From the NCBI GenBank assembly GCA_001777015.1, contig MFCV01000025.1, positions 1 to 43,631 of the forward strand: DNA of 43,631 nt, written 5' to 3'. Positions within the stretch are counted from its first letter, which is position 1. Every line of letters starts with the position of its first letter. A model generated the notes under the pieces. That model was not told the DNA's origin, did no database searches, and saw only the letters and a list, made by a program, of their open reading frames with translations. Source of the stretch: Candidatus Daviesbacteria bacterium RIFCSPHIGHO2_02_FULL_36_13 (GTDB lineage Bacteria > Patescibacteriota > Microgenomatia > Daviesbacterales > UBA10151). Shown here one piece after another: positions 1-43,631 of the stretch. The position numbers were made by a program, and so were the translations under genes.

Positions 1-1
1 T

Positions 2-1474
2 GACACAATCTATTACTATAAAGTTTCAGCTGTTAATTCAATTGGCGAGGGGCCAAAAGGCAATGAGTCCTCTGCAACACCTTCTGCTCCACAATCTCCT
101 CCTAATACACCCACTCAATTAACTGCCACTTCTGTATCTTCCACCCAAATTAACCTGTCCTGGACTGCTCCAACCACTGGCGGACCTCCTACTACCTATA
201 AAATTTTAAGGTGCAGCGGCAGTACTGTTTGTACCCCGACTGCACCGGAAATAGATACAGTCACTGCCCCAACTGTTACCTATAATAATACTTCCCTTAC
301 TTGTAACAATGGCTATACTTATGCAGTAGTAGCCTCTAATAGCGGTGGAGATTCAGCTATTTCTAGTAGAGCCGCAGCAGCCCTGGCTTGTCCTTCTTCT
401 ACTTCTATTGTCTATGGGGATGCTTCAAGTGGTGGATCGCAAAGTTCTATTATTATTGGTGCAGATGGATTCCCTGTAGTTGTTTACGCGAGTACTGGAT
501 ACCGGTTAAAGATATTAAAATGCGGTAATACCAGCTGTTCCGCAGGCAATATTGTTAGAACACCTTCAAATGAAGCAATATATCATTCTATTGCCATAGG
601 TACAGATAACAATCCTGTTATTGCCTATACTGAAGCACCGTATCCGAATAACTATCTAAAGGTGGGACACTGCATAGATGCCAGTTGCTCTAACTGGAAT
701 GTATCTATAGTAGATTCAGGCAGTGGTGATTTTACTGGCTATTACCCCACTATCACTAAATCTTCCAGCGGATTACCTATGATTGGCTATTACCAACAAC
801 CGGGTCAAAACCAAAACCTTAAATTTGCCCAGTGTGCTAATAATGACTGTTCTTCCAGAACTATCAATACTGTAGCCTCTGGCAATGGTAGTGGCGGCGC
901 TGGCAACGGCCTTATTAAAGGCTCTAACGGTAATCCGGTCATTGCCTATTCGGCTAACGTATTAGGTCAAAATAAATTAGCTGTCTGCGCTGATGCGAAT
1001 TGCTCTTCCAGTACTATCAATACTATTGATACATCTGCAAACTTCAGCCTTATATTCAACTCCGTTGCCATTAGCACAGATACCTTCCCTATCATAGCTT
1101 ATGTTGAAAATGGCGGGACGGTTTTGAAAGTAGCCAAATGCACCAATGCCAGCTGCTCTGCTAAAACTATCACTGTTGTTGACTCATCCGGCAGCTTCAA
1201 TGGAACATCTATGGCTATCCTCCCATCAACCGGCTTTCCGGTCATTGCCTATTTTGATTTACCTTCTCAATCCCTTAAAGTACTAAAATGCGGCAATACT
1301 AATTGTTCTTCTGGCAATACCATTAGTTTCGTTGATGGCGGTAAGGTGGGTGTTTTTAGCTCCTCTCCTTATTTCATGGCTATTGGTACGGATGGGTTTC
1401 CCGTCATTTCATACCTGGATAATGTTGCCTGGAAGCTTAAAATAGCCAAGTGCAGTAATGGAGCCTGCAACTAA
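2..1474 (+). CDS. Partial (5' truncated) secreted/surface protein: FN3-like domains followed by about seven ~45-aa repeats with a Cys-x4-Cys motif
   Basis: Frame open from position 2 (DTIYYYKVSAVNSIGEGPKG...) and continuous with the listed ORF 662..1474; FN3-like 'INLSWTAP...TYKILR'; repeats LKILKCGNTSC, LKVGHCIDASC, LKFAQCANNDC, NKLAVCADANC, LKVAKCTNASC, LKVLKCGNTNC, LKIAKCSNGAC. Confidence 0.75.
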   Translation, partial: DTIYYYKVSAVNSIGEGPKGNESSATPSAPQSPPNTPTQLTATSVSSTQINLSWTAPTTGGPPTTYKILRCSGSTVCTPTAPEIDTVTAPTVTYNNTSLTCNNGYTYAVVASNSGGDSAISSRAAAALACPSSTSIVYGDASSGGSQSSIIIGADGFPVVVYASTGYRLKILKCGNTSCSAGNIVRTPSNEAIYHSIAIGTDNNPVIAYTEAPYPNNYLKVGHCIDASCSNWNVSIVDSGSGDFTGYYPTITKSSSGLPMIGYYQQPGQNQNLKFAQCANNDCSSRTINTVASGNGSGGAGNGLIKGSNGNPVIAYSANVLGQNKLAVCADANCSSSTINTIDTSANFSLIFNSVAISTDTFPIIAYVENGGTVLKVAKCTNASCSAKTITVVDSSGSFNGTSMAILPSTGFPVIAYFDLPSQSLKVLKCGNTNCSSGNTISFVDGGKVGVFSSSPYFMAIGTDGFPVISYLDNVAWKLKIAKCSNGACN

Positions 1475-1477
1475 AGT

Positions 1478-1978
1478 TTAAAGTTTAGCAAATGGGAAAA
1501 ACTTAATTACCGTCTTTTTATTATCTTCTGATAAATTATTGCCTGCTAGGTCAAGACTCTTTAAATTTTTGAACAAAAATAACTGTGGAGGCAAATCTAT
1601 TAATTGATTATCGGAGATATCTAGATGCTGTAAGCTCTGCATATTGAAAATGACTGTTGGGAACATTGATAGTTTGTTATTCTTGAGAGATAAATCAGTC
1701 AGGTTTTTTAGCTTTAAAATGCTCCCCGGCAGATATGTTAAGTTTTGCTTAGAAAGGTCTAAAACACAAGCTATTTCTATATTTTTTAAGGCCTCATCCA
1801 AATTGGTAAACCTTTTGCAAACCACCGGAGGAGAACTAGGTAAAAGTGTCTGGTTTTGAACCTTATCTTGAGGCTTTTGAGGCTGATTAAATTTAGTATA
1901 AAGAAATGAGCCTGAAACTACGGCTACTGAAACAATAATGATTAAGGTTACAAACACCTTCAAAGAGGGAACTCTCAT
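1478..1978 (-). CDS. Leucine-rich repeat protein with N-terminal membrane anchor
   Basis: N-terminal hydrophobic segment; LRR units 'LKNLTDLSLKNNKLSMFP', 'MQSLQHLDISDNQLIDLP', 'FKNLKSLDLAGNNL'. Confidence 0.8.
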   Translation of the reverse strand: MRVPSLKVFVTLIIIVSVAVVSGSFLYTKFNQPQKPQDKVQNQTLLPSSPPVVCKRFTNLDEALKNIEIACVLDLSKQNLTYLPGSILKLKNLTDLSLKNNKLSMFPTVIFNMQSLQHLDISDNQLIDLPPQLFLFKNLKSLDLAGNNLSEDNKKTVIKFFPFAKL

Positions 1979-2025
1979 AATCTAACTTTATATAAAAAAG
2001 CTCCTGCCTGTCAAATCGACAGCAA

Positions 2026-2479
2026 TTACTTAGTTATTTCCTTGCCTAATTTTTTAGCCAGATCTTTATAAAATTCCTGTAAATCTGATAGCTTAAGAGG
2101 TATTAACATTTTGGGCAAATAATCAAAAGTTTTAACTTTCAGGCAATCAGCAGCAATTGTGTATAGATCAATCTCTATCTTAAACTTTACCCTTGCTCCT
2201 TCCATTAAGTCCCAAAGCGAAAATTCTTTTAAGAGGAAATACAAATCAACAAAATCTTTAACCTGGCTTCTTTGATGTATTGTTTGCAGTTTGTTTACTG
2301 CAATATCAAACAAACTGTCTACTTCTATATTCTCTATAGACTTGCTCTTTTTTAGTCTCTTATAAGGATAATAACCAAAATCCACCTTTAAAATAAAAAT
2401 TATCTTTTAAAAAATTAATTTTGACTATCTCACCCAAAACAGTTTTTTGTTCTTTGGTGAGGATTGGTATCTCCCCCAT
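2026..2479 (-). pseudogene. AbiEii/nucleotidyltransferase-toxin-like gene with internal deletion and frameshift
   Basis: N-terminal remnant MGEIPILTKEQKTVLGEIVKINFLKDNFYFKGG starts at 2479; C-terminal remnant VDFGYYPYKRLKKSKSIENIEVDSLFDIAVNKLQTIHQRSQVKDFVDLYFLLKE is in another frame and joins at about 2383-2388; the GGT...D core between them is missing. Confidence 0.6.
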
Positions 2480-2673
2480 ATTAAAAGTTCCATTAACTTT
2501 CTTGGTTCTTCAAACAAGTTATCTTTAATTTTATTCCAACTCTCCTTAACATCAGACAGGCTGATTTTTTCTCCTTTGTCAGGACCATAGTTAATCATTC
2601 TTTCTAAGATTAAAAGCCTTCCTGATTCAGTCTTTCTTAACTCTTTTATATCATAATCCCAAATAAATGGCAT
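2425..2673 (-). CDS. Small hypothetical protein upstream of and overlapping the AbiEii-like remnant (possible partner gene)
   Basis: 82-aa ORF MPFIWDYDIKELRKTESGRLLILERMINYG... Confidence 0.55.
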   Translation of the reverse strand: MPFIWDYDIKELRKTESGRLLILERMINYGPDKGEKISLSDVKESWNKIKDNLFEEPRKLMELLIWGRYQSSPKNKKLFWVR

Positions 2674-2696
2674 ATTTATATTTTACCATAAAATAG

Positions 2697-2729
2697 ATCC
2701 CGATTTTCATCGGGATGACGTAAACGTCA
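2697..2729. repeat. Perfect palindrome ATCCCGAT-TTTC-ATCGGGAT plus adjacent TGACGT-AA-ACGTCA
   Basis: 8-bp perfect stem at 2697..2716 and 6-bp stem at 2716..2729, spanning the uppS stop codon (gene end 2727). Confidence 0.8.
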
Positions 2730-3428
2730 CTTCCCAAAATTTCTTTTTTGGGATTTATACCAAACTAAAGCCTTTTTTAATTCTTTTTCACCAAAATCAG
2801 GCCAAAGAGTTTTAGTAAAATAAAATTCTGAGTAGGCTGTTTGCCAAAGCAGAAAATTGGAAAGCCTGGACCTTCCCCCTGTTCTTATCACCAAATCAGG
2901 ATCAGGCTGGCCTTGAGTATACAAATGCTTCTCAATTATTTCTTCATTGATTCTTTTAACATCAATGCCTTTTTTAACTATATCCTTGACTGCCCGAAGT
3001 AATTCTTTTTTACCCCCATAATTTAAGGCAATATTAAGCTTTATAGATTCATTTTTAATATAAGTTTTTCTAAGGCTGTTAATAAGATTTTTAATTGTAT
3101 CAGGAAGACCATGCACCTCCCCAAGGATGGTTACTTTAACCCCCTTTTCCATCATTTTTTTAAGTCTGGTGTGGTAGCCTTTTCTAAGTAAGCTAAAAAG
3201 TCCTATCACTTCTCTTTTAGCTCTTTCCTGCACATTCTCTGTAGAGAGAGCATACACAGTTACAGTCTTTACCCCCAGCTTTTCTGCTGCCTCAACAATT
3301 TTTTCCAAAGCCTTAGAACCTGCCTCATGCCCTTTAATATCAGGCATTCCTCTTTTTCTGGCCCACCTTCTGTTGCCATCCATTATCATGGCAATGTGGC
3401 TAGGTATGCTATCTTCTAACTTAGTCAT
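2727..3428 (-). CDS. uppS: Undecaprenyl diphosphate synthase (isoprenyl transferase)
   Basis: IPSHIAMIMDGNRRWARKRG...GHEAGSKAL; PDLVIRTGGRSRLSNFLLWQTAYSEFYF; WPDF. Confidence 0.95.
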   Translation of the reverse strand: MTKLEDSIPSHIAMIMDGNRRWARKRGMPDIKGHEAGSKALEKIVEAAEKLGVKTVTVYALSTENVQERAKREVIGLFSLLRKGYHTRLKKMMEKGVKVTILGEVHGLPDTIKNLINSLRKTYIKNESIKLNIALNYGGKKELLRAVKDIVKKGIDVKRINEEIIEKHLYTQGQPDPDLVIRTGGRSRLSNFLLWQTAYSEFYFTKTLWPDFGEKELKKALVWYKSQKRNFGK

Positions 3429-3430
3429 AA

Positions 3431-3490
3431 ATTTCTAATTTCTAATTTCTAATTTCTAAACTCTCTTAGAGCACTTAGAAATTAGGTCAA
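3431..3490. repeat. Heptanucleotide array (ATTTCTA)x4 with inverted partner TTAGAAATTAGG
   Basis: Four perfect copies at 3431..3458; inverted partner TAGAAATTAGG from 3476; between the polyprenyl synthase stop and uppS start. Confidence 0.85.
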
Positions 3491-3500
3491 TTAGGTTAAT

Positions 3501-4328
3501 TTATTTGTTCCTTCCCATCATATATTCTGTCATTTCTTTTAAAATTATTTTAAATCTGGCATTACCAGTGATATCATCTATCATCTCTTTGGCCTCAGCA
3601 GTATACTTTAATGCCTCTTTTTTTGCAGTCTCAATATCTGCTATCTCTTTATCTAAGATATCATCCTGTATTTGAAAAGCAATTCCTAATTTCTCCCCAA
3701 ATTCTTTTATCCCGCGAAACTCTGGCGAAGTGGGATCCATTCCTGCCAATATTGCCCCCATCTGTAAGGGACCCGCAACAGTATATTTAGCTGTTTTGTA
3801 TAAACGGATGAATTCAATTTCGCTTTTGTCCTCCTCCACATCCAATATTTGTCCAAATCCTGTATTGATAACCATTTCTGAAAGAAAGTTTATAGCTTTA
3901 ATTTTTACTTCCCCTAAAAAGTTAGCCTCAGAAATTAATTTTATAGGTAAATATAGTCCAATATCCCCAACATTTATAGCTTGTGGTATTCCTAATAATT
4001 TATAAAGACTGGGTTGACCGCGCCTCTCCTCGCTTTTATCCATAATGTCATCATGGATTAGGAAAGCTGTATGTAAAATCTCCAGAGCTGAGGCCACCCT
4101 TAATACGTCATTGCGAAGGTTCGGAGAACCTGAAGCAATCTCAAACCCAAGCTTTAGTAAAACTCCTCTTATTCTTTTGCCTCCCCGAGTAGAATTTAAA
4201 AGACCTAAGGCAAAAGGCAAAAGCTTAATATTGGTCTTTTTAGTCTCATTTAAAAACTCAGAAAGGATTAAATCCAATTCCTCATTTATTAAAGTAGCAT
4301 TTTCCTCAAGATATTTTTCGAAGACCAT
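3501..4328 (-). CDS. Polyprenyl (trans-isoprenyl diphosphate) synthase
   Basis: First Asp-rich motif LIHDDIMDKSEERRGQPS; second motif FQIQDDILD; carries an inserted EIASGSPNLRND segment. Confidence 0.92.
   Translation of the reverse strand: MVFEKYLEENATLINEELDLILSEFLNETKKTNIKLLPFALGLLNSTRGGKRIRGVLLKLGFEIASGSPNLRNDVLRVASALEILHTAFLIHDDIMDKSEERRGQPSLYKLLGIPQAINVGDIGLYLPIKLISEANFLGEVKIKAINFLSEMVINTGFGQILDVEEDKSEIEFIRLYKTAKYTVAGPLQMGAILAGMDPTSPEFRGIKEFGEKLGIAFQIQDDILDKEIADIETAKKEALKYTAEAKEMIDDITGNARFKIILKEMTEYMMGRNK
4106..4142. repeat. RND-type dispersed element, in-frame in the polyprenyl synthase gene
   Basis: CGTCATTGCGAAGGTTCGGAGAACCTGAAGCAATCTC; same ends (CGTCATTGCG...GAAGCAATCT) and same length (37 bp) as the left arm of the mutM copy at 28940. 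Confidence 0.75.
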
Positions 4329-4433
4329 AATTTACGTTTTTGCCGCAGGCAAAAAGGCAAGGTTCTGCGAGCACGAAGTATAATATCACATACTGAAGTG
4401 CGAAGCAGGTCCTTACCATATTTTGCTATTTTC

Positions 4434-4450
4434 TGTTAGAATTGGCTTCG
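4434..4450 (+). promoter_or_regulatory. Extended -10 (TG-T-TAGAAT) 8 nt before the HMGR ATG at 4451
   Basis: TGTTAGAAT at 4434..4442, then TGGCTTCG, then ATG. Confidence 0.5.
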
Positions 4451-5611
4451 ATGAAAACCAAATCCAGCTTACGCGATTTTACAACTGCCTCAGAACGCCG
4501 CCAATTTTTAGAAAAAGAATTAAATACTACTCTTAATAATATAGGTAGTTTTCCCTTTACAGAAAAGCAGGTTAAGAATCGCAATATAGAAAATCTAATC
4601 GGAGCAGCTCAGATCCCCTTGGGTATTGCCGGTCCCCTTACTCTAAAAACCAATAACCAAAAACTAATAACTGCTTATCTTCCTCTAGCCACTACTGAGG
4701 GAGCCTTGGTAGCATCTGCCAGCAGGGGCTGTAAGGCTATCAATGAATCCGGCGGAGCTAAAGTTTACTCAGAACTGGTTGGGCAAACAAGAGGGCCTGT
4801 TTTTAAAGTAAACGGCCTTGATCATGGACAAAAAACTATTGATTGGATTAACTCCCATCTTCCCCTAATCTCCCAAACAGCCCAAAAAACCTCCAGCCAT
4901 TTAAAACTTTTAAAAGTTGAATCTTCTTTAGTTGGCAGAAATTTATTTTTAAGATTTTATTATGATACCTCTGATGCCATGGGAATGAATATGGTAACTA
5001 TAGCCACTGAGGGGGCTGTCAAGCTTATTGAACAAAAAACTAAGGCAGAATTAGTCTCAGTTGCTGGAAATTATGATTTAGATAAAAAACCAGCCTATTT
5101 AAATTTTATATTAGGCAGAGGCAGGAAAGTTTGGGCAGAGGCTGTTTTAAAAAAAGAAGTTGTAAAAGAGGTTTTAAAAACAACTCCTGAAAAAATGGCA
5201 GAAGTAGTTTACAGAAAAATTCAAATAGGCTCTGCAATAAGTGGTTCTTTAGGATTTAATGCACATTTCGCTAATGGCATAGCTGCTATTTTTGCAGCCA
5301 CTGGTCAGGATTTAGCTCACACAGTGGAAGGCAGCTTAGGTATCACCACCTCAGAAGTCTTAAAAAATGGTGATCTATATTTTTCAATTTACTTACCAGC
5401 CTTAGTAGTAGGCACAGTAGGCGGTGGAACTCACCTGCCTACCCAATCTGAGGCTCTAAAAATTATGGGCATTAATGGGCCAGGACAAACTAAAAAATTC
5501 GCTGAGATTATTGGATCTGCTATACTTGCTTTGGAAATTTCCCTTATAGCCAGCCAAGCCCAAGGTACACTAGCTAAAGCTCATGTAAAGTTAGCTAGGA
5601 AAGGAAAATAG
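4451..5611 (+). CDS. hmgA: Hydroxymethylglutaryl-CoA reductase, class I type
   Basis: ENLIGAAQIPLGIAGPL; ATTEGALVASASRGCKAI; DAMGMNMV; ATGQDLAHTVEGS; C-terminal LAKAHVK. ATG at 4451 preferred over TTG at 4442 because the -10 overlaps the latter. Confidence 0.93.
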   Translation: MKTKSSLRDFTTASERRQFLEKELNTTLNNIGSFPFTEKQVKNRNIENLIGAAQIPLGIAGPLTLKTNNQKLITAYLPLATTEGALVASASRGCKAINESGGAKVYSELVGQTRGPVFKVNGLDHGQKTIDWINSHLPLISQTAQKTSSHLKLLKVESSLVGRNLFLRFYYDTSDAMGMNMVTIATEGAVKLIEQKTKAELVSVAGNYDLDKKPAYLNFILGRGRKVWAEAVLKKEVVKEVLKTTPEKMAEVVYRKIQIGSAISGSLGFNAHFANGIAAIFAATGQDLAHTVEGSLGITTSEVLKNGDLYFSIYLPALVVGTVGGGTHLPTQSEALKIMGINGPGQTKKFAEIIGSAILALEISLIASQAQGTLAKAHVKLARKGK

Positions 5612-5615
5612 GATG

Positions 5616-5668
5616 TTCTCCACTTCGGTCGAACAAGAATTATTCTTCGAGCGAGCGAAGCGGGTCGA
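5616..5668. repeat. Imperfect inverted repeat in the HMGR-HMGS intergenic region
   Basis: TTCTCCACTTCGGTCGAACAAGAATT versus reverse complement of ATTCTTCGAGCGAGCGAAGCGGGTCGAGAAG. Confidence 0.55.
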
Positions 5669-5685
5669 GAAGTTACCTTAACATT

Positions 5686-6729
5686 ATGATCGGAATAGTC
5701 TCATACGGAACATACATACCTAAACATAGAATAAAACCCTCCCAAATTGCCCTTGCCTGGGGTAAAGACCCAACAGAGGTAGAAAAATCTTTAGGAGTTT
5801 TTGAAAAAGCTGTAGCTTCTGTTGATGAAGATGCCATAACTTTATCAATTGAGGCCAGCTATAGAGCTTTAAGCAATGGAAATATTGATCCTTTGAAAAT
5901 TGGAGGCATAACCATTGGTTCTGAATCTCACCCTTATGCTGTAAAACCATCCAGTACTGTGGTAGCAGGTATATTAGGTATGGGTACAGATTATCTGGCA
6001 GCTGATTTAGAGTTTGCCTGCAAAGCAGGAACTGCTGGAATACAACTTCTTTCTGGATTGGTTTCTTCTGGAAAAACCAAATATGTATTGGCAATAGGTT
6101 CTGATGTGGCTCAATCTAAGCCTTCTGATGTTTTGGAATATACTGCAGGTTCAGCCTCGGCAGCCTATATCTTAGGAAAGAAAAATATTATTGCCAATTT
6201 ATTAGATTTTACCTCCTTTTCTTCTGATACCCCTGATTTTTGGAGAAAAGACACTGAAAAATTCCCATCTCACGCAGGCAGATTTACAGGTTCTCCTGCA
6301 TATTTTGCGCACGTTTACGGAGCCTCTACCGCAATGCTTAAAAAAGTTAAGATGGCACCAAACGATTTTAAATATGCCATCTTTCATATGCCAAATGCCA
6401 AATTCCCAAAAGAAGCAGCTAAAAAATTAGGGTTTACCAAAGAACAAATAGCCCCAGGCTTTGTAGTTGAATATATTGGCAACCCCTACTCCGGATCTTC
6501 AATGGTTGGCCTGGCAGCCACTTTAGATATAGCTAAGCCTGGAGATAAGATTTTTGTCTGCTCTTATGGATCAGGGGCAGGGTCAGATGCTTTTGTATTT
6601 GAGGTCACAAAAGAAATAACTACCTACAAAAAATCAGTTAAGGATACTGTAGCAAGTCAAATTAAAAATAAAGAATACATTGATTACTCACTGATTGCTA
6701 AAAATATTTTAACCAAATATAGACTATGA
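5686..6729 (+). CDS. Hydroxymethylglutaryl-CoA synthase, archaeal type
   Basis: MIGIVSYGTYIPKHRI; active-site Cys in EFACKAGTAG; catalytic His in IFHMPNAKFP; GNPYSGSSMVGLA. Confidence 0.92.
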   Translation: MIGIVSYGTYIPKHRIKPSQIALAWGKDPTEVEKSLGVFEKAVASVDEDAITLSIEASYRALSNGNIDPLKIGGITIGSESHPYAVKPSSTVVAGILGMGTDYLAADLEFACKAGTAGIQLLSGLVSSGKTKYVLAIGSDVAQSKPSDVLEYTAGSASAAYILGKKNIIANLLDFTSFSSDTPDFWRKDTEKFPSHAGRFTGSPAYFAHVYGASTAMLKKVKMAPNDFKYAIFHMPNAKFPKEAAKKLGFTKEQIAPGFVVEYIGNPYSGSSMVGLAATLDIAKPGDKIFVCSYGSGAGSDAFVFEVTKEITTYKKSVKDTVASQIKNKEYIDYSLIAKNILTKYRL

Positions 6730-7868
6730 GAATACAAATTTTAGGTACAGGCATAACAAAATTTGGAGAATTATGGAGCAAATCTTTATTAGACTTGGCC
6801 ACTGATGCTGCTCTTGAAGCGATAAACGATTCACGATTATCGATAAACCAGATAGATGCTGTTTTTGTAGCCAATATGATTTATGGAAAAATAGCTAATC
6901 AGGATCATTTAGGTGCTCTGATTACCTCCGCTCTGGGACTTAAATGTGCATCATTCAGGGTTGAAGCAGCTTGTGCCTCAGGAGGATTGGCTGTACATCT
7001 TGCCTGCCAATCTTTAATGGCTGGAACATACAAAAATGTATTAGTAGTTGGGGTTGAAAAAATGACAGATGTAGGAATTTCTGAGATCACTTCTGCTTTA
7101 ATGGGTGCAGGATCAGATATGGAGAGAAAAGCAGGTTTAACTTTTCCGGGATTATATGCCTTGATGGCCAAAGCTCATATGGCAAAATACGGCACCACCA
7201 AAAAGCATTTAGCTGCTGTTTCTGTTAAGAATCACTATCATGCCTCTATGAATGAAAAAGCTCAATTTCCTTTTGAAATTACAGAGGAAAAAGCCCTAAA
7301 TTCACCGGAAATCTGTTCTCCTTTTACTCTTTTTGATGCCTCCCCTATTACAGATGGTGCTGCAGCAGTCATATTGTCCTCCGACTTAACCTCTGGATCC
7401 ACAAATAATGTCTATATTACAGGTTCTGCAGTAGCCTCAGACACTGTTGATTTAGCAGCCAGAGATTCTTTATTAGAACTTAGAGCTACCAAAGAAGCTT
7501 CAGTGAAGGCTTTAAAACAAGCAGGGGTAGAGATCAAAGATATTGATATTGCAGAAGTTCATGATTGTTTTACAATTGCAGAAATTTTGGCTATGGAAGA
7601 TTTAGGCTTTTGTAAAAAAGGTGAGGGTGGAGATTTTATTAAAAAAGGCATTACCAGACTGGGAGGTAAAATGCCTGTCAATACCTCAGGAGGCTTAAAA
7701 GCTTGTGGACACCCAGTGGCTGCAACAGGGTTGAAACAAATTATTGAGATTGCTGATCAAATAAGAGGCAGAGCTGGTAAAAGACAGGCGGAAGGAATTA
7801 ATTGCGGTTTAGCTCACAATGTAGGAGGAAGTGGTGCCACAGTAGTGGTTCACATAATACAATCATGA
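6726..7868 (+). CDS. Acetyl-CoA acetyltransferase (thiolase), archaeal HMGS-linked type
   Basis: Nucleophile Cys in EAACASGGLAVHLA; DCFTIAEI; NTSGGLKACGHPVAATG; GLAHNVGGSGAT; 4-nt ATGA overlap with HMGS. Confidence 0.92.
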   Translation: MRIQILGTGITKFGELWSKSLLDLATDAALEAINDSRLSINQIDAVFVANMIYGKIANQDHLGALITSALGLKCASFRVEAACASGGLAVHLACQSLMAGTYKNVLVVGVEKMTDVGISEITSALMGAGSDMERKAGLTFPGLYALMAKAHMAKYGTTKKHLAAVSVKNHYHASMNEKAQFPFEITEEKALNSPEICSPFTLFDASPITDGAAAVILSSDLTSGSTNNVYITGSAVASDTVDLAARDSLLELRATKEASVKALKQAGVEIKDIDIAEVHDCFTIAEILAMEDLGFCKKGEGGDFIKKGITRLGGKMPVNTSGGLKACGHPVAATGLKQIIEIADQIRGRAGKRQAEGINCGLAHNVGGSGATVVVHIIQS

Positions 7869-8161
7869 CAAAACCTGCAGAAATTTGGAGAGAACATAAA
7901 AAACTGCATTCTTACCTTGGAAAACAAGGGAAACTTTTGGTTTGGACTAAGATTCTGGTAGCCCCAGTAGGATTTGAACATCAAACCCCCTACTTTGTAG
8001 GAATTGTTATCCTTGATGGAGAAAGAATGCCTGTACAGATTGTGGATGCAGATGAAAAACAGCTAAAACCAAACCAAAAAGTAGAGGTAGTTATTAGAAA
8101 AATTGGTAAGGCAAAATCTGAAGATGTAATTGAGTATGGAATAAAGGTAAAACCAATTTAA
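7865..8161 (+). CDS. DUF35 OB-fold protein lacking the N-terminal zinc ribbon
   Basis: Starts at the ATG overlapping the thiolase stop; VAPVGFEHQTPYFVGIVILDGERMPVQIVDAD...VEVVIRKIG; no Cys in the ORF. Confidence 0.82.
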   Translation: MTKPAEIWREHKKLHSYLGKQGKLLVWTKILVAPVGFEHQTPYFVGIVILDGERMPVQIVDADEKQLKPNQKVEVVIRKIGKAKSEDVIEYGIKVKPI

Positions 8162-9103
8162 ATGAAAAGCGGACGAAACATTACTGTTTCTGCCCCAGCA
8201 AAAATTAACCTCTTAGGTGAGCATGCTAATGTGTATGGAAAACCCACAATTTTAACAGCAATTGATCTTAGGGCTACCGTTACTATCTCGCAGGGAAGAA
8301 CTATACAAAAAGATTTTGTTTTCCTCCAGAAGATTATTGAGAAAATTATCAAAAAAGAACTAAAACTCAAAAAAATCCCTCTATATAGCCTGAATTTATC
8401 TTCTAAAATCCCTATGGGTTGTGGTTTAGGATCATCTGCTTCTCTTTCAGCTGCATATATTGGGGCACTTTTAAGTTATTTAAGAGTTAAATGGGATGTA
8501 AATTTAATAAATAGGCTTACATTTGAAGCTGAAAAGGTTTTCCATGGCAATCCCTCAGGAAGCGATAACTCATCAGTAGTTTTTGGGGGCTTAATTTGGT
8601 TTAGAAAAGAAAGCCCTGATTTAAAACTGATCCATCCCCTTTCATTTTCTATTCCATCTAAACTATCCAGGAGTTTTGTTTTAATAAATACAGGAAAACC
8701 TAGTGAATCAACCAAAGATATGGTAGCCCTTGTAAAAAATCTCTATGATAAAAATCCCAAATTAGTTGATAAAGTTTTAGAAGAGCAGGAAAAATTAGTA
8801 AAAGAGCTTATTCCTGTTCTTAAAAAAGTAAATCAAAAAGAATTCATCAGAATTATAAGAAAAGGTGAGAAAAATTTAGAATCAATTGGAGTGGTAGGCA
8901 AAAAAGCCAAAAAAATAATAAGAAAAATTGAAAGCCTAGGCGGTACAGCTAAAATATCAGGGGCAGGTGGAGTAATTGCCGATTCCGGAATAATTCTTTG
9001 CTTTCATAAAAGCAAAAAGGTTGTGATTAATATAGCTAAAGTCTATAATCTGCCTTACTTTTCAGTTAAATTAGGAGTTGAAGGAGTTAGAATAGAAAAA
9101 TAA
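8162..9103 (+). CDS. mvk: GHMP kinase, probable mevalonate kinase
   Basis: SAPAKINLLGEHANVYGKP; PMGCGLGSSASLSAA; FHGNPSGSDNSSVVFGG; KISGAGG. Confidence 0.85.
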   Translation: MKSGRNITVSAPAKINLLGEHANVYGKPTILTAIDLRATVTISQGRTIQKDFVFLQKIIEKIIKKELKLKKIPLYSLNLSSKIPMGCGLGSSASLSAAYIGALLSYLRVKWDVNLINRLTFEAEKVFHGNPSGSDNSSVVFGGLIWFRKESPDLKLIHPLSFSIPSKLSRSFVLINTGKPSESTKDMVALVKNLYDKNPKLVDKVLEEQEKLVKELIPVLKKVNQKEFIRIIRKGEKNLESIGVVGKKAKKIIRKIESLGGTAKISGAGGVIADSGIILCFHKSKKVVINIAKVYNLPYFSVKLGVEGVRIEK

Positions 9104-9131
9104 TATAAGCAAAGCTTGAAAATATGAATTT

Positions 9132-10124
9132 ATGAAAAAGATAACTGTGTCAGCACCGGGAAAATTAGAATTATACGGCGAACATGCTGTGGTTTACGGT
9201 CGACCCTGTATTGTGACATCAGTAAATCAAAGACTCAAATTAACAGTTGAGTTAATTAAAGAACCCATTTTTGAATTCAATGCCCCTGATATTAATATCA
9301 AAGACTACATAAAACCTATGAATAAGCTAGGTTTGGGTGATATTCCTAAGGGAGCAAAGCATGTGGAGACAGCATTATTAAACTTCATCAAAAAATATCC
9401 TATTAATAGTGGGGTCAAAGTCACTAGTAAATCCAAATTAAATTCCCTTTTAGGGTTTGGTTCATCCTCTGCATCTGTAGTTTGTATAATCAAAGCTCTT
9501 TCAGAGCTAACAGGTAAAAAGCTATCTAATAAGCGAAGCTTTCTTTCAGATAAAGCTATTTTTGATATTGCATATAAAACACTTCTAGATATTCAAGGTA
9601 GAGGTTCAGGGGTTGATATGGCAGCAGTCATCTTTGGCGGCACAATCTATTTTGTAACTGGAGGTAAAACAATCAAACCCTTAAATCTTAAATCCCTTCC
9701 GTTAATAATTGGCTACACTGGTTTTAAAGCTGCTACTGCTCCATTACTTAATCAAGTGGCTCTAAAGATAAAAAGATATCCTAAAGTAATAGATACTATC
9801 TTTACTGGCATAGGCCAACTTCTTCCCCAAGCTCAAAAAGCTTTATCAAAAGAAGATTGGCAAACAGCTGGAGAGCTAATGAATTTTAATCAAGGCTATT
9901 TATCTTCACTTGGGGTAAGCTCAGCAAAGCTGGATTCCATGATCAATGCAGCCAGAGATGCCGGAGCCTATGGAGCCAAACTTTCAGGAGCTGGAGTTGG
10001 AGATTGTATGATAGCCTTTGCTCCCCCAAATAAAGTTTCAGCTGTTAAAAAAGCTATAGAAAAGGCTGGGGGCAAAGCTATTAATATAAAATCAAATGTA
10101 GAAGGAGTAAGAATAGAATTATGA
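9132..10124 (+). CDS. Second GHMP kinase, probable phosphomevalonate kinase or mevalonate kinase paralogue
   Basis: SAPGKLELYGEHAVVYGRPCIV; LLGFGSSSASVV; GRGSGVDMAAVIFGG; KLSGAGVGDC. Confidence 0.72.
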   Translation: MKKITVSAPGKLELYGEHAVVYGRPCIVTSVNQRLKLTVELIKEPIFEFNAPDINIKDYIKPMNKLGLGDIPKGAKHVETALLNFIKKYPINSGVKVTSKSKLNSLLGFGSSSASVVCIIKALSELTGKKLSNKRSFLSDKAIFDIAYKTLLDIQGRGSGVDMAAVIFGGTIYFVTGGKTIKPLNLKSLPLIIGYTGFKAATAPLLNQVALKIKRYPKVIDTIFTGIGQLLPQAQKALSKEDWQTAGELMNFNQGYLSSLGVSSAKLDSMINAARDAGAYGAKLSGAGVGDCMIAFAPPNKVSAVKKAIEKAGGKAINIKSNVEGVRIEL

Positions 10125-11101
10125 AAGCAACTGCAATAGCACCTACAAATATAGCTTTTACTAAGTACTGGGGTAAAAAGAATGAAAAATTGAGGCTGCC
10201 TGAAAATGGTTCAATATCTATGTGTCTTTCAGATTTACTGACCACAACCACTGTGGAATTTTCTCCGGAGTTTAAAAAAGATCAAATCACAATTAATGAC
10301 GACGAGCTAGAGGCAGATGAAGCAGAAAGAGTAGTAAAACATCTTGATAGAGTAAGAAGGTTAGCTGGTATTGAATACAAAAGTAGGGTCGTTTCCACGA
10401 ATAGTTTTCCTTCAGGTACAGGTTTATCTTCCTCAGCTTCAGGATTTGCAGCTTTGACATTGGCAGCAGCTTCTGCTGTAGGACTAAAATTATCAGAAAA
10501 AGAGCTTAGTATTCTTGCCAGACAAGGCTCTGGGTCTGCCTGCAGGTCTATTCCTTCTGGATTTGTAGAATGGCTTGATGGAAATACTTCTGAATCTTCT
10601 TATGCTAAAACTATTTTCCCTGCCAATCATTGGGCTATAGCAGATGTAGTAGCCATTGTTTCTGAGGGTAAAAAGGAAATCTCAAGCTCTGAGGGTCAAA
10701 AATCAGTCTCCTCTTCCCCATTTATGAAAACAAGACAATCTCACATGAGGAAAAAAAATATATTAGTCAAAAAATTAATCAAGGAAAAGAATTTTAAAGA
10801 GTTTGGAGAACTTTTAGAGGCAGAAGCTTTGGAACTACACACCATTATGCTTACCCAAAGACCAGCTTTAATTTATTGGACTCCAGGAACACTAAAAATA
10901 ATGAAGTTAGTTGGCCATTGGAGGAATGAGAGATTATCAGTCTACTTTACCATCAACACAGGCCAGGATATTCATTTAATTTGTGAACAAAAAAATATAA
11001 GAAAACTTAAAAATAAACTGAAAAAATTAGATTTTGTCAAAGAGATTATTATTAATACTCCGGGAGAAGGTGCTAGGCTTACTCAGAGCCACTTGTTTTA
11101 A
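10121..11101 (+). CDS. mvaD: Diphosphomevalonate decarboxylase family protein
   Basis: PTNIAFTKYWGKKNE; FPSGTGLSSSASGFAAL; RQGSGSACRSIPSGFVEW; ATGA overlap with preceding kinase. Confidence 0.87.
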   Translation: MKATAIAPTNIAFTKYWGKKNEKLRLPENGSISMCLSDLLTTTTVEFSPEFKKDQITINDDELEADEAERVVKHLDRVRRLAGIEYKSRVVSTNSFPSGTGLSSSASGFAALTLAAASAVGLKLSEKELSILARQGSGSACRSIPSGFVEWLDGNTSESSYAKTIFPANHWAIADVVAIVSEGKKEISSSEGQKSVSSSPFMKTRQSHMRKKNILVKKLIKEKNFKEFGELLEAEALELHTIMLTQRPALIYWTPGTLKIMKLVGHWRNERLSVYFTINTGQDIHLICEQKNIRKLKNKLKKLDFVKEIIINTPGEGARLTQSHLF

Positions 11102-11239
11102 GAGGTTTGTGTACGTATCGCCATCTACTGCGGCCGGGTCTTCTTCGTGGTACAGACGCTAAGGGGTTTGTAAGCTGGGATTCCTGAGTATTTGTAATTT
11201 TTTTACTGTTTCTCTCAAATTCCATGGAGAACATTAATC

Positions 11240-11782
11240 CTAGCAACAATCACAAAAAAAGTCAAACTTCTTTAAAAGCTCTACTCCTTCTGGTACCCAT
11301 GGAGCATATTTTTTAGGATTCTCTTCAAAATCTTTTAGGAAATCCTCTTTGGATACCCACTTATATTCATATCCCGCTTCTGGATTTAAAATAAATTTTC
11401 CGTTATATTCCCCTACCATCAGAAAACAATTTTCATTCTCACAATACTGTTTATAAATACCAAAATAGTTAAATTTTCCATAGTTATTAAAGTTGATCTT
11501 CTTCTTAATGGCATATTCACGATCTAAACAACGCACACAAGCTTCCTCATTTGTTTCATCCCTCTCTCCTAAATGAAGAGGGTGGGTGTCAGCAGTAAAA
11601 CACCAAATATTATCAAATACTAAATGTTTTCTTCTTTGAAGCAACATCTGACCCTTCTTATTAAGAAGTACAATTGTAATCCCAATATGCCTTTTTCCAT
11701 GACCCAAATGCCCCTCCATCCTGGGAATATATTCCAAAAATTTGCCATTATCATCACAAGCTAATATTGTTTGGTTATCCAT
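11240..11782 (-). CDS. NUDIX-fold isopentenyl-diphosphate isomerase type I-like protein
   Basis: GHGKRHIGITIVLLNKKGQMLLQRRKHLVFDNIWCFTADTHPLHLGE; CENENCF; APWVPEG; location next to the mevalonate cluster. Confidence 0.72.
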   Translation of the reverse strand: MDNQTILACDDNGKFLEYIPRMEGHLGHGKRHIGITIVLLNKKGQMLLQRRKHLVFDNIWCFTADTHPLHLGERDETNEEACVRCLDREYAIKKKINFNNYGKFNYFGIYKQYCENENCFLMVGEYNGKFILNPEAGYEYKWVSKEDFLKDFEENPKKYAPWVPEGVELLKKFDFFCDCC

Positions 11783-11796
11783 AAAGAGTAATTATA

Positions 11797-12558
11797 CTAG
11801 TGTGAGCCCTCTAAAGTGGAGATAGCAAAATAAACAACAAAAACTCCTATAAAAAGCATTACTGTTTCCCAAAAAGCTACTTTTTGATCTTCCCTATTGT
11901 GTATTTCAGGAATTAAATTAGCTAAAGCTATATAGATAAAAAATCCTGCTGTTAAGCTCAAAACTAAAGGCAGTAATCCTTCTATATAATCTTTATAGAT
12001 GTAGGTTAAAAGGGCTCCGGCCATGGCCGCCAGAGAACTATAAAGATTAATAAGAAGCACTTTTTTTCTAGCCATTCCTCTGTTTAGCATTAATCCAAAG
12101 TCGCCAATTTCCTGTGGGATTTCGTGAGCAGCCACAGCCAAAGCAGTCACAATTCCCAAAGGCACACTTATTAAAAATGTAGCTGCAATTGCCACACCAT
12201 CAGTAAAGTTATGCATTGTATCTCCTATTATGACCAAAGGTATGATGGCTTTTTTCTCCTCAGCATTACCATGATTGTGATGATGATGAATGAATCTTTC
12301 TAAGAGGAAAAAGCTTAATATCCCAACTAAAGACCAAAGAGGGATATTTATATCTCCCCCACTTTCTTCCATAAACTCAAAAGCTTCAGGTAAAAGATCA
12401 AAAAAAGCTGTAGCCAGTAAAGCTCCAGCAGCAAATGCTGTTAAATAATGAGATATCTTCAGAGCAAATTTCTCTTTTAAAAGAAGTAAGACTCCTCCTG
12501 TTAGGGAAATAACGCTTCCTATTAAGGTAAATATTATAATGTAGGATAAAATGTCCAT
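11797..12558 (-). CDS. ZIP family metal transporter
   Basis: Multiple TM segments; HHHHNHG loop; DTMHNFTDGVAIAATF; AVAAHEIPQEIGDF. Confidence 0.92.
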   Translation of the reverse strand: MDILSYIIIFTLIGSVISLTGGVLLLLKEKFALKISHYLTAFAAGALLATAFFDLLPEAFEFMEESGGDINIPLWSLVGILSFFLLERFIHHHHNHGNAEEKKAIIPLVIIGDTMHNFTDGVAIAATFLISVPLGIVTALAVAAHEIPQEIGDFGLMLNRGMARKKVLLINLYSSLAAMAGALLTYIYKDYIEGLLPLVLSLTAGFFIYIALANLIPEIHNREDQKVAFWETVMLFIGVFVVYFAISTLEGSH

Positions 12559-12577
12559 CCTGTTTATTATACAGTAA

Positions 12578-13294
12578 CTATTCTATAGTTCTTTCAGGAC
12601 CCTGATTATGATAGGCCTCGATAAACTTACTAATTCTTTCTATTTCATTCACAGAAAGCTCTGAGCTTGTTGAAAGATTAAATTTATCAATTTTTGCCCA
12701 GGCAGTAATGGCAATTCTGGTATCTAAACTTGGTCTGGGAACTACAATAATCCTTTCATATTTATTTAAAAATGAGGAAAGAGAGGAAACTAATTTTTTA
12801 CAGGCATCAGATTGAAAATTAGCTGACAGTTCTATCTCTTTTGGAGGAGGATTTTGAGGAGTAAACCCACTCATTTGAGAGTCATCGGTTGTTTTCATTA
12901 TCATAAGTGGTTTTGCTGAACCTGTTGCCACATCATGAATCTCAACTGGTTCCCCTAAATGAGCATATGCACTTGTTACTAGTGACTTGTTGCTTGTTAC
13001 TTGTTTATCACAATTATAAGAAATGACAACATAGCCATGTTCAAGCGAATGAACTAAGTGACCGTCAGATATTACTCTGTCATATACTCCCTTTTTTGCC
13101 CAAACTGGAAAATGTGTGCCAGAGGTTGGAGGATTAGAATTATATTCAATCTTTGAAATATCATTTATGTGTTCTCTGCCTAAATCCTCAATCTTTGTAC
13201 CTGGTAAAGGCTTTGATGATTCTACAAAAAGCCAGGCTAAGATAGCTATAATCAAAACTGCTGAGATTACTATAACCGGAATTTTTTCTTTCAT
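12578..13294 (-). CDS. DUF3105 domain protein
   Basis: N-terminal TM; NPPTSGTHFPVWAKKGVY; HLVHSLEHGYVVISYNC. Confidence 0.82.
   Translation of the reverse strand: MKEKIPVIVISAVLIIAILAWLFVESSKPLPGTKIEDLGREHINDISKIEYNSNPPTSGTHFPVWAKKGVYDRVISDGHLVHSLEHGYVVISYNCDKQVTSNKSLVTSAYAHLGEPVEIHDVATGSAKPLMIMKTTDDSQMSGFTPQNPPPKEIELSANFQSDACKKLVSSLSSFLNKYERIIVVPRPSLDTRIAITAWAKIDKFNLSTSSELSVNEIERISKFIEAYHNQGPERTIE
12971..13005. repeat. Heptanucleotide array (ACTTGTT-like) x5, in-frame in the DUF3105 gene
   Basis: acttgtt actagtg acttgtt gcttgtt acttgtt. Confidence 0.85.
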
Positions 13295-14034
13295 TACTGA
13301 AGTTTATCAAATGCAGATTGGAAAACAGAATATGGTTGTGCACCTACCACAATTGTTCCTTCAATTACCCCTGTTGAGTTTGATTTTCCTATAAAGAATG
13401 CTGGAGTGCCTGATACCCCTACTGCAGAACCATCAGTAATATCTTTGGTAACTTCATCTTTATATTTGTCTGAATCAGCACAGCTTAAGATATTTGTCCC
13501 ATTCAAACCTAAATCTGTGGCCAGCTGTTTGATTTGATCCTTGGTCAAACCATTGCCATTTGAGGTAGTTTTCTTAAACATCTCATCATGAATTTTAAAG
13601 TAAGCAGTGTCTCCGCCTTGTTCCCTGGCACAATTTGCAGCCTGGGCTTCATAGGTGGCCATTGGGTCATGAAAACTAAGTGGAAAATCCCTAAAAATAA
13701 GCTTAACTTTACCTGTATCTATATAATCTTTTTTAATCTGGGGTAAAGTTTGATCAAAATGTCTTTTGCAGAATGGACATTCATAGTCTGAAAATTCAAT
13801 TAAAGTAATAGGAGCATCTTTATTTCCTAATAAAGGATCGTCATCTACTGAAACCTTAACTGGACCTGTAGGTTCTTCTGCAACAGGTTGGCCTACTTGA
13901 GGAGCTGGCTGCTGGGTTTTGGACAATCCTCCAACTTTTATTACACCCCCATGAATTAAAATAGCAATGGAAATTACAATTGCTCCTACTAAAACAGCTA
14001 TTGGGGTTGTGATAAATTGTTTAGGCTGATCCAT
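13294..14034 (-). CDS. DsbA/thioredoxin-fold oxidoreductase, membrane anchored
   Basis: SDYECPFCKRHFDQTLPQIKKDYIDTGKVKLIFRDFPLSFH; GVSGTPAFFIG. Confidence 0.92.
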   Translation of the reverse strand: MDQPKQFITTPIAVLVGAIVISIAILIHGGVIKVGGLSKTQQPAPQVGQPVAEEPTGPVKVSVDDDPLLGNKDAPITLIEFSDYECPFCKRHFDQTLPQIKKDYIDTGKVKLIFRDFPLSFHDPMATYEAQAANCAREQGGDTAYFKIHDEMFKKTTSNGNGLTKDQIKQLATDLGLNGTNILSCADSDKYKDEVTKDITDGSAVGVSGTPAFFIGKSNSTGVIEGTIVVGAQPYSVFQSAFDKLQ

Positions 14035-14080
14035 TGGAAGTAGTCTAATTAGAAAAGCCTAATCTGTCAATACTTTACAA

Positions 14081-14662
14081 CTAGTTAAACTGATTTTGAG
14101 CATACTCCAACCCTTTTTCCAAAAGCTCATCTAAGGCTTTTAAAGCCTGTTTAATAACATGTTTTACTGTACCACTCTCTGCATGAACAAAAGGCTCTAA
14201 AACAAACTTTTCAGCAGACACAGAGGCTCCTTTATGCTCACTGCTTTGAGTTTTTAAATTACCAATCCCCAGTCTGACTCTAATAAATTTATCTGTTCCT
14301 AAAGCTTCTATTATAGATTCAACTCCATGATGGCCTGCCGCAGCCCCGCCTTTTCTTACTTTTATTTTGCCTAAAGGCAAATCAAGCTCATCATAAACAA
14401 CAATTAAATCAGTAGATGGTATTTTGTAGTATGTAGTAAGCAATTTCACTGCTAAGCCAGAATTGTTCATATATGTCTGTGGCTTTACACATAAAATATC
14501 TTTTGAAAGTCTAGCTATTTGTGATTTAAATTTTTTTGATTCTTCCCATACTACTTGATACTTACTACTTGCTACAAATTTATCCAAAACCACAAATCCA
14601 AAATTATGCCTGATGCCATGATATTTTTCTCCAGGATTTCCTAAACCAACTATCAATTTCAT
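14081..14662 (-). CDS. pth: Peptidyl-tRNA hydrolase
   Basis: LIVGLGNPGEKYHGIRHNFGF; PQTYMNNSG; VVYDELDLPLGKIKVRKGGAAAGHHGVESI. Confidence 0.95.
   Translation of the reverse strand: MKLIVGLGNPGEKYHGIRHNFGFVVLDKFVASSKYQVVWEESKKFKSQIARLSKDILCVKPQTYMNNSGLAVKLLTTYYKIPSTDLIVVYDELDLPLGKIKVRKGGAAAGHHGVESIIEALGTDKFIRVRLGIGNLKTQSSEHKGASVSAEKFVLEPFVHAESGTVKHVIKQALKALDELLEKGLEYAQNQFN
14550..14577. repeat. Heptanucleotide-like array (ACTACTT/GATACTT) within pth
   Basis: actactt gatactt actactt gctacaa; two inverted copies (ttgtagt atgtagt) at 14424..14437. Confidence 0.5.
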
Positions 14663-15447
14663 CTTAATACCTCCAAAATTTGATCATGTATAAGTCCATT
14701 TGAAGCTATAATACTGAATCTTTCTTTTGAGAAATCAAGTTCTTGGCCTTTAAAATCTGTCACCCTACCTCCTGCTTCCCTTATGATAAGTGTTCCAGCT
14801 AAAATATCCCAAAGCCCTCCAATTTGAAAATGTGCTTCAAAAACACCCTTTGCTGTATAAGCCAGAGCCAAAGCCCCTGATCCTAAACTATAGATATATC
14901 CAACTTTGGGAATAAACGGTAAACCATACTCGTTAAATTTTTGTAATCTACTTCTTTTGTGCCCAAAATCCATTGAAACAATAGCACTTTCTAAATCATC
15001 TTTTTTCTTAACTGCAATCTTTTTACTGGTAAGCATATTATTAAGAAAAGCTCCTTTATCTTTTTGAGCATAGTATAAATCATTATCAGCTATATGATAT
15101 ATTACTCCTACAATAGGTTCATTATTTTTTAAAAGTCCAATTGAAACAGTAAAACTAGGAACACCAACAGCAAAAGATAGGGTTCCATCTAATGGATCAA
15201 CTGCCCAGGTATATTCTGATTTTTTATCAATATTTGTTCCTTCTTCTGCCACAATATTATGATCAGGAAAATTATCTTTAATAGTTTTAATTATTACCTT
15301 CTCAGCTTCTAAATCAGCTTTAGTGGCAAAATCACTAGAATCATTTTTTTTAATTTTTCTATCTAGTTTTCCTCCAGAATACTTTGAAATAACTTTTCCA
15401 GCCTCAAGTGCTGCTTTTTTAGCCACATTCAAGAATATATCACTCAT
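14659..15447 (-). CDS. Inositol monophosphatase family protein
   Basis: ATKADLEAEKVI; VAEEGTN; WAVDPLDGTLSFAVGVPSF; GGLWDILAGTLIIREAGG. Confidence 0.92.
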   Translation of the reverse strand: MSDIFLNVAKKAALEAGKVISKYSGGKLDRKIKKNDSSDFATKADLEAEKVIIKTIKDNFPDHNIVAEEGTNIDKKSEYTWAVDPLDGTLSFAVGVPSFTVSIGLLKNNEPIVGVIYHIADNDLYYAQKDKGAFLNNMLTSKKIAVKKKDDLESAIVSMDFGHKRSRLQKFNEYGLPFIPKVGYIYSLGSGALALAYTAKGVFEAHFQIGGLWDILAGTLIIREAGGRVTDFKGQELDFSKERFSIIASNGLIHDQILEVLR

Positions 15448-15464
15448 AGTTTAGAATTGTATCA
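15448..15464 (-). promoter_or_regulatory. Extended -10 (TG-A-TACAAT) 8 nt before the IMPase ATG
   Basis: Minus strand TGATACAAT-TCTAAACT-ATG. Confidence 0.45.
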
Positions 15465-15513
15465 TTTCTTAAGAAGAAATTGGTAATAAGGGAACGAGAC
15501 GGCTCCACGCACA

Positions 15514-15590
15514 GTCAATCTCTGTTTGAGCAAGGCGAGTCCGTAGCAGACGAGCCGGTCCGCCATCTGGCGGATGCGAGTTTGATTGAC
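15514..15590. other. GC-rich intergenic segment with nested inverted repeats
   Basis: Outer pair GTCAATC (15514..15520) / GATTGAC (15584..15590); inner hairpin CCGCCA-TC-TGGCGG (15560..15573). Confidence 0.5.
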
Positions 15591-15614
15591 GAGCATGAAG
15601 ATGTCGAGTGACTA

Positions 15615-16928
15615 TTAAAATAATTCAAGCTGAGGAACTGATTTTTCTTCCTGAACTTCTTCTTCCCCTTCTCTCCAAATTTTTACCACTCCATAAACTC
15701 CATCATAGCCTGGATCTATCACTAAATCTCCTTTTCGCATTTTAGAAATCCCTTCAGCTATCCTTGATCCTGACACTTTAGCTATATCTTCTAAGGCTAC
15801 TTTAGTTAAAATCTTTATTTCACTCCCTAAAACCCCTGTTAACTTTTTGTATTCAATTAATACCTTTTGGCTCGTTTTAGAAGTACCAATCGCCTCTGCT
15901 AATATTGTTAAAAGAGGTACTAACATTTTATAACCTGCCCTATCTGGATAGGTTCCACTTTTTATCATTCCATTATCATTTGAGATTTGTAATTTGTCAC
16001 TTCCTCGCGAAGCGAGGCTTTCTACTCTCTCCATCACCCCAACAGTTAATCCTCTTTTGCAAACAGGACATATTTTCCCCTTTGCTTTGGTATCTTCCGG
16101 AGCATATTTAACATTACAATTTCTATGCCCAGTATAGTGGTATTTCCCTTCCTCAGGATAAAATTCTATTGTGCCCACCACTCCGTCATTGCGAGCCGCA
16201 GACGAAGCAATCTTCTTAATATCTTTCCATAATCCATCATAAGTAAACTCCCCTCCAAAAATAGTGGCCTCCCTGCCTAAATTAGGCAGAGAATGTGCAT
16301 CAGAAAAAGAAAGAATAGATCTGTTATCAAGCTCTTTTACCCTCCAATTCATGGCTGGATCAGAAGAAAGACCTGTTTCTATCCCATAAATATACTCAGT
16401 CAAATCCTCAAAGCATTCTTCCAAAGAGTCATAGCCTGACTGCGAGCCAAAAATCCCAAACCAGGGAGTCCAAGCGTGAGCTGGAATAAAAATAGCTTTT
16501 TCAGATGCATCCAAAGCCATTCCTAAAAGCTCTTTGGAAGGAATCCCTACAATAGGTCTTCCATCAGAAGCCAAAGTGGCATGTCTTGAAAGTAAAGCTT
16601 TCTGAAATTTTTCTACTGAGGCAAAATCAGGCAGGAAAATTAAATTATGGATTCTTCTTCCCTTCCCTCCTTGGGAATATATAGAGGCAACCTCGACTGT
16701 TAAAAGGAATTTTACAGCTGGATCTTTTGAATATGTCAAAAAACCAGTTCCATCCTCTGTTAAAGCATTTTTAAGTTCAGAAAGCCAAAGAGGATGTAAA
16801 AAATCCCCAGTTCCCATTAAATTTATACCTTTATACTTACTCCACTCCACTAAATTAGGAATATTTAATTGTTGGGAACAGGCTCTGGAGAATCTGGAGT
16901 GAATATGTAAATCAGCTACGTAGGCCAT
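15615..16928 (-). CDS. PHP-superfamily endonuclease Q (EndoQ)-like protein
   Basis: VADLHIHSRFSRACSQQLNIPNLVEWSKYKGINLMGTGDFLHPLW; IPAHAWTPWFGIFGSQSGYDS; SFSDAHSLPNLGREA; CxxC zinc-binding segment. Confidence 0.82.
   Translation of the reverse strand: MAYVADLHIHSRFSRACSQQLNIPNLVEWSKYKGINLMGTGDFLHPLWLSELKNALTEDGTGFLTYSKDPAVKFLLTVEVASIYSQGGKGRRIHNLIFLPDFASVEKFQKALLSRHATLASDGRPIVGIPSKELLGMALDASEKAIFIPAHAWTPWFGIFGSQSGYDSLEECFEDLTEYIYGIETGLSSDPAMNWRVKELDNRSILSFSDAHSLPNLGREATIFGGEFTYDGLWKDIKKIASSAARNDGVVGTIEFYPEEGKYHYTGHRNCNVKYAPEDTKAKGKICPVCKRGLTVGVMERVESLASRGSDKLQISNDNGMIKSGTYPDRAGYKMLVPLLTILAEAIGTSKTSQKVLIEYKKLTGVLGSEIKILTKVALEDIAKVSGSRIAEGISKMRKGDLVIDPGYDGVYGVVKIWREGEEEVQEEKSVPQLELF
16184..16214. 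repeat. RND-type dispersed element, in-frame in the EndoQ-like gene
   Basis: CGTCATTGCGAGCCGCAGACGAAGCAATCTT encoding KIASSAARND. Confidence 0.75.
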
Positions 16929-18633
16929 ATTGTTGATTATACATTTCTATCAGCTCTTTTAAAGTGGTGGCATCTTCAGCTTTTTTATCTGCATCTCTAA
17001 ATTTAACAAGTCTGGGAAATCTTAAAGCATATCCTGCAGTATGGTTTGGGCTGACAGTAATTTCATCTGCTAAAACTTCTATTACTATTTCAGGCTTGAT
17101 CCAAACAGAAGGGACCAGTTTTGAATTAACCCTGGCTGGTTTGTGATCAACTTTTATCTTATCTGCTCTTTTGTGAATTTCTCTAAATTCCTCATCAGTT
17201 AAACCTGTACCAATCTTTGAAACGGTTACAAATTCATCCTTCTGCTTATCATAAACCCCTACTAGTAATGCTCCTGCCCCAAAATCTGCTCTTTTCCCCC
17301 TACCAAAAATATAGCCTAAAATTACCACATCAATTGTATCTTTAAGTTCCCCATTACTGTGTCTTTTTAATTTTACCCAGTTAAAATTCCTAGCCCCAGC
17401 CTCATATTTGCTATCAGGACGCTTAACCACTAGTCCTTCCAAACCCTCAGCTATAGATTCATCCAGCATCTCCTGCAGTTTTTTGGGATCATCAATTAAT
17501 TCCCCTTTTTCCACAAAGATAGTTTCCCCATCTTCAACAGTTTTTTCCAAAACATTTAGTCTTTCTGTTTGAGAAAGATCTATTAAAGATTTTCCATCCT
17601 TGTATAAAATATCAAAAGCAAAAGCTTTGAGAGGAATTTTCTTGCTCATCTCATCTATGCCATATTTTCTTCTTCTTTGAGTTGTTTCCTGAAAAGGCAA
17701 AAATTCCTCAGAAACTGGGTTAAAACCAATTGCCTCAGTATCCAAAATGGCTGTTTTAGCTTTAATTTGTTTTTTTGCTCCCTCCACAATCTCAGGAAAC
17801 ATAAGAGTAGTTTCTTCTAAATTCCTACTAAAAAGCCTTATATTTTCTCCATCTTTGTGAATTTGTACCCTAAACCCATCTAATTTTCTTTGGACATTAA
17901 CCTCTCCCATTTTTTCAATTACTTTTTCCGGGTTTGGCAGTCTTTCTGCAAGCTGTGATCTAATAGGTCTGCCAACTGTAACTTTTAATTTTTCAACAGA
18001 TTTTAGTCCGCCTTTCCAAAGAGTTTCCCCAATTAATCCTAAATCAGAAGTTCTATTATAGGCACCTTCCAGAAGTTTTCTCTTACTTTTGTCTCCTAAT
18101 TTTAATTTGGCAAAAGCATCTAGGATTGTAGGATCTCCAATGCCTAACCTTGAAACTCCCAAAGGAATTCTTACTAAATGTTTTGCCCCTACTCCATCAA
18201 CTTTTTCCAAAAGAGAAGCCAGAGTAGAAATTTTTTTCTCAACAGTACCTTCCCCTGTCATTTTTGCTATATCCCTTAAAGTTTCAAAAACATCATTGGT
18301 TGTCATCCCGTGCTTGACACGGGATCCATGAGATTCTTTTGAAATCTTTTCTGCCACCAACCCTAAATCCCCTAATTTTCCATATTCTTTCAGTACATGA
18401 TCTTTATCCACTCCATATGCCCTGGATATAGATGCAGCCACTAATTTATCACTCATTCCAATTTCTGTGGCCTCATAAAAAGGAGCCACTCTACCCTGAA
18501 TTAAATAAGAAATTTTTCCAATATCTTCTGGTTTTACTTCTTCAAAAAGCTCACAAAGAATATCAATTAAAGCCAGCCTAGAGGAAGTTGCCTCAAGTTT
18601 CTCAAAATATTTAGAAAGATTACTAAAATTCAT
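16912..18633 (-). CDS. ATP-dependent DNA ligase, archaeal-like
   Basis: Adenylation motif QRKLDGFRVQIHKDG; FSRNLEETT; DTEAIGF; EGLVVKRPDSKYEAGARNFNWVKLKR; N-terminal ligase domain. Confidence 0.92.
   Translation of the reverse strand: MNFSNLSKYFEKLEATSSRLALIDILCELFEEVKPEDIGKISYLIQGRVAPFYEATEIGMSDKLVAASISRAYGVDKDHVLKEYGKLGDLGLVAEKISKESHGSRVKHGMTTNDVFETLRDIAKMTGEGTVEKKISTLASLLEKVDGVGAKHLVRIPLGVSRLGIGDPTILDAFAKLKLGDKSKRKLLEGAYNRTSDLGLIGETLWKGGLKSVEKLKVTVGRPIRSQLAERLPNPEKVIEKMGEVNVQRKLDGFRVQIHKDGENIRLFSRNLEETTLMFPEIVEGAKKQIKAKTAILDTEAIGFNPVSEEFLPFQETTQRRRKYGIDEMSKKIPLKAFAFDILYKDGKSLIDLSQTERLNVLEKTVEDGETIFVEKGELIDDPKKLQEMLDESIAEGLEGLVVKRPDSKYEAGARNFNWVKLKRHSNGELKDTIDVVILGYIFGRGKRADFGAGALLVGVYDKQKDEFVTVSKIGTGLTDEEFREIHKRADKIKVDHKPARVNSKLVPSVWIKPEIVIEVLADEITVSPNHTAGYALRFPRLVKFRDADKKAEDATTLKELIEMYNQQYGLRS
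18301..18334. repeat. ATCCCG/CGGGAT palindromic element, in-frame in the ligase gene
   Basis: Minus strand ATCTCATGGATCCCGTGTCAAGCACGGGATGACA; encodes SHGSRVKHGMT. Confidence 0.75.
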
Positions 18634-19076
18634 AGCTGTTTACCCTGTTTTTCTCTCCAAACTTTTTCCTCTATCACTAAATTCCTAAGATCATCTTTTA
18701 AAGTCTTATCTTTACCCAGTAGTTTGTGTATTCCTTTTCCCTCTAGCTGATCTCCTGGATATATTTTTGCTATCTCCTCTGCACTACCGCTTACCATAAC
18801 AACAAAAATTCCATCACCCAATCCTTCTGCATTCATTTCATCCACCAATTCAAACCCATCTTTAGGTCCTTCTAATCCTTTATCAGTAATTAACATGTCA
18901 TAACGATTTTGCCTTAATTTTTCAAGTGCCTGATCAGCACTGGTAACAACCTCTATTTGATGGGCTTTTGAATATACAGCTTCCATTAAGGCTGCAACTC
19001 CTATCTCATCCTCAACAGCTAATATCCTCAAAGGCTTTTGTTTATCTGGTTCTGGTACTGTTGATTGTTCTGTCAT
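18630..19076 (-). CDS. Stand-alone response regulator receiver domain protein
   Basis: RILAVEDEIGVAALMEAVY; phospho-acceptor in MLITDKGLEG; VVMVSGSAEE; ATGA overlap with the ligase. Confidence 0.85.
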   Translation of the reverse strand: MTEQSTVPEPDKQKPLRILAVEDEIGVAALMEAVYSKAHQIEVVTSADQALEKLRQNRYDMLITDKGLEGPKDGFELVDEMNAEGLGDGIFVVMVSGSAEEIAKIYPGDQLEGKGIHKLLGKDKTLKDDLRNLVIEEKVWREKQGKQL

Positions 19077-19081
19077 TGTCG

Positions 19082-20155
19082 CTATTTTAATATGTAGGTG
19101 GCCTTTTTAGTACCGCCTATTTTTTTAACCAAGCCCTTTGTTTTTAAGAATTTTAATTCTCTTAAAACAGTATCATCAGAAAAATCAGGAAACATTTTTC
19201 TAAAATCTTTATTCTGCATACTTTTATGCCTGTGTAGAAACTCCATGATAGTCATCTGTCTTTCATTTAACATCACTTGTCCCCCAAGTTTATCTTTAAC
19301 TTTTGCATCCACAGATATTCTTTGAACTTTTTCTTTTACTCTGTTTAGTTCAATAGCCACTCCCTCACAGAAATATTCAAGCCAGGGAGTTAGATCACGC
19401 TCGTGTGTATCCAAAACCAGTTGATTTGAAACCGCCTGCAAAGTTAAATAATAATCCATTGGGTTTTCATCAAAATATTCCTCAAAAGAGAAGAATTTTC
19501 TAATATCATATTTATCTAAAAATAAAATTAATGTGGCAGTTGACCTGGCTACTCTTCCATTACCATCAGTAAAGGGATGAATTCTGGCAATTTCATAGTG
19601 AATTATCCCAGCTTTTATTATTGGGTGTACTTCTTTGCCATCATCACTATTGATCCAATCCACTAAATCCTCAATTAAATAAGACACCTCAATTGCAGGA
19701 GGAGGTGTATAGGAAATTTGCCCGGTTTTACTATTTTTAACAACAACCTGTCTGGCTCTAAATTGTCCTGCAGATCCCTCAGGAAGTATTTTTTCTGTGG
19801 TTAGTCTGTGAATTTCTAAAATAGTCTCCAGAGTGAAATTATATTCAGAAGGACCAACTTGAGATTGAATTTGATCAATAAACTTTAAAACATTCCTATA
19901 ATTTATAATTTCTTGAATATCGCGATCCCTGGCTATAACTTCCCCACCTTCTAAAACCTCTTTTACTTCTTCCTCAGACAGCTGATTTCCTTCCAAATGA
20001 GTGCCATGATGAACAGTTCTTTCCATAGCCTCTTTTCTAAATTTAATTTCCCAAGCTGGAACTAACGGAGCATTGATAATAACCTCTCTGCAAGCTTCTA
20101 CTATTCCAATATTTTTCAGTACTTTATTTGTAATCGAAAACTTGGGTACAAACAT
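19082..20155 (-). CDS. Fic family protein with C-terminal winged-helix-like region
   Basis: Fic core IHPFTDGNGRVARSTATLIL; HLEGNQLS upstream; C-terminal MTIMEFLHRHKSMQNKDFRKMFPDFSDDTVLRELKFLKTKGLVKKIG. Confidence 0.93.
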   Translation of the reverse strand: MFVPKFSITNKVLKNIGIVEACREVIINAPLVPAWEIKFRKEAMERTVHHGTHLEGNQLSEEEVKEVLEGGEVIARDRDIQEIINYRNVLKFIDQIQSQVGPSEYNFTLETILEIHRLTTEKILPEGSAGQFRARQVVVKNSKTGQISYTPPPAIEVSYLIEDLVDWINSDDGKEVHPIIKAGIIHYEIARIHPFTDGNGRVARSTATLILFLDKYDIRKFFSFEEYFDENPMDYYLTLQAVSNQLVLDTHERDLTPWLEYFCEGVAIELNRVKEKVQRISVDAKVKDKLGGQVMLNERQMTIMEFLHRHKSMQNKDFRKMFPDFSDDTVLRELKFLKTKGLVKKIGGTKKATYILK

Positions 20156-20169
20156 GGATTAATTATATC
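20156..20169 (-). promoter_or_regulatory. Extended -10 (TG-A-TATAAT) 5 nt before the Fic ATG
   Basis: Minus strand TGATATAAT-TAATCC-ATG. Confidence 0.45.
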
Positions 20170-20173
20170 ACTT

Positions 20174-23100
20174 TTATCGCACATTTCCCGCAACATACTC
20201 ATCCCAGGATTTGATTTGAAGATCATCCATTTTTTTGGAAGTTAAGGCTGAAATTAGCAGTTCTGCAGATTGTAAATTAGTAATAAGCGGTATTCCTAAA
20301 TCTATACAATTTCTTCTTATAATAAATCCATCTGTCTCCCCTTTTTCTGTTGCAGAGCCTTCTGATATATTTATAGCCAAATCAATCTCACCGTCTCTTA
20401 ATAAATCCAGCAAAGATGGATGTTTTTCCTCTGAAATTTTGTAGACTCTTTGATTTTTTATTCCTGATTCTTTTAAGAATTTATGGGTATTTTCTGTGGC
20501 ATAAATTTTAAGTCCCAAATTAATAAGCTTTTTGGCTGTAAGCAGCATATCAAGTTTGTTCTTTTGACCCCCAATCGAAAGAAATACCGATTTTTTCGGC
20601 ATCTTAAAACCGGTTGACATTAAAGATTTTAAATAGGCTTCATGCAGATCATCACCGAAACAAGCAACCTCACCAGTTGAGGACATTTCAACCCTGAGGC
20701 GCGGATCAGCACCCTTAATTCTATTAAAAGAAAACTGAGGAGCCTTAACTGCAACATAATCCAAATCTATTGTTTTAAAATCTCCAGTAATTTCCTCGCC
20801 TAACATTACTCTTGTGGCCATCTCTACAAAATTATAGCCAGTAACCTTTGAAACAAATGGAAATGACCTTGAGGCCCGCAAATTAAGCTCAATCACCATA
20901 ATCTGATTGTTCTTTGCTAAGAATTGAATATTAAAAGGACCAGTGATATTCAACTCCTTAACAATTCTTTTGGTGGCTGTTTTAATTTTTCTGACAGTTT
21001 CCAAAAATAATCTTTGGGGAGGCAAAACAATGGTGGCATCTCCACTGTGCACTCCGGCATTTTCAACATGCTCTGAAATTGCATATATCAAAAGCTCACC
21101 CCTGCTTCCAACTCCATCAATCTCAATTTCCTTTGCTCCTTCAACAAATTTTGACAAAACAACAGGATGCTCAGAGGATACTGCTGCAGCCTGCTCCAGA
21201 TATTTTTTAAGTTCTCCTTGAGAGTATGCCACATTCATAGCAGAACCGGATAGAACATAAGATGGTCTGACTAAAACCGGATAGCCAATTAATTTTGCAA
21301 ATTTTAAAGCCTCATCTATGGCTTTTACGCTCTGCCACTTAGGCTGCTCAATTTTTAGCTTATCTAAGATGTTTGAGAATTTATTTCTATCTTCTGCTCT
21401 ATCAATACTCTCAGGTGAGGTTCCCAAAATTTTGTATCCTGCCTTAAATGCCTGCATAGCCAAATTATTTGGAACCTGTCCCCCAAAGCTCAAGACTAAA
21501 CTTCCACCTTCAAGATCATAGATATCAGACACTCTTTCAAAGGTTAATTCTTCAAAATAGAGCTTATCGGCTATATCATAATCAGTTGAAACAGTTTCAG
21601 GATTGCAATTGATGATAATAGTCTCAAGCCCTTTTTTCCTTAAGGCTTGAGCCGCTGTTACAGAACACCAATCAAATTCAACAGAAGATCCAATTCTATA
21701 TGGACCTGAACCTAAAACAATCGCTTTTCGTACTTCGTTTTTAGTTGACGAATTAACGAATAACGAATCACGAACTTCCGATTCTTCCCCATGATATGTA
21801 AGATATAAATAATTAGTTTTGGCAGGATATTCAGCAGCCAAAGTATCAATATGCTTAACTTTAGGCACTATTCCATGACTTTTTCTGAATTTTCTAATCT
21901 CATCCTCACTTTTTCCCAAAGTTTTAGCAATCACCTTATCTGAAAAACCAAGTTTTTTAGCCTTTGGAATTTCTTTTAAGCTCTTCATTCCTTTTTCAAA
22001 ATTAACAATTTGTTTTAACTGATGTAAAAACCAAGGATCAATACCTGTTTGCTTATAAATATTTTCTACATTTTCACCTTTATTAAAGCTTTGAGCTATA
22101 GCAAATAATCTTTCTGCAGTTGGTAGAAGTTTTGTATCATCAATATGATTACCTAAAAGTCCATCCTGACCAGTATCAAGCATGCGGACGGCCTTCTGCA
22201 GAGCTTCCGGAAAAGACCTTCCAATTGCCATTACTTCACCCACACTTTTCATCTCAGATCCAATAGACTCTTTAGCTCCAACAAATTTTTGTAAATCCCA
22301 TCTTGGAATTTTAACCACCAAATAATCTAAGGCTGGCTCAAAAAATGCAGAGGTAGAATGTGTTACAGAATTTTTAAGCTCAGGAAGGTTATACCCTAGC
22401 CCAATTTTGGCAGCAATATAAGCTAAAGGATATCCTGTGGCCTTAGAAGCCAGCGCTGATGACCTAGAAAGCCTGGCATTAACCTCAATCACTCTATAAT
22501 CATTAGTTTTAGGATCAAGGGCAAATTGGATATTACACTCCCCTACAATCCCTAAATGCTCAATCACTTTTAGAGAGAGTCTTCTTAACATGTGGTATTG
22601 AAAATTATTTAAAGTTTGAGATGGGGCAACCACAATTGATTCCCCTGTATGAATTCCCAAGGGATCAAAATTTTCCATATTACAAACAGTGATTTTATTA
22701 CCCATTTTGTCTCTGACAATTTCATACTCAATCTCTTTCCAATGCCTTAAGTATTCTTCAACTGCTATTTGTGAAGTATGCTTTAGCGCATTTCCTGCCA
22801 TTTTTGTAAGTTCTTCTTTATTCTCACAAACTCCTGACCCCAAGCCTCCTAGAGAAAAACCAGATCTTATTAAAAGTGGGTATCCTAATTTTTCACCAAT
22901 TTTTAATGCCTGCTCTACAGTTTTTGCAAAACCACCCTTTGGTACTTTGACGTCAACTGAGGCAAGCTCTTTAGCAAAAATTTCTCTGTCTTCTGTAATT
23001 TGAATACTCTTTACAGGTGTTCCTAAAACTTTAACTCCATATTTTTTAAAGATTCCTGATTTTTCTAAAGCCAGTCCGCAGTTTAAGGCTGTTTGACCTC

Positions 23101-23353
23101 CAAATGATAGAAAGATTCCGTCAATTTTTTCTTTTTGGATTACTTTTTCTACAAAATATGGGGTGACAGGAAGAAAATAAATTTTAGAAGCCAAATCTTT
23201 TGAGGTCTGAATAGTGGCTATATTAGGATTTATTAAAACAGTCTCAATTCCTTCTTCTTTTAAGGCTTTTAAGGCTTGGGAACCAGAGTAATCAAACTCT
23301 CCTGCTTCCCCAATCTTTAATGCTCCTGATCCCAAAACAAGAATCTTTTTCAT
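20174..23353 (-). CDS. carB: Carbamoyl-phosphate synthase large subunit
   Basis: 1059 aa, two ATP-grasp halves; LVLGSGALKIGEAGEFDYSGSQA; IVLGSGPYRIGSSVEFDWCSV. Confidence 0.97.
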   Translation of the reverse strand: MKKILVLGSGALKIGEAGEFDYSGSQALKALKEEGIETVLINPNIATIQTSKDLASKIYFLPVTPYFVEKVIQKEKIDGIFLSFGGQTALNCGLALEKSGIFKKYGVKVLGTPVKSIQITEDREIFAKELASVDVKVPKGGFAKTVEQALKIGEKLGYPLLIRSGFSLGGLGSGVCENKEELTKMAGNALKHTSQIAVEEYLRHWKEIEYEIVRDKMGNKITVCNMENFDPLGIHTGESIVVAPSQTLNNFQYHMLRRLSLKVIEHLGIVGECNIQFALDPKTNDYRVIEVNARLSRSSALASKATGYPLAYIAAKIGLGYNLPELKNSVTHSTSAFFEPALDYLVVKIPRWDLQKFVGAKESIGSEMKSVGEVMAIGRSFPEALQKAVRMLDTGQDGLLGNHIDDTKLLPTAERLFAIAQSFNKGENVENIYKQTGIDPWFLHQLKQIVNFEKGMKSLKEIPKAKKLGFSDKVIAKTLGKSEDEIRKFRKSHGIVPKVKHIDTLAAEYPAKTNYLYLTYHGEESEVRDSLFVNSSTKNEVRKAIVLGSGPYRIGSSVEFDWCSVTAAQALRKKGLETIIINCNPETVSTDYDIADKLYFEELTFERVSDIYDLEGGSLVLSFGGQVPNNLAMQAFKAGYKILGTSPESIDRAEDRNKFSNILDKLKIEQPKWQSVKAIDEALKFAKLIGYPVLVRPSYVLSGSAMNVAYSQGELKKYLEQAAAVSSEHPVVLSKFVEGAKEIEIDGVGSRGELLIYAISEHVENAGVHSGDATIVLPPQRLFLETVRKIKTATKRIVKELNITGPFNIQFLAKNNQIMVIELNLRASRSFPFVSKVTGYNFVEMATRVMLGEEITGDFKTIDLDYVAVKAPQFSFNRIKGADPRLRVEMSSTGEVACFGDDLHEAYLKSLMSTGFKMPKKSVFLSIGGQKNKLDMLLTAKKLINLGLKIYATENTHKFLKESGIKNQRVYKISEEKHPSLLDLLRDGEIDLAINISEGSATEKGETDGFIIRRNCIDLGIPLITNLQSAELLISALTSKKMDDLQIKSWDEYVAGNVR
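21724..21774. repeat. Heptanucleotide palindromic element, in-frame in carB
   Basis: cttttcg tacttcg ... gacgaat taacgaa taacgaa tcacgaa; encodes EVRDSLFVNSSTKNEVRKA. Confidence 0.8.
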
Positions 23354-24429
23354 AATTTCAAATATTCATCAAAAAGTACTCCTCCATCAAATGGCCCTGG
23401 GTTGGCCTCAGGGTGAAACTGAACTGCCATAAAAGGTTTGGTTTTATGTTTTATTCCTTCATTTGTCCCATCGTTTAAATTAACAAACCACTCTTCCCAA
23501 TCCTGGCCCATAGATTTCATATCAACAGCAAAGCCATGATTTTGGGAAGTTATGATGGCTCTTTTTGTTTTTATATCCTGCACCGGTTGATTTTGTCCTC
23601 TGTGTCCAAACTTAAGCTTGTAAGTATTTCCCCCTGCAGCTAAAGCCAAAATCTGAGAGCCTAAACATATTCCAAAAGTTGGAATACCTTTTTCTAGAAT
23701 CTTTTCAACATTGGCAATTGTAGCTCTTGCCTGTTTTGGATCTCCTGGACCATTTGAGATAAATACTCCATCAAACCCGTGGTCCTGGCGGAAGTCAGGA
23801 TCCATAACATCAAAATCCCAAGGCACTCTGGTGACTTTTGCTCCCCTTCTTACTAAACTTCTTATAATATTCATCTTTGCTCCGCAATCAATCAGTAAGA
23901 TATTCTTTCTGCCGTCACCATAAACTTCAACTCCATCACAACTTACAAAAGGTAAAACATTTCCTAAATTTGGATCAAAATCCGCTTTTCGTTCTTCGTT
24001 GTTCGTTGACTTTGCGAATGACGAATGACGAATGACGATTTTTCCAAGCATTACTCCATGTTCTCTTAGCTTAGAAGTTAAAGCTCTGGTATCAATCCCC
24101 TGTATAGCCGGTATACCTTCAGCCTTGAGCCAGGATGATAAAGTCTTTTGAGATTCAAAGTGAGATGGATTGTTAATATAATTTTGAACAATCAAACCTT
24201 TGACCTGTATTTTTTTAGATTCCCAAAATTCCTTAGATGGAACTCCATAATTTCCCTGCAAAGGATAAGTTAAAACTAAAATCTGACCAAAATACGAAGG
24301 ATCAGTGAGACCCTCAGGATACCCCACCATTCCAGTATTAAAAACTACTTCCCCTGAGCTAGATTCCTCTGCTCCAAAACTTTCCCCTAAAAAAACTGTC
24401 CCATCGGACAGAATCAACTTACCTTGCAC
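23350..24429 (-). CDS. carA: Carbamoyl-phosphate synthase small subunit
   Basis: VFLGESFGAEESSSGEVVFNTGMVGY; FGICLGSQILALAAGG; AVQFHPEANPGP. Confidence 0.97.
   Translation of the reverse strand: MQGKLILSDGTVFLGESFGAEESSSGEVVFNTGMVGYPEGLTDPSYFGQILVLTYPLQGNYGVPSKEFWESKKIQVKGLIVQNYINNPSHFESQKTLSSWLKAEGIPAIQGIDTRALTSKLREHGVMLGKIVIRHSSFAKSTNNEERKADFDPNLGNVLPFVSCDGVEVYGDGRKNILLIDCGAKMNIIRSLVRRGAKVTRVPWDFDVMDPDFRQDHGFDGVFISNGPGDPKQARATIANVEKILEKGIPTFGICLGSQILALAAGGNTYKLKFGHRGQNQPVQDIKTKRAIITSQNHGFAVDMKSMGQDWEEWFVNLNDGTNEGIKHKTKPFMAVQFHPEANPGPFDGGVLFDEYLKL
23985..24040. repeat. Heptanucleotide palindromic element, in-frame in carA
   Basis: cttttcg ttcttcg ttgttcg ttgactt / gcgaat gacgaat gacgaat gacgatt; encodes IVIRHSSFAKSTNNEERKAD. 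Confidence 0.85.
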
Positions 24430-24444
24430 AATATATCCTTTCTC

Positions 24445-25371
24445 TTAAAGTCTTCCCAGCACTAAAGCCAGCAATGCTTCTCTGATATATAAACCATTCC
24501 TTGCCTGAGCAAAATAAACAGCCCTGGGATCAGTATCTATTTTAGGATCAAGCTCATTCACTCTTGGTAAAGGGTGCATAATTATTGAACTTTTAGGCAG
24601 CTTTTTTACGGTTTCTAAATTTAACTCAAAATCATATTTTGTAGCATCTCCTTTTATATATTCTTTTGGAATCCTGCCAACTGATACTATGTCAGGCTGA
24701 ATCTTCTCTAGTGTTTTGTCTAAATCTTTCATATCAATTACTACATCTTCATAATCTTCATTCCTGAATTCTTGAGGCATTTCAAGTCCCTTTGGGGAAA
24801 TACCATAAAATTTATTACCTGAAAATTTTGAAAGTGCAGAGAACTGTCCATGAAAGACTCGGTAATGAAGAGGATCTCCTACAAAAGCTATTTTTAAATT
24901 GTCTAACTTTCCAAAAACTTTTAAGATAGTATATAGATCTAAAAGAGTTTGTGTGGGATGAGAATTTGGACCATCCCCGGCATTAATTACCGGTATATCA
25001 GCAATCTCTGCAGCTTTCCTGGCTGACCCAGCCTCAGGATGCCTGATAATCATGACGTCTGCATAAGCCATCATTATCCTGATGGTGTCTGCAAAACTTT
25101 CACCTTTATAAATAGAAGTTAGTTCAGGATCATTAAAACCAATTAAACCCATACCTATTTTTTGGGCGGCTGATGAGAATGATTGCTGAGTTCTGGTTGA
25201 AGGTTCAAAAAAAAGTGTGGCTGCTATTTTTCCCTGAGCTATAGTGTAATTTGACCTATCAGATTTAGTAAAGGTGGGATCAAACTTCCTGGCCATTTTT
25301 AAAACAAAAAGTAATTCATCTTTGCTAAAGTCTCCTATTTCTATAACATCTCTACCTTTAAAGTTATCCAT
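24445..25371 (-). CDS. pyrB: Aspartate carbamoyltransferase catalytic subunit
   Basis: FFEPSTRTQQSFSSAA; HPTQTLLDLYTI; MHPLPRVNELDPKIDTDPRAVYFAQARNGLYIREALL. Confidence 0.96.
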   Translation of the reverse strand: MDNFKGRDVIEIGDFSKDELLFVLKMARKFDPTFTKSDRSNYTIAQGKIAATLFFEPSTRTQQSFSSAAQKIGMGLIGFNDPELTSIYKGESFADTIRIMMAYADVMIIRHPEAGSARKAAEIADIPVINAGDGPNSHPTQTLLDLYTILKVFGKLDNLKIAFVGDPLHYRVFHGQFSALSKFSGNKFYGISPKGLEMPQEFRNEDYEDVVIDMKDLDKTLEKIQPDIVSVGRIPKEYIKGDATKYDFELNLETVKKLPKSSIIMHPLPRVNELDPKIDTDPRAVYFAQARNGLYIREALLALVLGRL

Positions 25372-25376
25372 AATTC

Positions 25377-25401
25377 AAAAAAAATCCCGCCATAGCGGGA
25401 T
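25377..25401 (-). terminator. Rho-independent terminator-like hairpin plus T8 in the pyrB leader (candidate attenuator)
   Basis: Minus strand ATCCCGC-TATG-GCGGGAT followed by TTTTTTTT, ending 6 nt before the pyrB ATG. Confidence 0.75.
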
Positions 25402-25445
25402 CAACTAAATATTAAATCAGCTTTAAAACCATATCTTCTACACAT
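25401..25445 (-). CDS. Candidate 14-aa leader ORF MCRRYGFKADLIFS upstream of pyrB
   Basis: ATG at 25445, TGA at 25403..25401 abutting the hairpin; about 5 nt after the predicted transcription start. Confidence 0.3.
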   Translation of the reverse strand: MCRRYGFKADLIFS

Positions 25446-25456
25446 AACCTTTGCAT

Positions 25457-25485
25457 AGTTTACATATAATGGGTTATCATGTCAA
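25457..25485 (-). promoter_or_regulatory. Sigma70-type promoter TTGACA-N17-TAAACT for pyrB
   Basis: -35 at 25480..25485, -10 at 25457..25462, 17-bp spacer. Confidence 0.55.
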
Positions 25486-25496
25486 TATTATAAAAT

Positions 25497-25781
25497 ATGG
25501 CCAAGAAATCCAAACCCTTTCATAGAGAATTTTTAAGTCAGCTTATTACCCTATCTACTTCAGCTTTTGGTCTGGCTGCTGCCTTAGCTTGGAATGAAAC
25601 TATCCAAAAAGTTGTTAAAGATTTTATTGAACCCTCACTTCCCGGATCAGGTTTACTTTCCCAATTTATTTATGCATTATTGGTAACTCTTCTTGCAGTT
25701 TTAATCACATATCATCTTTCCAAGCTTGCATCTGATTGGTCAAAGGAAGAAAGCAGTGCTGTTGATGAACCTAAGGAATAA
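25497..25781 (+). CDS. Small membrane protein, DUF5654-like
   Basis: 94 aa, two TM segments; FLSQLITLSTSAFGLAAALAWNETIQ. Confidence 0.7.
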   Translation: MAKKSKPFHREFLSQLITLSTSAFGLAAALAWNETIQKVVKDFIEPSLPGSGLLSQFIYALLVTLLAVLITYHLSKLASDWSKEESSAVDEPKE

Positions 25782-26820
25782 TTTTTCCATTCTCCACCTT
25801 TAGAATTCTGGCTAAATCTAGGAATTCCTGGGGAATATTTTCTAGTTCTACTGTAGCTATAATTGTCTGCTGTTTTCCTACAATATCCACAACATGCGCT
25901 CTGTGAGAAGCATCTAGTTCTGAGAAAACATCATCCAGCAGCAATATTGGGCGCTTACCCAATTTAATAGCCATATATTCAAGCTGAGCCAGCTTAAAAG
26001 CTAAAGTGGCTGTTCTTTGTTCTCCCCTTGAACCATGAGTAGCCATACTTCTTCCTTCTAAAATTATTGAAAAATCATCCCTATGTGGTCCAATTAAGGT
26101 CTGTGCTGATGCCAATTCCCTACCATTAATTTCTTGTAGCTTTTCTACTGAAACCTCACTTTGAAAGTATTCAAATTTAAATTCTCCTAAAGGCGTACTG
26201 AGTTGGTTTATGAATTCAAAAAATTCCTTACGTTTACCGCTTACTATTTTCCCTTTTTCCACAAGTCCATTTGTCCAGTAATCTAGCTCATCTACCTTAC
26301 CCTGCCCTTCTCTTATTCTTTTTAAAACTTTATTTCTGGATGTAAGATAGTCACCGTATAAAGTTAAAGCCTTTTTGTATTCCTGATCAATTTGAGCCAA
26401 GCTCAAATCTAAATGCCATCTTCGTAATGCAGGTGAACCTGTAATCATATTGATATCCTGAGGATAAAAGATAACTGCAGGAAGATTGCCTATAAAATCA
26501 TAAACTTTCTTTCCTATTCCATTAATTAAAACTTTCTTTCTAAAGATTACCTCATCTGTGGGGTGATTAATCACCACTAAAAGCTCTGTTTCTCCATCAA
26601 TAAATCCCTCTACCCTACTAAACTCCTCCCCATCTTTTATTAACTCCTCATCTCTTTCCACTCTTAAGGATTTGGTGGTAGATAAAAGATAAATTGACTC
26701 TAAAAGATTTGATTTCCCTGCAGCATTATTACCTATTAGAACTGTCTGACGTTTGTCAAAGTCTAGGGTAAGAGCTGAGTAATTCCGAAAGTTAGTCAAA
26801 TTTATTTGCTTTAAAACCAT
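25771..26820 (-). CDS. recF: DNA replication and repair protein RecF
   Basis: LTNFRNYSALTLDFD; IGNNAAGKSNLLESIYLLS; THGSRGEQRTATLAFKLAQ; ILLLDDVFSELDASHR. Confidence 0.95.
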   Translation of the reverse strand: MVLKQINLTNFRNYSALTLDFDKRQTVLIGNNAAGKSNLLESIYLLSTTKSLRVERDEELIKDGEEFSRVEGFIDGETELLVVINHPTDEVIFRKKVLINGIGKKVYDFIGNLPAVIFYPQDINMITGSPALRRWHLDLSLAQIDQEYKKALTLYGDYLTSRNKVLKRIREGQGKVDELDYWTNGLVEKGKIVSGKRKEFFEFINQLSTPLGEFKFEYFQSEVSVEKLQEINGRELASAQTLIGPHRDDFSIILEGRSMATHGSRGEQRTATLAFKLAQLEYMAIKLGKRPILLLDDVFSELDASHRAHVVDIVGKQQTIIATVELENIPQEFLDLARILKVENGKIIP

Positions 26821-26848
26821 AATTCATAATTCATAATTCTTAATTCTT
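26821..26848. repeat. Heptanucleotide array (AATTCAT)x2(AATTCTT)x2 between recF and the MFS gene
   Basis: aattcat aattcat aattctt aattctt; abuts the recF start codon and spans the MFS stop codon. Confidence 0.75.
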
Positions 26849-28228
26849 CTCTTTCCAGTGCCCCAACCCTAAAAATTCTCTGACATTATATGGCAAATTA
26901 TCCTTACTAAAAAATAGGCTTGGCCAGAGTCCAAAAAGTCCAATTAAAATGATTACTGCCCCCAAACCCACAAATATAGATGCTACTCCAAACTGGTCAG
27001 CTAAAATACCTGCTAAAAACACTGGAATTAGAGAAAGTCCTGCCATAACTACCCCAAGGGAGGCAAATACTTTTCCCCTTTTAGATTCAGGAGTATTTTC
27101 CTGTAAAACAGTTTGTGTTGGAACTAATATAGACACCATGGCAATACCCATAAGGAATGATCCTAACACAAGAATGGCAGAAAATGAGGGCTGGGTAAAA
27201 AATGGCAGAGGAGTTTTTGGCAAATATTCAATAGCAGGAGAAAGAATAGGAGCTACACCTATTAAAAAAAATAGTGCTCCTCCAAAAATTATAGATCTTC
27301 CTACAATAATTCTCCTGACAAGTCTTTGCCCCATAAAGCTTGTGCCAAACCTTCCTAAAAATAACCCTCCTGAAACTACTCCAACACCTAAAGGAATAAC
27401 TAAAACAAAGGATGCATCAATGGCTTTAATATGCAAAGCTGTCTCCATAAATCCAGGCATTAAAACAGCCAAAACTCCAATGACCATTTGTATTCCTGCC
27501 AGAATAAAAATTGAAGATAAAACAGTTAATTTTCCTCTTATCAAATCCATAGTTTGAGAGATTTCAGAAGAGCCAAATTTTAAAATGTCAGAATAATTTA
27601 GTGTTTTTATAGCGTGAGCTAACTGTCTGCCTTGTTTGTCTGCTTTTGAAATAATTGAAGGGAAAAACAAAGCTAAAATTGATGCAATCACTAAAAGACC
27701 ACCACCCATTCTAAAGATAAAATCTATGCCAAACTCATGAATTAAAGGTCCTGCCACACCAAATCCTAATAAAAAACAAGTATGCAAAGTGGCAGAAAAA
27801 ATTGAGTTGGCTGAAATAAGCTGCTTCTTTTCAACAATCAAAGGAATTGCAGAAGCCTCAGCTGGACCATAAAATTGAGCCAGACTGTTCATAATAAAAG
27901 TTATAAAAAGAAGTAATAAATAACTGTCCTTAAAAAAAATCAGACTAAAAAAACAAACTGAAAGCAGGATATCTATTGTTAAGATAATTTTTTTTCTGTC
28001 AATTAGATCCACCAATACCCCGGAAAAAAGTCCAAAGATAACTGCCGGTAAATATATAGCAAAAAGTAAGGCTGAAACTGCAGTATTTGAGTGTGTTAAC
28101 TGAAAAACCCAAATAATTAAAGCAAAGTTTAGAGCGTTGAAAGAAAGCTGAACTAAAAATTGATTGATCCAGAGGTTTAAAAACCCCCTGTTTTCTATAA
28201 CAGAGGAGATAGCTTTTCTTCGTATCAT
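26840..28228 (-). CDS. MFS transporter
   Basis: 462 aa, many TM segments; GLFSGVLVDLIDRKKII. Confidence 0.88.
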   Translation of the reverse strand: MIRRKAISSVIENRGFLNLWINQFLVQLSFNALNFALIIWVFQLTHSNTAVSALLFAIYLPAVIFGLFSGVLVDLIDRKKIILTIDILLSVCFFSLIFFKDSYLLLLFITFIMNSLAQFYGPAEASAIPLIVEKKQLISANSIFSATLHTCFLLGFGVAGPLIHEFGIDFIFRMGGGLLVIASILALFFPSIISKADKQGRQLAHAIKTLNYSDILKFGSSEISQTMDLIRGKLTVLSSIFILAGIQMVIGVLAVLMPGFMETALHIKAIDASFVLVIPLGVGVVSGGLFLGRFGTSFMGQRLVRRIIVGRSIIFGGALFFLIGVAPILSPAIEYLPKTPLPFFTQPSFSAILVLGSFLMGIAMVSILVPTQTVLQENTPESKRGKVFASLGVVMAGLSLIPVFLAGILADQFGVASIFVGLGAVIILIGLFGLWPSLFFSKDNLPYNVREFLGLGHWKEKN

Positions 28229-28277
28229 AAACTTAAAGCATTATACAGACAATTTGGCCTGCCCGCAAAGCCTGAAC

Positions 28278-29195
28278 TTAGCCCTGGCAGGCGGGACAGA
28301 AAAATGTTCCTCTTCCACCTAGTTGGATCTTTTTTATTTCCGAACCACAAACCTTGCAGGGCTTTTTATCTTTTCCATAAACATATGCATAATCCAAAAA
28401 GTAACCCTTCCTGCCCTCAGCATCTACAAAGTGAGCCCTGGTTGCTCCTCCATATTTTATTCCTGCCTTGAGAGATTTTACTATTCCAGAATGCAATGCT
28501 TTAAATTGTTCATCTATCATTTGTCCAACCTTAGTCCTAGGATCTATTCCTGCATCAAAACAAGCCTCAGAGGCATAGATATTTCCTATACCAGAGACCA
28601 CAGCTTGATCCAAAATAGCCACTTTAACAGGCATATTTTTGTGTCTTAACAAGTTATTCTTCAGTATTTGCCAAGTAAATCCCTTTTCGAGGGGCTCAGG
28701 TCCCAGTCTCCCGAATAAATTCTGTACTCTTAATTCTTCACTCTGCATTACCTTCACCCAACCAAACCTTCTCTGATCATTAAAATATAATTTTGAACCA
28801 TTACTAAAAGTAAAAATTACCCTAGTATGAGAATTTGGCAGGGCTTTTAACATATCTGGAGTTGGATGACCCCCAATGAAACGCTTTCCATTATCGTAAA
28901 TTAACTGACCAGTCATTTTAAGATGAAATAACAAAACAACGTCATTGCGAGGAGCCGAAGGCAACGAAGCAATCTCTGAATTGGGATTGCTTCGCTTCGC
29001 TCGCAATGACGGAGTTAGTTCCACTCCTAATATTTTAGCTCTTCTCCATACTTTGAGTACTTTCCTACCCTGTAGTCTTTTGCTATCACCTAAAAAGGAT
29101 TTAGGTTGAATAACTTCTACTCCCTTAATTTTAAGTCCAATAATTTTTTTAGAAAGGCCTAAACGAATTGTTTCAACCTCTGGTAGCTCCGGCAT
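28278..29195 (-). CDS. mutM: Formamidopyrimidine-DNA glycosylase
   Basis: N-terminal PELPEVETIR; LLFHLKMTGQL; VSGIGNIYASEACF; C-terminal zinc finger CKVCGSEIKKIQLGGRGTFFCPACQ. Confidence 0.96.
   Translation of the reverse strand: MPELPEVETIRLGLSKKIIGLKIKGVEVIQPKSFLGDSKRLQGRKVLKVWRRAKILGVELTPSLRAKRSNPNSEIASLPSAPRNDVVLLFHLKMTGQLIYDNGKRFIGGHPTPDMLKALPNSHTRVIFTFSNGSKLYFNDQRRFGWVKVMQSEELRVQNLFGRLGPEPLEKGFTWQILKNNLLRHKNMPVKVAILDQAVVSGIGNIYASEACFDAGIDPRTKVGQMIDEQFKALHSGIVKSLKAGIKYGGATRAHFVDAEGRKGYFLDYAYVYGKDKKPCKVCGSEIKKIQLGGRGTFFCPACQG
28716..28743. repeat. Degenerate heptanucleotide array within mutM
   Basis: taaattc tgtactc ttaattc ttcactc; encodes SEELRVQNL. Confidence 0.45.
28940..29011. repeat. 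RND-type palindromic element, two arms, in-frame in mutM
   Basis: CGTCATTGCGAGGAGCCGAAGGCAACGAAGCAATCTC ... GGGATTGCTTCGCTTCGCTCGCAATGACGG; encodes SLRAKRSNPNSEIASLPSAPRND. Confidence 0.88.
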
Positions 29196-29202
29196 ACGGC
29201 CA

Positions 29203-29589
29203 TTATTTTACCACTAAAGGAGTTATCACTTCCCTAAAAAGACACACACTGGTAGTTAAAAATAAAGCAAAGTCTGTCAAAGACAATCTATATGAAAGAT
29301 TTTTCTTAGGGTAAACCTCTCTAATGGTACTGACTAAGGGATGTTTGTTTTCTATAATAGATGGCTGTAATGCTACAGATTGCTCCTTAAAAATCCTTGC
29401 AGGAAAGCGTAAGCGAGGCAGCTCTAGACGAGGCATCCTTCTTTCTATATGAGGAACCATTGCAACTGCTGCTCTCAGCCGTGATAACTCTGGCTTAGGA
29501 AAAACATCTATCACTACACTTAATAGTAGACACTTTTTAAAAGTGTTGTCAAGAAGCCCTGGGTGAAGAGACTTTTTTAGCTCTTTCAA
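29203..29589 (-). CDS. Hypothetical ORF of uncertain reality
   Basis: 128-aa ORF; its 5' end overlaps the 3' end of the aldolase gene; no recognised domain. Confidence 0.3.
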   Translation of the reverse strand: MKELKKSLHPGLLDNTFKKCLLLSVVIDVFPKPELSRLRAAVAMVPHIERRMPRLELPRLRFPARIFKEQSVALQPSIIENKHPLVSTIREVYPKKNLSYRLSLTDFALFLTTSVCLFREVITPLVVK

Positions 29590-30535
29590 TAAAGGCTTTT
29601 TGAGCTGCTTCTACATTTTCTTCTTTACCGCTCCATACAGTTAAAGCTTCATCCTGCAAAGCTCTGCCATAAGAAAAAGATAATTTCCATGGGCTTCCAG
29701 GAATTTGATTGATTAAAGCCAGATTCTCTGTTGCCTGATCAGGAGATTGACCACCAGACAAAAATACAATACCAGGAACCTCTGCTGGAACAGTATCTTT
29801 AAGTGTCTCAACTGTAACCTGAGCTACTTCTTCCCCACTTGCCTGAACAGGGCAATTTTTTCCAGAAATAACCATATTTGGCTTTAAAATTATCCCCTCT
29901 AAAACAACTCCCTTTTCTTTTAACTTTTCAAAAACAGCTTTTAAGGTTCTGCTTGTCACTTCTCTGCAAACCTCCAGAGTATTGTCAGCGTCCATTAGTA
30001 CCTCAGGCTCTACAATAGGCACAATATTATTTTGCTGACAGATATAGGCATATTCAGCCAGTCTCTTAGCATTCTCAGCAATACAATCATCTGTTGGAAT
30101 CCCTTGTCCTATGGTAATCACAGCTCTCCATTTAGCAAATTTTGCCCCCTTCTTTTCATATTCTTTCATTCGGCCGTCTAAACCTTCCAATCCTTCTGTA
30201 ATTTTCTCCCCAGGATGTCCTTCCATATCAACAGCTCCCTTATCAACTTTTATTCCAGGTAAAATTCCTCTACTAGAAAGATACTCTGACATAGATTTCC
30301 CATCTATTTCCTGCCTTATTGTTTCATCAAATAAAATTACCCCTGAAATATATTCCTCAATTCCAGGAGTAGTAAAAAGCATCTGGCGATATGCCAAATT
30401 AATCTGGGGATTAGATTCTAAACCTATTTTTTCCAGTCTTTTTTGAATAGTTTTAGTAGACTCATCAGCAGCCAGAATGCCTTTTTTACCTACCACCATT
30501 GCCTGAGCTGTTTGTTTTAGTAAATTTATATCCAT
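29549..30535 (-). CDS. Fructose-bisphosphate aldolase, class I
   Basis: GKKGILAADESTKTIQKRL; ILFDETIRQ; Schiff-base Lys in GIILKPNMVISG; FLSGGQSPDQATENLALIN. Confidence 0.93.
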   Translation of the reverse strand: MDINLLKQTAQAMVVGKKGILAADESTKTIQKRLEKIGLESNPQINLAYRQMLFTTPGIEEYISGVILFDETIRQEIDGKSMSEYLSSRGILPGIKVDKGAVDMEGHPGEKITEGLEGLDGRMKEYEKKGAKFAKWRAVITIGQGIPTDDCIAENAKRLAEYAYICQQNNIVPIVEPEVLMDADNTLEVCREVTSRTLKAVFEKLKEKGVVLEGIILKPNMVISGKNCPVQASGEEVAQVTVETLKDTVPAEVPGIVFLSGGQSPDQATENLALINQIPGSPWKLSFSYGRALQDEALTVWSGKEENVEAAQKAFIERAKKVSSPRAS

Positions 30536-31488
30536 TAGGGTTTTCTTATACTTACACCTTCTTTATCTACAGTCAAGGTAGTAAGCGGCTCTAAATCAAA
30601 ATATGTCTTCTCTGGGGTAATAGTGGTAAAGGAAAGTAAGCAATCTTCTAACTGACCTGGAACCATATCATCCACTTTCCAGACTTTTGAATATTTTTTT
30701 TGAATTTCCGGATCAGTTGAAAAACCTCTTCCCTCACAAGCTGCCCCTAAAGCTTTAGCAGCTACCACAGCCATCACCCCTTCCTCAAATCCCCCACTAC
30801 CCATCACCAAATATACTCCCTTTCCATGAACTTTAGGATCAGTTGAGGCAAAAACAGTGGCAATAAAATCTCCTGCCTTTATTAAAATTAAATTGACTCC
30901 AAACTTTTTACACTCTTCAATATAAGAGGCATTTCTTTCCCTATCCATCATGACTACATTTATTTCAGATGGCTTCACCTTAAAAGTTTTTACTACCTCA
31001 GCCAAATTCTTTTCAACAGAATTTTGTATAGAAATCCTACCTTTAAGTTGAGGGGGTCCAAATAATTTATCCATATAATCACAATCATCTGGAGTGGGCA
31101 TTAAGCCTTTAGAAGAAGATACAGCCATCACTGACATGGCTCCAGGAGAATTTAGCTTAGCAGCTTTACTCCCTTCCACCACATCATTAACACAATCTAC
31201 CTTTAGATCTCCTTTACCAAATACTCCCTCCAAATTTGGTAAGGCCTCTCCATATTGGTGAATATGTTTTCTTCCCTCAGAACCCACCACCTCAAGCACA
31301 AATGGAATATCAGAAAGAGCAGAAAACATAGCATCTGCTCCTGCTTGATCAATTAATCTTTCTCTATCCAAAGATTCTTTATCATCCAAAATATCTGAGG
31401 GGGAAAATCCTTTTTCTTTGATAAGATCTTTTACAGAAGAGGCAGTTAGGAAAGTAGCCTGAGTAATTGCCTTTTTGACAGAGTCCAT
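30535..31488 (-). CDS. Fructose-1,6-bisphosphatase class II (GlpX) family
   Basis: DQAGADAM; VDCVNDVVEGSKAAKLNSPGAMSVMAVS; MGSGGFEEGVMAVVAAKALG; TAATG overlap with the aldolase. Confidence 0.85.
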   Translation of the reverse strand: MDSVKKAITQATFLTASSVKDLIKEKGFSPSDILDDKESLDRERLIDQAGADAMFSALSDIPFVLEVVGSEGRKHIHQYGEALPNLEGVFGKGDLKVDCVNDVVEGSKAAKLNSPGAMSVMAVSSSKGLMPTPDDCDYMDKLFGPPQLKGRISIQNSVEKNLAEVVKTFKVKPSEINVVMMDRERNASYIEECKKFGVNLILIKAGDFIATVFASTDPKVHGKGVYLVMGSGGFEEGVMAVVAAKALGAACEGRGFSTDPEIQKKYSKVWKVDDMVPGQLEDCLLSFTTITPEKTYFDLEPLTTLTVDKEGVSIRKP

Positions 31489-31546
31489 GAAGTATAAATT
31501 ACTCTACCATATTAAGGGCGCGAAGTCACAAGTATAAAAGCAATTA

Positions 31547-31580
31547 GAAAGTTTGTGTGAATCCTAAATCACAAACTTTC
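31547..31580. other. Perfect 11-bp inverted repeat (hairpin) upstream of the glpX-type gene
   Basis: GAAAGTTTGTG (31547..31557) / CACAAACTTTC (31570..31580), 12-nt loop; no clear T-tract. Confidence 0.65.
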
Positions 31581-31611
31581 CCATAACGAGGCTAGAAACA
31601 CACTACATGAG

Positions 31612-32754
31612 TTAGGAAATACTAGCAGAGTGGTGCTTTTTACTGTGACGAGCGACCAGATCTAACATTTCTTTTTTGAATCTTTCTTTAGAAAACTTTT
31701 CTGCATTTTTTCTTAAATCTTCTGGATTAAGTTTAGTTTCTTTAAATTTTTCTAAGGCTTCTATTAAAAAATTAGTATTTACCATTCCCTCTCCACCATA
31801 CAAAAGGCCTGTTTTATTATCCTCCACAGTCTCTAAAAATCCACCAGAGGCTGGGGCAATAACAGGAGTACCTGCAGCCTGAGCTTCAATAGAAGTTATG
31901 CCAAAATCCTCATCTTCTGAAGCAATTATTAAGGCTTTGGCATCTTGTAGAAGTTTAATTCTCTCAGAATCTGAAACCCAACCCAGGAAACTAGTAGTTG
32001 GTATATGGTAAATGGCTGCTAGCTTTTTTAGATTGTCCATCTCAGGGCCTGTTCCTGCAATCTTAACTGGCAATCCTAGTTTCCCACAGGCCTCAAGTAT
32101 AATGTCTACACCCTTACTCCTTACCAGCCTTCCTAAAATCAAAAAATATGCTTCTTTTTTCTTTTTTAAAGCAATTTCAGATAGATCAACCGGAGGATAA
32201 ATAACTACACTGTCTCTTCTGTAAAACTTTTGGATTCTTTTTTGAATATTTTTAGAGTTGGCCACTAAAATATCTGGCCTCTGAGATACCTTAAAATCCA
32301 TAATCCTCATAAAATGATTGATTATCTCCCCACCAACCCTTGTTAGTAAGTGTTTTTTGTAGTTGTAGGAAGTGGTATAGCCATATAAAAATCTGGGCGG
32401 AGTATGAATATAGCTTATATGTAAAGTTTCAGGTTTAGTAATAACTGCTTTGGCAAGATGAGTTGCTGAAGATGAGGAAATAACCAAGTCATAGGAAGAT
32501 AAATCAAAGCTTTCAAACATCTTTGGGCCAAAAATCCTAAATGGAGATAAAAGTCTGTTGGCAAAAGGAAAATGCTGAAACCATGATGGCCTAATATCCC
32601 AGGATTTAAATCTTTTGCCATTCTCCCCCATGGCATCCAAGTTTACATAAGCTGTGTAGACTGGAGCCTCAGGGTAAAGTTCATGCAAAACTTCAAGTAC
32701 TCGTTCGGCGCCACCATACTCACGGAGAAAATCGTGCACTAATGCAACTTTCAT
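31612..32754 (-). CDS. Glycosyltransferase, GT4-like
   Basis: MKVALVHDFLREYGGAERVLEVLHELYPEAPVYTAYV; ILGRLVRSKGVDIILEA; EDFGITSIEAQAAGTPVIAPASGGFLETV. Confidence 0.9.
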   Translation of the reverse strand: MKVALVHDFLREYGGAERVLEVLHELYPEAPVYTAYVNLDAMGENGKRFKSWDIRPSWFQHFPFANRLLSPFRIFGPKMFESFDLSSYDLVISSSSATHLAKAVITKPETLHISYIHTPPRFLYGYTTSYNYKKHLLTRVGGEIINHFMRIMDFKVSQRPDILVANSKNIQKRIQKFYRRDSVVIYPPVDLSEIALKKKKEAYFLILGRLVRSKGVDIILEACGKLGLPVKIAGTGPEMDNLKKLAAIYHIPTTSFLGWVSDSERIKLLQDAKALIIASEDEDFGITSIEAQAAGTPVIAPASGGFLETVEDNKTGLLYGGEGMVNTNFLIEALEKFKETKLNPEDLRKNAEKFSKERFKKEMLDLVARHSKKHHSASIS

Positions 32755-32760
32755 AGGTTC

Positions 32761-33549
32761 TTATTTAGCAGCCTCAATTAGTTCCTCCATGGAGAGCTTG
32801 GTAGGTTTGGAATCAGGAGCAGAAGATGATCCACAAATAACCATGTGATGAGATTGATGTAAAAACCAACTTGCCTCAGGATCTTTTTCTTTTACCTTCT
32901 CATAAATTGCTGAAATATCTTTCTCAGGGGAAAAATATTGGACACTATTATATTTAGGATCTACCATTAAATATAAATCTCCATCTTTTTCCCTAACAAA
33001 TTCCCTGTTAACTGTTTCTGATTCTACTGCATATCCTTTTCCAAATTGAGATTCAAATTCAACTGCCTTTTCCCAGTCTATTTTTGATTGTTCTCTTTTT
33101 CTTAAAACTTCTAAAACCCTGTCTAAAATTTCCTGACCCAACTCTACTGATCTTCTAGAGCTTTCAGAAGAATTATCTTTAGTTCTGATGAAAGATTGAA
33201 TGGAAAATTCATCAAACTCAGAAGAGCTAGCCTTACCAGTATCTACCAACAGATTCCATTCAATTAACTTTTCTAAAGCCTTAGCATCTAAGTCAGGGAT
33301 ATTACCAGCTGCTTTTAGGTAATCAAAAACTAATGACCCTGCACAAGTATTAAGCCCTTCTTTGTGTTCATCAAATTGTCCCCCACCAGTTCCTATAAAG
33401 ATTTTCTCTTCAGTATCTCCCCCAGCATCCCTACTTGCAGAGATAAATTCAACGTTAGCATCTGCAAATTCAGAGTTATATTTCTTAAAAAGCCAAATGC
33501 CTACAATATCATCAAGATGTGGATTAATATGTGTTACCAATGTTTTCAT
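32761..33549 (-). CDS. Hypothetical protein, possible DHH/MYG1-like metal-dependent hydrolase
   Basis: THINPHLDDIVGIWLFKKY; GTGGGQFDEHKEG; weak resemblance only. Confidence 0.45.
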   Translation of the reverse strand: MKTLVTHINPHLDDIVGIWLFKKYNSEFADANVEFISASRDAGGDTEEKIFIGTGGGQFDEHKEGLNTCAGSLVFDYLKAAGNIPDLDAKALEKLIEWNLLVDTGKASSSEFDEFSIQSFIRTKDNSSESSRRSVELGQEILDRVLEVLRKREQSKIDWEKAVEFESQFGKGYAVESETVNREFVREKDGDLYLMVDPKYNSVQYFSPEKDISAIYEKVKEKDPEASWFLHQSHHMVICGSSSAPDSKPTKLSMEELIEAAK

Positions 33550-33611
33550 AGTGAAAGTATAACAATTTTACCCAAGAAGAACAAAGAACTGTTAAGAAGA
33601 AAGGTAATTAA

Positions 33612-33905
33612 TTATCCTTGGGCTACAGATCCAACTCCCAAAATCATTGCCCCATAAGTGTAAGCACCCATCCCTAAGCTATAACCTATATCACCTGTTG
33701 TTATAACTCCTCCTACTGCTATAGCAGCGGGTGCACCAATAAACAGACCTTCTGCAATAGCCATCAAAGCTTTTGTTTCTAAAGGAGCTCTTCTTTCTCT
33801 TCTTATTGAAGATGGAACAGTATGTGGAATAAGCAATATATCTTTTGCCACACCAGCTACCTCTCTAACTCTTCTTAATCCTTCTCTGATACGTTCACTG
33901 TGCAT
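33612..33905 (-). CDS. Small hypothetical membrane protein
   Basis: 97-aa ORF with hydrophobic Gly/Ala-rich C-terminal half; TG-A-TAATAT motif 9 nt before the ATG. Confidence 0.55.
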   Translation of the reverse strand: MHSERIREGLRRVREVAGVAKDILLIPHTVPSSIRRERRAPLETKALMAIAEGLFIGAPAAIAVGGVITTGDIGYSLGMGAYTYGAMILGVGSVAQG

Positions 33906-33961
33906 ATTGTCCAGATATTATCATAAAAGTATCCTTTGTCAAATCTTTATAAACGAAGTTT

Positions 33962-36277
33962 TCAAGCTACGCTTATGGGCTGCATCTCTCCCCAGTTTGG
34001 ACCAACTTTTAAATCTACTACTACTGGCACAGATAATTTTAGGGCATTTTCCATTTTATCTTTAACTAATTTAGCTATCTTTTCTACCTCTTTTGGGGAA
34101 ACTTCAAAAAGCAACTCATCATGTATTTGTAAAATCATTACACAGTCGTTGTTCGCTGTTCGTTTTTCGTTTTTAGCGAATGACGAATCACGATTAACAA
34201 GTTCTCTATCAATCTCTACCATGGCTTTTTTAATCATATCTGCTGCTGTTCCCTGCACGGGGTGATTTATAGCTGCCCTTTCTCCTGCTGCCTTAAACAT
34301 CCTATTAGAAGCTTGTAGCTCCGGCATATATCTTTTTCTGCCTAAAATTGTCTCCACAAATCCATTTTCATAGCCAAACTGGAGAGTTTTATTCATCCAT
34401 TCTTTAACCTTAGGAAATCCTAAAAAGTATTCTTCAATATAGGTTCTGGCAACCTCATATGGAACTTGCAGCTGTCTGCTTAAAGCATGAGGTCCTTGAC
34501 CATAAAGTGTGGCAAAATTCATGGTTTTACCTACTGTTCTTTGCTCTTTCGTAACTTTATCCAAATCTACTTTAAAAATTTTGGAGGCTGTGGCTGAATG
34601 AATATCTAAGCCTTCTTTAAAAGCTTTTTTTAAGGCTGGGTCATCAGCCAAATGTGCCATAATCCTAAGCTCAATTTGAGAATAATCAGCTGCTAGTAAA
34701 ACTTTATCCTTAGGAGCTATGAAGGCTTTTCTTATTTCTGAGCCTTTTTCCCCTTTAATTGGAATATTCTGCAGATTTGGATTGGTGGAAGAAAGTCTGC
34801 CTGTAGCTGCTCCTTCTACATTAAAAGTAGAGTGTATTCTTTTATCTTCCCCTACTGATTTTGGAAGCGCATCAATATAAGTAGAAACTAGCTTAAAAAG
34901 AGTCCTGTATTCAAGCAAGAGCGGCACTGCTGGATGAGCAGAAGATAACTCCTTTAAGGTTTCTTCATCAGTACTTCTGCCGGTTTTTGTTTTCCTAAAA
35001 ACAGGTAAATTTAACTCATCAAAAAGCACAATTTGCAACTGCTTTGGACTGTTCAGATTAAACTCATGTCCCACATTTGAGTATATTTCTTTCTCAATTT
35101 TAACTAATCGGGCTTTCAATTCTTTCCCAAGTGCCCCTAAAAACTTCAAATCCACCAAAATTCCAGTCTTAGTCATTTTTTCCAAAACAGGAGTTACTTT
35201 TAGGTCTAAGTTTGATGTAACAGTGCCTGGTCCTGTCGTTAGCTGGTCTGACTGCAAAGTACCGCTCGCCCTACCAGTTGGCTCGCTGTGAGTTTGATTC
35301 GCACCAGAGTCTTCCTTCGATTCATTTTCTTTAGAAGTCTGCTCATCTGCACTAACTACTTTGGCAGTTTCAGACTTCGCTACGCCACCCGGCAATAATG
35401 AAAGTCTATTTATTAGGCTTTTAAATTCAAGCTCTTCAAATAAATCCCTAATCTTTTCAATTTTATAATCATGAGTCACACACATCTTTAAATCTAGTTT
35501 TATAGGAGCATCAAGATCTAAAGTAGCTAGCTTTTTACTCATCACAGCTGATTCTGCTCCTTCAGCCAGCAGTTTTTGCATTCTTTCAGGCAAGGTTTTT
35601 ATATTTTTAGGATCATAAATTTTTTCTACTGTCCCAAACTGATGAATTAACTTTGTGGCTGAGACATCCCCTATCCCATTAACCCCTGGAATATTATCAG
35701 AGGCATCTCCAGCCAAAGCTTTATAATCAATTAGTTGAATTGGAGAAAAACCATACTTGGCCGCAAATTCTTCCTCACCATAAAGCCCTACATCTTGTAA
35801 AGTCTTTTTAGGCATAAAAACTTTAAGTTTTTTTGAGATCAGCTGCATAATATCTCTATCCCCCGTGACCACTACCACTTCCAGGTTTTTCTCTTTTTGG
35901 GCTTGTTTAGCTAGAGTTCCAATCAAATCATCAGCCTCATATCCAGATAATTTAAACTCAGCAATATTAAAAGCTTTTGTTATTTCAAAAACCCTTTTGT
36001 ATTGAGAAGTTAAACCATCATCTGTAGGGCCCCTAGTGGCTTTATATTGGGCATAAGCCTGATGTCTGAATGTTGGACCCTTTTCATCCCAAGCTATAGC
36101 TAAATAATCTGGCTTAAGCTCTGAAATTACCTTTAAAATCATAGCTGAAAAGCCATAAACAGCATTAACCAGTTCCCCTTTTGAAGTAGTAAAAGGAGGG
36201 GTGGCATGATAAGCCCTATGAAGAAGAGCATTTCCATCAACGAGAACCAACTTCGTTGGTAAACCAAGTCTTTTCAT
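33962..36277 (-). CDS. polA: DNA polymerase I without 3'-5' exonuclease domain
   Basis: 5'-3' exonuclease domain (LVDGNALLHRAYHA; YEADDLIGTLA; GDRDIMQL; GDASDNIPGVNGIG); polymerase motifs DYSQIELRIMAHL, RTVGKTMNFATLYGQG, QIHDELLFE; only a low-complexity linker between them. Confidence 0.96.
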   Translation of the reverse strand: MKRLGLPTKLVLVDGNALLHRAYHATPPFTTSKGELVNAVYGFSAMILKVISELKPDYLAIAWDEKGPTFRHQAYAQYKATRGPTDDGLTSQYKRVFEITKAFNIAEFKLSGYEADDLIGTLAKQAQKEKNLEVVVVTGDRDIMQLISKKLKVFMPKKTLQDVGLYGEEEFAAKYGFSPIQLIDYKALAGDASDNIPGVNGIGDVSATKLIHQFGTVEKIYDPKNIKTLPERMQKLLAEGAESAVMSKKLATLDLDAPIKLDLKMCVTHDYKIEKIRDLFEELEFKSLINRLSLLPGGVAKSETAKVVSADEQTSKENESKEDSGANQTHSEPTGRASGTLQSDQLTTGPGTVTSNLDLKVTPVLEKMTKTGILVDLKFLGALGKELKARLVKIEKEIYSNVGHEFNLNSPKQLQIVLFDELNLPVFRKTKTGRSTDEETLKELSSAHPAVPLLLEYRTLFKLVSTYIDALPKSVGEDKRIHSTFNVEGAATGRLSSTNPNLQNIPIKGEKGSEIRKAFIAPKDKVLLAADYSQIELRIMAHLADDPALKKAFKEGLDIHSATASKIFKVDLDKVTKEQRTVGKTMNFATLYGQGPHALSRQLQVPYEVARTYIEEYFLGFPKVKEWMNKTLQFGYENGFVETILGRKRYMPELQASNRMFKAAGERAAINHPVQGTAADMIKKAMVEIDRELVNRDSSFAKNEKRTANNDCVMILQIHDELLFEVSPKEVEKIAKLVKDKMENALKLSVPVVVDLKVGPNWGEMQPISVA
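34146..34196. repeat. Heptanucleotide palindromic element, in-frame in polA
   Basis: tcgttgt tcgctgt tcgtttt tcgtttt / tagcgaatgacgaatcacgatt; encodes VNRDSSFAKNEKRTANND. Confidence 0.82.
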
Positions 36278-36293
36278 ATTTTTGATCCTATCA
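36278..36293 (-). promoter_or_regulatory. Extended -10 (TG-A-TAGGAT) 7 nt before the polA ATG
   Basis: Minus strand TGATAGGAT-CAAAAAT-ATG. Confidence 0.45.
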
Positions 36294-36335
36294 AAAATTC
36301 AAGGTTCCTCATGGGTTCTTATAGAGAGATTCTAT

Positions 36336-36378
36336 AATCAAAATACTTCATATTGCAACCATAAGTAGTATTTTGATT
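36336..36378. other. Perfect 12-bp inverted repeat in the divergent polA intergenic region
   Basis: AATCAAAATACT (36336..36347) / AGTATTTTGATT (36367..36378), 19-nt loop; second imperfect pair TTTAACGAG / CTCGAGTTAAA at 36388..36416. Confidence 0.7.
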
Positions 36379-36439
36379 TCATAATCGTTTAACGAGAGTT
36401 GTAAGCTCGAGTTAAATGAGCATAGCATATAATAAAAGG

Positions 36440-36877
36440 ATGAAAACACATTTAAAAAAATTTGTCAGAGGCTACCTATTATTTGGGAGTTTATATATGT
36501 TTGTTGAAGCTATTATTCATTTTTCAAATATTAAACTATCTTCTGTTAGCACAAACTGGCCCAAAGAAGCCTTAACTTTTTCATCCCTTATGAGCAGTTT
36601 TTATGGATCAACAACCCTATTTTTAGCAGCTATCCAATTATTGGTACAAACAAATATAGAAAAATTTAAGAAAATAATACAATTATTAGCCTTTTATGCT
36701 GGATTTCATGGAATATTACTAATCTTTATCAGTGCTACCAACGAAGTAGATTCAATTTATAATAACTACCCTTCCCTATTATTTTGGATTCCTTTTTATA
36801 ATTATTATCTTTTGTTTGAAGCTGGTCTGCTTTTATTATTTGCCTTACTGATTTATTTTTGGAGCAGACTTAAATGA
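36440..36877 (+). CDS. Hypothetical integral membrane protein (4 predicted TM)
   Basis: ORF listed from 36416, but TATAAT (36428..36433) lies 6 nt before the ATG at 36440 (MKTHLKKFVRGYLLFGSLYMF), which is the more likely start. Confidence 0.65.
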   Translation: MKTHLKKFVRGYLLFGSLYMFVEAIIHFSNIKLSSVSTNWPKEALTFSSLMSSFYGSTTLFLAAIQLLVQTNIEKFKKIIQLLAFYAGFHGILLIFISATNEVDSIYNNYPSLLFWIPFYNYYLLFEAGLLLLFALLIYFWSRLK

Positions 36878-37917
36878 AAATATTAGTTTGTTATTCTGAA
36901 ACAGGAGGGGGACATCTAAGAGCTGCTCAGGCTCTAGCAGAAGAATTAAGTCTAAGAAAAAATATAGAGGTAGTTTTAATAGATGTTGGCAAGGAAACTA
37001 ACTGGGGTCAGAAAATCAACCCTTCTTTGACATATTATTTTATCTCCCATTACCTACTTCCTCTTTATAATTTGATATATAGACTAACTGATAATCAATT
37101 TGGAGTAAGAATTCTAAGATTTACTATTAAATTATTCTGGGGTAAGGCATTTAAAAAAATATTGAACCGGGAAAAACCTGATTTGATTTTAACTACTCAC
37201 CCTATTATATCTCCATCTACTGTAAATTTAGATAATAAAATTCCATTTGTTGTAGTGGTACTTGATTTGGGTAAACCTCACAGAATTTGGTTTGATAAAT
37301 GGGCTGACTATATTATTGTTCCGGATAAAGAGATGGCTTCTTGGGCATCTAAAAAATTTAAAATAGAACCTTCAAAACTCAAACCCTTAGGTTACCCTTT
37401 AAGAGCCGCATTTAAAAATCCAGATACTTCAACTTCCTCAAACACAATTTTAATACTTGGAGCAGGCATTGAGTCACTCCTTGTAATTTCTTGGATAAAA
37501 AAAATTAAAAAAAAGTTTCCTGATAAAAAGATAGTTGTTGTTTGCGGACACAATATCCTTTTGGAAAAAATTTTATCCAAACTAAAGTATGTCAAAAGCT
37601 TTGGATTCATTGATAATCTCGACAATTTATTGAATGAGGCAGATTTAGTAATAACGAAAGCAGGTCCAGGTATAATAATGGAGGCAGCAGCTTTAAAAAA
37701 AACTATTATTGTTACCAGATGGGTTGTCTTGCAGGAAAAAGGCAACGTGAATTTTGTATTGGAAAATAGATTGGGTCTTTATGATCCAAAGGGTAAAAAT
37801 TTAGTCTCATCAATTGAGAAGATTTATAAAAATTACCAAAAATATACAAGTCCTAAAAACATAATTTCCTTTGATACTGAAGTAATGGCTGACTATATAA
37901 TCAATCTAATTAAATAA
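36874..37917 (+). CDS. MurG/MGDG-synthase-like glycosyltransferase
   Basis: CYSETGGGHLRAAQALAEEL; ILTTHPIISP; LITKAGPGIIMEAAALKKTIIVT. Confidence 0.85.
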   Translation: MKILVCYSETGGGHLRAAQALAEELSLRKNIEVVLIDVGKETNWGQKINPSLTYYFISHYLLPLYNLIYRLTDNQFGVRILRFTIKLFWGKAFKKILNREKPDLILTTHPIISPSTVNLDNKIPFVVVVLDLGKPHRIWFDKWADYIIVPDKEMASWASKKFKIEPSKLKPLGYPLRAAFKNPDTSTSSNTILILGAGIESLLVISWIKKIKKKFPDKKIVVVCGHNILLEKILSKLKYVKSFGFIDNLDNLLNEADLVITKAGPGIIMEAAALKKTIIVTRWVVLQEKGNVNFVLENRLGLYDPKGKNLVSSIEKIYKNYQKYTSPKNIISFDTEVMADYIINLIK

Positions 37918-38856
37918 TGTTTTGGCAAAGTCCCAATACTCAGGCTGACCCTGCTCCTTCATAAAGTACCACCACTCTACTCCCCAAAGATAAATCTCAG
38001 AAAATCCAGTTTGTTTGGCAAAATTTACATTTTCTCTAAATTCTTCAGGTGAAAAAAGCTTAACTTGCTCAGCAGTTTCTGTACCAACAGCAAAGTTGTT
38101 ATAAAACCAGGGTTCTGCCTGAAGTTCTGCAATAAATGTTTTTTTATTTCCTGCTAATTTTGACTTTATGTTATAAAAATAAGGAAGCAAAGGGTAGCTG
38201 GCATAGCCTAAGGTTGGATTATAAACTTTCCTATAAACAGAAATCCCAAATATATCTGACAGTTTCATTGGAGTTTCCCAGGCTCCCAGTTCACCTGAAT
38301 CAGTAATCATTATTGGCTTGTCAGATAAATCTCTAACTAATTCAACTTCTTTTTTTAGAAATTCCTCATCAAACCTATCACAATTATGTCCAAAAAAATC
38401 CAATGTTGGTTCATTTTCCACCTGCCAGTAAGCTATTTCAGAGCGGTCTCTATACCTTAAAATAACTTTCTCAATATACTCCAGGGCCAATCTTTGTCTC
38501 TCACCTACCGGTAAACTTTTAATATCTTTTGGAATATGGCACTCAGGCCACCTAGGCTGTTTTATACCTAAAGTTAAAATAACTTTGGCCTCTCTTTTTT
38601 TGGCCTCATCCAGCATAAAATCAACTTGAGACAAATCATCAACATCCCAATAAGTTGGTATTCTTAAATTCTTTACCTTTAAATCATCAAGAATACTTAA
38701 ATAGACTTTTTTCCAGTCCAAATTTAATTCAGTTGCATATTTTTGAGAGAAAGTCACACCAAAAGAGACATTTGTAGAGATGAATTTATTAAAAATAAGC
38801 TGGCCTGAAAAGATTATTATAAAGAAAATAAGTAAAATGAGCAGAAATTTACCCAT
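37906..38856 (-). CDS. Glycoside hydrolase-like (clan A, cellulase-type TIM barrel) membrane-anchored protein
   Basis: N-terminal TM; acid/base-like IAYWQVENEP; nucleophile-like FIAELQAEPW; LRIPTYWDVDD. Confidence 0.6.
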   Translation of the reverse strand: MGKFLLILLIFFIIIFSGQLIFNKFISTNVSFGVTFSQKYATELNLDWKKVYLSILDDLKVKNLRIPTYWDVDDLSQVDFMLDEAKKREAKVILTLGIKQPRWPECHIPKDIKSLPVGERQRLALEYIEKVILRYRDRSEIAYWQVENEPTLDFFGHNCDRFDEEFLKKEVELVRDLSDKPIMITDSGELGAWETPMKLSDIFGISVYRKVYNPTLGYASYPLLPYFYNIKSKLAGNKKTFIAELQAEPWFYNNFAVGTETAEQVKLFSPEEFRENVNFAKQTGFSEIYLWGVEWWYFMKEQGQPEYWDFAKTLFN

Positions 38857-38877
38857 ACAGTAAATATACCTTAAATT

Positions 38878-38893
38878 TGATAGAATTGAACCT
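38878..38893 (+). promoter_or_regulatory. Extended -10 (TG-A-TAGAAT) 7 nt before the GT4 ATG
   Basis: TGATAGAAT-TGAACCT-ATG. Confidence 0.45.
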
Positions 38894-40069
38894 ATGAAGA
38901 TTTTATTTGGGACGGATTTGTTTTATCAAAATTTTGCAGGTTCTGTTAGTTTTATTCAATATCTGGCAAAAGGACTTATTAAAGACGGCCATCAGGTTTT
39001 TGTCATAGCACCCTCAAAAACATTTGAAAACACTATTTCTATAGAAGATGGTGTTACTGTTTATGGCATCCGCTCTGTAATTATTCCGGATGTCATATAT
39101 CCTTCACAATTTAGGATCCCAATAACAGCAGGCTCCAATAAAATCAGGACCATACTGGAGGAAGTAAAACCTGATGTTGTCAGTATTCAGGATCATTTTA
39201 TGATAGGCGGCAAAATTGCCAAAGAAAGCAGAAGATTGAATATCCCAACCGTAGGAACCAATCACTTTATGCCTGAAAATTTTATTCACTACCTTTATCC
39301 CCCTGAATTTGCCAAAGAATTTCTAAGAAAGCTTGCCTGGAAGGATTTTCTCCGTGTATATAAAAAACTTGATGTTGTCACCACTCCTACCAAAACCGCA
39401 GCTGAACTGATAAAAAATTTAGGACTAAGAAATACTATTATCCCAATCTCAAATGGTGTTGATTTAAAAAGATTTAATCCTAAAAATAATGGTCAGACTT
39501 TAAGAACAAAATACAATATTCCCCCAACTGAACCTATTATTTTATTTGTAGGAAGATTGGATAAAGAGAAGGAAATCGATGAACTGATTAAAGCTTTTGC
39601 TGAAACTTTGCATAAAATTAGGTCAAAGTTGATAATTGCAGGCAAAGGAACAGAAAGATCAAAGCTTATTAGTCTTTCGAGAAAATTGGGACTTTCAAAA
39701 GATATCATCTTCCCCGGATTTGTTCCTCACGTAGATCTTCCCTCTTTGTACGCCACAGCAGATGTATTTGCCATTGCTTCAATTGCTGAACTGCAAAGCA
39801 TTGCCACCCTTGAGGCCATGGCCTCTGGCCTCCCTGTAGTTGCAGTCAATGCCATTGCGTTGCCGGAACTTGTTCACGATGGGGAAAATGGCTATTTATT
39901 TGAAAAAGGAGATACTAAGAATCTAAGCGATAAGTTGGTAAAAATTCTAAAGGATAAGAATTTAAGGAAAAAAATGTCTAAAAAAAGCCTGGAAATTATT
40001 AAGCAACACAATATAGAAGATACTGTAAAAAAATATGAAAAAATATATGAAAAATTAGTTAAGTCCTAA
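38894..40069 (+). CDS. Glycosyltransferase family 4 (PimA-like)
   Basis: FAGSVSFIQYLAKGLIKDGHQVFVIAPS; ILFVGRLDKEKEIDELIKAF; SIAELQSIATLEAMASGLPVVAVNAIALPELV. Confidence 0.92.
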   Translation: MKILFGTDLFYQNFAGSVSFIQYLAKGLIKDGHQVFVIAPSKTFENTISIEDGVTVYGIRSVIIPDVIYPSQFRIPITAGSNKIRTILEEVKPDVVSIQDHFMIGGKIAKESRRLNIPTVGTNHFMPENFIHYLYPPEFAKEFLRKLAWKDFLRVYKKLDVVTTPTKTAAELIKNLGLRNTIIPISNGVDLKRFNPKNNGQTLRTKYNIPPTEPIILFVGRLDKEKEIDELIKAFAETLHKIRSKLIIAGKGTERSKLISLSRKLGLSKDIIFPGFVPHVDLPSLYATADVFAIASIAELQSIATLEAMASGLPVVAVNAIALPELVHDGENGYLFEKGDTKNLSDKLVKILKDKNLRKKMSKKSLEIIKQHNIEDTVKKYEKIYEKLVKS

Positions 40070-40671
40070 ACGCCTAAACATTTTTGAGCTCTTTCTTTTG
40101 TAACAATTTGCTCTGCCTGATTCAAAGCAGAACTTGAGGCTTCTTTTTTTAAAAATTCACAAGCTTTAAGTCTAGCTGGCTTTTCTATATCCGGTCTTCT
40201 TAAAATTTTATCTACTGCTGATCTGATGGATCTTTTAGCATTGTTATCTTTTAAATCCTCATGCATTTTCTGCAGAACAAAAAGATGAGAAGTTAAACTG
40301 CTTTCTATTTTTAGAGCTAACTCTCCACTGATAGTTCTTCTGTCTAAAAGAGTATTAAGATTAGATGTATACCTTTCTAAACTGGCTGGAATAAGTGAAG
40401 GGTTTTTGTCTACTAAATTTCTGGCCTCTCTTAGTCTTCTTGTGGCAAATTCCAAATGCCTGACATGTTTAACATATGGGGTTAAAGCCAGCTTTAATTC
40501 AATTTCTTCTCTAATACCTTTTATAAAATAAAAAGGGTTGGATGGATCTAAACTTGAATAACCAATATCATTTTCAGAAGCCAGTATAGCACCTAGGGTA
40601 TAGGGTATAGGGTATAGCAGGACAAAAATTATTAAACTAAACCCTAAACCCCAAACCCTAAACCCTTTCAT
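40066..40671 (-). CDS. DUF5667-like secreted protein whose signal peptide is encoded by heptanucleotide repeats
   Basis: N-terminus MKGFRVWGLGFSLIIFVLLYPIPYTLGA; mature region SSLDPSNPFYFIKGIREEIELKLALTPYVKHVRHLEFATRRLREA. Confidence 0.72.
   Translation of the reverse strand: MKGFRVWGLGFSLIIFVLLYPIPYTLGAILASENDIGYSSLDPSNPFYFIKGIREEIELKLALTPYVKHVRHLEFATRRLREARNLVDKNPSLIPASLERYTSNLNTLLDRRTISGELALKIESSLTSHLFVLQKMHEDLKDNNAKRSIRSAVDKILRRPDIEKPARLKACEFLKKEASSSALNQAEQIVTKERAQKCLGV
40594..40664. repeat. Two opposed heptanucleotide arrays (TAGGGTA)x3 and (CTAAACC)x4
   Basis: tagggta x3 at 40594..40614; ctaaacc ctaaacc ccaaacc ctaaacc at 40637..40664. Confidence 0.9.
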
Positions 40672-40683
40672 AACTTCATTCTA

Positions 40684-42522
40684 TCAGCTTTTTTTCTTAC
40701 CTACTATTTTTTCAAACTCATCAGATTCCAAAGTTTCTTTTTCCAATAATTCTTTAGCAACTTTATCAAGCTTAGATCTCTGTTTTCTGAGTAAGGTTTG
40801 AGCTAGTTTATAACCTGTATCTATAATTCTTTTGACTTCATTATCAATCTTGGCTTGAAAACTTTCTGATAATTTTTGTCCATCTTCTCTTTGCCATATC
40901 CCAAACATAGATTGAGTTTTAATATTAATAGGTCCTAAAGTAGACATACCATATGAGGTTACCATCTCTCTGGCAATTGATGAAGCAACCTCCAAATCAT
41001 TAGTAGCCCCTGTTGAAATATCATCAAGCGCTAATTCTTCAGCTGCCCTGCCTCCTAAAGCTGTAGCTATTTGTTCCAGCAGTCTTGACTTAGATTCGTT
41101 TGACCTATCTTCTGTGGGGGGGAAAAGTGTGTGTCCGCCAGACATGCCTCTGGAAACAATAGAAATCCTATGAACCGGGTCAACATTTTTAAGAAAATGT
41201 CCAACAATGGCATGTCCTGCTTCATGATAGGCTGCCAGTTTTCTATCGTGATCAGACTGCATTCTTTTTCTTTGAGGGCCTAATTTTTCTTTAGTGGCTG
41301 CCTCTTCCAAATCCTTATTATCTATTTGGGTTTTACTTTCTCTGGCTGCTAAAATGGCTGCTTCATTTAACATATTGGCTAAATCTGCTCCTGAAAACCC
41401 AACTGTTCTTCTGGCAATTCTTTCTATTGACACATCTTTAGTAAAAGGTTTTCCCTTCATATGAAGTTCAATGATGGCTTTTCTGTCTTCCAAATCAGGA
41501 AAGCCCAAAACAACTCTTCTATCAAACCTACCAGGTCTAACTAAAGCTGCATCCAAAAGATCAGGTCTATTTGTTGCTCCAATCACAATAACATGTTCAT
41601 TTAAGTTAAACCCATCCATCTCAACCAAAATTTGGTTTAAAGTCTGCTCTCTTTCATCATGTCCGCCAGACATGCCCATGCCTCGCTGACGACCAATAGA
41701 TTCAATTTCATCTATAAAAATAATAGACGGTGAGGCTTTCTTTGCTTGAGCAAACATATCCCTTACCCTGGCAGCTCCAACTCCAACTAGCATTTCCATA
41801 AATTCTGAACCTGCAATAGAAAAAAATGGCACTCCTGCCTCTCCTGCAACAGCCTTAGCCAGTAATGTTTTTCCAACTCCTGCAGGTCCAACTACCAAAA
41901 CTCCTTTGGGAATCTTTGCACCCAATGCTTTAAATTTTTCAGGAGTTTTTAGAAATTCTACTACCTCTGCTAGCTCTCTTTTTGCTTCTTCTGCTCCTGC
42001 AACATCACTAAATTTAGTTTGAGGAGCATCTTTAGTAAAGAGTTTAGCTCTGCTTTGGGCAAAAGAAAAAATTCCAGATCCCCCTTCTCTGGCATTTCTT
42101 AAAAGAAAAAACATAAGACCTACAAGAAGTAAAATTGGCAATATTGCAGATAAAATTCCAGCCCAAGCTTGTTGAATAGACAAATCTTTTACTTCAATGG
42201 TGACTGTTTTTGGATCAACCCCAGATGATTCCAATATTTTATAAATAGATTCACCTGGCTCTTTTCTGGAAATTAAATTTTCATCAGAATCCTTTAAATC
42301 AGCTATGATTTTATCTCCTTCCAAAGATATTTTTTCCACTTTTTTATCTTTAACATCACTCACAATTTGGGAGATTGGCACCTCATTATCAGTTTTAGGA
42401 GAATCTGAAACCTGATAGAAGAAAATTAAAGCTGCTAAGGCAACTAATATATAAACAGAAAGTCCTTTTAGGAATGCTGGGAGACCTTTTCCTGCTTTAA
42501 ATCTTTTTTTGCCATTTGCCAT
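40684..42522 (-). CDS. ftsH: ATP-dependent zinc metalloprotease FtsH
   Basis: [60 protein letters not shown] at 42522 (MANGKK) preferred over TTG at 42528 because of a TG-G-TAATAT motif 6 nt upstream. Confidence 0.96.
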
Positions 42523-42602
42523 TGGCAAATATTACCACAATTAGCTTCATATTACTAGAGGTCTAGTGCAAACTTCATGTGCGGAGCGCGAACTTGTTCA
42601 AA

Positions 42603-42920
42603 TCAACGTAGTTTAGTACCTGCAGGAACTTTAGAAATAGGTTTTAAAGGATAGGGTTTTTCTGTATCTGTTGCAAGCAGCATCCCTTCAGAGGCCATCC
42701 CCATCATCATTCTTGGTTCTAAATTAAACACATAAATAAACTGTTTACCAACCAGCTGAGAAGGCTTGTACCATTGTTTAATACCAGAAAGAATTTGTTT
42801 TTTACCTAACTCTCCAAAATCCACAATCTGTTTTATTAACTTTTCAGATCCATCTACCTCTTCTGCTTCTAAAATTGTGCCTACAACTAACTCAACCTTG
42901 GAGAATTCTTCAAAATTAAT
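42603..42920 (-). CDS. tRNA-binding domain protein (MetRS beta/CsaA-like)
   Basis: INFEEFSKVELVVGTILEAEEVDGSEKLIKQIVDFGELGKKQILSGIKQWY; start at 42920 overlaps the trpS stop. Confidence 0.87.
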   Translation of the reverse strand: MNFEEFSKVELVVGTILEAEEVDGSEKLIKQIVDFGELGKKQILSGIKQWYKPSQLVGKQFIYVFNLEPRMMMGMASEGMLLATDTEKPYPLKPISKVPAGTKLR

Positions 42921-43631
42921 CATATTGAAGACCCATGGCAGATTTAACTTCATCTAAGGTTTCTGAGGCTGCTTTCCTGGCTTTTTCTGCTCCTTCTTTA
43001 ATAACTTGATCTATATAATCTGGATTTTGTTCCAGTTCTTTTCTTTTTTCCTGAATTGGTTTTAATTCATCAAAAATTGCCTGAGCTAGTTGTCCTTTAA
43101 GTTCAGAATATCTTATTCCATCTCCTGTATATTGTTTTTCGTATTCAGATCTTTTATCAGATCCTTCAAAAAGCTCAACAAAATCTAACAGTGAGGCTAC
43201 TCCACCCTCATTTGGCACTTCACTACCCTTTCCACTATCTGTTGGAGCTTTGGCTAATTTGTTTTTTATTTCATCTAAATTATCCATTAAATTAATATAA
43301 CTTCCTTCAACAGATTTACTCATCTTCCCTTCTCCAGTAAGTGATGGGATATATTCCCCCTCTGTAGCAAATCTTTTCGGCTCAGGAATACTTAAGCCGT
43401 ATTTTTGATTCATTTTTCTGGCTATATCTCTAGCTATTTCTAAATGAGGTTCCTGATCAATTCCTACTGGCACAAGAGAGGCTTTATAAACCAGAATATC
43501 AGCAGCCATCAATATTGGGTAATTAAGAAGAGCCATGGTCACATTCTCTGGATGCTGTCTGACTTTTTCTTTAAAAGTAGGTAAATCCTGCATTCTAGCC
43601 ACAGTCATAACTGAAGAGAAAAAATAAGCTA
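42916..43631 (-). CDS. trpS: Tryptophan--tRNA ligase, partial (N-terminus outside window)
   Basis: AYFFSSVMTVARMQDLPTFKEKVRQ; NYPILMAADILVYKASLVPVGIDQEPHLEIARDIA; KMSKS motif. Frame open to the window end. Confidence 0.92.
   Translation of the reverse strand, partial: AYFFSSVMTVARMQDLPTFKEKVRQHPENVTMALLNYPILMAADILVYKASLVPVGIDQEPHLEIARDIARKMNQKYGLSIPEPKRFATEGEYIPSLTGEGKMSKSVEGSYINLMDNLDEIKNKLAKAPTDSGKGSEVPNEGGVASLLDFVELFEGSDKRSEYEKQYTGDGIRYSELKGQLAQAIFDELKPIQEKRKELEQNPDYIDQVIKEGAEKARKAASETLDEVKSAMGLQYD

Follow-up and report, generated by a model that had tools for sequence, protein, structure and literature searches.

Palindromic repeats with heptanucleotide arms in loops of CarA, CarB and PolA of a Daviesbacteria genome and its relatives

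Why do carA, carB and polA of one bacterium carry similar palindromic inserts in frame, and do these inserts belong to the enzymes or to repeat DNA that the enzymes tolerate? Until now, palindromic repeats inside coding sequence were regarded as a peculiarity of Rickettsia and Wolbachia, and the surplus of heptamers in bacteria as an odd, unexplained feature lying mostly between genes; the genomes studied here bring both together, as heptad palindromes refill loops of CarA, CarB, PolA, MutM and other proteins. The stretch of DNA that raised the question (the window) is contig MFCV01000025.1 of Candidatus Daviesbacteria bacterium RIFCSPHIGHO2_02_FULL_36_13, analysed over 43,631 nt. We consider it probable that the inserts are copies of short, non-autonomous palindromic repeats with heptanucleotide arms, dispersed through the genome and tolerated in surface loops and linkers.

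Three heptad palindromes in the window

The inserts are placed as follows:

23985–24040, minus strand: carA insert, an in-frame heptad palindrome after VMLGKI in the CPSase small chain (ORF 23350–24429, minus strand), with arms at 23988–24008 (TTCGTTN, three copies) and 24013–24038 (CGAATGA, three copies)
21724–21774, minus strand: carB insert, an in-frame heptad palindrome in the linker joining the two halves (EVRDSLFVNSSTKNEVRK; ORF 20174–23353, minus strand), with arms at 21727–21744 and 21748–21774 (plus-strand element 21727–21774)
34146–34196, minus strand: polA insert, an in-frame heptad palindrome in the loop preceding the Q[VI]HDE motif (ORF 33962–36277, minus strand)

All three are imperfect palindromes of ~50 nt with ACGAA/TTCGT heptad arms, and their coordinates and sequence agree with the original prediction, which had singled out these sites. 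On the plus strand, the carA element (23988–24038) reads TTCGTTCTTCGTTGTTCGTTGACTTTGCGAATGACGAATGACGAATGACGA. Allowing up to two mismatches, the pattern CGAATNACGAATNACGA matches the window six times (0.02 expected by chance; 100 shuffles gave at most one), every time within one of the three inserts. The consensus search that had been suggested for the source genome yielded 11 matches of CGAANNACGAANNACGAA across the whole 963,675 bp, with none for the backwards control. Each insert can fold into a hairpin of 4–5 bp helices with 2 × 2 internal loops between them, repeating every 7 nt, although the single-sequence folding z-scores are modest (−1.4 to −2.2); in the folding analysis of polA inserts described below, the window's polA insert scored −2.6.

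The carA insert lies between the Pfam domains CPSase_sm_chain (1–131) and GATase (178–358). In an AlphaFold model of CarA, which is weak overall (mean pLDDT 66) and served solely for this observation, pLDDT falls below 50 at residues 135–160, so that the insert is predicted to be unstructured. The PolA loop aligns with a stretch of Taq DNA polymerase that has fewer residues. The inserts do share orientation and reading frame, as had been pointed out, but this agreement carries next to no evidential weight and we rejected the shared frame as an argument: a 7-nt unit passes all three frames every 21 nt, so that any three-unit array encodes a cyclic permutation of one peptide, and orientation inside an ORF is forced because the opposite orientation (CGAATGA) contains TGA.

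Period-seven arrays, palindromic partners and dispersed families

The phased 7-nt unit on which the original prediction was based is in large excess genome-wide. Runs of self-identity in the window number 10 at a shift of 7 (0.3 in Markov controls), compared with 0–1 at each of shifts 2–6 and 8–12. At a score of at least 11, ~334 kb of the source genome contain 28 degenerate period-7 arrays versus 0, 2 and 1 at periods 5, 6 and 8 and one in the Markov control; a lack of such arrays elsewhere in the genome, named beforehand as grounds for abandoning the idea, was thus not what we found. Family relatives (13 members, 241 kb) have 45 period-7 arrays versus 1–4, and a class-wide sample (397 kb) has 55 versus 0–10. 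Source genome and relatives were analysed as sampled stretches covering part of each genome, many from fragmented assemblies, and the single-contig genomes G012 and G049 show period-7 arrays like those of the fragmented ones. A rule of five fixed plus two variable positions holds as a tendency only, the variable positions being adjacent in 25 of 45 two-variable arrays (15 expected).

In 1.36 Mb from 80 named loci belonging to other phyla (among them Bacteroidota, Clostridia and archaea), we counted 31 arrays, or ~23 per Mb, against 115 per Mb here (170 arrays in 1.47 Mb), a figure somewhat raised because some sampled stretches were picked for ACGAA matches. Twelve of the 31 come from one contig, a 21-kb stretch of an uncultured Prevotellaceae (L086, CAMJIL010000008.1), which indicates that this style of repeat exists in Bacteroidales.

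That bacteria have an excess of heptanucleotides is established (Mrazek, Guo and Shah 2007, as cited in PMC4692102 and PMC4679880), and what was proposed as an undescribed class can therefore be no more than a variant, made up of palindromic heptads that are tied to hotspots and lie mostly within genes. The main rival explanation draws on the same background. Arrays would grow de novo in tolerant linkers by polymerase slippage in 7-nt steps, with no mobility, and similar units would reflect composition or polymerase bias. Slippage has been put forward for the bacterial heptamer excess; among long SSRs, units of seven are the commonest kind in most bacterial genomes, and a polymerase contact of 7 nt has been proposed (PMC4679880, PMC4692102). 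Heptads also occur in the Bacteroidales and Clostridia of our control loci, and local codons could have seeded the arrays in several polA inserts. Many in-gene copies are single arms that local slippage alone could produce, which counts against insertion, and many single-arm arrays are perfect, such as GGAAACT × 5 in G029 carA. We nevertheless judge a purely local origin rather unlikely, as it leaves several observations unexplained, set out below; slippage may well go on to alter the arms of inserted copies.

The first of these is palindromy. An inverted partner lies within 120 bp of 49 of the 170 arrays, versus 6 and 11 in two controls. Partners are found for 31 of 58 intergenic arrays versus 18 of the 112 in or at the ends of genes; this deficit fits a filter by stop codons and length, and would equally be expected from one-armed slippage. 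With ORFs taken as simple longest-frame calls, not curated genes, 100 arrays are deep inside ORFs (129 expected by position) and 58 are intergenic (18 expected), so genes are depleted of arrays, yet far from free of them. Inserts range from ~35 to 130 nt overall and from ~33 to 129 nt in polA, where 22 of 34 have folding z-scores below −2 relative to shuffles, showing that both arms persist, though degenerate, in many copies within genes; a hairpin is absent from several polA inserts.

The second is the clustering of units into families within genomes. Identical units make up 4.2% of within-genome pairs versus 0.8% of pairs between genomes, a value reached in none of 300 permutations; ACGAA arrays were left out of this test, since some stretches had been picked for ACGAA matches. 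In general, the heptad at a genome's carA, carB or polA site belongs to a family repeated elsewhere in that genome, as for ACGAA in the source genome, ATCAG in G025 and G030, AGTCA in G032 and G020, and GGGGAAA in G020. An exception is the GGAAACT of G029, which has no second strict-pattern copy in its own genome. G031 is rich in ACGAA heptads, with 37 matches.

Local slippage also fails to account for complete elements and for shared non-repetitive arms. In G025, complete copies of the TCAG elements have common ends (TAGCT...AGCTA), both arms and a central stem; ends of this type are not uniform among the other families. One AGAGTCA palindrome occurs both in carA (G032, G057, G059, G062) and in polA (G032, G064), with 71–85% identity over 73–80 bp, and its right arm, common to the carA and polA copies from different species, is not a perfect tandem repeat. 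An exact variant of this right arm was found in 3 of 374 genomes, all within the family, which argues against its broad horizontal spread. Viral contigs gave no match to the AGAGTCA element, a plasmid collection none to the carA element, and Rfam no credible match that would indicate an RNA family.

Reoccupation of protein loops across species

Alignment to relatives bears out the suggestion that the inserts sit in variable linkers of CarA, CarB and PolA and reveals the insert segments to be lineage-specific; both length and sequence vary, whereas peptides of equal length conserved in distant relatives would have spoken for the opposite. In aligned CarA orthologues, the linker after VMLGKI has a different heptad in nearly every family member (ACGAA in the window; elsewhere ATCAG, AAAAGTY, GGAAACT, AGTCAAG, CAAAATT, CGAAGCA or GGAAGAT); the linker is short in G004, in G031 and in most relatives beyond the family. 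The carB linker likewise carries differing heptads in the family, and the same is true of the loop preceding QVHDE in polA; in some species, GTCATTGCGAG or GTCATTCCCGC palindromes take their place in this loop. The idea of one family special to carA, carB and polA does not hold: ACGAA is one of many heptad families, with different ones dominant in each genome.

This turnover extends to a single genus. Across the 12 species of genus g26, the carA site is occupied by ATCAG, AGAGTCA, AAAGTTC, AAAGATC or GCTAAAA arrays, by one composite, or, in one case, by nothing; the polA site contains TCAG, ACGAA, TTAGCAC, TTAGCTG, CCTGTAA, AGTC or ATTCTCA as well as a GTCATTGCGAG palindrome. Of the 65 in-gene arrays in 12 gene families, each with orthologues in four or more sampled genomes, 57 fall at an aligned site where another genome has an array too; random positions gave 20 ± 4 and never more than 30 in 300 trials. 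Among the hotspots are CarA, CarB (with two sites), PolA, MutM, RecF and Pth.

Such recurrence could mean that the inserts are functional and kept by selection, either as intragenic hairpins controlling expression or recombination or as flexible linkers. The same sites are filled in most species, hairpin potential is maintained, and between two genera the polA element has diverged less than the sequence on either side of it. We nonetheless find selection for function quite improbable, given that sequence, length, fold and even presence vary within g26, that some species have empty sites, that hairpins are missing from several polA inserts, and that the host genes (carA, carB, polA, mutM, recF, pth) are unrelated. 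In genes, the heptad palindromes look like a lively, tolerated repeat element and not like part of the enzyme.

Conservation of the polA element also bears on a further alternative, in which species would have swapped gene segments by homologous exchange, and this, more than true insertion, would account for the variety at these sites. Between the window and G058, which belongs to another genus, the polA inserts are 92% identical. The adjoining flanks, however, reach only 81% and 71%, so any exchanged tract must have stopped right at the insert, and one element is present in two different genes; exchange as the main source is thus very unlikely. Beside this hotspot, near query residue 677, the polA frames of G024 (C35:11950–15630, L161; 1232 aa) and G005 (C47:48868–52272, L162; 1139 aa) have a surplus of ~420 residues or more within the polymerase domain that appears intein-like, and G058 polA (861 aa frame) looks similar.

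Proposed origin, known systems and further repeats

If the inserts are copies of dispersed repeats, the element would be a sequence of ~50–110 bp with two arms of heptanucleotide units, each with a fixed core of ~4–5 nt and 2–3 freer positions (here ACGAA+NN), copied to places throughout the chromosome by a copy-and-insert process that goes beyond local slippage. Within genes, a copy would survive only in a surface loop or linker that tolerates an in-frame, stop-free insert, and whichever family is active in a lineage would refill the same few loops repeatedly. Arms would then gain or lose 7-nt steps by slippage, and the encoded peptides would be tolerated but unused. A search for PF01797 provided no transposase for these elements, and neither a target-site duplication nor a defined target was found between species so diverged that exact insertion points are blurred; with such flanks, empty sites cannot be set base for base.

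Another possible reading makes the elements REPs mobilised by RAYT/Y1 transposases. They resemble REP/RAYT systems in being short dispersed palindromes in genomes with RAYT-like genes, and a search of 15 genomes found Y1_Tnp (PF01797) genes in 14, with up to six in each. Where readable, however, these genes have their own short flanking palindromes (CACCCCAAGGGTG, GGGTTGAACCC, CACACCGGGTGTG, GGACCGTCC) in place of heptad elements, hardly any heptad arrays lie near them, and G031, despite its abundance of ACGAA, has no PF01797 match. Mobilisation by RAYTs is consequently disfavoured, to the point of being hardly credible. The PF01797 loci themselves (L281–L310), often several per genome and each with its own flanking palindrome, are possibly a diverse set of RAYT–REP pairs in the class.

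By description, the closest functional parallel to the dispersed heptad palindromes would be the Rickettsia palindromic elements (RPEs), a likeness drawn in the original prediction and upheld here, although length differs and we do not claim membership. As in Rickettsia RPEs and Wolbachia WPEs, palindromic repeats of several families are found in frame in conserved protein genes and are absent from some orthologues; heptad inserts can also form the hairpin typical of RPEs, though not in every copy. Orthologues in different Rickettsia species bear different RPE families at one locus (PMC3767692), and RPEs are thought to be tolerated selfish DNA (PMC2229807). RPEs differ in their reported length of 100–150 bp and in comprising few families in one order, whereas the repeats described here are ~35–130 nt, phased by 7 nt, and form many genome-specific families with turnover within a genus.

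Structurally, the nearest counterpart is heptanucleotide SSRs, although these are described as mainly intergenic. The known long SSRs (cyanobacterial STRR, Xanthomonas GGGAATC, Nostoc GGGGAYT, Beggiatoaceae TAACTGA) are likewise 7-nt units in several tandem copies, in strong excess over other unit lengths and with some inverted pairs (PMC4692102, PMC4679880). They are mostly intergenic (7–11% intragenic in Xanthomonas), with one or a few units per genome; here, 100 of the 170 arrays are deep inside ORFs, and units are many, degenerate in some positions and parts of palindromes. MITEs are also small, non-autonomous, palindromic and dispersed, and some of our elements, those of G025, have common ends, but no parent transposon was identified with PF01797. 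Borg tandem repeats evolve fast and make disordered protein segments; in ORFs, all their units are divisible by three (PMC9879509), whereas a unit of 7 keeps the frame by total length only. The genomes compared here belong to a class with genomes of about 1 Mb, a size suggestive of Patescibacteria; the open-access literature searched contained no report of such repeats, whether tandem or palindromic, from that group.

A bolder reading, which we offer as a tentative possibility, is that heptad-phased palindromes may be a distinct, unrecognised mobile repeat with its own replication logic (helices of 4–5 bp, spacing of 2–3 nt, every 7 nt), occurring far beyond the class and settling again and again, each time independently, at favoured positions in core genes, DNA polymerase I among them. 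Turnover of repeats would then remake loops of essential enzymes across a whole bacterial class. Against a lineage-specific element stand the heptads of Bacteroidales and Clostridia and the presence of CGAATGA in GC-rich viral contigs, mostly as simple tandem arrays. The reoccupied sites offer a replicated test, set up by nature, of which loops in proteins can take up random insertions, and a data set for asking whether the step of 7 nt stems from slippage or from a dedicated mechanism. They also caution against reading function into every variable loop of the proteins annotated in these genomes, since such loops can be repeat DNA.

Three loci, the number originally reported, proved too few for the window, in which the mutM, polyprenyl synthetase and DUF3105 genes also contain in-frame repeats. 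Together with other repeats, these are:

28718–28759, minus strand: degenerate heptads AGAGTGA/AGAATTA, in frame in mutM (Fpg; ORF 28278–29195, minus strand)
28939–28976, minus strand: second palindrome in mutM, in frame, of the ACGTCATTGCGAG...GAAGCAATC kind, peptide SLRAKRSNPNSEIASLPSAPRNDV
4105–4142, minus strand: palindrome in the polyprenyl synthetase gene (ORF 3501–4328, minus strand), in frame, of the GTCATTGCGA...GCAATC kind, as in mutM 28939–28976
12971–13005, minus strand: degenerate AACAAGT array, five copies, within the DUF3105 gene (ORF 12578–13294, minus strand)
3430–3459: intergenic AATTTCT array, 4.3 copies, with an inverted partner at most 120 bp away
26818–26848: CATAATT/CTTAATT array in the gap between recF (25771–26820) and the upstream gene
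40594–40666: inverted pair of the CCCTA+NN family, with TAGGGTA × 3 (40594–40617) and CTAAACC × 4 (40637–40666), at the start of a DUF5667 ORF (40066–40671, minus strand)

The repeat at 28718–28759 is near the mutM hotspot, where 6 of 12 sampled genomes have arrays, the correspondence being judged by residue number. A second class of in-frame palindromes (GTCATTGCGAG...GCAATC; GTCATTCCCGC...GCGGGAATC) occupies the same protein hotspots as the heptad arrays. We observed it in the window (4105–4142, 28939–28976), in polA of G013, G014, G002, G030 and G063, in polA of G006 and in carB of G030, and it recalls the ATGAC-rich RPE-4/6/7 of Rickettsia. The CCCTA+NN heptads, which resemble telomere repeats (CCCTAAA), are common in the source genome and partly form inverted pairs (the window pair at 40594–40666; L205, L206, L207, L208, L212). 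Four in-frame repeats of ~150 nt (50 aa) at 820–1327 (ORF 662–1474, plus strand) are ordinary protein repeats.
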